Of a stretch of 64,000 nt of DNA, positions 1 through 64,000 are shown one piece after another (the first letter of the stretch is position 1; every line of letters starts with the position of its first letter). Under the pieces are notes generated by a model that saw only the letters and a list, made by a program, of their open reading frames with translations, was not told the DNA's origin and did no database searches. A program made the position numbers and the translations under genes. Origin of the DNA: Mucilaginibacter sp. OK283 (GTDB lineage Bacteria > Bacteroidota > Bacteroidia > Sphingobacteriales > Sphingobacteriaceae); assembly GCF_900110415.1 (NCBI RefSeq), contig NZ_FODR01000008.1:1-64000 (forward strand), read 5' to 3'.

Positions 1-156
1 TAGTTAATAAATTGATTGTCAACTATTTATAAACAAAAACCATGCCCTTTGCTCTCTTTTTATACACTTTTCTTATCCCGAACTCACGTTAAATAAATAT
101 TTTTCGCGATAATATAAGATTATAACCGGCGTTTAATTTGATTTTGTTCGACAAAG

Positions 157-984
157 TTACCTTCCCTCCAAACTATCCCTGTACTCCTTAAGTGCCCTTA
201 AAATCGATGTAGCGATTGTGAACTGTCCGTCTTTTGAGTTCAGGTATTCTTCGTCGGCCGGGTTATTGATAAAGCCTGTTTCAACCAGCACCGCCGGCAT
301 ACCGCTTTGGGCCAGTACCAGTACACCCTGTTCTTTTACGCCAAAGGTATGGCGGCCATCCGCTTTTTTAATCTGGTGAATAATCATATCGCCAAAATGA
401 ATACTTTGCTTACGGTACTTTTGCTGAAAAGCGTTCAGCACAATGGTATTCACCACATTATCTTCGCCGTACCCATTATATTTGTTCTTGTAGTCATCTT
501 CAATAAAAATGGAAGCGTTCTCGCGCAATGCCTCACGCTGTTCCTGGCTGCGGTGAAAACCATAAACCAATACCAGGGTACCGTGCTCTTTAGCTCTTTT
601 TTGGGGCGATGAATTACAATGGATAGAAATAAACAGGTTACCGTGGTTGCTGTTGGCTATTTCGGTGCGTTTATGCAGTTCGATAAAGGTATCCGTACTA
701 CGGGTCATGAGGGTTTTAACACCGGGCATTTCGTTATTTACCAAATCGCGCAGTTTTTTGGCTATGCTAAGCGCTATATCTTTTTCTTTTGAAGTAGCGC
801 CGTGCGCGCCTGGATCCTTACCGCCATGGCCGGCATCGATGATAACCGTTTTAAACTTGAAGTGATTTGTAACCGGCTTTGATGCGCCGCCTTCTTGTCC
901 GTATAAACTTTTAACAGAAAGTAAACCGAAGAAAAAACAAGCAAATACAAGTATACGCGTACTTTTTAGGTAGATGGAAAACAT
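157..984 (-). CDS. Secreted N-acetylmuramoyl-L-alanine amidase (Amidase_3)
   Basis: A zinc amidase that cleaves the bond between N-acetylmuramic acid and the stem peptide of peptidoglycan. It acts in the periplasm during cell separation or wall turnover. A signal peptide covers about residues 1-29 (hydrophobic core ending LYGQ). The family motifs are present: DAGHGGKDPGA with the first zinc His, a Glu in EKDIAL, the second zinc His in SIHCN, and the catalytic Glu in VLVETGFINN near the C-terminus. At 275 residues it is a single catalytic domain without LysM or SPOR repeats. It stands alone, divergent from the hydrolase at 1219. Family known with confidence; the exact cellular role is inferred. 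Confidence 0.93.
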   Translation of the reverse strand: MFSIYLKSTRILVFACFFFGLLSVKSLYGQEGGASKPVTNHFKFKTVIIDAGHGGKDPGAHGATSKEKDIALSIAKKLRDLVNNEMPGVKTLMTRSTDTFIELHKRTEIANSNHGNLFISIHCNSSPQKRAKEHGTLVLVYGFHRSQEQREALRENASIFIEDDYKNKYNGYGEDNVVNTIVLNAFQQKYRKQSIHFGDMIIHQIKKADGRHTFGVKEQGVLVLAQSGMPAVLVETGFINNPADEEYLNSKDGQFTIATSILRALKEYRDSLEGR

Positions 985-1218
985 GAAGAATTTTGTATAT
1001 AGGTACTTTAAATATTTTAACTATAAATGCCATAATTAAGATATTGTTTGGCGTACTTAGTTTAAATGTATGTTTAATTAAATTCCGCAAAGGTAGTATT
1101 AGTTAACATTTTAACGTTATTTGGGTTCAAAAAATGCCAAAATCACAAAGCGACAAGGGATGCAATAGATATCATGTTTAATTTTTATATTTATGTTTTA
1201 CTAATTACCATTTGATAT

Positions 1219-2046
1219 ATGCCATTTAAAAAATTGTTGTTTGCCTTGTTCGTTTTCATCTTTCTTGTACAAACCAGTTATAGCCAGGAAAAACAAATAC
1301 CTTATGGCGACAATGCATTGGTGGGCAAATATTACAACATACGTGGCATTAAGCTGTACACCGAAACGTATGGCAGCGGCAAACCCTTGCTAATGATACA
1401 TGGCAACGGCGATAAAATAAGCGCCTTCAAAAACAACATCCCATATTTTGCAAAAAAATATAAAGTTATAGCGGTAGATAGCCGGGCGCACGGAAAATCA
1501 ACCGATGCAGCCGATTCACTGAGCTTTGAACAGATGGCCGATGATTTTGCCGCCCTGCTGGATGCAATGCATATCGATTCGGCTTACGTGGTTGGCTGGA
1601 GCGACGGGGGCATTAATGCGCTGGAACTGGCTATGCGCCATCCGGATAAAGTTATAAAACTGGCGTCGACAGGTGCAAACCTTTGGCCCGACTCAACCGG
1701 GTTAATACCCAGCTTGTGGAAAGATATGCAGAAAAACTACGCGGCACATAAAAATGAGGTTTGGAAAACTGCTAAAGAAAAAAACGACTGGAAAATATTC
1801 ATGCTGGATTATAACCAACCGCACATCAAATTAACCGAACTACACAAAATCAAGTGCCCATCGCTTATTATAGGCGGCGACCACGACCTTATCCCCGTTG
1901 AGCATACGGTAATTATTTCTCAAAATATCCCTAAATCCTATTTATGGATTGTACCCAACTCCGGCCACCCAACGCTTGTTGAACATAAAGACGAGTTTAA
2001 CAAACTGGTTGATGACTTTTTTGAGAAGCCGTTTAATAAACGATAA
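1219..2046 (+). CDS. Secreted alpha/beta-fold hydrolase
   Basis: A 275-residue alpha/beta hydrolase with an N-terminal signal peptide (about residues 1-22, ending SYSQ), so probably periplasmic. The oxyanion-loop motif is MIHGNGD. The nucleophile elbow is GWSDGG (Ser128), the acidic residue lies in GGDHD (221-223), and the His is in NSGHPT (His250), giving a complete triad. The substrate cannot be read from the sequence. Relatives include esterases, lipases and epoxide- or lactone-hydrolysing enzymes. It is monocistronic and followed by a terminator-like hairpin. Confidence 0.88.
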   Translation: MPFKKLLFALFVFIFLVQTSYSQEKQIPYGDNALVGKYYNIRGIKLYTETYGSGKPLLMIHGNGDKISAFKNNIPYFAKKYKVIAVDSRAHGKSTDAADSLSFEQMADDFAALLDAMHIDSAYVVGWSDGGINALELAMRHPDKVIKLASTGANLWPDSTGLIPSLWKDMQKNYAAHKNEVWKTAKEKNDWKIFMLDYNQPHIKLTELHKIKCPSLIIGGDHDLIPVEHTVIISQNIPKSYLWIVPNSGHPTLVEHKDEFNKLVDDFFEKPFNKR

Positions 2047-2062
2047 AAATCGATTTTAAAAA

Positions 2063-2082
2063 TATCAGTCTCAAGACTGATA
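2063..2082 (+). terminator. Hairpin after the hydrolase gene
   Basis: TATCAGTCT and AGACTGATA (9 bp) are separated by 2 nt and followed by an A/T-rich run with six Ts. This looks like an intrinsic terminator for the 1219-2046 gene. Its core AGTCT/AGACT recurs in the larger palindrome just downstream. Confidence 0.55.
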
Positions 2083-2095
2083 AATAATTTATTTT

Positions 2096-2145
2096 TTAAG
2101 GCTATAGTCTGAAATAATCTTGTTTATTTCAGACTATAGCCTTAA
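2096..2145. promoter_or_regulatory. 22-bp perfect palindrome, probable operator of the Xre/Fic pair
   Basis: Positions 2096-2117 are exactly complementary to 2124-2145, with a 6-nt centre (TCTTGT). The right arm fills the gap between a TTG (2120-2122) and a TAACTTTG box (2143-2150), so a protein bound here would cover the promoter. The first gene downstream encodes an Xre-like HTH protein, the natural candidate for autoregulation. It could alternatively be a transcription terminator, but there is no U-tract. Confidence 0.7.
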
Positions 2146-2150
2146 CTTTG
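2120..2150 (+). promoter_or_regulatory. Bacteroidota-type promoter for the Xre/Fic pair
   Basis: TAACTTTG at 2143-2150 matches the Bacteroidota -7 consensus TAnnTTTG. A TTG at 2120-2122 lies 20 nt upstream, as expected for the -33 element. The predicted transcript would start a few bases beyond 2150, shortly before the ATG at 2175. Confidence 0.55.
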
Positions 2151-2174
2151 TTTGATAGTAAAGCGACAAAGCGT

Positions 2175-2639
2175 ATGAAAAACAGAAAACAACAATTGAT
2201 TATTGAACAAATGGATAAAAAACTTACCGTTTTTAAATCAGTTGAGAATGTTATTATACCGTCAAAAGGCTGGTTAAATGCTGTGCGGGTATCTCTTAAA
2301 ATGACTTTACAACAATTAGGCAATCGTTTAAATATTACGGCACAAAGCGCAAATGACCTGGAAATGCGGGAAGCCCTGGGCACTATAAGTTTAAACCGCC
2401 TGCAGGAAGCTGCTAATGCTTTAGACATGAAATTTGTATATGGGATAATACCCAAGGATGGTTCTATCGAATTAATGATTGAAAAACGAGCTAAGGAGCT
2501 TGCCCAAAAGATTGTGTTGCGAACATCTAATTCAATGAAATTGGAAGACCAGGAAAATTCGGGAGAAAGGATAGAGAAAGCTATAAACGAGAAAGCAGAA
2601 GAAATCAAAGCAGAGTTGCCCAAATATTTATGGGAATAA
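2175..2639 (+). CDS. Xre-family regulator, mobile mystery protein A type
   Basis: A 154-residue helix-turn-helix protein. The HTH spans about residues 43-85 (MTLQQLGNRLNITAQSAND, then LNRLQEAANALD). Size, content and the Fic protein immediately downstream match the pair known as mobile mystery proteins A and B. I chose the ATG at 2175; the open frame extends upstream only to a TTG at 2148 inside the promoter box. It overlaps the next gene by 10 nt, so the two are translationally coupled. Probable role: autorepressor and possibly antitoxin-like partner of the Fic protein. Regulation through the palindrome at 2096-2145 is inferred. Confidence 0.82.
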   Translation: MKNRKQQLIIEQMDKKLTVFKSVENVIIPSKGWLNAVRVSLKMTLQQLGNRLNITAQSANDLEMREALGTISLNRLQEAANALDMKFVYGIIPKDGSIELMIEKRAKELAQKIVLRTSNSMKLEDQENSGERIEKAINEKAEEIKAELPKYLWE

Positions 2640-3226
2640 ATTTCGAATACGAGGATGGGCAAACTCCTTTGGACGAAGAGGAAAAAGAGGGTTTGCTCAT
2701 TGCTACCATCACTACACGAGCAGAACTGGATGAGTTTGAACAATTGAACATTCAAAAAGCTGTAGAGTGGACCTTAATACGGAAATTCAAATCGGATAAA
2801 GTGTTAACGGAGGGGTTTATTAAAGAACTTCATTACCGTATGTTTGGTGACACCTGGTCATGGGCAGGTAAATTCAGAAACACAAATAAAAACCTGGGAG
2901 TGGATTACTTTAAAGTAGGCATAGAGCTTAGAAATCTATTAGATGACACAAGATTCTGGGTAGATAAAGCAATTTATCCACCAAACGAAATAGCAATCCG
3001 TTTTAAACATCGAATAGTTAGCATTCACTGTTTTGCAAACGGCAACGGCAGACATTCCAGATTATTAGGCGATATTATAATTGAACACCTTTTTAAGTTG
3101 CCGGTGTATTCATGGGGAAGTTCAAACCTAATAAAAGCAGACCAGAGCAGAAAATTTTACCTGACCGCTATAAGAGCCGCCGATAAAGGTGATATTGAAC
3201 CGCTTATACGGTTTGCACGTTCTTAA
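2630..3226 (+). CDS. Fic/DOC-domain protein, mobile mystery protein B type
   Basis: A 198-residue Fic protein. Fic enzymes transfer AMP or another nucleotide moiety from a nucleotide to a hydroxyl side chain of a target protein. The core motif is HCFANGNGRHSR from His133. The catalytic His and the anion-binding GNGR are intact, but the acidic position before GNGR, which normally binds Mg, is Asn. The sequence DTWSWAGKFR around residue 75 is typical of Fic folds. No [S/T]xxxE[G/N] inhibitory helix is obvious. It overlaps the Xre gene by 10 nt, suggesting a toxin-antitoxin-like operon. The target is unknown. Confidence 0.85.
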   Translation: MGINFEYEDGQTPLDEEEKEGLLIATITTRAELDEFEQLNIQKAVEWTLIRKFKSDKVLTEGFIKELHYRMFGDTWSWAGKFRNTNKNLGVDYFKVGIELRNLLDDTRFWVDKAIYPPNEIAIRFKHRIVSIHCFANGNGRHSRLLGDIIIEHLFKLPVYSWGSSNLIKADQSRKFYLTAIRAADKGDIEPLIRFARS

Positions 3227-3274
3227 GTCAATACCATTCTCCCAACTTCATTGAGGAAAGCATTAAAAAATTGA

Positions 3275-3347
3275 TTTCGCGCCAAGATGCCAGGACGCTA
3301 AGATAAAACAAGCAAATCACTTTGCGTCTCTGCGTCTTTGCGCGAAA
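3275..3347. repeat. Imperfect inverted repeat, intergenic
   Basis: The left arm 3275-3302 and right arm 3320-3347 are largely complementary over 28 nt with about five mismatches (TTTCGCGCCAAGATGC against the complement of GCGTCTTTGCGCGAAA). It lies between the Fic gene and rhaT. It looks like a dispersed palindromic intergenic repeat and could also terminate the Fic transcript. Confidence 0.55.
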
Positions 3348-3447
3348 ATCCTCTACATTGCCGCCCCGCCTAACTCATGACAGTCCATGACAGTTCCCGG
3401 ATTACTATTGCCTACATTAGCTTTACCAATTTAAACCAGTTAAGAGT

Positions 3448-4527
3448 ATGCAAATTATTTTTGGAGTCTTTTTCCATTTTATCGGCGGGTTCGCTTCGGG
3501 GAGTTTTTATATTCCCTACAAAAAAATTAAGGGCTGGGCCTGGGAAAGCTACTGGATAGTAGGTGGCATTTTTTCCTGGTTTATAGTTCCGCCGCTGGCT
3601 GCATGGCTAACCATACCTGGCTTTGCCAATATCATTAGCCATACCAGCACATCCGTTATCGGGTGGACTTACATAATGGGCTTACTATGGGGCATTGGAG
3701 GGCTCACCTATGGTTTAGGTGTACGATACCTTGGGGTATCACTGGGCAGTACTATTATATTGGGCCTTTGTTCGGTATTCGGCGCTTTAATACCATCGGT
3801 ATATTATGACCTGGTTCCAAAAGAGGGTAAGGATACGTTTAGCATGATGTTGCATAACCAATGGGGGCAGTTTGTATTATTAGGCATATTGCTATGCGTT
3901 GCAGGTATAATTATATGCGGTAAAGCCGGCATGATGAAGGAGAAAGAGCTATCGTCCGATAAAACCATCGCCAACGAAAACAAAGACTACCGTTTTGGGC
4001 TGGGTATCCTGGTAGCTGTAGTATCGGGGGTGTTAAGCGCTTGCTTTAACTTTGGCATCGAAGCGGGTAAATCAATGGCCGATACCGCAAACCACCTTTG
4101 GCAGGCCGGGCATCCCGGGCAAGGTAACTTTCTGTACCAAAACAATGTAACGTACATTATTATATTATGGGGTGGTTTAACCACCAACTTTATCTGGTGC
4201 ATGGTGCTAAACGCCCGCAACAAAACGTTTGGTAATTATACCGATAAAAAAACGCCGCTGCTTAAAAACTACCTTTTTGCTGCACTGGCCGGCACCACCT
4301 GGTTTTTACAGTTCTTTTTTTACGGTATGGGCGAAAGCAAAATGGGCAACGGAGCCAGTTCATGGATTTTACACATGGCCTTCATTATCCTGATAGCCAA
4401 CACCTGGGGCCTGGTGCTAAAAGAATGGAAAGGCGTTAGCAAAAAAGCCTTTACTACGGTTATAGCCGGCATAGCGGTAATTATATTATCTGTGCTTGTG
4501 GTAGGCTACGGTAACTCGTTAAAATAA
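3448..4527 (+). CDS. rhaT: L-rhamnose/H+ symporter, RhaT family
   Basis: A 359-residue integral membrane protein with about ten hydrophobic segments. It resembles the RhaT sugar-proton symporter, which brings L-rhamnose across the inner membrane. The N-terminal GGFASGSFYIPYKKIKGWAW and the glycine-rich helices GLLWGIGGLTYGLGVRYLG fit this family. Three rhamnose catabolic genes follow on the same strand, which supports the substrate. The 167-nt gap to the next gene contains a mirrored repeat, so the transporter may be on a separate or attenuated transcript. Confidence 0.9.
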   Translation: MQIIFGVFFHFIGGFASGSFYIPYKKIKGWAWESYWIVGGIFSWFIVPPLAAWLTIPGFANIISHTSTSVIGWTYIMGLLWGIGGLTYGLGVRYLGVSLGSTIILGLCSVFGALIPSVYYDLVPKEGKDTFSMMLHNQWGQFVLLGILLCVAGIIICGKAGMMKEKELSSDKTIANENKDYRFGLGILVAVVSGVLSACFNFGIEAGKSMADTANHLWQAGHPGQGNFLYQNNVTYIIILWGGLTTNFIWCMVLNARNKTFGNYTDKKTPLLKNYLFAALAGTTWFLQFFFYGMGESKMGNGASSWILHMAFIILIANTWGLVLKEWKGVSKKAFTTVIAGIAVIILSVLVVGYGNSLK

Positions 4528-4531
4528 TGAC

Positions 4532-4690
4532 TGAATTAGTGAGTTAGTGAATTAGTGAGTTGAACGGCAACGCGGCTTTATCAATAATTGTTAAACAGTA
4601 AACATTCACTAACTCACTAATTCAATAAATCACTAACTCACTAATTCAATAAATCACTAACTCAATAATTCAACAATTCAATAATTAAAT
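4532..4690. repeat. Mirrored tandem-word repeat (TGAATTAGTGAGT/ACTCACTAATTCA)
   Basis: The left arm 4532-4550 (TGAATTAGTGAGTTAGTGA) is exactly complementary to 4606-4624. Both arms continue with further copies of the same words: left to 4563, right to about 4690. A 40-nt unrelated core with a GC-rich patch separates them. It would fold into a long hairpin between rhaT and rhaD. Confidence 0.85.
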
Positions 4691-4694
4691 ACAT

Positions 4695-6815
4695 ATGTCT
4701 GTCAAAACAACACAATTTAAGCACGTAAGCTACCTGTGGGATGATGCCAAAGCAGCCGGGCTCGCCGGCGACGAGGTAGCATTATTAATATACCGATCAA
4801 ACTTATTAGGTGCCGATTTGCGGTTAACTAACTATGGCGGGGGCAACACTTCGTGCAAAGTAATCTCCAAAGACCCTTTAACCGGCAGTGATGTTGAAGT
4901 AATGTGGATTAAAGGATCAGGCGGCGACATTGGCACGTTGAAAAAAAGCGGTTTGGCGGCCCTATATATCGACCGGCTGCGCAGCCTTAAAAATGTTTAC
5001 CGCGGTGTAGAACATGAGGACGAAATGGTTGAGTTGTTTAATCATTGTATTTACGATCTGGCATCAAAAGCTCCCTCTATTGACACTCCTTTACACGGCT
5101 TTTTACCTTTCAAACATATCGATCACCTGCACCCTGATGCAGCCATCGCTATCGCTGCAGCAAAAGATGGTAAAAAAATAACACAAGAGCTTTTTGGAGG
5201 TACCATAGGCTGGGTAGAGTGGAAAAAACCGGGCTTTGAGCTGGGCTTGCAATTGAAGCAATGTCTTGACGAAAACCCAGGCATCCGTGGCATTATGTTA
5301 GGTTCGCACGGTTTGTTTACCTGGGGCGATACGGCTTATGAAAGCTATGTGAACACATTAGAAGTAATTGAGCGTTGTGCCGAATACCAGGAAGAAAACT
5401 ATGGCAAAAAAGCCCCTGTTTTTGGTGGTCAAAAAATTGAAAGCCTTGACGAAACCGGCCGTAAAAAACAGGCTGCCGCTATTGCCCCTATCCTGCGCGG
5501 TTTTTGCTCAAGCGAGCGCCATATGGTTGGGCATTTTACAGATGATGCCCGCGTGCTGGAGTTTATCAACTCCAATGATCTTGACCGTTTGGCGCCGTTA
5601 GGAACCAGTTGTCCTGATCACTTTTTGCGTACAAAGATTAGCCCGCTGGTATTGGATCTTACACCCGGCGAAGATTTGAGCGACGTTAAAGCTTTACAGG
5701 AACGCCTGACGCCGGCGTTTGAGGCCTACCGCCAAATGTATACCAATTATTATAATACCTGCAAGCACGACAACAGCCCGGCCATCAGGGATACCAACCC
5801 GGTAATTATCCTTTATCCGGGTGTTGGCTTATTCTCCTTTTCAAAAGATAAACAAACCGCCCGTGTTGCAGCAGAGTTTTATACCAACGCCATCAATGTA
5901 ATGAAGGGTGCCGAGGCTATATCAGAATATACATCGCTGCCGCGCCAGGAAGCATTTGACATTGAATACTGGTTATTGGAAGAAGCCAAGCTACAACGCA
6001 TGCCAAAACCAAAGGCTTTATCGGGCAAAATTGCCTTAATAACCGGCAGCGCCGGCGGCATAGGCAAAGCCATCGCCAAAAAGTTTGTTGATGAAGGTGC
6101 CGTTGTGATCCTGAACGACATGAATGCGGAACGTTTGGAAAGCGCAGGCGAAGAATTTAAAAAACTGTACGGCAAAGACTCGTATGCCACTGCTGTACTT
6201 GACGTTACCAACAGCGAACAAATTGACTCGGCTTTAGCAGTTGCTGCCCTGGCTTTTGGCGGGGTGGATATTGTGATTAACAACGCAGGTTTATCCATCT
6301 CCAAATCCATTGGCGATCATACCGAAAAAGATTGGGACTTGTTGTATGATGTTTTGGTAAAAGGCCAGTTCTTTATTACGCAGGCGGCCGTGGCCATCAT
6401 GAAAAAGCAAGCTATCGGTGGCGATATCATCAATATTGTAAGCAAAAACGCCTTAGTTAGCGGACCGAACAACGCGGGCTATGGCTCTGCCAAGGCTGCG
6501 CAACTACACCTGAGCCGCTTAAACGCCGCCGAGTTAGGTGCCGATCACATCCGCGTAAACGTAGTTAACCCGGACGCGGTTATCAGCGATAGTAACATCT
6601 GGGCTGGCGGCTGGGCCGAGGGACGTGCAAAAGCTTACGGTATCACCGTAGCCGAACTGCCAGCCTACTACGCCAAACGCACTTTATTAAACGAGGTGAT
6701 TTTACCAGCAGATATTGCCAACGCCTGCTTCGCCTTTACCGGCGGCCTGCTCAACAAATCAACCGGCAACGTGTTGAATGTTGATGGTGGGGTGGCAATG
6801 GCGTTTGTTCGTTAA
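4695..6815 (+). CDS. rhaD: Bifunctional L-rhamnulose-1-phosphate aldolase / lactaldehyde dehydrogenase
   Basis: A 706-residue fusion. Residues 1 to about 430 form a class II aldolase domain that splits L-rhamnulose 1-phosphate into dihydroxyacetone phosphate and L-lactaldehyde; likely zinc ligands are in HIDHLHPD. From about residue 446 a short-chain dehydrogenase domain begins. It has the NAD-binding TGSAGGIG, the structural NNAG and the catalytic Tyr-Lys in GYGSAKAA, and probably converts lactaldehyde. This architecture is the known RhaD aldolase/ADH fusion of Bacteroidota and some other bacteria. The fusion lets the toxic aldehyde be handled on one polypeptide. Cytoplasmic; followed by rhaI after a repeat-containing gap. 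Confidence 0.93.
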   Translation: MSVKTTQFKHVSYLWDDAKAAGLAGDEVALLIYRSNLLGADLRLTNYGGGNTSCKVISKDPLTGSDVEVMWIKGSGGDIGTLKKSGLAALYIDRLRSLKNVYRGVEHEDEMVELFNHCIYDLASKAPSIDTPLHGFLPFKHIDHLHPDAAIAIAAAKDGKKITQELFGGTIGWVEWKKPGFELGLQLKQCLDENPGIRGIMLGSHGLFTWGDTAYESYVNTLEVIERCAEYQEENYGKKAPVFGGQKIESLDETGRKKQAAAIAPILRGFCSSERHMVGHFTDDARVLEFINSNDLDRLAPLGTSCPDHFLRTKISPLVLDLTPGEDLSDVKALQERLTPAFEAYRQMYTNYYNTCKHDNSPAIRDTNPVIILYPGVGLFSFSKDKQTARVAAEFYTNAINVMKGAEAISEYTSLPRQEAFDIEYWLLEEAKLQRMPKPKALSGKIALITGSAGGIGKAIAKKFVDEGAVVILNDMNAERLESAGEEFKKLYGKDSYATAVLDVTNSEQIDSALAVAALAFGGVDIVINNAGLSISKSIGDHTEKDWDLLYDVLVKGQFFITQAAVAIMKKQAIGGDIINIVSKNALVSGPNNAGYGSAKAAQLHLSRLNAAELGADHIRVNVVNPDAVISDSNIWAGGWAEGRAKAYGITVAELPAYYAKRTLLNEVILPADIANACFAFTGGLLNKSTGNVLNVDGGVAMAFVR

Positions 6816-6860
6816 GCAAATGGTTCATAGATCATGGTTCATGGTCTTTAGAGGACTATA

Positions 6861-6965
6861 TCATTGCGAGCGATAGCGTGGCAACCTCGTCGCCAAATGC
6901 ATTCCGGCCATGCAATCGGCACATGTATGGCTACGAGGTTGCTTCGTCGTTCCTCCTCGCAATGA
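6861..6965. repeat. Palindromic intergenic repeat (TCATTGCGAG family)
   Basis: The left arm starts TCATTGCGAG and ends GCAACCTCGT (6861-6890). The right arm starts ACGAGGTTGC and ends TCGCAATGA (6933-6965). The outer and inner blocks are complementary, with a more variable middle. It sits between rhaD and rhaI. A second member of the same family is at 9744-9824. Confidence 0.75.
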
Positions 6966-7008
6966 CATAGTTTAGTTTACAAGAGAAGAAAATTATAACC
7001 GATAAATA

Positions 7009-8283
7009 ATGCAATTAGAGAAGAGCATAATCGAAGAAACTAACCATCAGCAACAAGCCGCGCACCAGCGTAAGTTTAATTTTGTTGCTGAAGATATAAA
7101 AGGGTTGGACACCATCCTGAAAAAATTAGGTGATTTTAATATCGCCATACCAAGTTGGGCTTTAGGTACCGGCGGCACACGTTTTGGTCGTTTCTCTGGC
7201 GGTGGCGAACCACGCAGCCTGGAAGAAAAAATTGAAGATGTGGGTTTAATTCATGCATTAAACCGCAGCAGTAATTCCATTTCGCTGCACATCCCATGGG
7301 ATATCCCCAAAAATGCCGATGCTATAAAAGCGCACGCCGCACAATTGGGGCTGCATTTTGATGCCGTAAACTCCAACACCTTTCAGGACCAGGCAACACA
7401 GGAGTTGAGTTATAAATATGGCTCATTGCACCACGTGGATAAAGCTGTGCGCAAGCAGGCTATTGCCCACAATATCGAAGTTATAAAGTACGGTGTCGAG
7501 CTGGATTCAACAGCATTATCGGTTTGGTTATCCGACGGATCAAATTTCCCGGGGCAACTAAACATGCGTGGCGCTTTTGAGCGTACGCTGGAAAGCCTAC
7601 AGGAAATTTACGAGGCCCTACCTGCCGATTGGAAAGTTTGGGTGGAATATAAACCTTACGAGCCGAATTTTTATTCGACAACTATTGGCGATTGGGGCCA
7701 ATCCTACCTGCTGTCGTCCAAATTAGGCGATAAGGCACAAACCCTGGTCGATTTGGGGCACCATTTGGGCAGCACCAATATTGAGCAAATTGTTTCTTTA
7801 TTGCTGATGGAAGGTAAGCTGGCCGGTTTCCACTTTAACGACTCTAAATATGGCGACGATGACCTTACCGTCGGCAGCATTAACCCGTACCAGTTGTTCC
7901 TGATATTTAATGAACTGGTAGAGGGTATGGATGCCCGCGGCATGAACCACGCGACCGCCATTGGCTGGATGATTGATGCATCGCATAACGTGAAAGACCC
8001 TATTGAGGATCTGATCCAATCGGTAGAGGCTATTAAAATTGCCTACGCACAGGCCTTATTAGTTGATGTAACTGCGCTAAAACAAGCCCAGCAAGATAAT
8101 GATGTAGTTAAAGCGCAGGAAATATTGCAGCATGCTTACCGTACTGATGTACGATCGCTATTAGCCGAGGCACGTTTACACGCCGGCGGAGCATTGGATC
8201 CTCTTGCCCTGTACAGGACACAGGCGGTACGTAGCCAATTGATTAAAGAACGCGGAGCAAAAGCTGTATCAACCGGATTATAA
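7009..8283 (+). CDS. rhaI: L-rhamnose isomerase
   Basis: A 424-residue TIM-barrel sugar isomerase that interconverts L-rhamnose and L-rhamnulose, the first catabolic step. It belongs to the RhaI branch seen in Gram-positives and Bacteroidota rather than to the E. coli RhaA branch. Likely metal and substrate-binding segments are VEYKPYEP, DLGHHLG and FHFNDSKYGDDD, each with acidic or His residues at barrel strand ends. The start ATG follows an A/G-rich stretch. Only 1 nt separates its stop from the kinase gene, so the two are co-translated. Confidence 0.9.
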   Translation: MQLEKSIIEETNHQQQAAHQRKFNFVAEDIKGLDTILKKLGDFNIAIPSWALGTGGTRFGRFSGGGEPRSLEEKIEDVGLIHALNRSSNSISLHIPWDIPKNADAIKAHAAQLGLHFDAVNSNTFQDQATQELSYKYGSLHHVDKAVRKQAIAHNIEVIKYGVELDSTALSVWLSDGSNFPGQLNMRGAFERTLESLQEIYEALPADWKVWVEYKPYEPNFYSTTIGDWGQSYLLSSKLGDKAQTLVDLGHHLGSTNIEQIVSLLLMEGKLAGFHFNDSKYGDDDLTVGSINPYQLFLIFNELVEGMDARGMNHATAIGWMIDASHNVKDPIEDLIQSVEAIKIAYAQALLVDVTALKQAQQDNDVVKAQEILQHAYRTDVRSLLAEARLHAGGALDPLALYRTQAVRSQLIKERGAKAVSTGL

Positions 8284-8284
8284 T

Positions 8285-9676
8285 ATGGCGCAAATACCTG
8301 TTATAGCTGTTTTTGATGTGGGTAAAACCAACAAGAAGCTGTTCCTGTTCGATGAGAACTACAAGATAGTTTTTGAACGCACAGCCCGCTTCACCGAAAC
8401 CCACGACGAAGATGGCGACCCATGCGAAAATCTCGATAGCCTGCGCCTATCAGTATTTGATTCGCTGCGCGAGATTTTCAAGCATAAAAAATTTGATTTG
8501 AAAGCGGTTAACTTCTCTACCTACGGCGCAAGCTTTGTTTATGTAGATGAAGATGGCACGCCGCTAACCCCATTGTATAATTACCTTAAACCATATCCGC
8601 CAGAGTTGAGCAGGCAGTTTTACCAAACCTATGACGATGAAGCCCGGTTTGCGCGTGAAACTGCCTCGCCGGTTTTGGGCAACCTCAACTCGGGTTTGCA
8701 ATTGTACAGGCTTAAATACCAGCAGCCAGAGGTTTTTGAAAAACTTAAATACGCCCTGCACCTGCCCCAATACATGAGCTACCTGTTAAGCGGCCAAATG
8801 GTTTCCGATTTAACCAGCATAGGCTGCCATACTGCCCTTTGGGATTTTGCTGCAAATGACTACCACACATGGGTAAATAATGAGGCCATACTGCCTAAAA
8901 TGGCCCCGCTAAAGCCTGCCGATAGTGTTTTACCATCGGTATTTCCGGGCACTACTTTTTGTGTGGGAGTTGGCCTGCATGATAGCTCGGCGGCGCTTAT
9001 CCCCTACCTGGTAAGTTTTAACATGCCCTTTGTGCTCATATCAACCGGCACATGGTCTATTAGTTTAAACCCATTTAACCAAACACCCCTTACGGCTGAT
9101 GAGCTAAAAAACGACTGCCTTAACTACCTGCAATACAAAGGCAGCCCGGTAAAAGCATCGCGCCTGTTTACAGGGTACGAATATGAACAACAGGTAAAAC
9201 GAATAGCAGATCACTTTAACCGTGATGTTATTATTTACCGTACCATTAATTACGATGCGGCTATTGCCGCAAAGCTACACCTACGCAGCAGCGCGTTAAA
9301 GAGCAGCAAACAGGATGGTGAACTGCAAAAGTCGGTTTTTGAACAGCGGGATTTAAATGATTTTGCTGATGATATTGAAGCCTATTACCAATTGATGATA
9401 GATATTGTTAATCAGCAAAGCATATCAACTAACTACGTACTGCAAGACTGTAAAGTGCAAAGGATTTTTGTAGATGGCGGTTTTAGTAAAAACAGCGTAT
9501 TCATGCACCTGCTGGCGCTGGCCTACCCCCAACTGGAGGTTTACGCCGCATCAATGGCCCAGGCTACGGCTGTTGGCACGGCTTTGGCTATCCATTCATG
9601 CTGGAATAGCAAAACACTGCCACATGATTTGATTGAATTAAAATATTATTCGGGGGTACAAAATGAAGTTGCTTAA
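8285..9676 (+). CDS. rhaB: L-rhamnulokinase, FGGY family
   Basis: A 463-residue carbohydrate kinase. The N-terminal phosphate-binding segment is AVFDVGKTNKKLFLFD, and the second ATP-binding region includes LISTGTWSISLNP. The conserved glycine-rich VDGGFSKNSVF and the AQATAVGTAL segment are near the C-terminus. It phosphorylates L-rhamnulose to L-rhamnulose 1-phosphate, the substrate of the aldolase two genes upstream. Substrate assignment rests on gene context, since FGGY kinases are hard to separate by sequence alone. No AraC-type rhamnose regulator is adjacent. Confidence 0.88.
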   Translation: MAQIPVIAVFDVGKTNKKLFLFDENYKIVFERTARFTETHDEDGDPCENLDSLRLSVFDSLREIFKHKKFDLKAVNFSTYGASFVYVDEDGTPLTPLYNYLKPYPPELSRQFYQTYDDEARFARETASPVLGNLNSGLQLYRLKYQQPEVFEKLKYALHLPQYMSYLLSGQMVSDLTSIGCHTALWDFAANDYHTWVNNEAILPKMAPLKPADSVLPSVFPGTTFCVGVGLHDSSAALIPYLVSFNMPFVLISTGTWSISLNPFNQTPLTADELKNDCLNYLQYKGSPVKASRLFTGYEYEQQVKRIADHFNRDVIIYRTINYDAAIAAKLHLRSSALKSSKQDGELQKSVFEQRDLNDFADDIEAYYQLMIDIVNQQSISTNYVLQDCKVQRIFVDGGFSKNSVFMHLLALAYPQLEVYAASMAQATAVGTALAIHSCWNSKTLPHDLIELKYYSGVQNEVA

Positions 9677-9743
9677 CACTCCATATGTCGTTGCTTACTT
9701 ATAATGACGCAATTGTAAGCTATTGACTATCAATATCAAATAT

Positions 9744-9824
9744 CCGTCATTGCGAGACACGAAGCAATCCCGAACAATGTGGGATTTAGCATGTAGGGGA
9801 TTGCTTCGTGCCTCGCAATGACGG
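9744..9824. repeat. 28-bp near-perfect inverted repeat (TCATTGCGAG family)
   Basis: The arms 9744-9771 and 9797-9824 are complementary with one mismatch, around a 25-nt core. The arms begin CCGTCATTGCGAGACACGAA. It lies past the kinase stop codon and before the convergent hydrolase. It could act as a bidirectional terminator and belongs to the family also seen at 6861-6965. Confidence 0.85.
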
Positions 9825-9934
9825 TAGTTTTGAATATTTGTTTAACTATATCCCTTGCACGTCATAACCATTTTTTTCAGGTTTTACCTGATAGTTCCTC
9901 GCAAAAACATATTTTCAAATCTCTTTCACCTATT

Positions 9935-10789
9935 TTAAATCCCTGTCACCAATTCAACAATATCCGCCACAACCCCGGCATCTTTAACAATCCTTTCGTG
10001 CCCAAGTCCCAAATATTCGTGCGTAACAATATCCGGGTTAAAGGTCAAAAACTCCTGCAGATAATCATATGGCGATACTTTATCTTCCTTATCAAAAGCC
10101 AGCCAGTGCTTTAGCGCCCCCGTTATGTGCTTGGTGTTGATATCAAAGTAAGAGGCATCCAGTTCAAAAAGTTCCCTGAAACTTTCAAAAAACTTTTCCT
10201 GCGCCGATACCGGTACTTCGGCGGCATTCATGGTGGCTTTAAAGTTTTCTTTTAGTTTAATTAACGGGGCAATGCTGATCTGTAAGGCCGGTTTAATATT
10301 AGTTTCGTTTATGGCTATAACGTTGGCCATGGCTCCCAACGAATGGCCTATCATAACATCCGGTGCGCCATATCGGCTGATAACCGCCTCGGCAGCTTTT
10401 GCAAATAATATCAGGTTGGATAGTTCCCCTTCCGAACTGCCATTGCCCGGCGCATCAAAGGCAATAATCTGGATATCGTCAATTGCTTTTAACCCGGCTA
10501 TCACCTCATCAAAATCAATGGCCTTTGAACCCCAGCCATGGGTTATCAAAACCTTTTTACTACCGTTGCCCCAAATAAAACCATTAAAGTTTAATACCGA
10601 TTTTGCAAAATGCGGATCATCAACCGGCAACGTAAACTTTTGGGCTTCATCTAACAATTGCTGTTGCTGTAACCTTGGCGACATTTTGGGCGAATAGCAG
10701 ATGAGCTGCCAAAGCATATCGGTTAAATTAACATCTTCTTTATTTTCTAAAGCGAGGATGTGGCGGTGCAATAGTTTTAGTTTTTTCAT
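9935..10789 (-). CDS. Cytoplasmic alpha/beta hydrolase
   Basis: A 284-residue alpha/beta hydrolase with no signal peptide. The oxyanion motif is LITHGWGS, the nucleophile elbow GHSLGA (Ser150), and the probable catalytic His is in GLGHERIV near the C-terminus. An acidic partner is expected in the EFLTFNPDIV region. The N-terminal 60 residues are polar and outside the core fold. The substrate is unknown. It is not obviously co-transcribed with the ThuA gene, whose 3' end lies 97 nt upstream. Confidence 0.85.
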   Translation of the reverse strand: MKKLKLLHRHILALENKEDVNLTDMLWQLICYSPKMSPRLQQQQLLDEAQKFTLPVDDPHFAKSVLNFNGFIWGNGSKKVLITHGWGSKAIDFDEVIAGLKAIDDIQIIAFDAPGNGSSEGELSNLILFAKAAEAVISRYGAPDVMIGHSLGAMANVIAINETNIKPALQISIAPLIKLKENFKATMNAAEVPVSAQEKFFESFRELFELDASYFDINTKHITGALKHWLAFDKEDKVSPYDYLQEFLTFNPDIVTHEYLGLGHERIVKDAGVVADIVELVTGI

Positions 10790-10885
10790 GAAGTGGGTAG
10801 CATGTTCAGAAAGCGAATGTAATAAAAGTGCTGCTGTGATCAGCGTCCTGAAAAGGTTAAACTTCCTCTTTAGGAGACCGAGAAG

Positions 10886-11728
10886 CTACTTCCCTCGACC
10901 CAGCCACAACAAACTATTAATAAGCAACTGGTTTTGTGTATCGTTATCAAATGTGTAAGATAAGGTTCGGTCGGTGCCCCCGTCATAGTCCATATCATTA
11001 TGGCCCATATTGAAGTAAACCATGCGGTATTTTTTGTTTGTCCATACAACAGGATAATAGCCGCTGTGCCAAATCTCATATGGTTTAGGGCCGTTACCCA
11101 GCGGGAAACTGGTTGAATCCACGGATAATAAAATATCGATATCCGGATTTTTACGCAAATCATGCTCCCAGCGATACCACTCGTTGGGTTGTGTTTTAAA
11201 AGTTACCGGTATGCCTTTGGTTACCGGGTGTTTGGTATCCTCAACCCTTAAAATAGCGGGTGTAGGGTGCCATGTATTGCTTGCATACTGCCCAGATCCC
11301 AGGAACTCATTGTGATACCAGTTCCAGTTTTGAGGATAATCTGATGGTGTAAGCGCAAAGGCCGAGAAATGAAACCCCATCCAGCCGCCGCCGTTTTTCA
11401 TATATTGTTCAAACGCAGCACGTTGGGCAGGATCATCCGGCCGGGTATCTAAAAACAGCACTACCTGGTATTTGGCCAGGAAAGCGGCGTTCATATTACT
11501 CCAATTGTTGGTAGAGTCGTAAGTGAAATTGTATTTTTTACCCATTTTGGGGAAACGTTTATTGGCCTCGTGCATAAAACTGATGTGTGCCTTATCGTTA
11601 CGGCCGGTATAAAAAGCTATTACTTTAAAAGGCTTGTTCTTTTGCGCGTGTGCCGCATAAAAACCAAGGCAAAATATACAAAGCACAGTTGCCTGTACAG
11701 CAAGTTTCGACATACTGCGGATAGTCAT
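10886..11728 (-). CDS. Secreted ThuA-domain protein
   Basis: A 280-residue protein with a signal peptide (about residues 1-28, ending AAHAQ) and a ThuA/trehalose-utilisation fold. The fold resembles a class I glutamine amidotransferase. Features are FKVIAFYTGRND after the leader, the glycine-rich NGGGWMGFHFSAFA, a late EWYRWEHD, and YFNMGHNDMDYD. Secreted ThuA proteins are frequent in Bacteroidota and are often linked to sugar metabolism, but their reaction is not established. It could start at Met5 instead. Confidence 0.85.
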   Translation of the reverse strand: MTIRSMSKLAVQATVLCIFCLGFYAAHAQKNKPFKVIAFYTGRNDKAHISFMHEANKRFPKMGKKYNFTYDSTNNWSNMNAAFLAKYQVVLFLDTRPDDPAQRAAFEQYMKNGGGWMGFHFSAFALTPSDYPQNWNWYHNEFLGSGQYASNTWHPTPAILRVEDTKHPVTKGIPVTFKTQPNEWYRWEHDLRKNPDIDILLSVDSTSFPLGNGPKPYEIWHSGYYPVVWTNKKYRMVYFNMGHNDMDYDGGTDRTLSYTFDNDTQNQLLINSLLWLGRGK

Positions 11729-11865
11729 GGTTGATGTGTTGGTTTACTACCATAAAACTAATCATTTTATTTAAAATGAACAGACGCCTGCATACTAAGA
11801 TTTAAAGTAGCCATGCATCAAACCGGTGAAATCTGGTACAATCGCTAAAATATAAAACAAAAAAA

Positions 11866-11892
11866 CAGCCGCTGCATTACTGCTGGCGGCTG
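11866..11892 (-). terminator. Intrinsic terminator (minus strand)
   Basis: CAGCCGC (11866-11872) pairs with GCGGCTG (11886-11892). On the minus strand the stem is followed by a run of seven Ts. Confidence 0.65.
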
Positions 11893-12045
11893 CCCCTAAG
11901 CTATTGTCCCTGATTACATAACTTATTGTTCAAAAGTATCCTATCTGTATGTTAAAACAATCAGGAATATTACGGATTTACCATGCGGGTTTTACGGTTT
12001 TATAACCGGGGAATTTACGTGCAAACACGAATACACCAAATAAAA

Positions 12046-12073
12046 ATGCCTGGCTTTCCGCGCAACCAGGCAT
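12046..12073 (-). terminator. Intrinsic terminator (minus strand)
   Basis: ATGCCTGG (12046-12053) pairs with CCAGGCAT (12066-12073) around a 12-nt loop. On the minus strand it is followed by TTTTTATTT. It is placed to end transcription of the gene at 12234-12452. Confidence 0.7.
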
Positions 12074-12233
12074 GGGATATTAAATATAGGTTTACAGGTT
12101 AGTATCTTAGTTACAAGATACAACTTTTTCAATAAAAATCAATTATCATAAGTAAAAGGAAAATATATTTTTAATTATAGTTAATTAATCATCTCCAAAT
12201 TACCAAAAAAGGGTTATTAAAGCACAATATTAA

Positions 12234-12452
12234 CTATAAACCAAAATAATCGTCGATACGTTTGCCTATTATTTGCAGGGGAATTTTATGATTGCCAAAG
12301 CGATGCTCAACCACCTCCCAGCAATCGGCGCCAACCTTAGTTATGGTATGAAATGAAGAGTGGTTAAAGACGCTAAAAACTGTGGTTTTTCCTATAGCTG
12401 ACTGTATAACCTTATAGGTTCTTTGATCAACTTTTAATTCAAATGACTCCAT
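12234..12452 (-). CDS. Small hypothetical protein (72 aa)
   Basis: I do not recognise this protein. It has 72 residues beginning MESFELKVDQRTYKV, no membrane segment, and a mixed beta-rich pattern ending IIGKRIDDYFGL. I prefer the ATG at 12452; the frame extends 24 nt further to a GTG. Small single-domain proteins of this kind are common as orphan genes in Sphingobacteriaceae. A terminator follows. Confidence 0.65.
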   Translation of the reverse strand: MESFELKVDQRTYKVIQSAIGKTTVFSVFNHSSFHTITKVGADCWEVVEHRFGNHKIPLQIIGKRIDDYFGL

Positions 12453-12558
12453 TGTATAGTTTACCAAAACTATCACCGGCAGCGTTCATATGCAAGTGTA
12501 ATTACCCCGTGTTTTAACCCATAGCACAATAGGTGTTTTAACGGGGTGCCAGGATAGA

Positions 12559-12831
12559 TTAAAAAGGCATGGCCCGCACCAGCTTTAAAATATTTTGCTT
12601 TACCGCCGGGTCATTATCAATAATTTGCTCTAATTCCATGTCAGATGCTACATGTACAATCACAAAATTACGCGCCTGGTTCCAAAAGTTGCCGCTGAGC
12701 AAAACTTTCCCGGCGTTTTTAAGGCGCTGATAATAAATAATGCGCTCGGCCATGCAGGTATCATTAACCTGGTTTTCTTCAAAAAACAACATTACATGGT
12801 GTGGGTTCTTATAGGCTGATGCTGGTGTCAT
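12559..12831 (-). CDS. YciI-like small protein (90 aa)
   Basis: A 90-residue protein with the layout of YCII-related ferredoxin-like domains: an N-terminal strand HHVMLFFEE, a helix RIIYYQRLKNAGKVLLSG, and a C-terminal DPAVKQNI helix region. YciI proteins are small dimers of unclear function, sometimes with peroxidase-like activity. Its start lies 21 nt downstream of the VOC gene's stop, so it is part of the TetR-VOC-YciI operon. Confidence 0.65.
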   Translation of the reverse strand: MTPASAYKNPHHVMLFFEENQVNDTCMAERIIYYQRLKNAGKVLLSGNFWNQARNFVIVHVASDMELEQIIDNDPAVKQNILKLVRAMPF

Positions 12832-12852
12832 AAATGATGAATCGCTTTTTTA

Positions 12853-13224
12853 TTAAATATTATTACAGGCCACCTCGGTAAGTATATTGCCAGGGGCATT
12901 AAAATAAAACCCATAGCCGCCGCGCATACTGGCCGGGGCCTGCCCTACTTCAAACCCATCTTTCGAAAGCCGGTTATGTATCGCTGTCACCTTTTCCCGG
13001 CTATCTACAAAAAAACCAATATGAAATGCATCCGGAAATACAGAATTGCCGCCGCGGTTAAAACTATTGGCCATTAATACCAGCGTAAATCCATCGGTTC
13101 CCTGCAATATGGCAATCTGGTTGTCTCCCTTTTTGCTGGTACATTCAAAATCAAAATATTGCTCAAAAAAAGCGCAGCTGGCGGCAACATCGGTAACAGG
13201 CAGGTTGATATGGTTAAGTTTCAT
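12853..13224 (-). CDS. VOC-family (glyoxalase/bleomycin resistance fold) protein
   Basis: A 123-residue vicinal-oxygen-chelate fold protein. The N-terminus MKLNHINLPVTDVAASCAFF is typical of the family, with a metal-ligand His in the first strand, an HIGFFVD strand in the middle, and a C-terminal GNILTEVA carrying the conserved Glu. Such proteins include glyoxalases, dioxygenases and drug-binding proteins. The TetR regulator immediately upstream hints at a stress or xenobiotic response. The substrate is unknown. Confidence 0.87.
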   Translation of the reverse strand: MKLNHINLPVTDVAASCAFFEQYFDFECTSKKGDNQIAILQGTDGFTLVLMANSFNRGGNSVFPDAFHIGFFVDSREKVTAIHNRLSKDGFEVGQAPASMRGGYGFYFNAPGNILTEVACNNI

Positions 13225-13273
13225 AGGTATTTAGCTTCTTTTTTTGAATATTCTTTTTTAACAAATCAATTTT

Positions 13274-13864
13274 TTAGGGCTTAAGCGCTTTTAAAACCAA
13301 TTGAAGCGTTTGCAACATCAACTCGTCGCTGAGTTTAAAAGTGCTGTTTACATAGGTACGCCCCTGGAAATGGAATTTTATCAGTTGATATAAAGGTGCA
13401 AAAGCAATTGACCAGTACACCTCAAACGGCAGCGAAACAAGCTGTTTCTTTTTGATAGCATTTTGCATAAACGGTCCCAACACCGATCCGAAGTTTTTTG
13501 TGATGGTTTTAGTTGCCTCTTCATAATACTGGGTATAACGCATAATTTCGATAAACTCCATCTCGAGAGGGAAGTTTATAAAATATGCCATACGGTTGCG
13601 CCATTGTATTTGTAACCCTTCGGCAAAATCCATTTCCGGGCTAAAATCTTTAAAGCTGTAATCCATCATTTTGCCGGCAACTTCTATACCCAATTGAACT
13701 ATTAAATCGTCTTTATCTTTATAATAAATGTAAATGGTAGCCGGCGACACACCCGCAGCCTTAGCAAGTTTATTTACACCAAAACCGTCAACACCATGTT
13801 CAACTATCATTTCTATAGCTTTTTGGCGTATCAATAACTCCTTGTTTTCATCGCGCGGTCTCAT
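13274..13864 (-). CDS. TetR/AcrR-family transcriptional regulator
   Basis: A 196-residue regulator with an N-terminal HTH (AKAAGVSPATIYIYYKDKDD, about residues 29-48) and a C-terminal ligand-binding helical domain. The start at 13864 (MRPRDENK) is preferred; the open frame runs 21 codons further up but crosses the operator-like dyad. It is probably co-transcribed with the VOC and YciI genes downstream, and divergent from the YnfA-like membrane gene at 13959. The operator between them could control both directions. The ligand is unknown. Confidence 0.9.
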   Translation of the reverse strand: MRPRDENKELLIRQKAIEMIVEHGVDGFGVNKLAKAAGVSPATIYIYYKDKDDLIVQLGIEVAGKMMDYSFKDFSPEMDFAEGLQIQWRNRMAYFINFPLEMEFIEIMRYTQYYEEATKTITKNFGSVLGPFMQNAIKKKQLVSLPFEVYWSIAFAPLYQLIKFHFQGRTYVNSTFKLSDELMLQTLQLVLKALKP

Positions 13865-13875
13865 ACAACAAATAT

Positions 13876-13891
13876 AAGTGAGCGTTCGCTT
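13876..13891. promoter_or_regulatory. TetR-type operator-like dyad
   Basis: AAGTGAGCGTTCGCTT matches its own reverse complement at 12 of 16 positions. It lies 12 nt upstream of the TetR start and between two divergent genes, the usual place for an autoregulatory TetR operator. Confidence 0.55.
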
Positions 13892-13958
13892 ATTTAAAAA
13901 TATATTTTTCTTTTTTCCAAATATCAAAATCCCTATTCAAAAACTATTATTTTGCACT

Positions 13959-14291
13959 ATGAACATCCTGCGTTCCCTTGTAGTTTTCGTACTTGCCGGT
14001 TTATGCGAAATTGGCGGCGGCTATCTAATCTGGCAATGGTTAAAACAAGATAAACCACTTTGGTATGGTATTCTGGGCGGCATTATACTGGCGGGCTACG
14101 GTATAGTGGCAACATGGCAATCGGCTGGCTTCGGCCGGGTTTATGCTGCCTATGGTGGTATTTTTATACTAATGGCGCTGATATGGGCCTGGCGGGTTGA
14201 TGGGTTTAAGCCCGACAAGTATGACATAATTGGCGCCATGATAGCTTTAGCAGGCGCCTGTATTATAATTTTCACACCACGCGCTAAATAA
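13959..14291 (+). CDS. YnfA-family (UPF0060) small membrane protein
   Basis: A 110-residue protein with four hydrophobic helices. It starts MNILRSLVVFVLAGLCEIGG and contains the signature CEIGGGYLIWQWL and FGRVYAAYGGIFI. The size fits the UPF0060/YnfA family, which resembles small multidrug resistance transporters and has been linked to drug efflux. The start at 13959 gives the usual family length. Divergence from a TetR regulator with a dyad between them suggests TetR control. Confidence 0.9.
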   Translation: MNILRSLVVFVLAGLCEIGGGYLIWQWLKQDKPLWYGILGGIILAGYGIVATWQSAGFGRVYAAYGGIFILMALIWAWRVDGFKPDKYDIIGAMIALAGACIIIFTPRAK

Positions 14292-14499
14292 ATACCGGCA
14301 ACACCTTTCAAAACACCGGCAGCATACTTTAAGCTGATGAAATTAATGGCATACGGTACTTGTTGGCCGTCAAAAAAATATTTCATACAAAATGCAACCA
14401 ACAGGCAAACAAACCTTGGTTTGATTTGTACTACAGTTAAATTTTAATTTTTATTTAAATCATAAAGAAATAATCACTACCTTAGTATTATCATACTAA

Positions 14500-14718
14500 A
14501 TGTTAATAATTATGGAAAAATTAATAATATTGAGAATGTTTTTTTGCTTCCCGTTATTCGGGTTGCTATTGCCGGACGCGGGCATTTTACTGACAAAAAA
14601 CACTGGCAGCATACCTTTAAGCCACATTGGTATCGAAATCGGGCTCATTTTTTGCATCCTGATTTGTACTGCTATAATCAGTTATGGTAAAAAAAGGGGC
14701 CAAATATTGGAAGAGTAA
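14500..14718 (+). CDS. Small hypothetical membrane protein (72 aa)
   Basis: Not recognised. It has two hydrophobic segments (about residues 8-28 and 44-62) and a charged C-terminus GKKRGQILEE. Two ATGs are possible, at 14500 and 14512. The product is probably an inner-membrane protein. Its neighbours give no functional hint. Confidence 0.5.
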   Translation: MLIIMEKLIILRMFFCFPLFGLLLPDAGILLTKNTGSIPLSHIGIEIGLIFCILICTAIISYGKKRGQILEE

Positions 14719-14886
14719 TACAAAATAAGCCTCTTTGTCCTTAAAAACTACCGGCATCAATTTGGTACGGTCCACGCTGCACAGCTATAAATGGGGCTAT
14801 TATGCCCCAAATTTCCTCCCCACTTTATTTCCGTGGGTATTTTAGCATGAATTTTAATGAATTGCCTTTCGGTATGGCCTTTGCTC

Positions 14887-14900
14887 TACCGATATCGGTA
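14887..14900. promoter_or_regulatory. Perfect 14-bp palindrome upstream of the TPR gene
   Basis: TACCGATATCGGTA is fully self-complementary and followed by TTTTT and a GATATTTG box about 36 nt before the TPR start. It could be an operator for this gene, or a short terminator-like element. Confidence 0.35.
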
Positions 14901-14935
14901 TTTTTGTCGATATTTGATTAGCAGCCATTTCTTAA

Positions 14936-17170
14936 ATGAAAAAAGTCCTATTCCTCTTACTTTTACCCATTACTGCATTTGCCCAAACGGCCGGTACCTA
15001 TATTCAAAACGGAAACGCCAGGGCTAATGAAAAAGATTATAAAGGAGCTGTTCAGAATTTCACCCGTGCCATCGAACTAAACGATAAAAGCAGCGATGCC
15101 TATTTTTATCGCGCAAATGCAAACGGCAACCTCCGTGATTTTAAATCGGCCATTGCCGATTACGCCAAAACCGTTGAATTGAAGCCGGATTTTACAACCG
15201 CTTATTTTTATAAAGCCAACGCCGAAAGTAATATACAAGACTACCAGGCTGCCATCGACGATTTTAACAAGGCAATTGCATTAGGACCAAAAACAGCCGA
15301 AATGTTCCTCTATCGCGGCAACGCAAAATCCAATCTGAAGGACTATGCCGGCGCCATTGCCGATTTTACAATAGCGTTACAGCTGTCGCCCGATAAGGCC
15401 GAAATTTACGAATACCGCGGCCTTGCTAAAAACAACAAAGGAAACTATGCTGCTGCCATTGACGATTATGATATCGCTATTAAATTAAATCCTAAAAAAA
15501 GCGCCGTTTATGGGTACCGGGCTGGCGCAAAAGCCAGCATAGGCGATCAAAGCGGGGCCGTGACCGATTATACAACGGCCATCAGCATGAACCCTCAAAA
15601 CGCCGAGGCCTACTTATATCGCGCAAACGCCAAAGCCAATTTGCAGGATTTTAAAGGGGCTATTGAAGATTATAAAATGGCCGCATCTATAAACCCCGAG
15701 CTCAAAAACGTTTTTCTTTACCTGGCCAATGCCCAAAGCAAAATGGGCGATAACAAAGGTGCACTTGATTATTTTAATAAATCAATTGAACAACACCCCA
15801 GGTTTGGGCTGCTATACCTTTACCGCGGTATTGTTGAAAGCAACACGAAAAATTATGCCGCTGCTATGGATGACTTTGACAAGTCGATTTTGCTGGGTAA
15901 CAAGACCGCCGAAACCTACCAAAGCCGTTCATACGCAAAGCTATCTGCAGGTGATGCTTCGGGAGCTAAGCTGGATGCCGATACCGCGATAGCTATTGAC
16001 CCTAAAAATATTAATGGCTACATAAGCCGCAGCAAAGCAAAACTGGCCATGAAGGATACAACCGGCGTAATGGCCGACCTGGCCTTGGCAATAACAATTA
16101 ACGGCAAAAGCGACGAAGCCTACCTGGTGCGCGGCGATACCCACCGCGATCTTGGCGATATGACAGCCGCCATAAATGATTATACAAAAGCCATACAGGT
16201 AAACCCCAATTACACCTACGCCTATTTAAACCGCGCTATTGAAAAGGATAAAATGAATGATAAAAATGGCGCGGTAAAAGATTTTGAAAAACTAATAAAC
16301 ATAGCGCCTAAAAAAGAAGAAGCTTACGTGCGCCTGGGCAAGGTGACCGATTTTTATAAATATACAACTAACGGCCTACAACTATTTACAGCAGCCATTG
16401 CCTTAAACCCTGCCAACTCAAATTTTTACCTGCACCGTGGCGAGGCCAAAGCAGCTGCGGGCGATATTGCCGGCGCCATGGCCGATTATGATACCGGCCT
16501 GGCCAAAGATCCAAAAAACACAGCCATATTGCTTAAACGCGGGTTGGTTAAGGCCGGTAAGGAGGATTATACGGGCGCCATGGCCGATTTTAACACGTCG
16601 TTAAAAATCGATTCTACATCTGATGCTGCCGCGTTACCCTATCAAAACCGGGGTTATGTAGAAACCAAACAGGGCAACTATAAAGCGGCGATGAAAGATC
16701 TTGATAAGGCGGTTTCTATATTCTCAAACGAAGAAACATTTTTATTCAGGGGCGATTTAAAACTCATTTTAAAAGATTATACCGGCGCCGCCGATGATTA
16801 TCATAACGCGGTTTATATTAACCCTGCTTATGTAAAGGCACTGGCACATAGCGGTATTGCCAAAAGTTACCTGGGCGATGCACAGGGTGTTACTGACGAT
16901 TTTACCGCGGCCTTAAAAGCCGACCCAAACAACGCAGATACCTATACCGACCGTGCCGCAGCCAAAGTAAATTTAAAGGATGCCACCGGTGCCCTTGCTG
17001 ATTGTAACCAGGCCATACGGCTTAACCCTAAACATGCCCGCGCCTACCTGCAACGTGGCCTGGCCAAAATAGCCCTTAACGACAAGGCGGGTGCCTGCGC
17101 CGACATGAACAAAGCCGCCGAATTTGGATCGAAAGACGCGCCCGCTATTATAGCTAAATATTGCAAATAG
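14936..17170 (+). CDS. Large secreted TPR-repeat protein
   Basis: A 744-residue protein with a signal peptide (MKKVLFLLLLPITAFAQ) followed almost entirely by about twenty tetratricopeptide repeats of 34 residues. The repeats have the pattern G(D/N)..GA..DY..AI.L.P....AY..RA.A. TPR arrays form superhelical scaffolds for protein-protein contacts, here in the periplasm. There is no catalytic domain. The repetitive structure makes copy-number change by recombination plausible. Partners are unknown. Confidence 0.9.
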   Translation: MKKVLFLLLLPITAFAQTAGTYIQNGNARANEKDYKGAVQNFTRAIELNDKSSDAYFYRANANGNLRDFKSAIADYAKTVELKPDFTTAYFYKANAESNIQDYQAAIDDFNKAIALGPKTAEMFLYRGNAKSNLKDYAGAIADFTIALQLSPDKAEIYEYRGLAKNNKGNYAAAIDDYDIAIKLNPKKSAVYGYRAGAKASIGDQSGAVTDYTTAISMNPQNAEAYLYRANAKANLQDFKGAIEDYKMAASINPELKNVFLYLANAQSKMGDNKGALDYFNKSIEQHPRFGLLYLYRGIVESNTKNYAAAMDDFDKSILLGNKTAETYQSRSYAKLSAGDASGAKLDADTAIAIDPKNINGYISRSKAKLAMKDTTGVMADLALAITINGKSDEAYLVRGDTHRDLGDMTAAINDYTKAIQVNPNYTYAYLNRAIEKDKMNDKNGAVKDFEKLINIAPKKEEAYVRLGKVTDFYKYTTNGLQLFTAAIALNPANSNFYLHRGEAKAAAGDIAGAMADYDTGLAKDPKNTAILLKRGLVKAGKEDYTGAMADFNTSLKIDSTSDAAALPYQNRGYVETKQGNYKAAMKDLDKAVSIFSNEETFLFRGDLKLILKDYTGAADDYHNAVYINPAYVKALAHSGIAKSYLGDAQGVTDDFTAALKADPNNADTYTDRAAAKVNLKDATGALADCNQAIRLNPKHARAYLQRGLAKIALNDKAGACADMNKAAEFGSKDAPAIIAKYCK

Positions 17171-17273
17171 TTGATAGTTCATGGCAAAAGTTTAAGATAA
17201 TATCAATTTGCAAGGCTTGAATTGACTTCAGCCTGAAGCTCGAAATAAAAAAGAATGGTTTTTAACCCATTTA

Positions 17274-17777
17274 TTACAGCCTGCGCCAGGCAACCTCGGC
17301 AATAACAGCCTGCCCGCCCTGGGTAGTGTGCGTTACCACATATTTAATTTGACTGCCCGTATAGGTGTATGAGCGCTTTTGTACAGTACCCTCCCAATTA
17401 GGGAACGATGCATGAGCTATGTTAAAAACAATGGTTTTGCTTTTTTCATCAACCGAATACCTGCCGAAATGCGCGTTGCTACCCTGTACCATTGCCGCAT
17501 TTTCTTCGGGTGTACTCTTATTTTTATCACCCGATGCAACCTGCGTCCGTAATGCTTTATAAATCTGGATGGCGTAGTTTCCCTGAGCATCAAATATCAG
17601 CAGCCCCTGCGGATTATCGCCATAAGGATGCACCTTGCTGCCATCCGGGTAAATGTTATCAACAGATACAAGCGTCCAGGTACCTGTTAACTCTTCGGTT
17701 AACGGCTTCTTATTTTCCTGGGCGTACAGGTTAGTCGCTGCAAAAATTACCAGCAGCATAAATGTTATTTTTTTCAT
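17274..17777 (-). CDS. Secreted lipocalin-like domain protein
   Basis: A 167-residue protein with a signal peptide (about residues 1-19, ending NLYAQ). A lipocalin-like beta-barrel domain follows, marked by LTGTWTLVSVDNIYPDG at the N-terminus and a final VAEVAWRRL strand. Such domains bind small hydrophobic ligands or serve as structural barrels; none here is known. It is transcribed divergently from the AraC regulator at 17929, which may control it. Confidence 0.8.
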   Translation of the reverse strand: MKKITFMLLVIFAATNLYAQENKKPLTEELTGTWTLVSVDNIYPDGSKVHPYGDNPQGLLIFDAQGNYAIQIYKALRTQVASGDKNKSTPEENAAMVQGSNAHFGRYSVDEKSKTIVFNIAHASFPNWEGTVQKRSYTYTGSQIKYVVTHTTQGGQAVIAEVAWRRL

Positions 17778-17928
17778 GATTTTGTTAATTTTTTATCTCT
17801 CAATGTTCTACTTGTATAGCTCAAATGTTTCCGTAGTACATCTAAATTCATTCTGATGATGCAAATTTATACAGATATTGGCATGCATCTCCTGTAAGTT
17901 TTTTCACTAATTCTGTATTTTTGAATTG

Positions 17929-18768
17929 ATGAAAAAAGAGAATTTATATCGTCCGTTTGAAGTTGATTTTAAGGTATTGGAGCATTTTCCCAAAGTAACA
18001 AGGAGCAACAACTTTTTTGAGCTGATATATATTGTAGACGGCACGGGCGTGCAATTCATCAATAAAAACAAGTTCAATTATCGTAAGGGTAATTTGTTTT
18101 TATTAACCCCACAGGATACACATTCTTTTGAAATAAATACGGTAACCAAATTCTTTTTCCTGCGGTTTAATGAATACTACGTGCAAGGTAGCGCATCAAA
18201 AGATAAAGCGATGATACAAAGGATGGAGTATATCCTTCAAAATGCAAGCCACCGGCCGGGCTGTATTTTAAAAAACAAAGTTGATAAGCCGCTGATAGCC
18301 AATTTGGTTGAAAGCATTATCCAGGAACAAACAAATCAACAAATTTATTGCGATACCATTATCACCCAGATAGTGAATACCATTATCACGATAGTTGCCC
18401 GCAATATAGCACTGAAACTTCCTAAAAACATTAAGGAAAACACCGGCGAAACGGTATTGGAGATTTTGCATTACATACAGGAAAACATATTCGACCCCAA
18501 AAAGCTGAGGGCCGAAAACCTGGGGCGGCACTTTGGCATCTCGTTAAGCTACCTGGGCCGTTATTTTAAGAAACAAACCGGCGATACATTACAGCAGTAC
18601 ATTTCGATGTATAAAATAAGGCTGATTGAAATGAGGTTGTTACACAGCGATATGCGTATAAACGAAATTGTTAACGAACTCAATTTTGCCGACGAAAGCC
18701 ATCTTAACAAAATATTCAAAAAATATAAAGGCCTGAGCCCCACCGAGTACAAAAAGCAATTTTGCTGA
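17929..18768 (+). CDS. AraC-family transcriptional regulator
   Basis: A 279-residue regulator. Residues 1 to about 100 form a cupin-like sensing domain (GTGVQFINKNKFNYRKGNLF). The C-terminal 100 residues hold two HTH motifs, including LGRHFGISLSYLGRYFKKQ and the signature NELNFADESHLNKIFKKYKG. The ATG at 17929 is preferred over a TTG one codon earlier. A TATTTTTG box ends only 5 nt before the ATG, so the transcript may have almost no leader. The inducer is unknown. Confidence 0.9.
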   Translation: MKKENLYRPFEVDFKVLEHFPKVTRSNNFFELIYIVDGTGVQFINKNKFNYRKGNLFLLTPQDTHSFEINTVTKFFFLRFNEYYVQGSASKDKAMIQRMEYILQNASHRPGCILKNKVDKPLIANLVESIIQEQTNQQIYCDTIITQIVNTIITIVARNIALKLPKNIKENTGETVLEILHYIQENIFDPKKLRAENLGRHFGISLSYLGRYFKKQTGDTLQQYISMYKIRLIEMRLLHSDMRINEIVNELNFADESHLNKIFKKYKGLSPTEYKKQFC

Positions 18769-18894
18769 TAATGTGTAGAAGCTAAAAGCAGAATGCACAA
18801 AGCTTAAAGCTAACTCATTGATTTCTATTTGATAAAAGAACAAATGTGAAATTAATTAGGAGATCTTATATACTACAGAATATAAAATAAAAAA

Positions 18895-18919
18895 GCCGGG
18901 CATCTTCACGAAGCCCGGC
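18895..18919 (-). terminator. Intrinsic terminator (minus strand)
   Basis: GCCGGGC (18895-18901) pairs with GCCCGGC (18913-18919). On the minus strand it is followed by TTTTTTATTTTAT. It is placed to terminate the Xre gene at 18943. Confidence 0.8.
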
Positions 18920-18942
18920 CACTATATTTTTAATTTTACTTA

Positions 18943-19305
18943 TTAACCCGCTTTTCTATCATTGCCCTGCAGCTGTTGGCGCAATTCTTTTAGCTCCATT
19001 TCATAAGCGCGCATCCTGGCCTGAAGAATATCTACTTCGGTACGCATCATTTGTATTTCGGTAATTAGCTTGGCCGACTCGGGTTTATTGATTTTTTTTT
19101 CGCCTGTGCCAAGGATGAGCCATTCGGGCGAGTATTTAAGCTGAAAACAAAGTTTACGAATAAGGTAATAACTGATGTCCTGTTTTTTGTTTACCACCTT
19201 GCTGATAAAACCCTGGTCGACACCAATAGCAGTGGCCAGGCCCATTTGGCCGCCATGCTCCTGTACAATTACTTTTAGCCGTTTTATGATTGCTTCGTCA
19301 GACAT
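18943..19305 (-). CDS. Xre-like HTH regulator with C-terminal coiled coil
   Basis: A 120-residue DNA-binding protein. The HTH covers about residues 18-55 (GLATAIGVDQGFISKVVNKK). SPEWLILGTGEKK is typical of phage CI-like repressor N-terminal domains. Residues 75-115 form a heptad-rich helix (ITEIQMMRTEVDILQARM), probably a dimerising coiled coil. There is no S24 peptidase domain. It may be a domesticated phage-type regulator. The mirrored repeat upstream separates it from the small membrane protein gene. Confidence 0.82.
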   Translation of the reverse strand: MSDEAIIKRLKVIVQEHGGQMGLATAIGVDQGFISKVVNKKQDISYYLIRKLCFQLKYSPEWLILGTGEKKINKPESAKLITEIQMMRTEVDILQARMRAYEMELKELRQQLQGNDRKAG

Positions 19306-19332
19306 ATTATGCCTGCAATAATAAACAATTTG

Positions 19333-19500
19333 TTTATTAGTTTATTGGTTCACTGGTTCATTAGTTTATTGGTTCATTGGAACGCGGGTATAGTGAACAA
19401 AGGGCTTTTTGGCTGAATGCCTTGTATCTATCTTGCAACCCCGCCAGAAAAGACCAATGAACTAATGAACAAGTGAACCAATGAACGAACAAACTAATGA
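19333..19500. repeat. Mirrored tandem-word repeat (TTCATTGG/CCAATGAA family)
   Basis: The left arm, about 19333-19380, consists of variants of GGTTCATT. The right arm, about 19453-19500, consists of their complements (CCAATGAAC). The core holds AACGCGGGTATAGTGAACAA and AGGGCTTTTT. The core resembles that of the element at 32997-33143, so the two are copies of one family. The right arm overlaps the end of the gene at 19494. Confidence 0.85.
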
Positions 19501-19805
19501 ACTTCTACCGTGCGTAGTAATTCGCTAAGATGTTTATTGTAGGTGGTAATACTTATCCGACCCGATTTATAATCAGAAGTAAATTTATCGAGTTGTTGTT
19601 CGATATTTACTGGTACAACAGTTTTATTGAGGGCATTATTTAACCTATCCAGCTTTTGGCCAAGGCTTTGCATCAGCAGCAATGGTTCAACATCGCTGGT
19701 TTGATGTAGTATTTTATTTACTTTACGGCGCTGTTGTTTATCAAAATGTAATATTAAAAATACAGCAGCCGATCCCAGGATTACGAAAAAGTAAAAAGCG
19801 TCCAT
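19494..19805 (-). CDS. Small membrane-anchored protein with SHOCT-like C-terminus
   Basis: A 103-residue protein with one N-terminal membrane segment (about residues 4-20), then KQQRRKVNKI and a polar linker. The C-terminal helical hairpin is QQLDKFTSDYKSGRISITTY, then NKHLSELLRTV. The last 35 residues have the shape of a short C-terminal SHOCT-like domain. It has the same layout as the protein at 23773-24129, so they look like distant paralogues. Function unknown. Confidence 0.65.
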   Translation of the reverse strand: MDAFYFFVILGSAAVFLILHFDKQQRRKVNKILHQTSDVEPLLLMQSLGQKLDRLNNALNKTVVPVNIEQQLDKFTSDYKSGRISITTYNKHLSELLRTVEVH

Positions 19806-20013
19806 AACATTAAAATAAATTTGAATACTACTGTTAATACGCTTAATTGAAACTATTGGTTACGGCTTATTTAATAAAAGTTGTTAACAGCTTAATGAAT
19901 GGTTAAATAAAGGCCCGGCTTTTGACACTTTATAATTGTTTTATTACGCTGTAATTTAGCCCGGGTGCTTTTAAAATTTGATTTAAAAAGCAGTACTTTG
20001 TATCGTACTTAAT

Positions 20014-20058
20014 ATGGCGAAAACAAAACACCATTTTAAAACGCTTATAACGATATGA
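20014..20058 (+). CDS. Possible 14-residue leader ORF
   Basis: A tiny frame (MAKTKHHFKTLITI) whose TGA overlaps the ATG of the next gene as ATGA. It could couple translation to the 112-residue ORF, but it may be chance. Confidence 0.2.
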   Translation: MAKTKHHFKTLITI

Positions 20059-20393
20059 AACCAGGAGACAAGGTAATTTGCATTAACGATAAGATAGATC
20101 CCGAAAAAAGCGAAGAGATACGCCGCGATTTTGAGATTTGGATAACCCGGGATAAGGAATATACCATTCGCGAGATACTGGATAATAATGGCATTGTCAC
20201 CGGCGTATTACTGGAAGAAGTACACAATTTCCCCAAATTTTTTAAACTGATAAATCGTTTCCAGGAGCCCGCATTTGCCCAGTGGCGTTTCCGCAAACTC
20301 AATTATGCCAGCCAGCCGGCAGAGGCGCTAAGCGAAGTAGAGGAATTGATAGAGCAACTGGAAAAAGAACAACAACAGGTAAAAGTAAAATAA
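20055..20393 (+). CDS. Hypothetical protein (112 aa)
   Basis: Not recognised. The N-terminal half looks like a small beta-rich domain beginning MKPGDKVICIND, reminiscent of SH3-like or KOW-like barrels. It has strands KEYTIREILDNNGIVTGVLL and then NFPKFFKLINRF. The C-terminus is a charged helix (ALSEVEELIEQLEKEQQQ), so it may dimerise. Cytoplasmic. A clear terminator follows. Confidence 0.6.
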   Translation: MKPGDKVICINDKIDPEKSEEIRRDFEIWITRDKEYTIREILDNNGIVTGVLLEEVHNFPKFFKLINRFQEPAFAQWRFRKLNYASQPAEALSEVEELIEQLEKEQQQVKVK

Positions 20394-20455
20394 GCCCGCA
20401 GAAATCACCTATTACTGGTGATGAAATTATTAAACCGGAAGCGAATTGATGGCAG

Positions 20456-20495
20456 TTAAAATCAGCACGATAAATGTTTAACATGCTGATTTTAA
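20456..20495 (+). terminator. Intrinsic terminator
   Basis: TTAAAATCAGCA (20456-20467) is exactly complementary to TGCTGATTTTAA (20484-20495), followed by TTCATTTTTT. It ends the gene at 20055-20393. Confidence 0.8.
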
Positions 20496-20599
20496 TTCAT
20501 TTTTTGGTGCACACTGAAGAATAAACCTCGATAATAGCGGACCGTATTCAAATTGGTTGATGCCATTTTCAATATGTATATAATTCCAAATGGCATAAA

Positions 20600-21010
20600 T
20601 CAATCATAGGTACCAGCAGCCTCTGTTTCTACAAGTTGAGTAAGTATAGCTTTTAATGTTGCTTCGCGCGCCCATTGTTGCTCAACGCCCGAAGCATCTT
20701 CCTGATACCATTTAAGCGGGCTGTTAATTTCAATACGGGCTTTATAAACAAAGTTTTTTGTGGGGTGCATTTTGCTGCCTTCGTAGCTGTTCAGGTTCTC
20801 GGCCCTGATTATTTTTGCAAAATCACGGGCCTTTACATCCAGCAGCAAACATTCATCCAGCGAGTTTTTAAAATCCTGTTTGTCCTCCAGCCATAAAATC
20901 AAAGCATCATCGGTAAGCTCGTGATCGGCAATAGCTATGCGGCTATAATCATAATCAACAGATATAATCATCCACCATAATTGGTCTTTTAGTTTTTGTG
21001 TAATTTTCAT
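20600..21010 (-). CDS. Hypothetical protein (136 aa)
   Basis: Not recognised. It is a soluble protein with a beta-rich N-terminus and a conserved-looking motif WWMIISVDYDYSR. A strand set IADHELTDDALILWLEDKQD follows, then a C-terminal helix REATLKAILTQLVETEA. There is no signal peptide. A half element of the TTCATTGG repeat family lies just upstream of its start. Confidence 0.6.
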   Translation of the reverse strand: MKITQKLKDQLWWMIISVDYDYSRIAIADHELTDDALILWLEDKQDFKNSLDECLLLDVKARDFAKIIRAENLNSYEGSKMHPTKNFVYKARIEINSPLKWYQEDASGVEQQWAREATLKAILTQLVETEAAGTYD

Positions 21011-21012
21011 TT

Positions 21013-21052
21013 TTTGTTAGTTTATTGGTTCACTGGTTCATTAGTTCATTGG
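21013..21052. repeat. Half element of the TTCATTGG repeat family
   Basis: Tandem GGTTCACT/GGTTCATT/AGTTCATTGG words are present, as in the left arms at 19333 and 33001. I find no mirrored right arm before the next gene. It sits 2 nt upstream of the 20600-21010 start codon. Confidence 0.6.
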
Positions 21053-21118
21053 ATATTATGCCCTTATCGTGTAAACTATTGCAACTCTGCTAACTGCAAA
21101 CCGGCAACGGCAAACTGC

Positions 21119-21313
21119 TCAACGGAAAGCGGGCTGCCAGCCTGGGCTGTATTTTTGAATAGCTATGATCTCTTTACTTAGTTTTTGGCAGGCAGCAAGG
21201 TAGGCCTGGTAACGAAGCAGCGGCTCGGGCAAATCGCTATTATCATTATTGGGGTCTGGTGAAAATACCGCTGTTCCATTTGGTTGATTTAGTGCAGAGT
21301 AGGCAATATGCAT
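21119..21313 (-). CDS. Small hypothetical protein (64 aa)
   Basis: Not recognised. I chose the ATG at 21313 (MHIAYSALNQPNGTAVF). The frame stays open to 21445, but the extra N-terminus is A/T-rich and low in coding character. The C-terminal half LLRYQAYLAACQKLSKEII is helical. It is divergent from the S24 repressor-like gene, so the two share a promoter region. Confidence 0.45.
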   Translation of the reverse strand: MHIAYSALNQPNGTAVFSPDPNNDNSDLPEPLLRYQAYLAACQKLSKEIIAIQKYSPGWQPAFR

Positions 21314-21504
21314 ATGTGTAGATTTTGGTTTATTTAGATTTTCTGTAATTAATCGATTAAATATTTCTGTATTACACTTCTGTAAATTCCATGTAATTAA
21401 ATTTGTTTTTGATTTAATTTGTCTTAAATTAGCAAAAGAGAACACGACAAATATAAAGAATTATCTTTAATATAATCAAGAAAAATCTGTAAAAAAATAT
21501 CTAT

Positions 21505-22206
21505 ATGGATGATGCATTAAAACCAAATAAAATCAAAACCATTCGCCCGGAGACGCTGGAGTTTATTATATTATATACTCAATTGAAGGGAAAAGCGTTT
21601 GCAGGCAACGCGCAACTTGCAGAAGCGTTAGGTTTTAACTCGCCCAGCTCCATCACCGAAATTGTAAAGAGCAGGCAAAATATCGATCCGGATAAATTCA
21701 GAATTTTTAAAGAAAAATACAAAGAATTCATATCTTGCGAACATAAGATCATAAATAAAGAAAAAAATACAGAAAACAAAACAAAGGAAGGCATTCCAAT
21801 GTATGAAATTATTGCAACCGCCTCGGGTGTCGAGGTCTATAATGATATAAATGATTCCCAACCTGTTGGGCGTATGAACTTTCCGGGTATCGAGGATTGC
21901 GATTTTGCATTGCCCGTTTGGGGGCACTCCATGTACCCGTACCTGGAGAATGGCTGTTGGGTAGCCTTAAAAATTATTCACGATAAGAAAATATTACCCG
22001 GCGAGGTATATTACATTGAATGGGGCGATTATCGCATGTATAAAAGGCTGCTGGCCGGCGATAAGCCGGATGAAGTGATAGCACACTCAGATAATACTAC
22101 CGAGATGGTTGGCAACCGCCTGAAGTACGCCCCCTTCCCTATCAACGTTGCCGATATCAAAAAGCTTTGCCTGGTAAAAGACATTCATAAAAAACATAAT
22201 CATTAA
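21505..22206 (+). CDS. LexA/CI-like repressor with S24 peptidase domain
   Basis: A 233-residue protein with an N-terminal HTH-like region (about residues 28-65, GNAQLAEALGFNSPSSITEI), a Lys-rich linker (80-97) and a C-terminal S24 self-cleaving peptidase domain. The nucleophile is Ser142 in WGHSMYPYLENG, and the general base is Lys180 in YRMYKRL, so autocleavage looks intact. S24 repressors are inactivated by RecA filaments or other signals. The nearest structural phage genes are 11 kb away, so any link to them is speculation. It could equally be a host stress regulator. Confidence 0.85.
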   Translation: MDDALKPNKIKTIRPETLEFIILYTQLKGKAFAGNAQLAEALGFNSPSSITEIVKSRQNIDPDKFRIFKEKYKEFISCEHKIINKEKNTENKTKEGIPMYEIIATASGVEVYNDINDSQPVGRMNFPGIEDCDFALPVWGHSMYPYLENGCWVALKIIHDKKILPGEVYYIEWGDYRMYKRLLAGDKPDEVIAHSDNTTEMVGNRLKYAPFPINVADIKKLCLVKDIHKKHNH

Positions 22207-22268
22207 TAAGAAAAAAAACTATATGTAGATTTCAGATGTGCAGATTGTGGAGTATGTAGATACTGCAT

Positions 22269-22565
22269 TCAAGCCATTGGAGCACTCATCCTGAAAATGA
22301 TACAGTCGAGATCTGTCTTCACGCTCTCAACCAGTTCGTCAACTTCGGCCTGGGATAGGCCTTCCCTGAAGTCATTCCGGCTGGTATCACTCAAATATTG
22401 CAGATAAGGGGCAATCATAAGGTTGTGCTTTTTATTTAAACGATTGCCATCGTAAGCCACCATTTTAAACATCTTATCAAGGTGCGCAAAATAGTTGCGC
22501 TTAGTTAAGCCCTCTATATCAGCCGATTCCCTTTTTATTTGTTTCAAAAATTCTTCGGGAATCAT
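22269..22565 (-). CDS. Hypothetical protein (98 aa)
   Basis: Not recognised. An all-helical soluble protein (MIPEEFLKQIKRESADIEG, DKMFKMVAYDGNRLNKKH, GLSQAEVDELVESVKTDLD). No membrane segment or known motif. It is convergent with the S24 gene. Confidence 0.55.
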   Translation of the reverse strand: MIPEEFLKQIKRESADIEGLTKRNYFAHLDKMFKMVAYDGNRLNKKHNLMIAPYLQYLSDTSRNDFREGLSQAEVDELVESVKTDLDCIIFRMSAPMA

Positions 22566-22761
22566 ATTTTATTATTTACCTTTAATGCCCGCTATTTATA
22601 TACCCCGGCAAAGATATAAACAAACGGACTACTACCCTGCAATAATCGATTTATATTGCACCGGTATTTGTATTAAAATAAAAGCTTAAACCCTTATAAA
22701 ATTCCTAAAAGTTGTATAACAATTTAATAAGCACTTCGTTTATCTAATATAGCAACACATT

Positions 22762-22923
22762 ATGGCAAGCAGGGCATCACAATTTATCTCCCACCAACTC
22801 AGCGTTGGCAGTGCCTTGCAAAACGTTCTCTTTTACGGAATGCTGGCTTTTTTAGTTTGCCTGGTAATAGCGCAGCTGCAAACTAAACATGCACATGCCC
22901 GGCACCGATCAATTTCAAAATAA
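22762..22923 (+). CDS. Possible 53-residue membrane peptide
   Basis: A short frame with one hydrophobic helix (MLAFLVCLVIAQLQ, about residues 27-40) flanked by polar ends, finishing HAHARHRSISK. The lead segment MASRASQFISHQLSVG is amphipathic. It fills an otherwise empty gap, but support is limited to composition. Confidence 0.4.
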   Translation: MASRASQFISHQLSVGSALQNVLFYGMLAFLVCLVIAQLQTKHAHARHRSISK

Positions 22924-23039
22924 AACAACAACTATCATTTGCGTGGCAATTATGCTTTGTAAATTTCTTGTGGTGTTTATCCCATAGAAGTGTATTAATT
23001 TTAATTTCACCAATTAATCTGCCATGCTTAACTTTAATT

Positions 23040-23543
23040 ATGCTTATCAGGCTCGCTACCTTTAATGACATTCCTTTTATAATGCAGCTTATCGCCGGTG
23101 TTATCCCGGGCATGATAGCTTCGGGCAACCTTCAGTGGGACAATGCCTACCCCAATACCGGCGTTTTCACCGATGATATAGCACAGGGTTGCCTTTGGGT
23201 GGCCGAAATAGATAGCCTTATTGCCGGCGTTGCCGCCATAACCACCAACCAGGAGCCCGAATACGCTCAGGCAGGCTGGGATATTACCGAAACTGCAATT
23301 GTTACCCACAGGCTTGCAGTACTCCCCCGGTATCGTGGCCGGGGTATAGCCGCCGCTTTATTACAACAGGCCGAACTGGAAGCGATTAGCCGCGGTATAA
23401 AAACGCTACGAATTGATACCAACATGCATAACCAGGCTACACAAAAGCTATTCCCTAAATTAGGATACATTTTTGCCGGAGAAATTAACCTGGGTTTCAG
23501 GCCGGGGCTAACATTTTATTGCTACGAAAAAAGGCTTGATTAA
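23040..23543 (+). CDS. GNAT-family N-acetyltransferase
   Basis: A 167-residue acetyl-CoA-dependent acetyltransferase. The start at 23040 (MLIRLATFNDIPFIMQLI) gives the normal family N-terminus; the open frame extends 72 nt further without support. Motif A is RLAVLPRYRGRGIAAALL, with the CoA pyrophosphate loop RGRGIA. The C-terminal NMHNQATQKLFPKLGY motif is typical. The acceptor substrate is unknown. Confidence 0.9.
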   Translation: MLIRLATFNDIPFIMQLIAGVIPGMIASGNLQWDNAYPNTGVFTDDIAQGCLWVAEIDSLIAGVAAITTNQEPEYAQAGWDITETAIVTHRLAVLPRYRGRGIAAALLQQAELEAISRGIKTLRIDTNMHNQATQKLFPKLGYIFAGEINLGFRPGLTFYCYEKRLD

Positions 23544-23571
23544 AGCATTTGTTGTCACGTAAAAAATTACC

Positions 23572-23632
23572 GGCAAACGCCAATAAATACCGGAATTATC
23601 GGCTATAAACCACTTAATAACTGGCGTTTGCC
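23572..23632. promoter_or_regulatory. 11-bp perfect inverted repeat with 39-nt spacer
   Basis: GGCAAACGCCA (23572-23582) is complementary to TGGCGTTTGCC (23622-23632). The spacer itself contains CCGG/CGG. It lies after the GNAT gene and about 140 nt before the gene at 23773. It could be a looping operator or an mRNA 3' structure; there is no T-run. Confidence 0.45.
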
Positions 23633-23772
23633 AAATAGTTATTAACATTTGACCAATTTATTAACACATATTAAACATTCATACACAATAGCCATATATT
23701 TATTTCAGCCAATGCCACAGCTAATACTCCAAAGCCGGGCAAACTAAATTATAAACGAAGAGAAGAATAAAG

Positions 23773-24129
23773 ATGGATCCTGTAATGTCGCTTTTAATTA
23801 GTGGTATCGTTGCCGCAATTATTTTAGTAATGTTTAACAAACAACAAGTTAGTAAAGTAAGTAACAACATTTATACAGATGATGTGCAACAACTTTACCT
23901 GCTTACCGCTGCCGAATATAAAATCAACGCGTTGGAAAATCAGCAACAGCTTAGGCAGAGTAAGCCAGAAAACAAAACCACCGTTTTGTCTGACATTGAA
24001 TTTGACATAGCACAACTGACCCAAGCCTTTAACGAAGGTAAAATTCAGTTAAATGAGCTAAATAGCAAACTCGATAACTTATTGGATAAATTCGGCGTTA
24101 ATAGTGCCGAATTATCGCAGGCCTGCTAA
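23773..24129 (+). CDS. Small membrane-anchored protein with SHOCT-like C-terminus
   Basis: A 118-residue protein with one N-terminal membrane segment (about residues 5-20) followed by FNKQQVSKVSN and a polar linker. The C-terminal helical hairpin is IAQLTQAFNEGKIQLNELNS, then KLDNLLDKF. The layout matches the 103-residue protein at 19494-19805: membrane helix, KQQ motif, then a domain with a (E/S)GKI or SGRI turn and a final leucine-rich helix. Function unknown. Confidence 0.65.
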   Translation: MDPVMSLLISGIVAAIILVMFNKQQVSKVSNNIYTDDVQQLYLLTAAEYKINALENQQQLRQSKPENKTTVLSDIEFDIAQLTQAFNEGKIQLNELNSKLDNLLDKFGVNSAELSQAC

Positions 24130-24197
24130 TTTACTTTACCCAAATAAAAAACGACTTGCTTTAAGCAGCGGGCTTTGCTTATTTTGCTTTTATCCTG

Positions 24198-27100
24198 TTA
24201 TCTTATAACAACTACATACCCGGATAATTTCGCGTGCCCTTTTTGGGGCTCGATGATATAATAGTACGTTCCGGATGGTACAATACCGTTATTGTAATTT
24301 CCGTTCCAGGCCTGTTTATAATCTACCGATCTGAATACCGAAATACCATGACGGTTAAACACGTTTACTATGCATCCCGGATAATTTGCCAGCGCCGGTA
24401 TGCTCCAGGTATCATTACGGCCATCGCCATTGGGCGTAAATGCATTGGGTATAACTATGGGCGCTATGATACAACCAGCTTCGGGCTTAAGGCTTATATC
24501 GATGATGTTTGATTGGGCCGGCGTGGGGGCAACACATTTGCCATACGTAGTCATAACACAATACACCTGGTCGCCATCAGCTAACATCTTAGTAGTATAA
24601 GTATCGCTGTTGCTTACCAGTGCGCTATTTAAATACCATAAGTACGTTGGCACACCGCTACCGGTTTGATAGTTTGCCGGTGTAGGTGTAAAAGTTATTT
24701 CTTTACCCTGGCATACAGGCATAGGCACCGATGCCGCTATAGTAACCGTACTCACCTGAACAGGATCGGCAATAATATTTGCAACTTCAGATACCGGCGA
24801 GGAAACAGGTGTGCAACCATCGTTATTTACAACCATGCACGTCACTTTATCGCCCCCGGCCAACGTACTGGTGGCATACACACTGCCCGGATTATTAATT
24901 TGCTGCCCGTTTACCATCCATTGGTAAGTTGGGTTACTACCCGCGTTAGTGGCCGTGGCGGTCAAAGAAAGCGCAGCTCCCGAACACGAGCTGACTGTCC
25001 CGTTCGGATTAATACTAACCGTTGGCAAAATAACCGGCTTTATCAGTACTTTAATTATGTTTGATTGAACAGGTGCAGGCGTAACACATTTACCATATGT
25101 AGTCATAAGGCAATATACCTCGTCACCGTCGGTAACGGTATTAGTGGTATAAGTATCGGCACTGCCAACCGGAGCGCCATTCAAATACCAAACATAGGTA
25201 GGTAAGCCTTCAGATGTTTGATAATTGGTAGGCAACGGGGTAAAAGTAACCGTGCTGGCTGCACATATGGGTATAGCAACCGATGAACTAATGGTTACGG
25301 TACTTACCTGTACCGGTGTTATAATAATATTTGCTGGTGCCGATACCTGTGAAACAATTGGTGTGCAGCCATCATTGTTGATAACTGTGCAGGTTACCAT
25401 GTCGCCGTTGGCCAATGTATTAGTGCTATAAGTTTTGCCGGAGTTGTTAACAACCGGCAAGCCGTTTAAAAGCCACTGATAAGTTGGATTAAGGCCTTCA
25501 TTTACTGCTGTAGCCGTAAACACTAAGCTACCGCCCGCGCAGCCGCTAATGTCACCTGTCTTATCAATACTTACCGTTGGCGGGGCGGCGTCGGGCCTAT
25601 AAGATACCCTGAGTGTATTTGACGTAACTGGTGCACTGCAAAGCAAGTCCGCAGCCGTTACGGTACAGGTAACTGCATCATTGGCCTGTAAAGTGCTGCT
25701 GTTAAAAACTGCGTTATCAGTTCCTGCATTGGCCCCGTTTACCTGCCATTGATATGCAGGATTGGCACCTGCATTGGCTGCCGTAGCATTAAAAGATACT
25801 AACTGACCGGCACACGGTATATTAACCTGGTTGATGACAACCGTTGGCGTTGCCGCGGGGTTAACTTTTATGGTAAAAGTAACCGGTTTACCGGCGCACA
25901 TTAAGCCCGTGGCCGAATTGGGCGTAACGGTGATAGTGGCCATTAAAGGCAAGCTGGTTTTATTAATAGCTGTAAAAGTTATATTTCCTGTACCTCCAGC
26001 CGGCAGACCAATAGCCGGGTTATCATTTGTCCAGCTATAAACATCGCCGGTACCCGTAAAAAGTATGGGTGATGTTACCGCACCATCGCAATAAGGTTGC
26101 GGGTTTACAACCGGGTTAACTACCGGCAATTTGTTTACCTGGGCGGTAAGCGGCACATTAACATTTCCTGCATCGGCTGATGATAATATCAACTCAGCTG
26201 CATATGACGCGGCAGGTGAGTTATTTTTTAATTTCACATACAGTGTTATGGGCTTAACCTTATTGCCCTGCAATACAAGGAACATAAAATCACTATAACC
26301 CGCCGCCGGGCTGGCGGAAACCTGGAAACCGGCCGGGGGGGTAACATCTATATTTGAAGCTAAATTTGTACCCTCAACCGTAAATTGCAGATAATTTGAA
26401 GGCGCCCCCTCGCAAATATTTATATCACCAGTTACTGCCGATGCAGTAATGTTGCCCACAAATTCCCTTACTTCAATGTTTAGCGTAAAGCTGCTACTCC
26501 CTCCGGCGTTGTAAGCTGTAACAACATAATCGGTAGCTGGCCATATCACTGTTGGCGTTCCAGTTATAATGCCTGTTTTAGGATCAAACACCAAACCTGC
26601 AGGTAGGACCTTATCAATAGTGTAGCCCGTGGTTATTACTTTTTTTAAATAATTGCCGTCAAATTCAGATACAATCAAATTGCCATCGGGGCCCAAAGTT
26701 ATGCCTGCCGGGCTACTAAAATAAACACCTGTTCCAACTCCACTCTGGGTGCCCCTTGGCCCCCCGCCTGCAATAGTGGTAACCACCTGGTCGGGCGTTA
26801 TTTTCCTTATTGTACCATTGCCCCGGTCGGCTACGTACAGGTTTCCCGATTTATCAATTGTGATACCGGTTGGGAAAGCAAACTTTGCTGCTGTACCCGT
26901 ACCGTCGCCGGCACCAAATGTACCGCTGCCTGCAAAAGTTGTTACATCGCCAAAAGGGCTTACTTTTCTTATAACATTGCCTCCTTGTTCGGCAACATAT
27001 AGGTTGCCTGCGGCATCAACCGCAATCCCTGCAGGCTGTTTAAAGCTTGCTGTATTGTATTTGCCATCCACAGTGGCTGCTGCACCGCTGCCCACAAACG

Positions 27101-28994
27101 TATATACATAGCCTGTAGGCGAAATTTTACGAATAAGGTTACTACCGTCAGATACATAAAGGGTGCCGGCAGCATCTATAGCTATGGCGTTCGGGTTTAT
27201 AATACTGGCCGCTGTACCTTGTCCATCCTTGGGCCTTCCAATTAGCAAGCCGCCGGCAAATACGCTAATCGTTCCATCAGGTACTATCTTTAATATGTTA
27301 TGCTTAGCATAATTAGCAACATACAAATTACCTGCCGCGTCCCTGGCAATACCATACGGAAGGTTAAATTTGGGCGAAGCAAAATTTGGCCCTCCCGGAA
27401 TTCCATCAGGCGCAAGGGTTGATACTATACCATCTGGCGTAATTTTACGGATACGGTAATTGTCGGCATCGGCAAGGTAAATATTGCCTTCGGCATCAGT
27501 CGTCATTCCATACGGCTCTGTAAACTGTGCCTGGTTGGCGTTGCCATCCTGCGCACCATGTAAACCGGTGCCGGCCAGCACATCGGTTTGGCCGTAAATG
27601 GTCGCAGGCACCTCGCCGCCGGTATTAGTTGGCTTCAACGGTACAATCAGTGCATTTTTTTTGTACACATTAGGGGTAGTGTAGCTAATATCAGGTGCAC
27701 TAACCACCGGGGGCAAAGCATTGGCCTTTACCTCTATCATGAGTGCGAAGCTGCTTTCTCCACTTAAATTATAGGCCGTAACTGTATATTGGGTTGGTGC
27801 CCATACTTCTGATGGTGTTCCGCTGATAGCTCCTGTTGCCGGGTCAAAAATCAATCCGGCAGGCAAGGGCTTATCAATGCTGTATCCGGTTACCTGTATT
27901 TTTCTTATTATATTATTGCCCTGGTCTGCTATAAACAAATTACCAAGGGCGTCAACGGCAACACCAAGCGGCGCAAAAAACTTTGCTTTTTTTCCGATAT
28001 CGTTAACCTTGCCCGATGAGCTGCCCGCTACAGTAGTTACCACACCATCGGGTGTTATTCTGCGTATAAGATTATTCCCCGTATCGGCAACATATATATT
28101 CCCCAATGCATCAATTGTTAAACCATTGGGAAAATTAAAGCTTGCATTAATGCCTTTACCATCAATAGCGCCTACAATATTCCTGTTACCTGCAAACGTG
28201 CTTACGGTACCATCGGGCGCAATTTTGCGGATTATAGAATTGCCGCCATCGGCAACATATATATTACCTGCAGCATCTGCAACAAGCCCGGTAGGGCCAT
28301 TAAAACTTGCCGCAATACCTTTGCCATCGAGTGTCCCCCTGTTGCCGCTGCCGGCAAATGTCGTTTTTACGCCGCCGGGGGTAATTTTTAAGATAACATG
28401 ATTAAAAGGTTGCGATATAAATAAATTGCCCAACGCATCTGCAGCCACGCCATAAGGCTGATAAATACCTGTTGCAGGAGACGATACATCAGCCGCCATG
28501 GTAATTTTCCGGATACTTGAGTTTACGCCGTCGCCAACGTATAGATTGCCGGCCACATCTTTACTTATATACACCGGGATCGAGAACCTTGCAGCAATGC
28601 CTTTACCGTCAACATTTCCTTGTGTGCCATCGCCCGCAAATACAGACACTTCCCCGGCAGGCGTAATTTTCCTGACCTGGTGATTTTGAGAATCGGCTAC
28701 ATAAACATTTCCGGCATTGTCGGTAACAACACTCACAGGTGCATGAAATGATGCCAATGCACCTTGCGCGTTTACATTACCTATAACGCCGCTACCTGCA
28801 AAAGTACTAACACCACCATACGCATTTGCCGGTACCGCGCCACCTGTATTATAAGGCTTTAACGCCGTTATAATCGTATTAATCTTGTAAACATTTGGAG
28901 TTGGATAACTGATATCCGGGGCCTGGCCAAAAGATATGATTGCCGTAAATAACAGCAAAACTAAAATAGCCGATACTTTTACAGACGCCTGCAC
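24198..28994 (-). CDS. Giant secreted NHL-repeat/Ig-like protein with T9SS type B sorting domain
   Basis: A 1,598-residue surface or secreted protein. Order of domains: signal peptide (about 1-23, ending ISFGQ); a first block of NHL beta-propeller repeats (about 60-370, each with IDALGNIYVADTGNNLIRRI-like sequence); a He_PIG-type Ig domain (LPAGLIFDPATGAISGTPS); a second NHL block (about 440-790); a second He_PIG domain; several PKD/Ig-like domains; and a C-terminal gliding-motility type sorting domain (NAFTPNGDGRNDTWSIP). The last domain is the type B signal for export by the type IX system. The start codon appears to be GTG. The protein is likely to bind a ligand or partner outside the cell. 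Confidence 0.9.
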   Translation of the reverse strand: MQASVKVSAILVLLLFTAIISFGQAPDISYPTPNVYKINTIITALKPYNTGGAVPANAYGGVSTFAGSGVIGNVNAQGALASFHAPVSVVTDNAGNVYVADSQNHQVRKITPAGEVSVFAGDGTQGNVDGKGIAARFSIPVYISKDVAGNLYVGDGVNSSIRKITMAADVSSPATGIYQPYGVAADALGNLFISQPFNHVILKITPGGVKTTFAGSGNRGTLDGKGIAASFNGPTGLVADAAGNIYVADGGNSIIRKIAPDGTVSTFAGNRNIVGAIDGKGINASFNFPNGLTIDALGNIYVADTGNNLIRRITPDGVVTTVAGSSSGKVNDIGKKAKFFAPLGVAVDALGNLFIADQGNNIIRKIQVTGYSIDKPLPAGLIFDPATGAISGTPSEVWAPTQYTVTAYNLSGESSFALMIEVKANALPPVVSAPDISYTTPNVYKKNALIVPLKPTNTGGEVPATIYGQTDVLAGTGLHGAQDGNANQAQFTEPYGMTTDAEGNIYLADADNYRIRKITPDGIVSTLAPDGIPGGPNFASPKFNLPYGIARDAAGNLYVANYAKHNILKIVPDGTISVFAGGLLIGRPKDGQGTAASIINPNAIAIDAAGTLYVSDGSNLIRKISPTGYVYTFVGSGAAATVDGKYNTASFKQPAGIAVDAAGNLYVAEQGGNVIRKVSPFGDVTTFAGSGTFGAGDGTGTAAKFAFPTGITIDKSGNLYVADRGNGTIRKITPDQVVTTIAGGGPRGTQSGVGTGVYFSSPAGITLGPDGNLIVSEFDGNYLKKVITTGYTIDKVLPAGLVFDPKTGIITGTPTVIWPATDYVVTAYNAGGSSSFTLNIEVREFVGNITASAVTGDINICEGAPSNYLQFTVEGTNLASNIDVTPPAGFQVSASPAAGYSDFMFLVLQGNKVKPITLYVKLKNNSPAASYAAELILSSADAGNVNVPLTAQVNKLPVVNPVVNPQPYCDGAVTSPILFTGTGDVYSWTNDNPAIGLPAGGTGNITFTAINKTSLPLMATITVTPNSATGLMCAGKPVTFTIKVNPAATPTVVINQVNIPCAGQLVSFNATAANAGANPAYQWQVNGANAGTDNAVFNSSTLQANDAVTCTVTAADLLCSAPVTSNTLRVSYRPDAAPPTVSIDKTGDISGCAGGSLVFTATAVNEGLNPTYQWLLNGLPVVNNSGKTYSTNTLANGDMVTCTVINNDGCTPIVSQVSAPANIIITPVQVSTVTISSSVAIPICAASTVTFTPLPTNYQTSEGLPTYVWYLNGAPVGSADTYTTNTVTDGDEVYCLMTTYGKCVTPAPVQSNIIKVLIKPVILPTVSINPNGTVSSCSGAALSLTATATNAGSNPTYQWMVNGQQINNPGSVYATSTLAGGDKVTCMVVNNDGCTPVSSPVSEVANIIADPVQVSTVTIAASVPMPVCQGKEITFTPTPANYQTGSGVPTYLWYLNSALVSNSDTYTTKMLADGDQVYCVMTTYGKCVAPTPAQSNIIDISLKPEAGCIIAPIVIPNAFTPNGDGRNDTWSIPALANYPGCIVNVFNRHGISVFRSVDYKQAWNGNYNNGIVPSGTYYYIIEPQKGHAKLSGYVVVIR

Positions 28995-29225
28995 TTGTTT
29001 AGGTTAATTTGTAAAACAACCAGGACATTAAGGGCTTATAAGTGCCAAATTTTAAAGATTTGTATAGGTTAGGCATATAATATAATTTAAATATGAAAGC
29101 CAAAGAAATTGGTATTATAAGTAATACTAAATTAGGCATTTATCTATCAGATAATCAAATTTAAAACCTTGCATTTAAACAAGAAAAACAGGGCGGGTTT
29201 AACCCCAATTTTCGGACGCAAAAAA

Positions 29226-29244
29226 AGCCGGACATAGCCCGGCT
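29226..29244 (-). terminator. Intrinsic terminator (minus strand)
   Basis: AGCCGG (29226-29231) pairs with CCGGCT (29239-29244). On the minus strand it is followed by TTTTTTT. It is placed to end the RRM gene. Confidence 0.75.
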
Positions 29245-29275
29245 CATATCTAAAAAAGAATAAATTTTAAAGCTC

Positions 29276-29578
29276 TTAGTTGCGCCTGAAACCGCCTTTG
29301 CCTCCGCCGGTGTTGCCACCGCCGTTAAAACCAGGCCCTTTGTCTTCGGCTATGTTAACCGTAATCCTGCGTCCATAATAACTTGCGCCATTCATACACC
29401 TTATCGCTTCCTTCGCTTCGTTATCGTTCACCATCTCTACAAACCCAAAACCCTTACTCTCTTTTGTTTCGCGGTCTTTAATGATCCTGAGCGATTTAAC
29501 CGGCCCAAAATCACCAAAAACTGCTGTTAATTCGGCCTCATCTACTTCTAAAGGAAGCCCTGCAATAAATACTTTCAT
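29276..29578 (-). CDS. RRM-domain RNA-binding protein
   Basis: A 100-residue single RNA-recognition-motif protein. RNP2 is VFIAGLP at the N-terminus, and RNP1 is KGFGFVEM at about residues 45-52. The tail is glycine-rich (GGGNTGGGKGGFRRN). Bacterial RRM proteins of this glycine-tailed type bind single-stranded RNA and are common in Bacteroidota, where they may affect mRNA stability or cold response. The ATG at 29578 gives the usual start MKVFIAG. Monocistronic, with a good terminator. Confidence 0.92.
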   Translation of the reverse strand: MKVFIAGLPLEVDEAELTAVFGDFGPVKSLRIIKDRETKESKGFGFVEMVNDNEAKEAIRCMNGASYYGRRITVNIAEDKGPGFNGGGNTGGGKGGFRRN

Positions 29579-29733
29579 CAATGTCTTTAAAATTTGCATA
29601 AAGGTACAAAAAATAAGGGGTATTTTACCCGCTACCTTTGTAAATAGCTTGGTTGCAACGGCTTTTTTACCTTTAAATTACGCAAGCAATATTAACTCAC
29701 ACTATAAATAAAGGCTATTAAATGAAATGATAA

Positions 29734-30327
29734 TTATTTAAGCTGGAGCTCGAAACTGCCTTCTACACGATAAAATGGCGAGTTTTCTTTATCGTCTTTA
29801 GCCAAAAAGGTAAAGAATGTACCTTTTGCTATCATATTATCCTTGTTGTATTTATCAATAGTTATTTTGCCCGAATCATCCTTGCCAACAAATTTCGTTA
29901 GCGTGTATTGCAGCAGTGGTTTTTTTTCATCAACCGTAAACAAAAACTGGCTGCCGGCAACCTTGCTGTTAATATTGGCAGAGGCAAAACCTTCTGAGCT
30001 TATTCCAAAACTCATGGTATGCGCTTTGTTGATGGCTGTAATGCCAAAATACTTGTTATCGCCGTTATGAACGTTAATGAATGCTATCGAATCTGTTCCG
30101 GCATCAAAAGTATAGGTAGAATCCTCGATCGTTACTTTTAACGTTCCTTTTCCGGCCAAAAAATTACCCGGGTTATTAATAATACCTAAGGCTGTGCTAT
30201 CAGCAGCCGTTACCGGTTTGGCAGTCTCCATATCCTTTACACTCTCATCTTTCTGACATGATGAAACCACCACCGAGATAAGTAAAGCATATAAAACAAA
30301 CCATTTAGTAAACCGGATGCTATTCAT
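29734..30327 (-). CDS. Lipoprotein of unknown function
   Basis: A 197-residue protein with a lipoprotein signal (about residues 1-24, lipobox VVSSC followed by QKDES), so probably anchored to the outer or inner membrane. The mature part is beta-rich with repeated YTFDAGTDSIAFIN-like strands and resembles DUF6252-like Bacteroidota lipoproteins. I cannot assign a function. Confidence 0.7.
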   Translation of the reverse strand: MNSIRFTKWFVLYALLISVVVSSCQKDESVKDMETAKPVTAADSTALGIINNPGNFLAGKGTLKVTIEDSTYTFDAGTDSIAFINVHNGDNKYFGITAINKAHTMSFGISSEGFASANINSKVAGSQFLFTVDEKKPLLQYTLTKFVGKDDSGKITIDKYNKDNMIAKGTFFTFLAKDDKENSPFYRVEGSFELQLK

Positions 30328-30520
30328 TAGGTTATTTGATGCATAAAGCTAACAATAAAAATTCTAAAAATTTATCAACCGGAATTAATTTAGTAAATAT
30401 TTAACTTTTTTTAACGCCCATATGATACATAAACACCGCTACGATATTATTTTTCGGAATATTATAAATTATGCCCATATTTAACTAACAAACACCCTTA
30501 AAAAGCTTTGGGGTGGGGCG

Positions 30521-31771
30521 TTAAAAAACTTCGCCTACATTAATGAACAATCCCCTGGAGCCCTGCCGGCCGAAGCCATAATCAATTGCGATATTTGTTT
30601 TTGATACTTTATTAAGCTTAATACGCAAGCCCGGTCCATAACCAGGTTGTGGTGCCTGCAACCCGGTACCTGGCCCTGCAGAAAACGACTGGCCATTTAC
30701 AAACAATACACCGCCCAATAAACCATTGCTTGTAATTTTAAAGCGATACTCCCCTTCAAGATATATCATCTGGGCGCCGCGAAAACGGCCCTGGATATAG
30801 CCACGACCGGTAGTAAAATTTTGATCGTTGGCGGTTGAAGGCAATTCCAGGTAAGCGGGCCGGCCATTAATTATCAACCAGTTGTATGACCATATGGCAA
30901 AAACATTTTCTGAATTGCCGGGTAAATGGTAGTACTTTCGTATGTCAATAATAAGCGAACGCCAGGGCCTTGTGCTACCCAAAAAAGTAAAATTATCCCG
31001 GTAGGTTATTGCTGTATAAAAACCCCGCGCCGGGTTTATAGAATTATCGCGGCTATCAAATAGTGCATTAAATGTTAAACCGGTTGATATAGCGCGCGGT
31101 ACCGGGCCATATTTTTCATAATCGGATACGCCGCCATTTAACTGGCCTTTTTCCTGCATGTTCCAGCGGTCGTCAAAAATATAGCCCAGGCCGGCAAAAA
31201 AGTTGCCGCCAATATTACGCAAAACCGTTTCATTAATCCTGAAAAAAGAGAAATCAAGCGGATTTTCGTTTACCATGTTTGAATGGCTGCCTAAACCAAA
31301 GGTGCTCTGTGGGTATTTAAAATACCTTAAATCGCTGATAATATTAAGCTGGTTATCCTTTGTCCAGATGCTGGCCAGTAGTGGTACAATAACTTGTTTT
31401 TTTTGAGTATAGGCCGGGTTTATGGTGATGGTAGAGATGCGGGCCTTTGGCGCTGTGCGAAAAGCAATGTTGCCGGATATGGTAGCCGCCAGGGATGTTT
31501 GCAATGTGTAGCCGAAAGCCGGCAAAATAGAAAGTACAGGTTTTGTGCCGATGGAATCGACTTTTGCATTTTTATCGGCCTTAACAAAAACTGAGCTGAT
31601 AACGTCGATAATATCCTTTTCATTGGCCGTATCAGCCGGGGTGGCAACAATAGTATCTTTAAGCTTAGAGTGCCCAAGCGGAATATACCTTTTATCCTGC
31701 GCGTATAATACCGAGCAACCAAACAGCAGGACAATGAGCGCAAAACTAAAAGTGAATATTTTGCCAGGCAT
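30521..31771 (-). CDS. BamA/TamA-family outer membrane barrel protein
   Basis: A 416-residue outer membrane protein with a signal peptide (about residues 1-24, ending VLYAQ). The C-terminal beta-barrel resembles the bacterial surface antigen (D15/BamA) domain, with strands ending in TNIAIDYGFGRQGSRGLFINVGEVF-like alternation and the glycine-rich LFDSRDNSINPARGFY motif. No POTRA domains are visible, since the N-terminal part is too short. It is therefore a stand-alone barrel and not the essential BamA. Possible roles are surface display or lipid-related transport. Confidence 0.82.
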   Translation of the reverse strand: MPGKIFTFSFALIVLLFGCSVLYAQDKRYIPLGHSKLKDTIVATPADTANEKDIIDVISSVFVKADKNAKVDSIGTKPVLSILPAFGYTLQTSLAATISGNIAFRTAPKARISTITINPAYTQKKQVIVPLLASIWTKDNQLNIISDLRYFKYPQSTFGLGSHSNMVNENPLDFSFFRINETVLRNIGGNFFAGLGYIFDDRWNMQEKGQLNGGVSDYEKYGPVPRAISTGLTFNALFDSRDNSINPARGFYTAITYRDNFTFLGSTRPWRSLIIDIRKYYHLPGNSENVFAIWSYNWLIINGRPAYLELPSTANDQNFTTGRGYIQGRFRGAQMIYLEGEYRFKITSNGLLGGVLFVNGQSFSAGPGTGLQAPQPGYGPGLRIKLNKVSKTNIAIDYGFGRQGSRGLFINVGEVF

Positions 31772-31861
31772 TATTATTTGGCATTTTAAAGTTTGGTAAA
31801 ATTACAAGTATAGCATAATTATACCATTTACCTATTTATATCAATTTAAATACCAGGGCTT

Positions 31862-32326
31862 TTATTGTGCTTTTAGCCGTGGGTCGAAAGTAAATTTATT
31901 TACGCTGCGAATTTTTATTTTTTCAAAATCCGGGTGGGCCGGGTTAAGCAGGTAGTTATATTCCAGGTCGATAATTGCCGATGGCACTTTTAAAATCGCG
32001 GTTTCCATTTTATGCAGCCATTCATCGCCCAACTGTTGGGTAATGGGGTAATTAATCACCTTGGCCCATTGTTCGTTGAGTTTGGTAAGTTGGCTGATCG
32101 TTATTTCGGCGATGGGTAGTTTATCCGGAACCTCAATAATGATCACCGAAAAATTGCCGCTTTGTAACGACGTACCTACCGAATGGGCAAGTTTTTCTAA
32201 ACAGGAAAGCGCCAGGGAACCGCCGGTATAAATTACATACTGCCCCAACGAGTTCCATCGCCCGTCGATACCCGACCCTTTGCGGTCATAGGCATATTTG
32301 GTTTGGCTTATGCGGTAGGTGAGCAA
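31862..32326 (-). CDS. RES-domain toxin
   Basis: A 154-residue RES-family toxin. RES toxins degrade NAD+ and stop growth. Conserved features are YRISQTKYAYDRKGSG near the start, GRWNSLGQYVIYTGG with the family Arg, Trp and Tyr, and SLALSCLEKLAH with the conserved Glu. The start codon is TTG, which, together with a hairpin between it and the antitoxin gene, should keep toxin synthesis low. It is the second gene of the operon, after the Xre/MbcA/ParS antitoxin. Confidence 0.9.
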   Translation of the reverse strand: MLTYRISQTKYAYDRKGSGIDGRWNSLGQYVIYTGGSLALSCLEKLAHSVGTSLQSGNFSVIIIEVPDKLPIAEITISQLTKLNEQWAKVINYPITQQLGDEWLHKMETAILKVPSAIIDLEYNYLLNPAHPDFEKIKIRSVNKFTFDPRLKAQ

Positions 32327-32329
32327 GTT

Positions 32330-32450
32330 TTAATTATTGAATTATCGATTTATTGAATTGCTGAATTATTGATTTAGTCGAATTATCTAAATTGGGGCAA
32401 CCATGCACAATCAATAATTCAATAAATCGATAAATCAATAATTAATTAAG
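32330..32450 (-). repeat. Mirrored repeat between antitoxin and toxin genes
   Basis: The left arm, about 32330-32376, carries TTAATTATTGAATTATCGAT. The right arm, about 32410-32450, carries its near complement (ATCGATAAATCAATAATTAA) in the same words with small rearrangements. A core of about 35 nt includes GGGGCAACCATGCAC. In the operon mRNA this would fold into a long hairpin directly before the toxin start codon. Confidence 0.75.
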
Positions 32451-32949
32451 CAAGTACCCCATAATCAATGCGGATAAGCTGGGCTATTACAATATTGATG
32501 CCGGTGATGGTATCGAGCAAATCAAAGGGAATGGCATCAATGCCGGGGTTGTAATGCTTTAACCAGCTTTTAAATTCATCAAGCGTGCCAAAGGTATCAA
32601 GACCTTTATTAAAAAGTTCAAAAAGCTGGATGATGTGCTCACTCAGGCCCTGGTTTAAATCCCTTGCGCCCTGGATGTGTTTACGCAGGGTTGGCTCGGT
32701 GATATCAAGCCATTTGGCAACATCAATTTGCGTTGCGCCCGTAACACGAATTAAATCGGTGATGGCGGCAGATTGCAAACCGTGTTTTATAGCACCAAGC
32801 TTGGCCAGGGGCGATTTAAAATAAGTTTCGTAAGGCACAAACAAATCATGTAACATAAATGCCGATGCATCATGTTCAGGTATTACATACGGTTTTGAAG
32901 GCACCTGCCTGGCGTTTGTTGTGGTATACTGCCCTTTTACTGATTTCAT
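32446..32949 (-). CDS. Xre/MbcA/ParS-family antitoxin
   Basis: A 167-residue antitoxin of RES-Xre systems. The N-terminal half carries an Xre-like HTH (AAITDLIRVTGATQIDVAKW, then LDITEPTLRKHI). The C-terminal MbcA/ParS toxin-binding domain follows (LNQGLSEHIIQLFELFNKGL and LDTITGINIVIAQLIRIDYG). It neutralises the RES toxin and probably represses its own promoter. The ATG at 32949 is chosen over a TTG two codons upstream. A perfect palindrome lies 11 nt further upstream. Confidence 0.9.
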   Translation of the reverse strand: MKSVKGQYTTTNARQVPSKPYVIPEHDASAFMLHDLFVPYETYFKSPLAKLGAIKHGLQSAAITDLIRVTGATQIDVAKWLDITEPTLRKHIQGARDLNQGLSEHIIQLFELFNKGLDTFGTLDEFKSWLKHYNPGIDAIPFDLLDTITGINIVIAQLIRIDYGVLA

Positions 32950-32959
32950 ACACAAATGT

Positions 32960-32989
32960 AATTATTTTCTTTTTAAAAAGAAAATAATT
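32960..32989. promoter_or_regulatory. 30-nt perfect palindrome upstream of the RES-Xre operon
   Basis: Each base from 32960 pairs with its mirror to 32989, with no spacer (centre CTTTTTAAAAAG). It starts 10 nt upstream of the antitoxin ATG, where a dimeric Xre antitoxin would bind to repress the operon. Autoregulation is known for this family; the site assignment is inferred. Confidence 0.75.
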
Positions 32990-32996
32990 TAGTTCA

Positions 32997-33143
32997 CTTT
33001 AGTTCATTGGTTCATTGGTTCATTGGTTCATTGGTTCATTGGTAAACGCGGGCGTAACGAATACAGGGCTTTAAACTCTCGCTGCCGAACTCCCTGCCTG
33101 TTATACCACCAGACAGGACCAATGAACTAATGAACCAATGAAC
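32997..33143. repeat. Mirrored tandem-word repeat (TTCATTGG family)
   Basis: The left arm at 33001-33042 is about five tandem copies of GGTTCATT. The right arm at 33118-33143 is made of the complement (CCAATGAAC). The core contains AAACGCGGGCGTAACGAATA and CAGGGCTTT, similar to the core at 19381-19411. It separates the toxin operon from the first phage gene. Confidence 0.85.
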
Positions 33144-33193
33144 TTATTTACTAATTATTTGCTAATTTTTTTGGTAAGTTAAAAAATAATCCT

Positions 33194-33241
33194 TACATTT
33201 GATTCTACTTTATGCCAATCGGCATTTTAAACATAGCAATG
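33194..33241 (+). promoter_or_regulatory. Phage promoter and leader, copy 1
   Basis: TACATTTG (33194-33201) fits the Bacteroidota -7 box. Ten nt later comes the dyad ATGCCAATCGGCAT (33212-33225), then a stretch similar to that at 45338-45353. The 16-mer TATGCCAATCGGCATT occurs here and at 45323-45338. Confidence 0.6.
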
Positions 33242-33697
33242 AAAACTTCTTATAAATTCAAAAACGCCCAACAGTTGGGCGAGTTGATAGACGATTATTT
33301 TTTATATATTAAAGGAGAGTATGAATTAATGCAGCCAAAAGGACGCTCAGCAAAACCAATTCAGAAAATTTATAGCCGTGAACCAGAATTCCCTACCATT
33401 AGCAGCCTGGCTTTATTCCTTGGATTTGATAGTATGACAGATTTTAAGCAATATGAAGAGATGCGAAAATATTCAAGGCCTTTTAACCATGCCCGATTGC
33501 GTATTGAAGCGGCATACCAGCAATTACTTTTTGAAAAACCAACCGCTACCATATTCGCACTGAAAAGCATGGGCTGGAATGACAAGCCAGGAGCAACTAA
33601 AACATCAACCGAAACCCACAAAACCCTCAAAGTCGAGATGACCAGCACCGGCCCGAAACCTGCATCTACCGAAAAGGAAGTGGATGTTTTAATTTGA
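33239..33697 (+). CDS. Phage terminase small subunit-like protein
   Basis: A 152-residue protein in the place and size range of a small terminase subunit, which recognises DNA for packaging. It begins MKTSYKFKNAQQLGELIDDY and contains helices typical of TerS, with a C-terminal segment FALKSMGWNDKPGATKTST that resembles TerS/DNA-packaging proteins of Bacteroidota phages. An alternative ATG at 33212 would add MPIGILNIA; the identical leader at 45324 makes this uncertain. The large subunit follows after a repeat-filled gap. Confidence 0.75.
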   Translation: MKTSYKFKNAQQLGELIDDYFLYIKGEYELMQPKGRSAKPIQKIYSREPEFPTISSLALFLGFDSMTDFKQYEEMRKYSRPFNHARLRIEAAYQQLLFEKPTATIFALKSMGWNDKPGATKTSTETHKTLKVEMTSTGPKPASTEKEVDVLI

Positions 33698-33699
33698 GA

Positions 33700-33870
33700 A
33701 TCTTTCGAATTTGAAAATTTGAGAATTTGAAGATTTGATAATTAATCGCCATCCCTCCAATGCCCAATGGCAGCGCAGCGAAATGACCAATGACAGCAAA
33801 GCGAAATGACCAATGACAGCGAAGCGAATGACTAATGACAGCAAAGCGAAATGACCAATGACTAATGACC
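33700..33870. repeat. Tandem imperfect repeats (ATGACAGCGAAGCGAA family)
   Basis: First comes a stretch of TTTGAGAATTTGAA words (33700-33740). Then follow about four tandem copies of a unit near ATGACAGCAAAGCGAAATGA, running to about 33870. The same unit fills 38788-38935. The start codon of the large terminase gene lies inside the last copy. Confidence 0.85.
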
Positions 33871-35114
33871 AATTAACCAATGACCCCAAATTTGAAGTAT
33901 CTATCCTGTTTGGGCAAAATTTCAATACCGACGCCCATGTTGTGGTTAACCAGGGCGGCACAAGCTCGGGTAAAACCTACGCCATTGGGCAGGTGCTGTT
34001 TTGTATAGCTTGCCAGGCGCCAAAACAGGTTATAACCATAGTAGGCCAGGATATTCCCAACTTAAAAGCAGGCGTGCTGCGCGATGCGTTAAGTATTTAC
34101 AATAGCTCGGTTGTGTTACAAACAGCGGTAAAAAGCTATAATAAAAGCGACCGGATATTTGAGTTCCATAACGGCACTTTAATCGAATTTAAAAGCTATG
34201 CCGATCCGCAGGACGCAAAATCGGGCAAGCGCGATTACCTTTTTATAAATGAGGCCAATGGCATAAGCTACGCGGTTTATGCCGAGCTGGCCTTGCGCAC
34301 CCGCAAACGTATTTATATAGATTATAACCCCAACAGCACCTTTTGGGTACATGAACAGGTAATAGGCAGGCCGGGAGTGCAAACCATTATATCCGATCAC
34401 AGGCATAACCCCTTTTTGGATGATACTGTCAGGGCCAAAATAGAATCGTTAAAAACCGAGGATATCGAATTATGGAAAGTGTATGCCCGGGGCCTTACCG
34501 GTAAAATATCCGGGCTCATATTCCCCAACTGGTATGTTTGCGAACAAATTCCGCCCGAAGCCAGGTTAATTGCCACCGGCCTGGATTTTGGTTTTACCAA
34601 CGACCCAACCGCCTGCCTGCAGGTTTACCTGCAAAATGGCGAGCTATGGATACACGAATTGATATACCAAACCGGGCTCACCAATACCGATATAGCCACC
34701 AGGCTAAAAGCCGAAGGCCTGAGCCTTAAAACCGAGATTATTGCCGATAGCGCCGAGCCAAAATCGATAGAAGAATTTAAGCGCATGGGCTGGTACATCA
34801 CCGGGGCAAAAAAAGGCGCCGACAGTATCAATAATTCTATTGATATACTTAAACGGTATAAAATAAACGTAACCCGCGCCAGCGTCAACCTGCGTAAGGA
34901 GCTCGACCGCTATAAATGGCGTGTTGACCGCAGCGGCAAAACCATCAACGAAGCTGTAGATTCCTACAACCACTTGATAGATGCCCTAAGATATGTTGCT
35001 TTAAATAAACTGGCAATAAACAACCGGGACAGAAAATTAAGATCAAGGCTGCCATATAACCCTAAAACAACCAGCCGCAGCATGTTTGATGAACTAATTG
35101 GCTCACGTTTTTAA
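33858..35114 (+). CDS. Phage terminase large subunit
   Basis: A 418-residue packaging motor with ATPase and nuclease domains. Walker A is GGTSSGKT (residues 33-40); Walker B with the catalytic Glu is YLFINEANG. The nuclease domain has TGLDFGFTNDPTA, IADSAEPKSIEEF and a late NHLIDALRY with acidic metal ligands. It resembles the PBSX/Terminase_3 group. The N-terminal residues MTNDQLTND are encoded by the simple repeat upstream, so the native N-terminus may have been altered. It cuts concatemers and pumps DNA into proheads. Confidence 0.93.
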   Translation: MTNDQLTNDPKFEVSILFGQNFNTDAHVVVNQGGTSSGKTYAIGQVLFCIACQAPKQVITIVGQDIPNLKAGVLRDALSIYNSSVVLQTAVKSYNKSDRIFEFHNGTLIEFKSYADPQDAKSGKRDYLFINEANGISYAVYAELALRTRKRIYIDYNPNSTFWVHEQVIGRPGVQTIISDHRHNPFLDDTVRAKIESLKTEDIELWKVYARGLTGKISGLIFPNWYVCEQIPPEARLIATGLDFGFTNDPTACLQVYLQNGELWIHELIYQTGLTNTDIATRLKAEGLSLKTEIIADSAEPKSIEEFKRMGWYITGAKKGADSINNSIDILKRYKINVTRASVNLRKELDRYKWRVDRSGKTINEAVDSYNHLIDALRYVALNKLAINNRDRKLRSRLPYNPKTTSRSMFDELIGSRF

Positions 35115-35123
35115 CCGACCATT

Positions 35124-35221
35124 AAAACTCCCCCTTCAGGGGGCTGGGGGGCTAACCAATAACACTATCCCTGTAAATTAACCAATCAAAAACTCCCCCT
35201 TCAGGGGGCTGGGGGTTCATT
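35124..35221. repeat. Two copies of AAAACTCCCCCTTCAGGGGG
   Basis: A direct repeat with the core CTCCCCCTTCAGGGGGCTGG at about 35128 and 35194. Each copy can fold (CCCCC/GGGGG). Relatives of this core are at 50401 and 50466. The second copy ends only a few nt before the next start codon. Confidence 0.8.
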
Positions 35222-35929
35222 ATGATAGAAAAAACATTAAAAACAACTACGGGCAAACTGCCCATCAAAATCCCCACTCAATTAAGCGATGTTACGCTTG
35301 GGCAAATGATGGTCATGCAGGCCAAACCAAACTTAAATGATATTGAAGCCATCAGCATTTTATCGGGCATACCCGTCAGCGAGCTTCAGCAGGTAAAAGA
35401 TGCCAACGATTTTCTTGTTTTTGCCGATAGCGTACTGGCATTGGCTTACCAGATCAAATATCTGTACAACAGCGACGTGATACCCAAACAGATTAGCTTC
35501 CTGCTGCCCGGCGAAAACCGGCCAAAAACGGTAAAGGTGTTAGATAACCTATCGGTTGAGCCGGCAGGCGCTTTTATGGCCGCACGGGAAATTATTGCCG
35601 ATGAGGTAAACAACCACATTAAAAAATTTGGCGAAGAGGACTGGAAAGAAAACTTTAACCCATCATTAAACGCCTGTTGCCAGGTATTGGCCCACTATTT
35701 TTATTGCCGGGCAACAGGCAAACCCTATAACGAATACCAGGCCGAAGAATTTATCAACCATATAAAAAACATGCGGGTAACGGAGGCACTGCCCATATCC
35801 AAACATTTTTTTTACTGTTATCCCAGCTTATCGAAACCGAAAATAAGCTTCTGGCGTCGCCTGCAACAATTTTGGAAAAACGGGCTGGCATACAATCGTT
35901 CGAAAAATTTAAATATATCAACACCATAA
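35222..35929 (+). CDS. Phage protein, zero-frame product of a likely frameshift gene
   Basis: A 235-residue protein of unassigned family. The first ~195 residues look like a genuine soluble protein (LPIKIPTQLSDVTLGQMMVM, then FLLPGENRPKTVKV). From the T8 run at 35806-35813 the zero-frame sequence (YCYPSLSKPKISFWRRLQQF) looks unlike coding sequence, whereas the -1 frame looks like protein and continues to 36069. Length and behaviour recall tail-assembly chaperones that use -1 frameshifting (lambda G/GT type), but the position next to the terminase is unusual for those. Confidence 0.7.
   Translation: MIEKTLKTTTGKLPIKIPTQLSDVTLGQMMVMQAKPNLNDIEAISILSGIPVSELQQVKDANDFLVFADSVLALAYQIKYLYNSDVIPKQISFLLPGENRPKTVKVLDNLSVEPAGAFMAAREIIADEVNNHIKKFGEEDWKENFNPSLNACCQVLAHYFYCRATGKPYNEYQAEEFINHIKNMRVTEALPISKHFFYCYPSLSKPKISFWRRLQQFWKNGLAYNRSKNLNISTP
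35806..35849 (+). promoter_or_regulatory. Slippery heptamer plus downstream hairpin
   Basis: T-TTT-TTT (35806-35812) is in the correct phase for -1 slippage of the 35222 frame. Twelve nt later a 7-bp stem AGCTTAT/ATAAGCT (35825-35831 with 35843-35849) has an 11-nt loop. Both are hallmarks of programmed -1 frameshift sites. Confidence 0.6.
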
Positions 35930-36069
35930 ACGCCCTTGCCGATGGCGATATCACCAAATGGGATATCATTCTGAACATGCCCTACGAAAGGGTGCTCACC
36001 AAACTCCTGCTCAACAAAACCGAAGCAGAATATCAGAAAAGGTACGGGGAAATCAGTCGGGAGTCTTAA
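35812..36069 (+). CDS. Minus-one-frame extension of the 35222 gene
   Basis: An 85-residue segment in the -1 frame. It begins LLLSQLIETENKLLASP and ends LLLNKTEAEYQKRYGEISRE. It has only a weak internal TTG start at 35872 with no ribosome binding site. Fused to residues 1-197 of the 35222 product through slippage at the T-run it gives a 282-residue protein. If not programmed, the locus is a frameshifted pseudogene or carries a one-base homopolymer error. Confidence 0.65.
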   Translation, partial: LLLSQLIETENKLLASPATILEKRAGIQSFEKFKYINTINALADGDITKWDIILNMPYERVLTKLLLNKTEAEYQKRYGEISRES

Positions 36070-36172
36070 GTTCTGAGTTTTGAGTCTTAAGCTCTTTGGT
36101 TTAACATAATCTCACTCGCAAATTACTTTAAAATCAATAATTCACTAAATCACTAATTCAATAATTGCCTCC
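36061..36172. repeat. Repeat-rich gap of GAGTCTTAAG and TCACTAATTCAA words
   Basis: GAGTCTTAAG occurs twice (36061-36092). It is followed by words of the ACTAATTCAATAATT type up to the start of the next gene. The two halves are from different word families and do not mirror each other. Confidence 0.6.
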
Positions 36173-36613
36173 ATGCGCAACCAAATAGAAGCCATTGTAC
36201 AATCATTAACCGGCGGCCCAACATTTGCCTACGGTACCCAAAACGAATTAAACACCCTGGCAGATGATAAAATTTTCCCGTGTGTGTTTATGTACCCGCT
36301 GCAGCCCATCGAGGTATCGCCACAGGTAAACGGCTCTGTTAATAATACATTCACCATCTATCTTGAATTTTTATTTAAAACAGATTTCGGGCAGTTTACT
36401 GCCGACAACGAAACCTTTGTGCAGCAGGCGCTGCAAATGGCCAACCAGTTTATAGTAAAAGCATCAAAGTATCGCGAAGGCGAAGGCAGGTACTTCCGCA
36501 TCAAGGCTGGCATCAAGGCAAAATGCCTGCCGGTATATAATAAGTTTGATGTAAATACTACAGGTGTCGGATTAACCATCACCCTGCCAACCATGTACTA
36601 CGATACATTTTAA
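36173..36613 (+). CDS. Phage structural protein, possible tail completion/minor protein
   Basis: A 146-residue protein of unassigned family. It is alpha/beta with ADDKIFPCVFMYPLQPIEVS, strands around NTFTIYLEFLF and a C-terminal GVGLTITLPTMYYDTF. The size and fold pattern resemble tail completion or head-tail closure proteins of siphoviruses. It is followed 39 nt later by the first large tail-like gene. Function inferred from position only. Confidence 0.6.
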   Translation: MRNQIEAIVQSLTGGPTFAYGTQNELNTLADDKIFPCVFMYPLQPIEVSPQVNGSVNNTFTIYLEFLFKTDFGQFTADNETFVQQALQMANQFIVKASKYREGEGRYFRIKAGIKAKCLPVYNKFDVNTTGVGLTITLPTMYYDTF

Positions 36614-36652
36614 GCCAACTTTTGACCACCTAAAAATCAAAACAATAAAAAC

Positions 36653-38725
36653 ATGGCTATAGTAGCAAACATCACCATTACCAACACAACCAGCCCCAGC
36701 GAAGACCAGGTTTATGGCGACGGGCACATTTTTTTAACCGATTCTGAAACTAACCAGCCCGTAAACGGCAACAACGTTCTTGTAACCTTTACCCAGAATA
36801 TTAATGGCAACATTTCCACACGATCGGTAACCATACCAGGGCAAAGCATTAAAATATTCTCGGGCCTTATTGCCGATAAAATAACCGGTTATTTTGTTAC
36901 TTTCAGTACGCCGCAGCTGGGCGCCGTGCCCGATCCGGAGCCACCGGTAAACACCTGCGACCTGAAGATCAATTTTATCCACATAGATAAGCCCGAATCG
37001 GCCCCCGGGGCAGCCGACGCCCAGGTGACGGTTAATGCATCATCAACCTATGGCCCTATCCAATACAGTATCAACTTTGGCGATACGTGGCAGGTTTCGG
37101 CTACATTCTCAAACCTCAGCGGTGGTATACTTTCGGTAGCAGTTAAAGATGCCAACAGTTTGGGCTGTACAGCTAATGGCTCAGTAAACATCCCTACCCT
37201 ATCCGACCTGCTGATCAATGATCCATCGGTAACCATCGGCGGCAATACCTCCCGCTGGAACGCGGCATTTAATCCCGTGGTGTTCACCTATCAGCGTAAA
37301 GACTTTAGCGTATCGGCCGTTACTGCTAATTACGAAGCCGGCTACGCCTGCGTCACGTTAAACACAAACCTCACCAACCTGGCCGGTGACTCCCTGGTAA
37401 AAACCGGCGATAAAGTTTACATAAACGCCGGCTCTTACAAAGGTGTTTACGAAATAGTAAAACCCTATACGTATAACCAATTGGTGATTAAAACGCCATT
37501 TGTTGGCGATGCAACGGGTTTTATCAACATTAACAATTTGCGGCCCTATTACAAGGTAATTACCCAAATAACCTACATAGATAAACTCACCGGCCGCCAG
37601 GAAACCATCACCTCAAACAACCGGCCCGATGGCACAGGGCTGGTAAAGGCAGATTTATCTAACTTTTTGCAAAGCCTTTTACTACCCATCGATAACAGCG
37701 ATTATACTCAAACCAATTTTCGCGACGACAACCTGAGCGCCAGCTACCAAATACAATATGCCCAGCACTGGGACGATGGCACATCCGAAGGGCATACCTC
37801 GGAATATGTAAACCTTGTGAACCCTTATTACGTGGTTTACGCGGCAAAGCAATTAGGCGAACAATATGGTGGTAACCTGGCTGCATTTGTTCCCTTTGTC
37901 AATGTAACTAACCCAGCCCAACGCGCCCGCTGGATAACCGATTTTACCGAACCGGCCTATTCCATAGGCTACCCTTTTGATATTGGTTTTATTTACAGCG
38001 AAGAGATGCTTGGCCGGCAATTATATTGCGAAATAACTTTGCTAAATATTAACCGCCAGCCCTTAGCCGGCGAAACCGAGGTAAGCAGCCTGCTTAACGA
38101 AGATGGCTCCTGGCTACTAAACCAGGATGGCAGCAAATACATTATTGCCGGGCAAAACCAGGTAAGCTTCCCTGTCCCCGGCCAGTTAGGCTTAAACCGG
38201 GTGATGATTAATAATAGCTTCCCGCGCGAGGCGTTTTACTTTAACCTCACCCTTAAATATGACGATGAGCATGGCACGCATACCGTCACCCAAACACAAA
38301 CAATAAGGATAGACGATGCGGTTGACGACCAGTCGGTTTACCTGCGCTGGATAGGACTGAGTGGTTCCTTTAACTATTATCGTTTTGTTTTTAACCAGGA
38401 GCTTAGCCTTGATGTCCAAAATGCCACCATCATCAAAAACTACGTGCACGATTGGGAAAACCAGCAGGGTATTGAAGAAGTGATCAGCAAAACAGCTGGC
38501 CAAAAAGTGAAGGTGATGGCCGAAGACCTGTCCGTAAACGACATTAAAGGCCTGCAATCCATCAAATACTCGCCCAAAGTGCAAATGCTGACAAACAAAA
38601 ACCCGGTTAAGTGGCAAACCATCGTCATCAACACCGCCACCTTCAGTGAGTACGAAACCCGCAACGGCCAGGCCCCATTCAGCATCACGTTTAATATGCC
38701 GTCTATCAATATACAAACGCAGTGA
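36653..38725 (+). CDS. Large phage tail/baseplate-like protein with SprB-like repeat
   Basis: A 690-residue protein of probable tail or baseplate function. Around residues 100-185 there is a SprB-type repeat pattern (ASSTYGPIQYSINFGDTW, then FSNLSGGILSVAVKDANSLG). This repeat is usually found in Bacteroidota surface adhesins. The middle contains LLNEDGSWLLNQDGSKYI, a short duplicated motif, and the C-terminal third is beta-rich. It is followed by a 689-residue partner of similar size. The SprB-like segment suggests surface contact or host binding. Family assignment uncertain. Confidence 0.6.
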   Translation: MAIVANITITNTTSPSEDQVYGDGHIFLTDSETNQPVNGNNVLVTFTQNINGNISTRSVTIPGQSIKIFSGLIADKITGYFVTFSTPQLGAVPDPEPPVNTCDLKINFIHIDKPESAPGAADAQVTVNASSTYGPIQYSINFGDTWQVSATFSNLSGGILSVAVKDANSLGCTANGSVNIPTLSDLLINDPSVTIGGNTSRWNAAFNPVVFTYQRKDFSVSAVTANYEAGYACVTLNTNLTNLAGDSLVKTGDKVYINAGSYKGVYEIVKPYTYNQLVIKTPFVGDATGFININNLRPYYKVITQITYIDKLTGRQETITSNNRPDGTGLVKADLSNFLQSLLLPIDNSDYTQTNFRDDNLSASYQIQYAQHWDDGTSEGHTSEYVNLVNPYYVVYAAKQLGEQYGGNLAAFVPFVNVTNPAQRARWITDFTEPAYSIGYPFDIGFIYSEEMLGRQLYCEITLLNINRQPLAGETEVSSLLNEDGSWLLNQDGSKYIIAGQNQVSFPVPGQLGLNRVMINNSFPREAFYFNLTLKYDDEHGTHTVTQTQTIRIDDAVDDQSVYLRWIGLSGSFNYYRFVFNQELSLDVQNATIIKNYVHDWENQQGIEEVISKTAGQKVKVMAEDLSVNDIKGLQSIKYSPKVQMLTNKNPVKWQTIVINTATFSEYETRNGQAPFSITFNMPSINIQTQ

Positions 38726-38787
38726 TTTTTGATTTGGGATTTCGGATGTTCGATTTCGGATTTATTTTGCCATACAAATCATCCAAT

Positions 38788-38935
38788 GACAGCGAAGCAA
38801 ATGGCAAGCGAAGCGATAATGACTAATGACAGCGAAGCGAAATGGCAAGCGAAGCGATAATGACTAATGACAGCGAAGCGAAATGACAAGCGCAGCGACA
38901 ATGACCAATGACAGCGCAGCGATAATGACTAATAA
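38788..38935. repeat. Tandem repeats (ATGACAGCGAAGCGAA family)
   Basis: Five imperfect units such as AATGACAGCGAAGCGAAATG and GCAAGCGAAGCGATAATGAC fill the gap and stop 3 nt before the next start codon. The gap begins with GGATTTCGGATGTTCGATTT words. The same family precedes the large terminase gene at 33760. Confidence 0.85.
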
Positions 38936-38937
38936 AG

Positions 38938-41007
38938 ATGAACGATTTACAACTATATATTAATGACCAGCAGGTTGATCTGAGCGATGACAGCCCCATC
39001 GCGCTTACCTTCCAGATCAACAACCTCGCCGAGGTTAAAAACCAGCAGGGCAATACCAGCAACCAGTTTAAACTGCCGCTTACCCAGCGCAACCGGCAAA
39101 TATTGGGTTTCCCGGATGATGTGACCTTTACTACCGCCCAACCCTACAGTTACTACGATGCCCGCATTATACAGGATGGGTTAGAGATTGTGCCTTACGG
39201 TATTGCCCAGTTAAACACCATCGAACAAAATACAGCCAGCATAACCGTGCTAAGCGGCAATGTTGATTTTTTTGATGCTATTGAAGGTAAAATGTATGAT
39301 ATGGGCGATAGCACTACACCTTATGGCGCAAAACAGCCATTTAAACCATTTCAGCACAAATGGACGGTAGAAAATGCGGCAAAATCGCAGGTAAAAACAG
39401 ATGGCTGGATTTGGCCTGTTGTTGATTATGGTAGCCTGGTTTACAAGGTTACCAACGATAACGAAATCAATGTACGCCAGTTAAGGCCGGGCTTTTTTAT
39501 AAAAACAGCTATCGATTTGATGCTGGCGAGTAACGGGTATAAGGCAACGGGCTCGTTACTTAAAAACCCGGTTTACCCGCTGCTGATAGCGCAGTTTAGC
39601 AATGATAATTTTGACCATGGCAGTGATTACCAAAATCAGCCGGCCACCAACGGAATCAGCTATTACAATGGAATGGACATCGTTAAGGCAGAGAAAAAAA
39701 ATTCGGGCCATCAACCCGGCGGCCTTATTGCCTTTCCGAATGTACAATGGGACCCAACAAACCACTATACCGATGGAAAATACACCGCGCGTGAAACTGT
39801 TACGGTTCAGGCTACCCTTACCATTCCCAGGTTCCATTTTTACGGAAGTGCAGGTGATAACAAAAGCTCGGTAGATATCAGCATTATTTTGGATACACCA
39901 GGGGAAGGTATGCAGTCGCCGGCAATAAAGACATTTAATTTCGACGATGGCTTTGATACATACGAAGGAAGTGGTAAATCGTTAAAGGCTGGCAAAACAT
40001 ACATAGGAACGGTTATCAAAACAGCCGATCTGGAGTTAGGCGCCGGCCAGCAGCTGCACATCGAGTACGATTTTCACGGTGCCGCCCCCTACAACTTTAC
40101 AATATACGCAGGCGCTACATTTACAGTAACGGTTCAAAATCAGCAGGTGTTATATGGTCAGGATGTTCAATGCGAACGTATTTTTCCGGATATCAGCCAG
40201 AAAGACCTGCTGAAAGATACCTTGCAGCGATTTGGCGTTATCTGCCAAACCGACAATATCACGCGTACCATTAATTTCGCGTCGTTTAAGGATATTGTAG
40301 GCAATATTCCCAACGCCAAAAACTGGACCGGTAAATGTCTTGATCAAGGCAAAACCGTAAGCTTCCAGCTGGGTGGCTATGCACAGGTAAACAACATGAA
40401 ATACAAAACCGACGACAATATACTGCCCAAAAGCTTTGCCGACGCGCAGATAAAAGTAGCCGATAAAACGCTGCCCGCCAATGCCGATTTGTTTGAAAGC
40501 CAGTTTGCCCCCACCCTTAACCGGCCTTATATTGGCGGCACCGTAGCCCAGATAAAAATGATTGACGATACAGCCGACGATAACAGTTTCAGCATCGGCG
40601 TTACGCCACGGATATTGGTCGATTCCAAAGTACGGCTGGCAGGCAAAACCATCAAATTTACCGATGGCGATGCAGCCAATGATATGTTTGTGAACGATTA
40701 TGTATCGGCCCCCTATTTTTACAAGCCCGACGGCGAACACAACCTATGCTTTGCCGATATGCCCGGCAACGGCCAGGGCAAAATGCTGCCGGGCTTAAAA
40801 ACCTTGTATTATCCCGAACTGGAAAAAATACTACAGCAAACCAAAAAGGTAGTGCGTTATTTTTTACTTACGCCGCGCGACATCCTGGATCTTGACTTGC
40901 TGATACCCGTTTACCTGGAGCAGGACAGCTGTTACTACTACATCAATAAAATTGACAGCTGGCGCAAAGGCCAGCCAACTAAGGTGGAGTTGGTGAAGCT
41001 GGGATGA
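38938..41007 (+). CDS. Large phage tail/baseplate-like protein
   Basis: A 689-residue protein beginning MNDLQLYINDQQVDLSDDSP. Its N-terminal region (ALTFQINNLAEVKNQQGNTS, then NQFKLPLTQRNRQILGF) is typical of hypothetical structural proteins in Bacteroidota prophages. The middle carries a beta-sandwich-like segment (TIYAGATFTVTVQNQQ), and the C-terminus ends YYINKIDSWRKGQPTKVELV. A baseplate or tail-hub role is plausible from size and position before the tape measure gene. No enzymatic motif is visible. Confidence 0.6.
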   Translation: MNDLQLYINDQQVDLSDDSPIALTFQINNLAEVKNQQGNTSNQFKLPLTQRNRQILGFPDDVTFTTAQPYSYYDARIIQDGLEIVPYGIAQLNTIEQNTASITVLSGNVDFFDAIEGKMYDMGDSTTPYGAKQPFKPFQHKWTVENAAKSQVKTDGWIWPVVDYGSLVYKVTNDNEINVRQLRPGFFIKTAIDLMLASNGYKATGSLLKNPVYPLLIAQFSNDNFDHGSDYQNQPATNGISYYNGMDIVKAEKKNSGHQPGGLIAFPNVQWDPTNHYTDGKYTARETVTVQATLTIPRFHFYGSAGDNKSSVDISIILDTPGEGMQSPAIKTFNFDDGFDTYEGSGKSLKAGKTYIGTVIKTADLELGAGQQLHIEYDFHGAAPYNFTIYAGATFTVTVQNQQVLYGQDVQCERIFPDISQKDLLKDTLQRFGVICQTDNITRTINFASFKDIVGNIPNAKNWTGKCLDQGKTVSFQLGGYAQVNNMKYKTDDNILPKSFADAQIKVADKTLPANADLFESQFAPTLNRPYIGGTVAQIKMIDDTADDNSFSIGVTPRILVDSKVRLAGKTIKFTDGDAANDMFVNDYVSAPYFYKPDGEHNLCFADMPGNGQGKMLPGLKTLYYPELEKILQQTKKVVRYFLLTPRDILDLDLLIPVYLEQDSCYYYINKIDSWRKGQPTKVELVKLG

Positions 41008-41096
41008 TACTAAAAATAAAGTTGTTGGCTTATTTGCAACAAACAAATGTGTTTATTATTTTTACCAATAAAATTAGCAACCTAAAACAATATCAT

Positions 41097-41855
41097 ATGG
41101 GACTGTTTGGCAATAACAACTTAACTGATGAGATCGTAGAATTAGAATGGACCCAGCAAAATACTAACTGGGGGCAAAGAGTAAGCAATTTTGGCTTCGG
41201 GAGGATGATGACTTTATTATTAATTGCAGTGGTTGGTGCTTTTTGTATCTGGATGGTCAATAATCAAATAGAATTAACCTGGGGCAAAGTAAAGGCAAAT
41301 GATAAATTATATGCATCTGAGTTGTTCATTACCGATACATCTGGCTTAACTATCCCACTAAAAAGAATGATAAGACCCGTTAATCAATCTGATATAGATA
41401 CTATGAAGATATCATTACTCGAAAAAAGAAAGATGTCGACCCAATTAGATACAAGCAATACCGAGCAACGGATAGTTGATATAAGTGATATAATTATACC
41501 ACAGGACAGCATTTTTAAATATGGAACGGCATTCGTAGGAACATTTTTATCAAAAGACAGCACTACAAAAACTTTTGAAGGAGTTACGGCCGATAAGACT
41601 TATGCAATAATACCTAATAGCCAGCTTGTTAAAACCGGTTACGAACAAAAAATACCCAAAGGTTATATATTGGCAAATAATTACTATTACGTGAGTCCGG
41701 AAGATGTGAGGTTAGAGGAACCAAACGCACTTAAAAGCCATAAAACGCCAGCTATAAAAACTACAATATCCTCTACTACAGATAGTTCCAAAGCTAACAA
41801 CCAGCCTGTTCCTCCGGTAAAACATCATAAACACAAGCATAAAATCAATTCATGA
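41097..41855 (+). CDS. Single-pass membrane protein inserted in the phage cluster
   Basis: A 252-residue protein with a cytoplasmic N-terminus (MGLFGNNNLTDEIVELEW), one membrane segment (about residues 37-56, MMTLLLIAVVGAFCIWMV) and an extracytoplasmic domain ending in KHHKHKHKINS. I chose the ATG at 41097; the frame opens at 41004 inside the previous gene. It is more A/T-rich than its neighbours and is flanked by plain A/T-rich DNA. It looks like an accessory (moron) gene rather than a structural one. Function unknown. Confidence 0.65.
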   Translation: MGLFGNNNLTDEIVELEWTQQNTNWGQRVSNFGFGRMMTLLLIAVVGAFCIWMVNNQIELTWGKVKANDKLYASELFITDTSGLTIPLKRMIRPVNQSDIDTMKISLLEKRKMSTQLDTSNTEQRIVDISDIIIPQDSIFKYGTAFVGTFLSKDSTTKTFEGVTADKTYAIIPNSQLVKTGYEQKIPKGYILANNYYYVSPEDVRLEEPNALKSHKTPAIKTTISSTTDSSKANNQPVPPVKHHKHKHKINS

Positions 41856-42147
41856 TCTACGGCATGATATTACTACTTGTACACTCAGGCTCTGACTTGC
41901 TATAACTTTAGTAGCTTATATCCTAACCGGTTGTTGCTCTTAATAAGAATTTAATACTCCATTGGAAGTATCTTATTTTCAATAATCGACAGCATTAAGT
42001 GGTTGCGAGAGTGGATCAGCACCATTGCATAAAACCTGCTTTTTAGTTTGTTAAAGGAGCCGGTATCGACAACTTAAACATTGCGAATATTAAACTCAGA
42101 TTCACGCCGAAGTCAACTATGCCAACAAACATATTAAACATATAATT
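41856..42147. other. 292-bp gap, no gene seen
   Basis: A/T-rich sequence without a convincing open frame, repeat array or strong hairpin. It presumably holds the promoter of the tape measure gene. Confidence 0.5.
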
Positions 42148-44589
42148 ATGCCAGAAAAAATAAACAAACAGCTCGTATCCGACATAAATACCAGCACCGA
42201 TCAACTTAAAAACCAGGTAATTGAAATAAATAAATCATTGGATGATTTATTAAAACGCCAGAAAGACCTGGTTACCGCAGGCGAAAAAAGCGGAAAGGCC
42301 TACCAGGATGTGGCGGTGCAAGTTCGGCTTGCAAAAGATTCCATTAAGGAGATTACCGCTCAAATTGATGAAAACATCAAATCGCTCAATTTGTCAAAAA
42401 ACTCATTGCAGCAAAACAAAGGCTTTCTGCAGGCGTTAATGGCGCAATATGACGAACTAAGTAAAAGCCAAGGCAATAATTCAAAAGAAGTTAAAGCTTT
42501 AAATGTCCAAATTGGCACACTTAGCAATACCATAGCCGATCAGGAAGAGAAAGTAGAGAAAAGCCGGAAAGTGTTTGATGTGCACAAAAGCACTAATGAA
42601 GCCCTGAAATCGTCGCTTGATAAGCTAAAAGAGTCGAATAAAGAGTTTGGCCCTACGATAGAAGAAGTATCAAAAGGATTTAATGCCATGAAAACCGGAC
42701 TATCGGCTGTAAAAACCGGATTTCAAAGCGTTGGCGGAGCTATTAAAACTACTGGTTTTGGATTGTTGGTGCTGGTTCTTCAATCGTTGGTTGAATACTT
42801 CACAAAAAATGCCAAAGGTATAAAGCAATTAAAGGGATTCATGGCCGCTATCGGCCTTGTTGTAGAAAAAGTAAAGAAAGGTTTTCAAAGTTTAGGAGAA
42901 TTTATAGTCAATGCGGTAACCCACCCTGTTGATAGTATAAAGAACCTCGCAAACATAATCAAGGAAAATATTATAAACCGGTTTAAATCATTCTCGGTAA
43001 TACTTGATGGTATTATGCATCTGGATTTTAAAAAGGTAGCAGACGGGGTATTACAGAGTTTCACAGGCGTTACCCATGCAACTGACAAAATTAAAGTTGC
43101 GTTTGACGCTACAAAAAAAGCCGCTGTAGATGCAGGTAACGAAATAGTCAACACTTATAAAGAAGCGCAAAAGGAAACAAAAAAAACAGAGGCCGCTAAG
43201 GGAACCTTACATAAAAACGATCAAACGCGGCATCGGGAAAAAATGCAAATGCACAAAGAGGAAGCAGATGCAAGCAAACAGGAGTTAACCCCAAAAACGA
43301 ATACAGATACCAACGAAAAAACCTACCAGGATTCCCTCATCAAACAAATACAAGCCACCGCCAATGGCTTAGCCAAAAAGGCTGAACTGCAACACAATAG
43401 TTATACCGAAGAACAGGCAACTTTAAAACGTTTGTATGATAGCAAACTCATCAACCAGGAACAATACCAACAGGAAAGTACTCAACTGGAAGAAAAATAT
43501 CACGTTGGCATTGGCGAAATCATCAAACGTATGAATGCCGAAGACCTGGAAAAAGTTAAAAAACAGCAAAAAGAACTTGTAGAAGCCCAACAACAAAAAG
43601 AGCTTATTAGTAAAGACCAACACGATGTTGACAAAGCCATTCTGCCCTGGAACAAATTGGAAGCCGAAAAAAAACTGATAACAGACAAATACAACTTCGA
43701 GATACAAAAGGCAGCTGAAGCAGGTAAGGATACCGCCGCCCTAAGGCTCGAGTACCAGGAAAAAATTACCGAAGCAACCAAAAAATCAGAAGAACAGCGT
43801 AAGGCATTTGCCATTCAGGCCGCCCAACAAGTTTCAAGCGCGGCCTTCTCCCTCATCAGCAACAGCATCAAATCATCCAGCGAAGCCAAAATACAGGCAT
43901 TAGAAAGTGATAAGGCCAAAGAGCTAAGCAACACCAACCTCACCAAAAGCCAGAAAGCAGCCATCGAGGCCAAATACAAGAAAAAGGAAAACGACGAAAA
44001 AGTAAGAGCCTTTAAAGCCGAGCAAAAAATGCAAATAGCCCAGGCGGTTATTAACGGGGCCATCGCCGTTACAAAAACGTTGTCGACCATGGCCCTGCCG
44101 GCTGCCATTCCGTTTATAGCGGCAGATGTAGCCATGACGGCCATGCAAATAGCAACCATAGCATCGCAAAAGCCGCCAAAATTTGCACGGGGTGGCCAGT
44201 TTATTTCTGATGGCCGTGGCGCATTATTACCCGGTTACAGCCGAACAGATAATACCAACGCTTATCTGCGCTCGGGCGAAGCGGTTGTAGTATCCGAAGC
44301 CATGCGCAATCCCTGGGCCCGCAACCTGGTAAGCGCCATCAACGTGGCCCATGGCGGCCGTGATTTCTCGGCACCAAACCCGGGCAATGGTTACGCCATC
44401 GGCGGCATATTTACCGACGGTGGCAACGCCAACCGCTACTATAACCAACCGGTTAATGATGTAAAAGAACTTGCCAACACGGTAGCCTACCAAATGATCA
44501 ACAACTTCCCCCCTATTTATGTGGACGTAAAAGACGTTAACAACCAGCAAAATATACTGGCACAAACGGTGGATAGGGTGAATCTTTAA
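42148..44589 (+). CDS. Phage tail tape measure protein
   Basis: An 813-residue protein with long heptad-rich helices (residues 1-180 and 430-560, rich in Lys, Glu and Gln), a hydrophobic stretch around 200-215 (TGFGLLVLVLQSLVEYF) and the C-terminal hydrophobic segment IPFIAADVAMTAMQIATIAS. A glycine-rich tail follows (FARGGQFISDGRGALLPGY). The C-terminal block is characteristic of tape measure proteins in Bacteroidota siphophages. Length sets tail length, so a long flexible tail is expected. Confidence 0.9.
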   Translation: MPEKINKQLVSDINTSTDQLKNQVIEINKSLDDLLKRQKDLVTAGEKSGKAYQDVAVQVRLAKDSIKEITAQIDENIKSLNLSKNSLQQNKGFLQALMAQYDELSKSQGNNSKEVKALNVQIGTLSNTIADQEEKVEKSRKVFDVHKSTNEALKSSLDKLKESNKEFGPTIEEVSKGFNAMKTGLSAVKTGFQSVGGAIKTTGFGLLVLVLQSLVEYFTKNAKGIKQLKGFMAAIGLVVEKVKKGFQSLGEFIVNAVTHPVDSIKNLANIIKENIINRFKSFSVILDGIMHLDFKKVADGVLQSFTGVTHATDKIKVAFDATKKAAVDAGNEIVNTYKEAQKETKKTEAAKGTLHKNDQTRHREKMQMHKEEADASKQELTPKTNTDTNEKTYQDSLIKQIQATANGLAKKAELQHNSYTEEQATLKRLYDSKLINQEQYQQESTQLEEKYHVGIGEIIKRMNAEDLEKVKKQQKELVEAQQQKELISKDQHDVDKAILPWNKLEAEKKLITDKYNFEIQKAAEAGKDTAALRLEYQEKITEATKKSEEQRKAFAIQAAQQVSSAAFSLISNSIKSSSEAKIQALESDKAKELSNTNLTKSQKAAIEAKYKKKENDEKVRAFKAEQKMQIAQAVINGAIAVTKTLSTMALPAAIPFIAADVAMTAMQIATIASQKPPKFARGGQFISDGRGALLPGYSRTDNTNAYLRSGEAVVVSEAMRNPWARNLVSAINVAHGGRDFSAPNPGNGYAIGGIFTDGGNANRYYNQPVNDVKELANTVAYQMINNFPPIYVDVKDVNNQQNILAQTVDRVNL

Positions 44590-44762
44590 TTCAAAAGTCA
44601 AAATTAAAAAGTCAAAAACAGGAGTATCCTGAAGAATATCCATGCCAAAAAGCATAACGAACATACCTTTTGACTTTTGACTTTTGACTTTTGACTTTTG
44701 ACTTTTGACTTTTGACTTTTGACTTTTGACTTTTGACTTTTGACTTTTGACTTTTGACTTTA
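44590..44762. repeat. Mirrored repeat with (TTTTGAC)13 right arm
   Basis: The left arm has TCAAAAGTCAAA and AAAAAGTCAAAAA (about 44590-44618), followed by a 49-nt core. Then come about thirteen uninterrupted copies of the heptamer TTTTGAC (44668-44762). The array ends 4 nt before the ATG of the 76-residue gene. Slippage in copy number is likely. Confidence 0.9.
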
Positions 44763-44766
44763 AAAA

Positions 44767-44997
44767 ATGAATATCAAAACAGCAAACACATTATTTGACG
44801 ATGGCGTATTTTCGGCCATGTACAGGGCGGGGTTTATTACCACCAAAATTTTCACTTACCGCGAAATTTACCTTTGGATCCACGCCCAGATGCAGATCCG
44901 CAATATCACCAAAAACCAGGCGGTGCTGGAAGCCGAGGTAAAATTTGGCAAAGACGAGCGTACCATCTGGCGCGCGTTGAATTGTTTTACAGAATAA
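44767..44997 (+). CDS. Small phage-cluster protein (76 aa)
   Basis: A 76-residue protein (MNIKTANTLFDDGVFSAMYR). It carries a helix-rich pattern ILTKNQAVLEA-like, ending KDERTIWRALNCF, which resembles a small winged or HTH-type DNA-binding fold. The evidence is weak. The heptamer array directly upstream makes its expression a candidate for phase variation. It sits between the tape measure and capsid modules and may regulate one of them. Confidence 0.55.
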   Translation: MNIKTANTLFDDGVFSAMYRAGFITTKIFTYREIYLWIHAQMQIRNITKNQAVLEAEVKFGKDERTIWRALNCFTE

Positions 44998-45013
44998 TCA
45001 GTTGCGGCTGTCC

Positions 45014-45291
45014 GAACCGGAATTCATCGAATTAAAGAATTAACAGAATTTCAAAATTCGAGAAATTCAGCTAATTCGTTTAATTCGAGTTCAGACAAAA
45101 AAATAATCCACTGACAAACTAGTGTCACCATTGCATTAAAACATTGTCCCGATATTTGTATAGTTCAGTCGCCTGAACCGGAATTCATCGAATTAAAGAA
45201 TTAACAGAATTTCAAAATTCGAAAAATTCAACTAATTCGTTTAATTCGAGTTCAGACAAAAAAATCAACCACTGACAAACTACTGTCACCA
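45014..45291. repeat. 117-bp direct repeat in tandem
   Basis: Copies at 45014-45130 and 45175-45291 are collinear with about five mismatches and no gap. Each contains GAATT-rich words mirrored around the middle (GAACCGGAATTCATCGAATT against GTTTAATTCGAGTTCAGAC), so each unit is itself hairpin-prone. Each ends with TGACA...TGTCA. Confidence 0.88.
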
Positions 45292-45311
45292 CCAAAACAA
45301 AAACTAATACC

Positions 45312-45353
45312 GATCTTTGAACTATGCCAATCGGCATTAATAACATTAGTAAT
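45312..45353 (+). promoter_or_regulatory. Phage promoter and leader, copy 2
   Basis: GATCTTTG (45312-45319) is a near match to the -7 box, and the dyad ATGCCAATCGGCAT follows at 45324-45337. The sequence beyond (AACATTAGTAAT) resembles the copy at 33231. It precedes the prohead module. Confidence 0.55.
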
Positions 45354-45449
45354 AATAATCGAATTCAGGCTGATCTGAGCCAAACAAAACTTCCGGACTT
45401 TCCGACTTACCGGACTTCCGGACAAAAATCCCAAATCTCAAAAAGATGA
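45324..45449 (+). CDS. Possible 41-residue leader ORF
   Basis: A frame beginning MPIGINNISNNNRIQADLSQ whose TGA overlaps the protease ATG (ATGA). The first five residues equal the alternative N-terminus of the small terminase gene (MPIGI). It may only reflect the shared leader DNA. Translational coupling is possible. Confidence 0.3.
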   Translation: MPIGINNISNNNRIQADLSQTKLPDFPTYRTSGQKSQISKR

Positions 45450-46642
45450 GTTACAAAATTTACTTATACGATACCGAAACCGACTGCATCGGGTCGGGCA
45501 GTTTATCATCGGCATACATACAAACGCAGTTGCAGGAAGCCGCCGGGCAAGACCTGGAGGTGCACATCAGCTCGGTAGGCGGCAGCGCGTTTGATGCCAT
45601 TGCCATATATGATCTGCTTAAAAAATATCCGGGCAATGTAACTACCTACATTGATGCCCTGGCCGCCTCGGCGGCCTCTATAGTAGCTATGGGTGGCAAA
45701 ACCATAGTGATGAGCAAATATGCGCTGCTCATGATCCACAAACCAATGGTTGGCAGCGGCGGCAATGCCGATGAGCTTTTAAAAGATGTGCAGATGTTGA
45801 ATGTAGTACAATCGCGCCTGGCGCAAATCTACATGGACAAGTCCGGGTTGGACGGAGTAACAGTAAACAGTTTAATAAACTCCGTCACCTGGATGACTGC
45901 CGACCAGGCCCTTGACATGGGCTTTATTGACCAGGTGGAGGATTATAGCCCTGATATTACCAACAGCGCCCTCATCAAAAAATACACTACCACAGCCCCA
46001 GCGGTTTACCAGCGATGCATTAACAAAATCTTAAACAATAAAAACAATATGAACATCGAAAACAAAGAACTTATCGAGAAAACCACGTCGGTTTTGGATA
46101 AGATTATGAACTTTTTCAAAAAAGTGGTAAACAAGCAAACCATTACCGACAAAGGCACGCTGCACCACGCCGGCGAACTGGCCGAAGGTGCCGAAGTGTA
46201 CAACGACGAAGACATGAGCACCCCGGCGGCTACAGACACCTACACCACCGCCGACGGTAAAAAGATTGACGTTAAAGAAGGCCAGGTGCAAAAAGTAGCC
46301 CCCGCGCCCGAAGCCGACCCCGAGGCCGAAGATGAGGACGACGATGTACCAACAAGCAAACTTAACCCGGCAAAAAAAGCTACCGAAATTCAAAACCGCC
46401 TGCAGCAACTAAAAGCCAGGTTACATGCCCAAAACGCGCTGTTAACCGAAGCCCGCACAGCCCTTGAAGAAGCAAGCAACCGCCTGCAAAAAACCCGCAC
46501 CGAAGTTAAAAACGAAATAAAATCAACCTACAGCCCCGAAGGCTCCAAACGCAGCAACAAAGCAAAAACCGAAACCACACCCTTCTTCGCCCCGCAAAGC
46601 GAATTAGCTAAAAATGCGGTGAAAAGGGCGGTAGCGAAATAG
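45446..46642 (+). CDS. ClpP-like prohead protease with fused scaffold-like tail
   Basis: A 398-residue protein. Residues 1-190 form a ClpP/S14-like serine protease: nucleophile Ser75 in DALAASAAS, His98 in LLMIHKPM, and a later Asp. Residues 200-398 are acidic and helical with a coiled coil (IQNRLQQLKARLHAQN, then LLTEARTALEEA). This is the arrangement of phage maturation proteases fused to a scaffolding domain. An in-frame ATG at 46049 could produce the scaffold alone. The capsid gene follows after a mirrored repeat. Confidence 0.87.
   Translation: MSYKIYLYDTETDCIGSGSLSSAYIQTQLQEAAGQDLEVHISSVGGSAFDAIAIYDLLKKYPGNVTTYIDALAASAASIVAMGGKTIVMSKYALLMIHKPMVGSGGNADELLKDVQMLNVVQSRLAQIYMDKSGLDGVTVNSLINSVTWMTADQALDMGFIDQVEDYSPDITNSALIKKYTTTAPAVYQRCINKILNNKNNMNIENKELIEKTTSVLDKIMNFFKKVVNKQTITDKGTLHHAGELAEGAEVYNDEDMSTPAATDTYTTADGKKIDVKEGQVQKVAPAPEADPEAEDEDDDVPTSKLNPAKKATEIQNRLQQLKARLHAQNALLTEARTALEEASNRLQKTRTEVKNEIKSTYSPEGSKRSNKAKTETTPFFAPQSELAKNAVKRAVAK
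46049..46642 (+). CDS. Possible nested scaffolding protein
   Basis: The in-frame ATG at 46049 (MNIENKELIEKTTSVLDKI) lies exactly at the junction between protease and helical tail, and would give a 197-residue protein made only of the scaffold-like part. Lambda C/Nu3 uses this nested design. Internal initiation here is an inference. Confidence 0.4.
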   Translation: MNIENKELIEKTTSVLDKIMNFFKKVVNKQTITDKGTLHHAGELAEGAEVYNDEDMSTPAATDTYTTADGKKIDVKEGQVQKVAPAPEADPEAEDEDDDVPTSKLNPAKKATEIQNRLQQLKARLHAQNALLTEARTALEEASNRLQKTRTEVKNEIKSTYSPEGSKRSNKAKTETTPFFAPQSELAKNAVKRAVAK

Positions 46643-46722
46643 TCGATGGCCGATAGTCGATAGACCATAGATAAAAAATTACAATTACCAAACCATGGAC
46701 CATCGACTATGGTCTATGGACT
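46640..46722. repeat. Mirrored repeat (ATAGACCATAG / AGTCGATGG words)
   Basis: The left arm 46640-46670 holds TAGTCGATGGCCGATAGTCG and ATAGACCATAG. The right arm 46693-46722 holds their complements (CCATCGACTATGG, CTATGGTCTATGG) in permuted order, around a 22-nt core. It separates protease and capsid genes. Confidence 0.75.
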
Positions 46723-46735
46723 CTAAAACAAAAAA

Positions 46736-47944
46736 ATGGCTCAATTTACATTCACCAACAACACCTATGCCGGCGAAGCGCTGGCCGGGTTCATGGCAAG
46801 CACGCTGCTGGAAGCCGATTCAGTAAAGCGTGGACTGCTCACCGTTATTAACGACGTTAAAGCCCGCAAAATTATCCTTGATGTTGACGACGAAGTGGTA
46901 CTGCAAGACCCATCGGGCATTTTCCACGACCAGGGTACCACCACCATGCAAACCGAAAGCTACCTTGACCCCGTAGTTTACGAATTTATGAAACAGGAAC
47001 AATGGGACAAACTGGCCCAAAGCTGGGAAGCCCAATCCCTTAAACCCGGCGCCTTTATGGATTACGAAGGCATTGTAGACTTATCCGACTTTATGGTGCA
47101 GCGCTACTTAACCAAAATACAGGTAGCCAACGAGCGACTGTACTGGTTAGGTAAAGGATCAACTAAAGAAGCCACCTTTAGCGCCCCATTTGCCGGCTTA
47201 CTGCCAACCATTGCAGCGGCATCGGGCGTGTACAAAGTAGGCCTGGGTAAACCAACAACATCTATGAGTGCTACAGCCATCAGCGCTTTAGGCGTGGTTA
47301 CCGTGGCCGATACATCAACCTTAGCCGATGGCGATGTAGTAACCGTTACCCAGGTTACCGGTACCAGCAAGGATACCACCAACGGCGCGCCGGGTATCGA
47401 TTTAACCGGCCAGTCGTACTTTATCCAGGTGTTAACGCCTACCACGTTTAGGCTGGTGCGCAACTACAACGAGGTTAACAGCCGCAAACCGGCAACATTC
47501 CTGAATACCTCATCTGCGGCAACCATCAGCTACATTAACGTAAGCAACGTATTGCAGGTTTTGGGCAGCGTTTACGCCCAGCTTGATCCTGCCGACCGGA
47601 TCCAGGAAGATTTTAACCTGCAGATTCCTTTACACGTAGGTTATGCCTATGCGCAGGCACAGGCCAACAAAGCGCTGAACGTTATCAACGCCTTTACGGA
47701 TATGAAGAAAATGGATTACCTGGGTATTCCGTTGCAGATCATGAACCACTGGCAGGCTAATACTATACTGGGTGCCCGTTCATCAAACCTGTTTTTAGGG
47801 GTCGATTTACTGGGCGATGCTTCCGAACTTTCAACAGTTTACATGAAGCCCTATACCAATGATAACGTAGTACGCATGAAAGCCCGCATGAAAGCAGCCG
47901 TAAACTTCAAATTTGCCAACGAGCTGTTTTACTTAAGCGCTTAA
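46736..47944 (+). CDS. Major capsid protein
   Basis: A 402-residue protein beginning MAQFTFTNNTYAGEALAGFM. It is predicted to be the head shell subunit from its size, its place directly after the maturation protease, and HK97-like features. These are a long helix region (MKQEQWDKLAQSWEAQSL), a variable inserted domain (residues about 165-260, Thr/Ser-rich, beta, including TLADGDVVTVTQVTGTS) and a C-terminal P-domain-like stretch. The insertion may decorate the capsid surface. Confidence 0.8.
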   Translation: MAQFTFTNNTYAGEALAGFMASTLLEADSVKRGLLTVINDVKARKIILDVDDEVVLQDPSGIFHDQGTTTMQTESYLDPVVYEFMKQEQWDKLAQSWEAQSLKPGAFMDYEGIVDLSDFMVQRYLTKIQVANERLYWLGKGSTKEATFSAPFAGLLPTIAAASGVYKVGLGKPTTSMSATAISALGVVTVADTSTLADGDVVTVTQVTGTSKDTTNGAPGIDLTGQSYFIQVLTPTTFRLVRNYNEVNSRKPATFLNTSSAATISYINVSNVLQVLGSVYAQLDPADRIQEDFNLQIPLHVGYAYAQAQANKALNVINAFTDMKKMDYLGIPLQIMNHWQANTILGARSSNLFLGVDLLGDASELSTVYMKPYTNDNVVRMKARMKAAVNFKFANELFYLSA

Positions 47945-47945
47945 G

Positions 47946-48081
47946 AGTAGTAAGTATCAAGTAGCAAGACAGCTGCAGGAAGTTTGAATCCGAAAGCCTT
48001 TTGTCCGAAAGTCAAAAATCTTGATACTTGATACTAACTACTTGCTACTAAATCAATAATTCAATAATTCAATAATTAATC
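47946..48081. repeat. Mirrored repeat (AAGTATCAAGTAGCAAGA words)
   Basis: The left arm 47946-47969 (AGTAGTAAGTATCAAGTAGC) is mirrored by 48019-48050 (TTGATACTTGATACTAACTA and ACTTGCTACTA) around a 49-nt core. An AATTCAATAATTCAATAATT tail then reaches the next start codon. Confidence 0.82.
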
Positions 48082-48082
48082 A

Positions 48083-48670
48083 ATGTCAATTTACAATAAA
48101 ATAAACGCGGGCTTTAAACTGGGTACAGACGAGCCTGTAACATCGGGAATAGAGGATGTTATTTACATTTTTAACCAGGATGATATCACGCTAACATATG
48201 ATGTGGCCAACCCGCTTATCATAACCGGTTTAACAGCAGTAGGTACTGCAAAGGTCTACAAGTTTGAGGGTACCAACAATAGCTTCAACACCATGAGCAA
48301 GCTCACCAAAACACAGGTGGGGCCACGTTATACCGAAGAGATAGATTTTAATATTGCCGGCTTATCGGTTGATATTAAAGGCCAGCTGATGGCGATGGGC
48401 TACGGCCGTTTACGCGCCATAGCGGTTAACAACTACAAATCGAGCGACTCGGCAATCGAACTTTTTGGTGCCGTGAACGGATTGATCCTGACCGATGCCG
48501 AACGTAACGCAGCCGATGAAACCCTGGATGGTGGCTACAAACTAAAATTAACCAATCCCGATAAGTTAAAAGAGCCCTACCCTCCCCGCGCCATCTCCAT
48601 CGCGCCCGAATCAGGTTCGGCCACTTACACCAGCACTATTGCAGCAATCGAGGCGCTGTTGGCGGCTTAA
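48083..48670 (+). CDS. Phage protein (195 aa), possible tail tube or head protein
   Basis: A 195-residue protein without an assigned family. The beta-rich sequence (EDVIYIFNQDDITLTYD, then VGPRYTEEIDFNIAGLSVDI) and the Ala/Ser-rich C-terminus would fit a tail tube protein. Its location between capsid and portal would equally fit a head decoration protein. It is separated from both neighbours by repeat-filled gaps. Confidence 0.6.
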   Translation: MSIYNKINAGFKLGTDEPVTSGIEDVIYIFNQDDITLTYDVANPLIITGLTAVGTAKVYKFEGTNNSFNTMSKLTKTQVGPRYTEEIDFNIAGLSVDIKGQLMAMGYGRLRAIAVNNYKSSDSAIELFGAVNGLILTDAERNAADETLDGGYKLKLTNPDKLKEPYPPRAISIAPESGSATYTSTIAAIEALLAA

Positions 48671-48842
48671 TTAGTGAATTGGCGAGTTAGTGAATTAGTG
48701 ATTCATTGAATTATGACTGATTATAAATCCGAGCACTCCATTCACCCTCCCTTATCAATCACTAATTCACTCATTCAATAACTCACTAATTACCCCCCCT
48801 TATCAATCAATAATTCAATAATTCACTCATTCAATAATTAAA
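48671..48842. repeat. Mirrored repeat (TTAGTGAATT / AATTCACTAA words)
   Basis: The left arm 48670-48712 has GAGTTAGTGAATTAGTGATT. The right arm 48756-48791 has AATCACTAATTCACTCATTC and ACTCACTAATT. A further row of CAATAATTCAATAATTCACT words runs to the portal start. The word family is the same as at 4532-4690. Confidence 0.8.
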
Positions 48843-50126
48843 ATGAAAACTTACTTACCGCAAATTGAGCGAAGAATATTGGTAAGGCCCAACCAAACCT
48901 ACGGGATATTAAATTACGACCTGGATAACGCTTACCCGCAGCGGATGCTGGAACTGGTTGCCGGATCGCCAACGGCTAAAGATTGCTGGAACAAAAGGAC
49001 CAAATTTATAGGCGGTAATGGGTTTGAAGCCACTGGTTTAGGCAAGCAGATCATCAATCCCAAAGGATTGACCCTGGCTAAGCTTTTGAAAGCGTTGGCA
49101 ACAGATAAGGCGCTTTTTACCGGCTTCGGCATTCATGCAAATTACAATGCCAACTTTAAAATAGCTTCGGTTAATTACATTAAGTTCGAAGACATCCGCA
49201 TGGGCGATACCGATTGCCCCGAAACGGCCAACAAGTTTGCCATTTATAACGATTGGGGCCGCAAAACCTGGAAAAACATCATGCGCAGCAAGGTTATATT
49301 CTTAGATAAATATGACCCCGACCCCGCGGTTGTGCAGCAACAGGTTGACGATGCCGGCGGGTGGGATAAATACAAAGGGCAGCTGCTTTATTTTAATCCC
49401 GAGATTGATGATTATCCCCTGATAGAAGCAGATTCTGTTTGGGAGGATTTTGAAACCGAAGCAGGCATTAAGATTTTTAACAACCGGGAGGTTACCACGG
49501 GCTTTTTGCCGTCAACCATGTTGTTCATGAAATCGCGCCGCGAAGAGGCCGATAACAGCAGACCTAATGCAGATGAATTTGCAGGAATAAATACCCCATC
49601 GCAGTTGGAGCAGGATTTAGGTGCTTTCCAGGGAACGAAAAGCGCTCAAAAAATCATTGTTATAGAATATGAGGATGAAAACTCAAAACCGGAGTTTAAG
49701 GCCTATCCTATCCAGAATAACGATAAGCTTTTTGAAACAACCGAACGATCTGTTGAAGCCCGCATCATCAAAGGATTTTCAGTACCCAAGGAACTGGTTA
49801 ATCCCGACAAATCATCTGGCTTAAGCAACGGCGGCGAAAAGAAACAGGCCATCATCGAATTTAACGATAATACCGCGCCCGACAGGCTGGAGCTTGCTGA
49901 AACCCTTGCCGAAGTATTCAGTCATTTTTATACCAATATCAATCCGGCCGGTAATTGGGCTATTACACCAGTGCCTGCCATAGCCGCCGATGATAGCCCT
50001 GGGATTAAAGCGGGTAATGCTATCAACGATCTGCTTGCATCTGCCATCCCGTTGCAAAATAAAATTGCTGCCCTGGTTTATGCCTATGGCTTTAAACAAG
50101 CCGAAGCGGAGGCTATGTGTAAATAG
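48843..50126 (+). CDS. Phage portal protein
   Basis: A 427-residue protein predicted to form the dodecameric ring at the capsid vertex through which DNA is packaged. Supporting features are the N-terminal region with NQTYGILNYDLDNAYPQRML, a beta-rich middle (NYNANFKIASVNYIKFEDIRM), a helical stem region (ETTERSVEARIIKGFSVPKE) and the SGLSNGGEKKQAIIEFND segment common to portals. The Asp-rich DDSPGIKAGN near the C-terminus follows. It lies downstream of the capsid gene, the reverse of the usual order. Confidence 0.8.
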   Translation: MKTYLPQIERRILVRPNQTYGILNYDLDNAYPQRMLELVAGSPTAKDCWNKRTKFIGGNGFEATGLGKQIINPKGLTLAKLLKALATDKALFTGFGIHANYNANFKIASVNYIKFEDIRMGDTDCPETANKFAIYNDWGRKTWKNIMRSKVIFLDKYDPDPAVVQQQVDDAGGWDKYKGQLLYFNPEIDDYPLIEADSVWEDFETEAGIKIFNNREVTTGFLPSTMLFMKSRREEADNSRPNADEFAGINTPSQLEQDLGAFQGTKSAQKIIVIEYEDENSKPEFKAYPIQNNDKLFETTERSVEARIIKGFSVPKELVNPDKSSGLSNGGEKKQAIIEFNDNTAPDRLELAETLAEVFSHFYTNINPAGNWAITPVPAIAADDSPGIKAGNAINDLLASAIPLQNKIAALVYAYGFKQAEAEAMCK

Positions 50127-50503
50127 CAGTCAGCCCCTCCTAATCCTCCCCGAGGAAGGACCATATGTGTTCGGAAGACTTTTTAGTCCCTCCCCACGGG
50201 AGGGGTGCGGTCGGAAATGAGCGCAAAGGCAGGGAGGGGTTTACACGAGCGGAGAGTTGCAAAGTGGCTTGAACGCCTGATTTAACCCCTACCTCCTCCT
50301 TCCCCAAGGAAGGAATCGCACCCCCCGCCGCTTTTTTTATTTCTCCCGGACACCCGTGAAGGGAGGAGTTAAAAACAAACATTAATCCATCGGCCCAAAG
50401 TCTCCCCTTCAGGGGGAGATTCAGAGGGGGCTTACAATAAACTTATCTATTAACATAATCAAAAGTCTCCCCCTTCAGGGGGAGATTTAGAGGGGGCTAT
50501 CCT
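50127..50503. repeat. 377-bp gap of G/C-rich mirrored repeats
   Basis: No gene. The gap contains AGCCCCTCCTAATCCTCCCC, several CCTCC/GGAGG words, and two units containing AGTCTCCCCTTCAGGGGGAG (about 50399 and 50463). The CTCCCC/GGGGAG words mirror each other, so multiple hairpins are possible. The second unit ends directly before the 50504 start. The core matches the repeat at 35124-35221. Confidence 0.8.
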
Positions 50504-51118
50504 ATGATCTATCTCATCAACCAAACCACGTTTCAGCAATACGAGGATATTACTGTAAATATAAAACCCGAACGCTTGAAGGTATTCATCAAAAAAGCGC
50601 AGGAACTGGATTTAAAACCTTTTTTGGGGCATGCCCTTTACTATGATTTTTTAAGCCATTTTAATGAAGATGGCACCCTGCAGAATGATGCCCCGCAACC
50701 TTATAAAGACCTGTTGAATGGCAGCGAGTACCTTGACGATTACGGCCATATTGTATTGTACGAAGGCCTGGCCCCTACTATGGTTTACTTCACCTTCGCG
50801 CGTTTTATTGAAAACGATGCCGTGCACTATACAGCCACCGGCCCGGTAATTAAACGCCATGAAAACGGCGACGCCCTTACATCGCCCGAAGTGGTAAAAC
50901 TGGTACAGCAGCAACGCAGCATTGCCAATGCCTATGCCAACGACATTGAAAAGTTTTTGTGGGATAATAAGGCCGATTTCCCGCTATGGCGATATAACGC
51001 CAAAAACAAAAGCAGCAGGCAGGCCGGCCCCCGGATAAGGGGTGTGGATAAAACCGACTTTAATTACCCGGGCAGCTATAACAATTACAATTTAACCATT
51101 ACCGAATTTTTAAACTGA
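50504..51118 (+). CDS. Head-tail connector-like protein
   Basis: A 204-residue protein of the DUF6712-like type often seen after the portal in Bacteroidota phages. An N-terminal helical part (NIKPERLKVFIKKAQELDL) and C-terminal RRAGPRIRGVDKTDF-like basic segments (ARQAGPRIRGVDK as seen) suggest contact with DNA or the portal ring. It overlaps the next gene by one base (TGATG), so the fibre genes are co-translated. Confidence 0.65.
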   Translation: MIYLINQTTFQQYEDITVNIKPERLKVFIKKAQELDLKPFLGHALYYDFLSHFNEDGTLQNDAPQPYKDLLNGSEYLDDYGHIVLYEGLAPTMVYFTFARFIENDAVHYTATGPVIKRHENGDALTSPEVVKLVQQQRSIANAYANDIEKFLWDNKADFPLWRYNAKNKSSRQAGPRIRGVDKTDFNYPGSYNNYNLTITEFLN

Positions 51119-52011
51119 TGGCAACCGACAAAAAAATAACCGACCTGCCGGTAGCATCCGCCATCGCTGCGTCCGACAGCTCCATTTTGGTTAAAAACGG
51201 CACCGATTACCAGTTTGCATTCAGCACCCTGCTGGAGTTTATCGGCGCCGGGTTAACCGTAGGCGCGGCCATCTCCTTCGGCACTACCCTGCCTGCCAAT
51301 ATATCGGGCAAAAATGGCGACGTTTTTATTAACACCGCCGCTGGTATCATGGCACAAAAAATAGCAGGCACCTGGGCAGTGGTTTACACCTTCCCTACCG
51401 GAAATGCAGCCGACGGAACCGTTTTGTACGGCACCAGCATTCCGGCAACCGCCACCGGCAAAAATGGCGACACCTATATAAACACGCTCACAGGCATCTT
51501 CTACAAAAAATCGGCAGGCGTGTGGGCGCAGGTATTTTCCATGCAAACAGGCCCTGCCGGCGTTGCCGGTCCGCAAGGCGCTACCGGCCCCGCCGGTGCC
51601 AATGGCAAAACTATTTTAAGCGGCATCACCAACCCATCCAATTTGTATACCGGCACCGATGGCGATTATTATGTTAACACCGCAACCTACACCTTTTTCG
51701 GCCCAAAGACAGCCGGTGTTTGGCCGGCCGGATTTTCGCTGGATAACACAGATGCCGAAGCCATAGCTAACGAGGCTGAGTTGAGAAGTGCGGCGGACGA
51801 GGAATTGCAGGGGCAGATAGATGCGTTGGCAGGCAGCTTTGATATGCGGGCATTTATATCAACTGCCCCGGTTTGTGCAGATGAGGCGGCCGCAACAACA
51901 GCAGGATTGACGGCTTATACATTGTACAAAACCAGCACAGGCGAACTACGCTATAAACTGCCTGCAGAAGGTGAAGGATTTACTTACACATTACCCCTAA
52001 TACTAAGCTAA
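51118..52011 (+). CDS. Collagen-like tail fibre protein
   Basis: A 297-residue protein with a Gly-X-Y repeat segment (GPAGVAGPQGATGPAGANG, about residues 144-162) between two related beta modules. The modules share the pattern GKNGDVFINTAAG, GKNGDTYINTLTG and GTDGDYYVNTATY, so three copies of a GDxYxNT motif are present. Collagen-like triple helices are common in phage fibres. The GDxYxNT modules may bind a host surface glycan. Structural role inferred. Confidence 0.78.
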   Translation: MATDKKITDLPVASAIAASDSSILVKNGTDYQFAFSTLLEFIGAGLTVGAAISFGTTLPANISGKNGDVFINTAAGIMAQKIAGTWAVVYTFPTGNAADGTVLYGTSIPATATGKNGDTYINTLTGIFYKKSAGVWAQVFSMQTGPAGVAGPQGATGPAGANGKTILSGITNPSNLYTGTDGDYYVNTATYTFFGPKTAGVWPAGFSLDNTDAEAIANEAELRSAADEELQGQIDALAGSFDMRAFISTAPVCADEAAATTAGLTAYTLYKTSTGELRYKLPAEGEGFTYTLPLILS

Positions 52012-52015
52012 AGAC

Positions 52016-53401
52016 ATGGCAAACAACACAGTTGCAACCAAAAACACCGGCGATACCTTAACCGCCGCAGAAATTAACGATATTGCCTCGAAGGCGAACA
52101 CTAAACAGGAACCTTTAGGCTTTACCCCCGAAAACGTCGCAAACAAAGGTACAGCCAATGGCTATGCAGGATTAGACGGCACGGGGAAGGTTCCTTTAAC
52201 GCAATTACCAGCCACAGGCGGCGATGTACCCGACGGTGGAACAACAGGGCAGGTACTAACCAAAGCCAGCAACACAGATCAAGACACCACCTGGGTAACA
52301 CCATCTGGCGGCGGTAGCGGCTCATTACCCGTTAGTATTGCAGATACTAATAGTATTCCTTTTAATAATATGCTTACCGTGGTTGGCGATCATACCATGA
52401 GCGGAGCATTGGTTATAACACCAAATACTGTTGGTGCGGTTGCGGGGTGTGGGGCGGTGCAGAGGATAATTTCGGATGGCACTAATATCCCAGACATATC
52501 AGCATTTAAAATATTAGCTTCATCATCTGCCTATAATAACGGCGTTGGTACCGTTAATCTTTTAGTATTCTTTTATGACGGCATTTCCTTTAATACCGCC
52601 ATAACCCAAAATGGAGAGATTATATTGCCTGATGCAAATACTGAAGTTGCGGCGTGGGTGGCGCGCTTATCTATAGCAGGCTACAGTATTTCAAGTCCGC
52701 GCAGGGCTGCATATCAGGCATTTTGGGATACCATGAAACAAAATGGTATTTATAATCTCATAACAGAGGCATGGATGTTTGAAGGAGGCACGGCCGCCAC
52801 AAATGTTTTAGGTTTTAAGGGAGTATCAGATGGTGTTATTCACGGCACTATTACTCATTCGGCTACCGGCTCAAAGGGTGACGGCTCAACCGGACATATG
52901 GATTTGGGTATTAGCCCAGACCCGGGCGGCACCGCTATTCCCATAGGCAACATGCAGTCGATACACATTGCCGGTTATCTTCGCCTTAACGAAGCTGGGG
53001 GCAGTGGTGCTGGGCATGATGCTATCGGCGTTCGGGGTGCCGGAGAGAACTATTTAAGCGTGAATCCCGCCTCGTCTGGCTACACCAGCTATTTTAGTAT
53101 AGGTGGCGTAACTTTTACACCTACTACTATCGATACAAATGGCCGTTTTATCGCAAGCAATATAAGTCCGAATGCCTTTATTTTGCGAAATGGCGTAACT
53201 ATTGCAAGTACTGCTTTCAACACAAGCATAGGCACCAATAGTGTACAACTATCGGCTTTCGCAAGTATCGATGGAGGTACGGTTGATTCGTTTTCACCAC
53301 AAGAATTAGGGTTTATATCTGTCGGCAAAGGCTTAACAACAACACAAGCAGCTATATTAGATACAGCTATGTCAACCTTATTTGCAGCAATTTCACGATG
53401 A
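52016..53401 (+). CDS. Tail fibre protein
   Basis: A 461-residue protein with the phage fibre motif GTTGQVLTKASNTDQDTTWV near residue 80 and a downstream Gly/Ser linker. A large beta-rich receptor-binding region occupies the C-terminal 300 residues. The N-terminus (MANNTVATKNTGDTLTAAEI) is typical of phage fibre attachment domains. It ends in an ATGA overlap with the SGNH hydrolase. Host specificity probably resides in the C-terminal half. Confidence 0.75.
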   Translation: MANNTVATKNTGDTLTAAEINDIASKANTKQEPLGFTPENVANKGTANGYAGLDGTGKVPLTQLPATGGDVPDGGTTGQVLTKASNTDQDTTWVTPSGGGSGSLPVSIADTNSIPFNNMLTVVGDHTMSGALVITPNTVGAVAGCGAVQRIISDGTNIPDISAFKILASSSAYNNGVGTVNLLVFFYDGISFNTAITQNGEIILPDANTEVAAWVARLSIAGYSISSPRRAAYQAFWDTMKQNGIYNLITEAWMFEGGTAATNVLGFKGVSDGVIHGTITHSATGSKGDGSTGHMDLGISPDPGGTAIPIGNMQSIHIAGYLRLNEAGGSGAGHDAIGVRGAGENYLSVNPASSGYTSYFSIGGVTFTPTTIDTNGRFIASNISPNAFILRNGVTIASTAFNTSIGTNSVQLSAFASIDGGTVDSFSPQELGFISVGKGLTTTQAAILDTAMSTLFAAISR

Positions 53402-54057
53402 GTATATTAAAACACATATTAAATTTAAAGGGCCAAAAAATTCATATTTTTTTTGGTGATAGCATTACGATGGGCGTTGGTGCATCTAATGACGCGCACC
53501 GTTGGTCTGCTTTATATTGTGCTGCAAAGGGCGATATTGAAGAAAATCATGGAGTAAGCGGTAGTCCTTTACAAAATTCAACTCCCTTGAACCCCACGGG
53601 TGCGCCAAATTTCAGGGACGCGGCCAGTCAGCTAATACCTACTTATATTATAGGATATGGTAAATTATTTATATCATACGGAACTAATGATGTAGGACTA
53701 AATCTGGTAAACTTCACCGCAGCCAATTATAAACAACAGCTAAAAGAAGTAATTTCAATTGCCATTTCAAAGAACTGGCCTTTAAGAGATATTATCGTTG
53801 AAAGCCCCTCATATTATGAACAGTCTGGCAGAGACGGGTATGTTGGGCTATATGGTGTAACTATAGCCGCTGATTTAACACGGCATGAAGCGCATGTATT
53901 GGCGGCAAACCAAGCTTGCCTAGAAACCGGCGTTGTATTCGACGATAGTTATGCCTATATGAAAAATAATGGTGGCGCATCGTTGTTGAGACCAGATGGC
54001 TTGCACCCTAACGATGCTGGCCACTTAGCTAAAGCAACACATAAACTTACTTTGTAA
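53398..54057 (+). CDS. SGNH/GDSL hydrolase, probable fibre-associated esterase
   Basis: A 219-residue esterase or lipase-type hydrolase. Block I is FGDSITMG (catalytic Ser), block III is GTNDVG, and block V is DGLHPNDAGH with Asp and His. The triad is complete. Such domains remove acetyl or other ester groups from surface polysaccharides. Because it is translationally coupled to the tail fibre gene, it probably strips host glycan at adsorption. It could be a separate tail subunit rather than a secreted enzyme, since no signal peptide is visible. Confidence 0.88.
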   Translation: MSILKHILNLKGQKIHIFFGDSITMGVGASNDAHRWSALYCAAKGDIEENHGVSGSPLQNSTPLNPTGAPNFRDAASQLIPTYIIGYGKLFISYGTNDVGLNLVNFTAANYKQQLKEVISIAISKNWPLRDIIVESPSYYEQSGRDGYVGLYGVTIAADLTRHEAHVLAANQACLETGVVFDDSYAYMKNNGGASLLRPDGLHPNDAGHLAKATHKLTL

Positions 54058-54081
54058 ATACTATTTAATCGTTTTAATGTC

Positions 54082-54110
54082 TTTTTAAATTCACAGAAGG
54101 AATTTAAAAA
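54082..54110 (+). terminator. AT-rich perfect hairpin after the fibre operon
   Basis: TTTTTAAATTC (54082-54092) pairs exactly with GAATTTAAAAA (54100-54110), 7-nt loop. It lies 24 nt after the SGNH stop and before the holin-like gene. The stem is weak and the T-run is missing on this strand, so it may only slow transcription. Confidence 0.45.
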
Positions 54111-54230
54111 ACCCTTTAAGAACGCGTTTGATAGGTAATTTTTGAAGCGTAAAGCTACCTTTTATCCTTAAATAACCTCATTCCCCTCATAGCCTATTCT
54201 AAAACTAAGGCTGTTTAAACTACCCCAATC

Positions 54231-54464
54231 ATGAAAAAGAAATATTCGTTCTGGGAGCGTATCACCAGTGATACGCCCTCATTTTTTAAAAAAGTTCAAA
54301 TTTTAGGCGCGGGCCTTGTGGCTATTTCGGTTTCACTCACCGGAGTTGGCATCATTCCGGTTGCCGTTACAGGCATAATAGCTGCTGTGGGCACAACTAT
54401 GGGGGCAATTGCCCAGCTTGCAGTAAAACAATCCGAACCCGATACTACAGCTTCGGAAAAATAA
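54231..54464 (+). CDS. Holin-like small membrane protein
   Basis: A 77-residue protein with two hydrophobic segments (about residues 23-45 and 47-66) between a basic N-terminus (MKKKYSFWERITSDTPSFF) and a charged C-terminus. Small two-helix proteins of this kind beginning KYSFWER occur at the end of Bacteroidota phage structural modules and are taken as holins. No endolysin is adjacent, so the lytic partner is missing or located elsewhere. Confidence 0.6.
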   Translation: MKKKYSFWERITSDTPSFFKKVQILGAGLVAISVSLTGVGIIPVAVTGIIAAVGTTMGAIAQLAVKQSEPDTTASEK

Positions 54465-54479
54465 TTAATTCAACCAGTT

Positions 54480-54740
54480 ATGACAACACTCGATCAACGT
54501 GAAATCAGGGGGATCACCCTCAAAAACATCACCGTTACTATTATCAGCACGATAAGTATAGTTGTTTCTGTGATGACAACTTACTTCCAGTTAAAAGGCG
54601 ATATCCGGGATGTGCGGTCAACACAGGAAACTCAAAACCGGGTTAATGAAATACGCCTTAAAGTTCTTGAGGGCGAAGTGGCTATCCTGCAGCAGGAAGT
54701 TCGGGAACTAAAAGACAGCAAAATTCGCAAAGGTGCTTAG
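54480..54740 (+). CDS. Small membrane protein with coiled coil
   Basis: An 86-residue protein with one hydrophobic segment (about residues 16-37, NITVTIISTISIVVSVMTTY) and a C-terminal heptad helix (RVNEIRLKVLEGEVAILQQE, then VRELKDS). The start lies 15 nt after the holin-like gene, so they form a pair. It could be a second holin, a spanin-like or an antiholin-like protein. Function inferred only from position and shape. Confidence 0.55.
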   Translation: MTTLDQREIRGITLKNITVTIISTISIVVSVMTTYFQLKGDIRDVRSTQETQNRVNEIRLKVLEGEVAILQQEVRELKDSKIRKGA

Positions 54741-54753
54741 CTGAGCTGCCTGC

Positions 54754-55866
54754 TTAGTTTTCTAAAATGCGCACCAGGTCATCGTTAACATAAAACGTTT
54801 CTCTACCATCTTTAATCTGGCTCAAAACTTTTGCATCAACCAATTCACCAAAATATTTGGTAAGTGTTGTTCTGGACGTGATGCCTAAACGATCGCCAAT
54901 TAGTTGGGGCTTGATGTATGGCTGACTAAAAATCAATTCGTTTACCTCCTTGCTATACCATTTAATTTTACCTTTAGCGTGGATAAGCGTCGCTTCCATT
55001 TGGGCAATAATGTTATTAATAAGCTGGCTTGTTAAATGGGATGTGTTTTCGACGGCATCAAGCATGTATAATATCCAGGGCTTCCATGATCCCCGTTGCG
55101 TAACAATTCCCAGATTGTAATAATAATCTTCCTTGTTTACAATGATGTATTTTGACAGATAGAGTACCGGCTGGCTCAGCAATCCTGCGTGCACCAGGTA
55201 CAACAGGTTTAATATTCTGCCGGTGCGGCCATTTCCGTCAGAAAAGGGGTGTATCGCTTCAAACTGGTAATGAGAAAAACACATTTTAAGCAACGGGTCG
55301 GTTGGGTATTGCTTATCATCGTTTAAATATTCCAATAAGTTATCCATCAGTTTTTCTATTAATCCGAGGCCTCTTGGGGGAGTGTATATCACTTCCCCTG
55401 CCCTGAATTCACTCTGCCCGCGCTGGATTACCGTTAATGATGCAGGCGACCGCAAACCGGCCGATAACTGTTTAATTTGCCTGAATACGCCGGTTATGCT
55501 TTTTAAATCAATCTGATTTTTCTCTTTTATTAGCCTGTAGCCTTCCCATAACGCTTCACGGTAGCGCAAAACTTCTTTGGTAGCTATATTGGCCCTGTCT
55601 TCCTGCACGGTATCCGAAACTGCTTTGTACAATTCATCTTCTGTTGTAAAAATATTTTCAATCGCGGTAGATGCCTGGGCTTCCTGCAACGCTATAGTGT
55701 TTACCAGCATTAAAGGATTAGGCAATCGCAAAATACCAACATTTACAGCTGCCAGCGCCCTTGATGCGGTTACCAGCTTCTTTAAAATATCTATATCATT
55801 CTCAATAACCGGATCCGGTGGGAGTAATGGTAAATCGTTAAATGGTTTGGTCCTGTCGTATGGCAT
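54754..55866 (-). CDS. Fic-family protein, class II with inhibitory helix and winged-helix tail
   Basis: A 370-residue Fic protein. The N-terminal domain carries the class II self-inhibitory motif STAIEN ([S/T]xxxE[G/N], residues 66-71), which blocks the active site until released. The Fic core is HPFSDGNGRTGR with catalytic His206 and the acidic Asp intact. The C-terminal about 70 residues form a winged-helix-like module (LGITSRTTLTKYFGELVDAK). The normal reaction is AMP transfer from ATP to a target Ser, Thr or Tyr. The target is unknown. It lies convergent with the phage cluster by 13 nt and is preceded by three palindromes. Confidence 0.92.
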   Translation of the reverse strand: MPYDRTKPFNDLPLLPPDPVIENDIDILKKLVTASRALAAVNVGILRLPNPLMLVNTIALQEAQASTAIENIFTTEDELYKAVSDTVQEDRANIATKEVLRYREALWEGYRLIKEKNQIDLKSITGVFRQIKQLSAGLRSPASLTVIQRGQSEFRAGEVIYTPPRGLGLIEKLMDNLLEYLNDDKQYPTDPLLKMCFSHYQFEAIHPFSDGNGRTGRILNLLYLVHAGLLSQPVLYLSKYIIVNKEDYYYNLGIVTQRGSWKPWILYMLDAVENTSHLTSQLINNIIAQMEATLIHAKGKIKWYSKEVNELIFSQPYIKPQLIGDRLGITSRTTLTKYFGELVDAKVLSQIKDGRETFYVNDDLVRILEN

Positions 55867-55871
55867 AATTT

Positions 55872-55904
55872 ACATGTTCACATTTTAACAAAAAATGAAC
55901 ATGT
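55872..55904. promoter_or_regulatory. Fic upstream palindrome 1
   Basis: ACATGTTCA (55872-55880) pairs with TGAACATGT (55896-55904). The inner TTTT/AAAA also pairs, with two mismatches between. Centre at 55888. It begins 5 nt upstream of the Fic start codon, so it covers the ribosome binding region. Confidence 0.6.
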
Positions 55905-55940
55905 TGCAAATTAACAAAGAATTATCGACAAAAATCAATA

Positions 55941-55973
55941 ATGTGTTCATTTTTTGTTAAAAAATGAACACAT
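55941..55973. promoter_or_regulatory. Fic upstream palindrome 2
   Basis: ATGTGTTCATTTTTT (55941-55955) is exactly complementary to AAAAAATGAACACAT (55959-55973) with a 3-nt centre (GTT). Centre at 55957. The core TGTTCATTTTTT is shared with palindrome 1 in weaker form. Confidence 0.7.
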
Positions 55974-56002
55974 GATAAAAAAACCATCATAAAATGAACA
56001 CA

Positions 56003-56052
56003 AAAGTGCTATATGTCCATTTTTTAGTAAGAAAATGGACATATAGCACTTT
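56003..56052. promoter_or_regulatory. Fic upstream palindrome 3 / possible GH76 terminator
   Basis: Positions 56003-56023 are exactly complementary to 56032-56052 (21 bp, 8-nt loop); the inner word is TGTCCATTTT, a variant of the TGTTCATTTT in palindrome 2. Centre at 56027.5. A terminator role for the GH76 gene ending at 56067 is also possible, as T-rich sequence follows on the minus strand. Confidence 0.65.
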
Positions 56053-56066
56053 GTAACCTCGGACAA

Positions 56067-57143
56067 CTAATCCAGCTTCAGATTATCCAGCCGGGAATAA
56101 ATCTCGAGCATAGCGGCCTGGTCTATCAATGATTTTATCTTTTTAGGGCCTACAAGGTTTTGATCATCTTTTTCCTGGGCCCAGATACGGTTGGCATCGT
56201 TTATCATGAACTGCAATTGGGCTTTGTTCTTGTCCACCTTATACAATTCAATGTATCCCCTAAGCAGTACGGCGTTAAACCAGTAGTTGCCCGGTAAGCG
56301 GCCGTTCCGGTAAAAATGTTGTTCGGCAGCTTTGGCTACATTTTGTGCATCATTGAGATACCTTTTGTTTTTGGTAATATTATATAGCATCACACCCGAT
56401 TGAAGCATTGTCCCCGCGTTATAAGTATAATAAGCCGAATCCACTTTCATCGATGGTACCCTCACTGCGTCGTAATAAACGCCATTAGATGATAACAAAT
56501 GTTTTTTTGCCCAATTGTAAGTTACGATTGCGGTATCCAAATAGGCTTTTTGATGGGTAGCCTGGTATAATTGCAACGCCACCAATATAGCCGGACCATT
56601 AGAACAGGTGTTTTTCCCTTTTTTATCGCCCTCTACCCAATAAAAGCCACCGCCACCAACCATATCATGGCCCGATAACAGGAAGCGATAAATCATCTGA
56701 GAAGTTTCCAGGTAATCCTTTTTATGATTGCGCGCATAGGCATCCATCAAGGCGATGGCAATCCATTCGTTATCATCATAAAAACGTGAATCAACTTTTT
56801 CTTTAACTACCATAGCCTGGTAAGCCGGCACCGGCTGCCTGGCAGAATAGTACTGATCAATAGCTTTCATAACGGAAGCTATGTAATTTTTTGAAGGGTT
56901 GCCAGCCTCCATTTCATTGGCGGCCTGCACCATTGCGCACAGGGGCCACAAAAAGGAGTGATTACCTTTATTGGCCGCACTATCATTGGTTTCGAAGTAC
57001 AGATTTGCCTTGGCATCGTAAAACCCATCATAGACGTTTTTATTAATGATGGAAATACGTTCTTTATAACTGGCAGTAGTTTGAGCGGTAGCATTCAAAA
57101 CTATTGCCAGGCAAAAACTGATGGTTAATATTATGTTTTTCAT
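56067..57143 (-). CDS. Glycoside hydrolase family 76, predicted alpha-1,6-mannanase
   Basis: A 358-residue secreted enzyme with a signal peptide (about residues 1-21, ending NATAQ). The GH76 catalytic Asp pair is in RFYDDNEWIAIAL (Asp123, Asp124), followed by the alpha/alpha-toroid repeats. GH76 endo-alpha-mannanases cut alpha-1,6-linked mannose backbones such as those of yeast mannan. The start at 57143 gives the signal peptide; an upstream extension lies in the preceding hairpin region. It is the last gene of the PUL. Confidence 0.9.
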   Translation of the reverse strand: MKNIILTISFCLAIVLNATAQTTASYKERISIINKNVYDGFYDAKANLYFETNDSAANKGNHSFLWPLCAMVQAANEMEAGNPSKNYIASVMKAIDQYYSARQPVPAYQAMVVKEKVDSRFYDDNEWIAIALMDAYARNHKKDYLETSQMIYRFLLSGHDMVGGGGFYWVEGDKKGKNTCSNGPAILVALQLYQATHQKAYLDTAIVTYNWAKKHLLSSNGVYYDAVRVPSMKVDSAYYTYNAGTMLQSGVMLYNITKNKRYLNDAQNVAKAAEQHFYRNGRLPGNYWFNAVLLRGYIELYKVDKNKAQLQFMINDANRIWAQEKDDQNLVGPKKIKSLIDQAAMLEIYSRLDNLKLD

Positions 57144-57162
57144 AGGTATATGCAGGGTGATA

Positions 57163-57200
57163 GAAAATATCTTCCGGTATGAATTCCGGAAGATATTTTC
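57163..57200 (-). promoter_or_regulatory. Intercistronic perfect hairpin between the two GH76 genes
   Basis: GAAAATATCTTCCGG (57163-57177) is exactly complementary to CCGGAAGATATTTTC (57186-57200) with an 8-nt loop. It lies 4 nt after the stop of the upstream GH76 gene. With no T-run it is more likely an mRNA processing or stability element than a full terminator. Confidence 0.65.
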
Positions 57201-57204
57201 AAAA

Positions 57205-58365
57205 TTAAAACTTACCATCGGCTTTTAAGGCTGCGGCAGCTTCTATCATCATTACGCCACTTAATTGTGTGGTTAAATCTGTGGTGCCCGATGGCAGGCT
57301 TTTCCAGTCGGGACTTACAAAAAGCGCCGGCCGGCTAATGCCTTTGGTGTATAAAGTTTGGGCATTAAATTTCAAAAATTTAACAAAGGCATCCCTGTCG
57401 GTCGAGCTTACAGCCGGCTCTTCAATCAGCAAAGTAAGATACCTCACCAAAATACCTTTAAACAACCCTCCGTCGCCCTGTCCTTCTGATTTCAGTAAAC
57501 CACCCGGCGAAATATCCGTGTCGTTAATGGTAGCTTTGGCATTGCGTACGGCGTCGGCGAGGTAATCGGCATTATTAGTCACATGGTAAAGTTCAAGCGC
57601 GGCCCCCATATAAACACCCTGATTATAGGTGAATTTATTCTTGCTGATTTGCCCGTCGTGGTTTCCATTAATGCCATCCCAAATTATCCCGTTCGAAGGG
57701 TCAACCAGGGTGGCGTTCAGCCAGGTGTAAAGACTTTTTGCTATTGTAAGGTCCGCATCGTTCTTTTTTAAAGCATACAAACGGCAGGCAAATATAATAG
57801 CGGGCGCGTTGGCGGGGGTATTCTTATAATCCAGCTGCGATTTGCGCCAGGCTATACCACCGCCCTGGTTGGTGTTTTGGCCGGTTTTAATATCCGTCCA
57901 AAGGGTATTTGCTGCATCCAGGTAATCGTTATCATTGGTAGCCTCATAAGCCCGCAGGCTTGCAAGCGCCAGCCACTCCATATCGTCATAATATTCGTTT
58001 TGATATTTATTACCGTTGGTAACGCGGGTACCATTTAACAACGATTTCATTCGTTGTTTATAAACGTCGTTTTTGGTACGTAAAAAGGCATCGGTAAAAA
58101 TATCCAGCGTATGTGCCTGGGGCCAGTAGTTATAATTGGTATTACCTGCGTTATTTTGCACAAAATAATTTCCATTTGCCGACAGATAGGTGCTGTAAGT
58201 TTTTTCCTGCAATGAGTCGGCAGTAGCAGCATATTTATAATCAACGGTTGCCGTTTTATTGTTAGGATAAAGCGGAAAAGGCTTATCCTTTAAGCACGAT
58301 GTGAGCACAAGCGGTATCAATGCTGCAAATGCCCATTTCTGTATATGTTGGGTTATGATCTTCAT
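57205..58365 (-). CDS. Glycoside hydrolase family 76 lipoprotein
   Basis: A 386-residue GH76 enzyme with a lipoprotein signal (lipobox LVLTSC, Cys24), so membrane anchored and probably exposed on the cell surface. The catalytic Asp pair is in YYDDMEWLALAS (Asp127, Asp128). Together with the secreted GH76 enzyme downstream it suggests a two-step cut: a surface endo-mannanase first, then a periplasmic one. The substrate is predicted from the family and the SusCD context; the identity of the mannan is not certain. Confidence 0.9.
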   Translation of the reverse strand: MKIITQHIQKWAFAALIPLVLTSCLKDKPFPLYPNNKTATVDYKYAATADSLQEKTYSTYLSANGNYFVQNNAGNTNYNYWPQAHTLDIFTDAFLRTKNDVYKQRMKSLLNGTRVTNGNKYQNEYYDDMEWLALASLRAYEATNDNDYLDAANTLWTDIKTGQNTNQGGGIAWRKSQLDYKNTPANAPAIIFACRLYALKKNDADLTIAKSLYTWLNATLVDPSNGIIWDGINGNHDGQISKNKFTYNQGVYMGAALELYHVTNNADYLADAVRNAKATINDTDISPGGLLKSEGQGDGGLFKGILVRYLTLLIEEPAVSSTDRDAFVKFLKFNAQTLYTKGISRPALFVSPDWKSLPSGTTDLTTQLSGVMMIEAAAALKADGKF

Positions 58366-58378
58366 AAATTTTATTTTA

Positions 58379-58414
58379 AATTCTGTACCGGTAAAATGAT
58401 GCCGGTACAGAATT
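58379..58414 (-). promoter_or_regulatory. Intercistronic perfect hairpin between SusE-like and GH76 genes
   Basis: AATTCTGTACCGG (58379-58391) is complementary to CCGGTACAGAATT (58402-58414) with a 10-nt loop. It lies between the SusE-like stop and the first GH76 start, where it could reduce expression of the enzymes relative to SusCDE. Confidence 0.65.
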
Positions 58415-58427
58415 GATGGTTTATTTA

Positions 58428-59564
58428 TTACTTAACGGTAACAACATGGGTATATGCAGGTACGTCTGCGCTCCAGATAATTTTAATATCCGCTTTACCA
58501 TTATCGGCACGGTGATCAAATTTAAAGCAGTAATCATATTGCGAATTGTTAACCGGCACCATATAATAATAGGATGCGGCAGTGGTTGCGGTAGCCGGGC
58601 TGTTATCTGAATTGGTACTGCCATAGTACTGCGTTGATGTTGTTCCTGCAGCATCTTTAAGCGTAAACATAAACTTGTAACGCTCATCCCTGCCCCATGA
58701 TTCCTGGTGGAAAACGATGGATGCATTATCAATTTCCCAGCTGCTGCCACCAACGTATGGCAGGTTAAACCAGATTTTGTTATCGGCAGCGAACCATAAA
58801 CCTACCGATACAACTTCTGTCATCGATGCCGATGCTGTAGTAAAATCAACCACTATCCGCTCAACTTTGGTAGCGCCTGCAATGGTAGTATTGCCATCCT
58901 TTAACAATTTAACGCCATCAATAGAATAAGTTGCAGGTGTACCTGTGTTGCGTTCGGCAAAATGAAGTGTTCCTGCTTTTAATGAAGTATATGCTTCAAA
59001 AACGCCGGTTGATATTTGTTTTAAATGTATGGCCTTGCTTAAGTCATCACCACCTTCGGTTGCTGTTCCTGTAATATACAAATCGGCAGGAATTTCGCTA
59101 AATCCAGGCGCGCGCTGCACTTCAATAGTGCGCGATAAACTACTTTTTTGTACGTTGATCCCTTTTGATGACATTACCGTCCATTTTAATTTACCGGTTT
59201 CCTGCGGTTGGATACCTGCCAGATCGGCAATTTTGTTCAGGTCTTTAAAAGAGATGGTTAGCTTGTTGTATAAGCCATTGCCATCAGATGGCATGGTATA
59301 AATCGGCTTGGAAAAATCGCCGGTTGTTTTATCAAATGCTACTTCATACATCACCAGGCCATTATCTTCGGCCTGTGCCTGCTCCCATTCAAACGATGCC
59401 GAACCGGAAGCTGGCTCAAGTTTTATGAATTTGTTATCAACAGGCGCAAAAAAGTTTTTTACTGCCGATACCTGCGTGTGGTTAAGGGTTTTATCCTTTT
59501 TACAGCCGGATACAATTATTAATGCCAATATGCCTGCCATCAGGCAGAAAGTAATTTTTTTCAT
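58428..59564 (-). CDS. SusE-like surface glycan-binding lipoprotein
   Basis: A 378-residue protein with a lipoprotein signal (lipobox LIIVSGC, Cys21). An N-terminal SusE domain (FEWEQAQAEDNGLVMYEVAF) is followed by beta-sandwich carbohydrate-binding-like domains, among them LYITGTATEGGDDLSKAIHL. SusE/F-type proteins sit on the outer leaflet of the outer membrane and hold glycan near the SusCD complex. It follows SusD in the operon and precedes the two GH76 genes. Confidence 0.87.
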   Translation of the reverse strand: MKKITFCLMAGILALIIVSGCKKDKTLNHTQVSAVKNFFAPVDNKFIKLEPASGSASFEWEQAQAEDNGLVMYEVAFDKTTGDFSKPIYTMPSDGNGLYNKLTISFKDLNKIADLAGIQPQETGKLKWTVMSSKGINVQKSSLSRTIEVQRAPGFSEIPADLYITGTATEGGDDLSKAIHLKQISTGVFEAYTSLKAGTLHFAERNTGTPATYSIDGVKLLKDGNTTIAGATKVERIVVDFTTASASMTEVVSVGLWFAADNKIWFNLPYVGGSSWEIDNASIVFHQESWGRDERYKFMFTLKDAAGTTSTQYYGSTNSDNSPATATTAASYYYMVPVNNSQYDYCFKFDHRADNGKADIKIIWSADVPAYTHVVTVK

Positions 59565-59605
59565 GATCTTAATTGATTATAATTTCTTTATAAATAATTA
59601 TTGAA

Positions 59606-61237
59606 CTACCAACCTGGATTTTGTGTAAGATTTGGATCCACAGCACGTTCGTCCCTCGGCACCGGCCATAAATAGGCTTTGCTTTTATCAAAACTTCGCA
59701 AATCGGCCCTGATGTATCCGTTATCCACAGAAGCCGGCCCGAATTTGGCACCATGCGACCAGCCGTTTAATACCACTTCGGCAGTTTTCCACCGGCGGAT
59801 ATCAAAAATGCGTAAGCCTTCCATAGCCAACTCGGTACGGCGTTCGTTCCGAACAATGGTACGCAGATCGGCCTGGGGAGCGCCACTGAAAGTAAGCGCG
59901 GCGGGGTCGGTAAAACCGGCACGGCTCCTTAAAGCTTTGATGGTTTTGTCCCATACGCCGCCGTCCAACTGGCCCAATTCATTTTTAGCCTCGGCATACA
60001 TGAGTAATACATCAGCATAACGAATAAGGATAAGGTTTAAACCCGACTGGAAATTTACGGCAGATGTAGGGTCGTAATATTTGCGGATGTAATAACCTGT
60101 TGGCGAACTCACTTTACCGGGTGCATATTCATCCAGTTTATCCGTACCAGGATCAGATCCGGGTTTGGTATAAATGGTTTGGGTACTGCCATCCGGTTTT
60201 TTCCATTTGTATAAGTTATAAACTACCGTATTAGTCATCCTCGGATCGCGGTTTACGTACGGATTGTTCTCGTCGTAGCCAGATCCTGCGTCGGTAATCT
60301 TTTTACCATTGGCCATCAGGTAGCTATCAACCAGTTCCTGTGTTGGGGCAAGGGCATTAAGGCGGGCACCAACTGCAAGTGGGGCAAAATCAAAAAACTG
60401 GCTGTATGTTTTAATAAGCGGTACAAATTCAAGGTCGAGGATTACTTCGCTGTTATACTCGTTTTGCGGTAAAAACACGCCTTCGTACGATGGGAACAGG
60501 CTATAGGTGCCATTGCTGTTATCATTTATCAACTTTTCGCAGGTTGTTGCTATATCCTGCCAGCGGCTGTCATAAAGATAAACCCTTGCTTTAAGCGCAA
60601 TGGCAGCGCCTTTGGTAATACGCCCCCTGTCTGCAGCGGCATAAGCTGTGTTTACCGGTAATGCAGCGGCTGCATCGTCCAGTTCCTTCAATACAAAATC
60701 AATCACCTGCGCTTTTGGCGTACGGGCAATGGTTTTGGCATCGGCTATCGAAATATCCTTATCAAACAACGGTACATCGCCAAACCAGGTAGCCAGCTGA
60801 AAATAATGATAAGCACGAATAAATTTAGCCTCGGCCTTCATGCGGACTTTAAGGGCGGCGTCCATTGAGGTTACCCTGTCCACATTCTCTAAAAAAATAT
60901 TACAGGTTTTGATACCTGAGTAATGATATTGCCATTCCTCTTTAATACGCCCCAGCGAAGGATCATAAGTTCCGGCTGCAAGTGACGCCACTCCATTGGC
61001 GTCGCCGCGGCCATTGTACGCATTGTCGGATGCGCCTTCATTGTAAAAGAAATAATCTGAGCGAAACATTTGCGAATACGCGGTATTTAATACGCTGTTC
61101 GCTTTTTCGGTAGTTGTCCAGAAGTTGATATCGGTAAATTTATTTACCGGTGCCAGATCGAGCTTTTTACAGGCTGAAACCATAACAGTTAACAGGGCTA
61201 TAAAAAACACGGTTCTATATGTCGTTAATTTCTTCAT
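59606..61237 (-). CDS. SusD/RagB-family glycan-binding lipoprotein
   Basis: A 543-residue outer membrane lipoprotein with a signal peptide and lipobox (VMVSAC, Cys23). Typical SusD features are the N-terminal helical TPR-like part (NSVLNTAYSQMF) and the late segment RNERRTELAMEGLRIFDIRR, with a C-terminal YLWPVPRDE. It forms the lid over the SusC barrel and captures oligosaccharides. It lies 10 nt after the SusC gene. Substrate (alpha-mannan) inferred from the GH76 neighbours. Confidence 0.93.
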   Translation of the reverse strand: MKKLTTYRTVFFIALLTVMVSACKKLDLAPVNKFTDINFWTTTEKANSVLNTAYSQMFRSDYFFYNEGASDNAYNGRGDANGVASLAAGTYDPSLGRIKEEWQYHYSGIKTCNIFLENVDRVTSMDAALKVRMKAEAKFIRAYHYFQLATWFGDVPLFDKDISIADAKTIARTPKAQVIDFVLKELDDAAAALPVNTAYAAADRGRITKGAAIALKARVYLYDSRWQDIATTCEKLINDNSNGTYSLFPSYEGVFLPQNEYNSEVILDLEFVPLIKTYSQFFDFAPLAVGARLNALAPTQELVDSYLMANGKKITDAGSGYDENNPYVNRDPRMTNTVVYNLYKWKKPDGSTQTIYTKPGSDPGTDKLDEYAPGKVSSPTGYYIRKYYDPTSAVNFQSGLNLILIRYADVLLMYAEAKNELGQLDGGVWDKTIKALRSRAGFTDPAALTFSGAPQADLRTIVRNERRTELAMEGLRIFDIRRWKTAEVVLNGWSHGAKFGPASVDNGYIRADLRSFDKSKAYLWPVPRDERAVDPNLTQNPGW

Positions 61238-61247
61238 CTATAATAAA

Positions 61248-64000
61248 TTATAATGTTACATCAATACCAAACCCATAATATATCGGCGTTGGATAGGCCC
61301 TGCCGCTATTAGCACCCCGAGCCTGTACATTACCATCAAACTCCGTCGACTCAGGGTCAAGGAATTTTATGCCCGAAAAGGTGAGGATGTTTTGACCTGA
61401 AACGTAAGCCCTTACTTTATGAGTGCCTATGGCCTTAGCTACGCTTTGCGGTAACGAATAACCCAGCGTTACGTTTTTAACGCGCAGGTACGAACCATCA
61501 AAAATGTACATATCAGATCCGCGCCTGAAATTATTGGTATTTGATTGACTGCCGGCAGCTGCCAGGCGCGGATAACGGGCATCAGGATTTTGAGGTGTCC
61601 AGTAGTCCAGTTGGTGCTGATAGATCACCTGCGAATAGTTGAAATGGAAGGGCTCAACTTGTTCGCCACGAACAAACATGCTGCGTTTGCCTACGCCCTG
61701 CATAAACAGGTTGAAGTCAAAGCCCTTGTAAGTTACGTTATAGGTAAAGCCAAATGTTAAACGCGGGAAACCATTGCCTAAAACAAACCTGTCGTTATCA
61801 TCAATAACCCCATCCTTGTTAACGTCCACGTAACGGTTATCGCCCGGCGACACTGTTAAACCGGCCGGTTTTGGCCCGTTAACAATATCGTTAAGGTTTT
61901 GGAAATATCCATCGCGTTTTAAACCAACGTATGAGCCAATCGGCAGGCCAACTTTGTTAATAACCTGCAATTCGTCGTAGGTTTTAATCTGATCGCCACC
62001 TTCAAGCGATAATACTTTATTTTTAGTATCGGCTACGTTAAATGAAAACGAATGGTTAAAGTTTTTGCCTGATAAGCGGTAGTTAACAGTCAGTTCCCAT
62101 CCCCTGTTTTGCACCTTACCGGCGTTATAATCGGGCAGTCCGGCGCCAAACACACCTGGCACTATTGGTGGCAGCAAAATATCCTTTGTTACTTTGTTAA
62201 AATAATCGGCAGATATGGTGAGGGTGTTTTTGAAAAAACCAGCATCTATACCTGCATTAAATGTGGCAGCACGCTCCCAGCGAATATCCGGATTGGCAAA
62301 TGATATGGCTGCGCCACCAACGCCGGCATTATTAAAGCCATAAGCATTTTGGAAGGGGCCGTAAGTACGCTGGTATTGGTAATCGCCAACGTTCTGGTTA
62401 CCCAAAATACCGTATGATGCGCGCAACTTTAAATCGCCATAGTTATCGCGGTAGCTTTGCATAAAATTCTCTTCGGTAACGCGGTAACCTACCGATCCCG
62501 ATGGGAAGAAAGCGTTGCGGTTTTTTGTATTAAACTTTGATGAGGCATCTATCCTGAAATCAAACTCACCATATATCTTATTCTGATAATTATAACTTGC
62601 TCTTCCAAAAGCTGAGTTCAAACTCGTTTCTGTGGTGTTATTATTGGTGTTTGACGATGCAGGGTCAATTATAGTACCTGTTGTAGGCGTACCCAACTCC
62701 GGGTCGGTATATTTCAGGTAAAGGCTATTGCCCTGGTTAGTTGTCGATTCATTGGCCACTCCCACCAGCACATCTACGTTATGCGATTTATTGAATGTTT
62801 TGGTATACTGTGCAATTACCTGTGTATTTAAAAACAAATTCTTGTTATTCTCATCATTCGTATTCCTATCTGCACCGTATGTACCTTTCGGGAAATAATC
62901 AACTTCTATCACCCTGCCAAACATGTGGTTTGATAATAGCGTACCCCCGAAAACACCTTTCAACTTAAAGTCTTTGGTAATGGCCAACTCGGCATTTAAA
63001 TTACCGAAAATGTTATCGTTATCACGTTTGCGGTAGCCGCCTGCTTCTAAAATCCCAAGTGGGTTAAATTCTGTTAATACATCATTGGTCAAATACCGTC
63101 CCTGGTCGTCTTTAATTTTATAATAAGTTGGCGTTCTGCCGGCATCAACTATAAGGGTTGATGTGTTGTAAGAATGCTCTTTAATTTCGGTACGCGAATA
63201 AGACAGGATACTGGTCAGTTTCAATTTACCATATTCGGTGCTCAGGTTCATGCGGTAATTGTAACGGCGCAAGCCATAGTTAGGTCCAACAAGGTTACTC
63301 CGTTGATCTGTCACTCCGGCCGAAACCAGGTATGATGATGAGGAATTACCACCAGTTAGTGCCAGGTTATGGTTTTGCAGCACGGCATTTTTTAAAATGG
63401 CATCTAAAAACCATTGCTGATCGCCTGCCTGTTGAAAATTTCGGATATCCTGCGGGCTGTAAATTGGCTGCAAACCTGCATTTACCACGGCCTCGTTCCT
63501 AAGGATGGCGTTTTCATAGCTGTGAACTGGCTTATAACCCACATGTGGTTCCTGTACACCGCCCTGCCCGTTGTAGGTAAGCTGGGTGTTGGAGTTCTTC
63601 TTTCCCTTTTTGGTAGTAACCAATATCACACCATTTGCCGATCGTGAACCGTAAATGGCCGCGCTGCCGGCGTCTTTCAAAACTGAGACACTTTCAATAT
63701 CCTGCGGATTAAGCAGGTTAATGTCACCGCCGGTAATACCATCTATAACTACCAGCGGGCTGTTATCGCCTAAAGTACTTACACCACGAATGTTAATGTT
63801 TTGATAAGCACCAGGCTCGGAGTTAGTTTGCTGGATGATAAGATTGGGCGATGTGCCCTGTAAAGCCTGTGTTAAATTTACGGATGGTTTACCTTCAATA
63901 GCTTTTGACGAGATCTGATCGACCGCGCCTATAATATTGGCCCGTTTTTGTGTGCCGTAACCAATCACAACTACTTCGTTTAATGAAGTACGCTCGGGCG
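61248..64000 (-). CDS. SusC/RagA-family TonB-dependent transporter (5' end outside window)
   Basis: At least 917 residues of a SusC-type outer membrane transporter, which imports oligosaccharides with TonB energy. The frame stays open to the window edge. The first visible residues are RTSLNEVVVIGYGTQKR, the conserved start of the plug region. The plug is complete (VLKDAGSAAIYGSRSANGVI), and a 22-strand barrel follows. The N-terminal signal peptide and carboxypeptidase-like domain are missing only because of the edge. First gene of the PUL in the visible part; its regulator should lie beyond 64 kb. Confidence 0.93.
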   Translation of the reverse strand, partial: PERTSLNEVVVIGYGTQKRANIIGAVDQISSKAIEGKPSVNLTQALQGTSPNLIIQQTNSEPGAYQNINIRGVSTLGDNSPLVVIDGITGGDINLLNPQDIESVSVLKDAGSAAIYGSRSANGVILVTTKKGKKNSNTQLTYNGQGGVQEPHVGYKPVHSYENAILRNEAVVNAGLQPIYSPQDIRNFQQAGDQQWFLDAILKNAVLQNHNLALTGGNSSSSYLVSAGVTDQRSNLVGPNYGLRRYNYRMNLSTEYGKLKLTSILSYSRTEIKEHSYNTSTLIVDAGRTPTYYKIKDDQGRYLTNDVLTEFNPLGILEAGGYRKRDNDNIFGNLNAELAITKDFKLKGVFGGTLLSNHMFGRVIEVDYFPKGTYGADRNTNDENNKNLFLNTQVIAQYTKTFNKSHNVDVLVGVANESTTNQGNSLYLKYTDPELGTPTTGTIIDPASSNTNNNTTETSLNSAFGRASYNYQNKIYGEFDFRIDASSKFNTKNRNAFFPSGSVGYRVTEENFMQSYRDNYGDLKLRASYGILGNQNVGDYQYQRTYGPFQNAYGFNNAGVGGAAISFANPDIRWERAATFNAGIDAGFFKNTLTISADYFNKVTKDILLPPIVPGVFGAGLPDYNAGKVQNRGWELTVNYRLSGKNFNHSFSFNVADTKNKVLSLEGGDQIKTYDELQVINKVGLPIGSYVGLKRDGYFQNLNDIVNGPKPAGLTVSPGDNRYVDVNKDGVIDDNDRFVLGNGFPRLTFGFTYNVTYKGFDFNLFMQGVGKRSMFVRGEQVEPFHFNYSQVIYQHQLDYWTPQNPDARYPRLAAAGSQSNTNNFRRGSDMYIFDGSYLRVKNVTLGYSLPQSVAKAIGTHKVRAYVSGQNILTFSGIKFLDPESTEFDGNVQARGANSGRAYPTPIYYGFGIDVTL

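Follow-up and report, generated by a model that had tools for sequence, protein, structure and literature searches.

Comparative evidence for programmed -1 frameshifting at a T run in a gene of a Mucilaginibacter phage-derived module

Comparison with homologues strongly supports programmed -1 frameshifting in a gene next to the terminase of a phage-derived module in Mucilaginibacter sp. OK283, as had been proposed in a preliminary description made from the sequence alone, and recoding as such at the gene's run of eight Ts is close to certain. The gene lies in the 64,000-nucleotide stretch analyzed here (the window; positions 1 to 64,000 of the forward strand of contig NZ_FODR01000008.1, assembly GCF_900110415.1). 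The comparison points to a conserved site followed by a conserved domain in the -1 frame, selection acting in that frame, a zero-frame tail that is kept open, and an upstream element at a fixed distance. Our explanation as a whole, to which we give a probability of about 0.75, is that two proteins would be made by a -1 slip, with the assistance of the upstream element, and would form a tail-chaperone pair.

Most ribosomes would read the zero frame through to position 35929 and produce a short form of 235 residues. A fraction, holding UUU codons in both the P and the A site, would slip back one base on U_UUU_UUU and continue in the -1 frame to 36069, giving a long form of 282 residues in which the 38-residue tail of the short form is exchanged for an 85-residue C-terminal domain. 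The upstream element, by Shine-Dalgarno (SD)-like pairing or as a small hairpin, may raise the rate of slipping, and the two forms may together serve the downstream-encoded tape measure protein as tail-assembly chaperones, in the manner of lambda gpG/gpGT. The ribosome is likely the slipping machine at the T8 site of the window; the tail-chaperone role, for which we argue from layout and position and not from homology, is probable.

Programmed frameshifting in tail genes is known, and what sets this case apart is an unrecognized family with unusual control signals. The literature searched, which included few subscription journals, has no description of this family, of a T-run tail frameshift in Bacteroidota, or of a Bacteroidota gene transfer agent (GTA). 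The same three are likewise undescribed in the available portions of PMC3711429, PMC5009743, PMC12946183, PMC12074574, PMC10885494, PMC9662315, and PMC8776804, among which PMC12074574 mentions prophages in Mucilaginibacter, without such details.

Two reading frames meet at a T run

The zero-frame open reading frame (ORF), the T run, and the open -1 frame reported in the preliminary description were all confirmed in the sequence. The zero frame (35222 to 35929, + strand) encodes a short product of 235 amino acids, consisting of a conserved N part (residues 1 to 196) and a tail that lies past the slip site. Structure modeling of the N part gave a good model (pLDDT 88.8), and that of the C-terminal domain (C-domain) a poor one (pLDDT 56). 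The T8 run occupies 35806 to 35813 (+ strand) and contains the slippery heptamer T_TTT_TTT at 35806 to 35812; zero-frame codons start at 35807 and 35810, which puts the heptamer in phase for a -1 slip, in agreement with the earlier claim. The -1 frame is open from 35806 to its stop at 36069 (+ strand), encodes the C-domain of the long product, and has no ATG before 35977. Recomputed from both frames, the fusion has 197 + 85 codons and hence the predicted 282 residues, and its junction in the window spans KHFFLLLSQLIE. The zero-frame tail that is specific to the short product (35813 to 35929, + strand) overlaps the -1 frame, so that this segment would be dual coding; in the window the tail includes FWRRLQQF.

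Runs of seven or more Ts are not rare in themselves. The module genes carry four of them on the + strand, including that of the frameshift gene, and by the phases listed, three of the four (35806, 39267, and 53447) hold T_TTT_TTT in phase. It is conservation, and not the rarity of such runs, that places the site beyond chance.

The run and the -1 domain are conserved among homologues

A search with the N part in 301 family genomes, 60 of which had a match, together with one viral scan (20 loci), provided 81 loci including the window; a fragmentary match in G062 (residues 1 to 67, three stops) was dropped from this set. At the end of the N part, 77 of the 81 loci have a run of seven to ten Ts (47 T7, 8 T8, 19 T9, and 3 T10). 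Its first T is in phase 2 in all but one of these loci (76); in the exception, L105, it is in phase 0, and a correctly phased T_TTT_TTT is retained. The same C-domain follows in the -1 frame in 76 of the 77, the exception, L085, being truncated, so that comparing the run and both frames in homologues, as had been proposed, finds the run with its -1 domain in 76 of 81 loci. The four loci that lack a run are three deletions (L059, L074, and L084) and a divergent paralogue without the C-domain (L106). Homologues with both parts in one continuous frame, which the preliminary description had named as the sign of an indel in the window, number 0 of 81. Named relatives of the gene are from Mucilaginibacter.

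A search that starts with the C-domain is free of the bias towards the run that comes with using the N part. All of the 80 viral loci obtained in this way (the best 80 of 98) have a T7 to T9 run with the longest upstream frame one base out, although in L308 that frame is just 192 nt long; 73 of these best 80 of 98 are distinct around the site. A third set, whose titles name Mucilaginibacter, uncultured Mucilaginibacter, Bacteroidetes bacterium and, for L258, Methylococcaceae, has the T run in 61 of 69 loci among the matches listed, 60 of the 61 with the C-domain; L258 (92 C-domain residues) was counted as intact and L245 as truncated. Its eight exceptions are six loci with the deletion described below (L191, L196, L207, L216, L217, and L238), a locus with the same left end (L221), and a contig end (L255). 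The sets of 81, 69, and 80 loci share genomes and contigs, so their counts cannot be treated as independent.

A set of 63 unique close homologues, which omits L085, nine divergent loci (L070, L102 to L105, and L107 to L110), and four duplicates, was used for finer comparison. T-TTT-TTT stands at the site in all 63, against 17.7 expected from codon usage in a count that ignores shared ancestry. Elsewhere in the module genes, Phe-Phe is written as T-TTT-TTT in 64 of 306 instances.

The paralogue L106 (G300 C1:1341738-1342295) is a second, divergent copy, from a genome of the same species, that has the N part and a zero-frame tail, with neither the C-domain nor a T7 run. It sits near homologues of two other tail-region proteins.

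Selection acts on the -1 frame and on the tail of the short product

The preliminary description had judged that the -1 frame looks like protein, and its pN/pS in the overlap (0.28 to 0.31, versus 0.90 for the zero frame) bears this out as purifying selection. Past the zero-frame stop the ratio is 0.19, and in the N part it is 0.36. Synonymous variation is low around the run, over a stretch that starts some 11 codons upstream of it and ends some 9 codons downstream. In a scan of ten genes (14 to 72 sequences each), the lowest synonymous windows of the two parts were 0.39 for the N part (chapN) and 0.42 for the C part (chapC); the window at the start of the major capsid protein (MCP) gene (0.29) and that at the end of g50504, where the next gene starts (0.18), were lower, and one protease window was equal (0.42).

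Zero-frame residues 3 to 20 from the run contain a stop in 0 of 63 sequences, where a null model that redraws the synonymous codons of the -1 frame gives 56.7 ± 2.1. The same test in the +1 frame, which gave 19 sequences with a stop against 41.2 expected, gauges what shared ancestry alone contributes. For zero-frame residues 20 to 38, conservation is 0.369 versus 0.368 for the +1 frame, and there are 9 stops against 38.3 in the null. By eye, the common tail of the short product is approximately YPNLSKPKTGFWHRL, and L106 also retains YPDL...GFW. The distant members L107 and L070 have short tails, which makes a constrained tail a property of the family at genus level. Judging from these alignments, the short product has its own tail, evidently kept open under constraint.

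The likely signal lies upstream of the run

The 7-bp stem that the preliminary description had included in the frameshift signal is present at 35825 to 35849 on the + strand (arms AGCTTAT, 35825 to 35831, and ATAAGCT, 35843 to 35849; 11 nt past the last T), and we judge it to be there by chance. We rejected it as a signal because it is poorly kept, with all seven pairs in 7 of 63 unique close homologues, and because the predicted folding of the 80 nt that follow the run does not surpass that of shuffled sequence (z = -0.23; 74 of 200 shuffles equal it or are more stable). For a downstream stem or pseudoknot, RNAalifold found no consensus among the 63 sequences (energy 0.0), and Rfam had no match within 33000 to 56000. 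A scan for pairs found 23 stems of at least 4 bp at 80%, versus 5.0 ± 3.1 for shuffled columns; we did not accept this excess as structure, since among the 20 stems listed, which show no covariation, most join the T run to A-rich segments or to GGAGG.

The most notable stem of that scan, GGGTA/TGCCC, is upstream of the run. It would form a 5-bp hairpin in the block GGGTAACGGAGGCACTGCCC (35775 to 35794, + strand), a region of low synonymous variation, with GGAGG in the loop; all five pairs are possible in 46 of 50 T7-8 sequences, and covariation is absent. Across homologues the conserved upstream block reads GGGTAACGGAGGCNCTGCCC. The codon-variation scan also picked out a conserved stretch 3' of the run with low synonymous variation, about TTATCCCARCTTATCGAA (35815 to 35835, + strand). 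The conserved signals thus appear to be the upstream block and the first ~25 nt after the run, not the downstream stem.

The SD-like GGAGG (35782 to 35786, + strand) lies 19 nt before the T run. Of 77 loci, 56 have it at exactly this distance, and in the 45 nt examined it never occurs at another spacing. Its presence follows the length of the run: in the 63-sequence set it accompanies 50 of 50 T7-8 runs and 1 of 13 T9 runs; over all 77 loci, 55 of 55 T7-8 and 1 of 22 T9-10; and in 70 distinct C-domain loci, 58 of 59 T7-8 and 1 of 11 T9, the last count having taken 74 of the 80 loci (best 80 of 98) and overlapping the other sets. When the tree is computed without the residues that surround the site, five changes of run length and four of GGAGG are needed. 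Independent pairs on well-supported branches gave two changes in the same direction, none in the opposite direction, and one of run length alone (median p 0.5), too few pairs for significance, so that the association is striking yet rests on few events. Its simplest reading is that slippage at a minimal T7-8 site depends on help that a long run can do without.

Bacteroidia ribosomes are reported to be blind to SD sequences though they carry the anti-SD (PMC9976891, in the part available), which makes an SD mechanism for GGAGG doubtful. The search for the host 16S-end (anti-SD) pattern found none in the window's own genome (G000) with a strict pattern, none in G000 or G300 with a looser one, and unconvincing matches in three other genomes. 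The dnaX site of Escherichia coli combines an upstream SD-like element with a hairpin. The window gene shares with it a short heptamer and the SD-like element, and differs in the distance of 19 nt, in host ribosomes reported to be SD-blind, and in a downstream hairpin that is not conserved. The dnaX heptamer is A_AAA_AAG, and U_UUU_UUU is reported to be weaker than A_AAA_AAG in E. coli (PMC5009743, in part). The pairing of run length with the upstream element is a natural experiment on minimal U7 shifting, and it bears on whether an SD-like element can act in Bacteroidota at all.

Instead of the ribosome, RNA polymerase might slip on the T run, yielding transcripts with one extra U that are read normally into the -1 frame. 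Transcription slippage on nine As or Ts is established in bacteria (PMC5009743, in part), and 19 of 77 loci have T9 and 3 of 77 have T10, 21 of these 22 without the upstream element. Runs of nine being where bacterial RNA polymerase slips, the T9-10 members may use this route. As an account of the site in the window it is unlikely, however: 47 of the 77 runs are exactly T7 and 8 are T8, matching the heptamer in length, and they keep to a single phase; an upstream element at a fixed distance in the T7-8 members is not what polymerase slippage would lead one to expect. Ribosomal slippage remains our reading for the T8 run.

Gene order suggests a tail-chaperone pair

The frameshift gene belongs to a phage-derived module of ~21 kb (33212 to ~54740) with head, tail, and packaging genes, of which those listed next are on the + strand. 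It begins with the small terminase subunit (33212 to 33697; phrog_606, E 4.3e-14) and the large terminase subunit, TerL (33858 to 35114; Pfam Terminase_3C, E 4.7e-19, and phrog_2). Four genes after the frameshift gene is that of the tape measure protein (42148 to 44589; phrog_1533 and other tape-measure PHROGs, best E 6.3e-8), followed by a ClpP-type head maturation protease (45446 to 46642), the probable MCP (46736 to 47944; assigned by position, its sole match being phrog_11320, which has no function), and the portal protein (48843 to 50126; phrog_11226, E 2.6e-73).

The preliminary description had placed the gene next to the terminase instead of before the tape measure gene. It does adjoin the terminase, and it is also upstream of the tape measure gene, with four genes between. 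The likeness to lambda G/GT that it had seen stands for the two-frame layout; the chaperone role is our conclusion from that layout and from position, with no homology match. Two traits of G/GT are present, an overlapping frame that on comparative grounds is reached by frameshifting and a phased XXXYYYZ heptamer, and the order with the tape measure gene downstream is largely kept across intact loci. Tail-chaperone genes usually lie directly before the tape measure gene, a trait that the window gene lacks.

Like lambda gpG/gpGT and other tail-assembly frameshift genes, the window gene would slip by -1 near the end of the first frame on an XXXYYYZ heptamer, and as in lambda it lies upstream of the tape measure gene, on the same strand, in a tailed-phage module. 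It differs from gpG/gpGT in having no detected relation in sequence or fold and in lying four genes before the tape measure gene; its site is T_TTT_TTT, with a conserved upstream element and no conserved downstream structure, and its short form has a constrained tail of its own. Chaperone frameshifting is known for lambda gpG/gpGT, and in an HK97-like cluster it has been measured at 6 and 7% (PMC5009743 and PMC3711429, each in part).

Searches with the protein identified no known tail chaperone in Pfam, PHROGs, or the PDB, a lack of matches that is compatible with such a fold. No Pfam family matches either part, and the weakly matching PHROGs are without function. For the fold of the N part, the best PDB match had E 0.21 and the best VIA match Z 2.9, and a profile search of the PDB gave 0 matches at E up to 1.

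The lack of a match to known chaperones would also fit a protein that is recoded as we propose and serves in two forms as a head-tail or packaging factor. In the window, as in most of the loci compared, TerL comes before the gene, and it does so immediately in the phages P12024S and BS-TP3 described below. Yet the genes that come after the frameshift gene lead to the tape measure, and tail chaperones are typically recognized by this combination, two products made through a -1 slip from a gene that precedes the tape measure gene (PMC5009743, in part). We regard a packaging or head-tail role as improbable, and a chaperone pair as the better account of this layout.

The -1 domain appears to be part of a fusion protein

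It is most improbable that the C-domain is instead a separate gene, expressed by re-initiation or from an internal start codon. The -1 frame contains a TTG at 35872, and TTG or ATG stands at the corresponding offset in many homologues, but a start near the run is not shared: L085 has none, and the first is at +246 in L066 and +249 in L089. Moreover, both the conserved C-domain and the selection on it begin at the run itself. Sequencing error, an indel, or a pseudogene, for which nothing speaks except the frame change itself and the example of real decay in L085 (its C-domain is truncated, and its genome, G204, gave no TerL match), is excluded by the homologues, which have the same layout in 76 of 81 loci and 80 of 80 (best 80 of 98), in isolates and metagenomes alike.

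Distant relatives bear on the fusion as well. In BFVD the N part has 11 matches at E up to 0.001, all to uncharacterized or unnamed phage proteins. One of them, I6R9M9 of Nonlabens phage P12024S (E 7.1e-5, probability 1.00, TM 0.53/0.58), corresponds by its length of 175 residues to P12024S_38. Like the window gene, P12024S_38 has a similar predicted fold and directly follows TerL, and its DNA carries a T9 run together with an open -1 frame that extends through P12024S_39, which gives us an isolated phage with the same layout. Unlike the window gene, it is annotated as two hypothetical proteins, and its C part looks different by eye. P12024S_38 and P12024S_39 look like one T9 frameshift gene (L260, 23136 to 23830), which the annotation in the P12024S record would have split in two. 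Phage 6H (KC959568) has a weak BFVD match (E 0.01) and, by eye, a T6 run near the end with a further open frame; it was not counted.

More distant Bacteroides phages have a gene after TerL, as in the window, that is one continuous frame, unlike the window gene. They are represented by gp55 of Bacteroides phage BS-TP3, which directly follows TerL, and by an ORF of MT836763, a faecal contig; in L262 there is no run of at least six Ts after TerL. One stretch of the MT836763 ORF aligns with residues 16 to 91 of the N part (hhalign E 5.9e-6, probability 85) and another with residues 13 to 81 of the C part (E 2.5e-6, probability 89), each a single comparison of moderate strength; by the aligned ranges, the second half of the N part is missing. 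These comparisons agree with gene position and with matches to phrog_28240, which both continuous ORFs match (E 4.6e-24 and 1.6e-30), as do 5 of 39 C-domain homologues (best E 0.0023). A tblastn search of the phage collection gave no match to the N part of the window gene or of L110. The distant Bacteroides phages thus appear to hold parts related to both frames within one ORF. The natural occurrence of such a single-frame version supports the fusion as a genuine protein, and it indicates that parts of the wider family do without the frameshift.

The module reads as mainly vertically inherited

TerL is present in 128 of 149 Mucilaginibacter genomes, with 103 of 130 matches near full length. 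At the left flank, two clusters of host proteins occur in 34 and 26 of 71 loci, which places many copies of the module at one chromosomal location. Distances for six module proteins correlate with those for RpoB in 25 to 30 genomes (r 0.46 to 0.85; 0 of 499 permutations each), and nearest neighbors agree with RpoB in 14 of 30 cases for TerL, 15 of 30 for chapN, and 0 of 25 for the MCP, many of whose rows are locus-end fragments. The module reads as mainly the product of vertical descent with some exchange.

No integrase or other integration or replication genes were found among the module and neighboring proteins scanned. A GTA is characterized by vertical inheritance, by the lack of integration and replication genes, and by packaging and delivering host DNA and not all of its own genes (PMC9662315, in part); the term "bacteroid" is absent from the available text of that paper, which deals with GTA classification. 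On gene content and descent the module is possibly a GTA or a domesticated prophage, and as such a testable candidate GTA in a common soil genus.

A broader joint reading is conceivable, though we hold it to be doubtful. The family would have switched between T7-8 ribosomal slippage that needs the GGAGG hairpin at 19 nt, in hosts reported to be SD-blind, and T9-10 slippage, perhaps by RNA polymerase, that needs no helper; and the vertically inherited, genus-wide module would be the first Bacteroidota GTA in the literature surveyed.

Several further features lie in or beside the module. A RES/Xre-MbcA toxin-antitoxin pair (31862 to 32955, - strand) lies to its left and a Fic-domain protein (54754 to 55866, - strand) to its right. 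Two small proteins at its right end (54231 to 54464 and 54480 to 54740) are by eye holin-like and coiled-coil. Between TerL and the frameshift gene, 35126 to 35217 holds two copies of a CTCCCCCTTCAGGGGGCTGGGG-like repeat, and similar repeats are found beside the gene elsewhere.

Deletions recur at shared junctions

TerL is cut short at about residue 107 in 16 genomes; in 15 of these the break falls on one and the same Asn-Gly-Ser/Thr codon or no more than about six bases past it. By eye, the cut joins capsid codon 88 in three, the end of the tape measure gene in four, and the coiled-coil gene or other places in the rest. A second junction recurs in 6 of 149 genomes: chaperone codon 193, which is 6 nt ahead of the T run, is fused to the coiled-coil gene, identically in five of them and with a single mismatch in the sixth. 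The deletion loci with shared left ends comprise L141 to L156, L059, L074, L084, L121 to L123, L216, and L221.

The deleted forms are scattered among intact relatives on a FastTree phylogeny of the small terminase subunit and TerL, which carries no support values, and both flanks of L074 resemble the same intact relative, which argues against the transfer of one deleted allele. Clear shared microhomology is absent from the junctions. The upstream block was considered as a recombination site and rejected: it occurs once in each of eight genomes, and the hot spot at TerL codon 107 is without synonymous constraint, so that such a block is not a general mark of deletion. Three of the truncated-TerL cases are in single-contig genomes (G370, G325, and G189).
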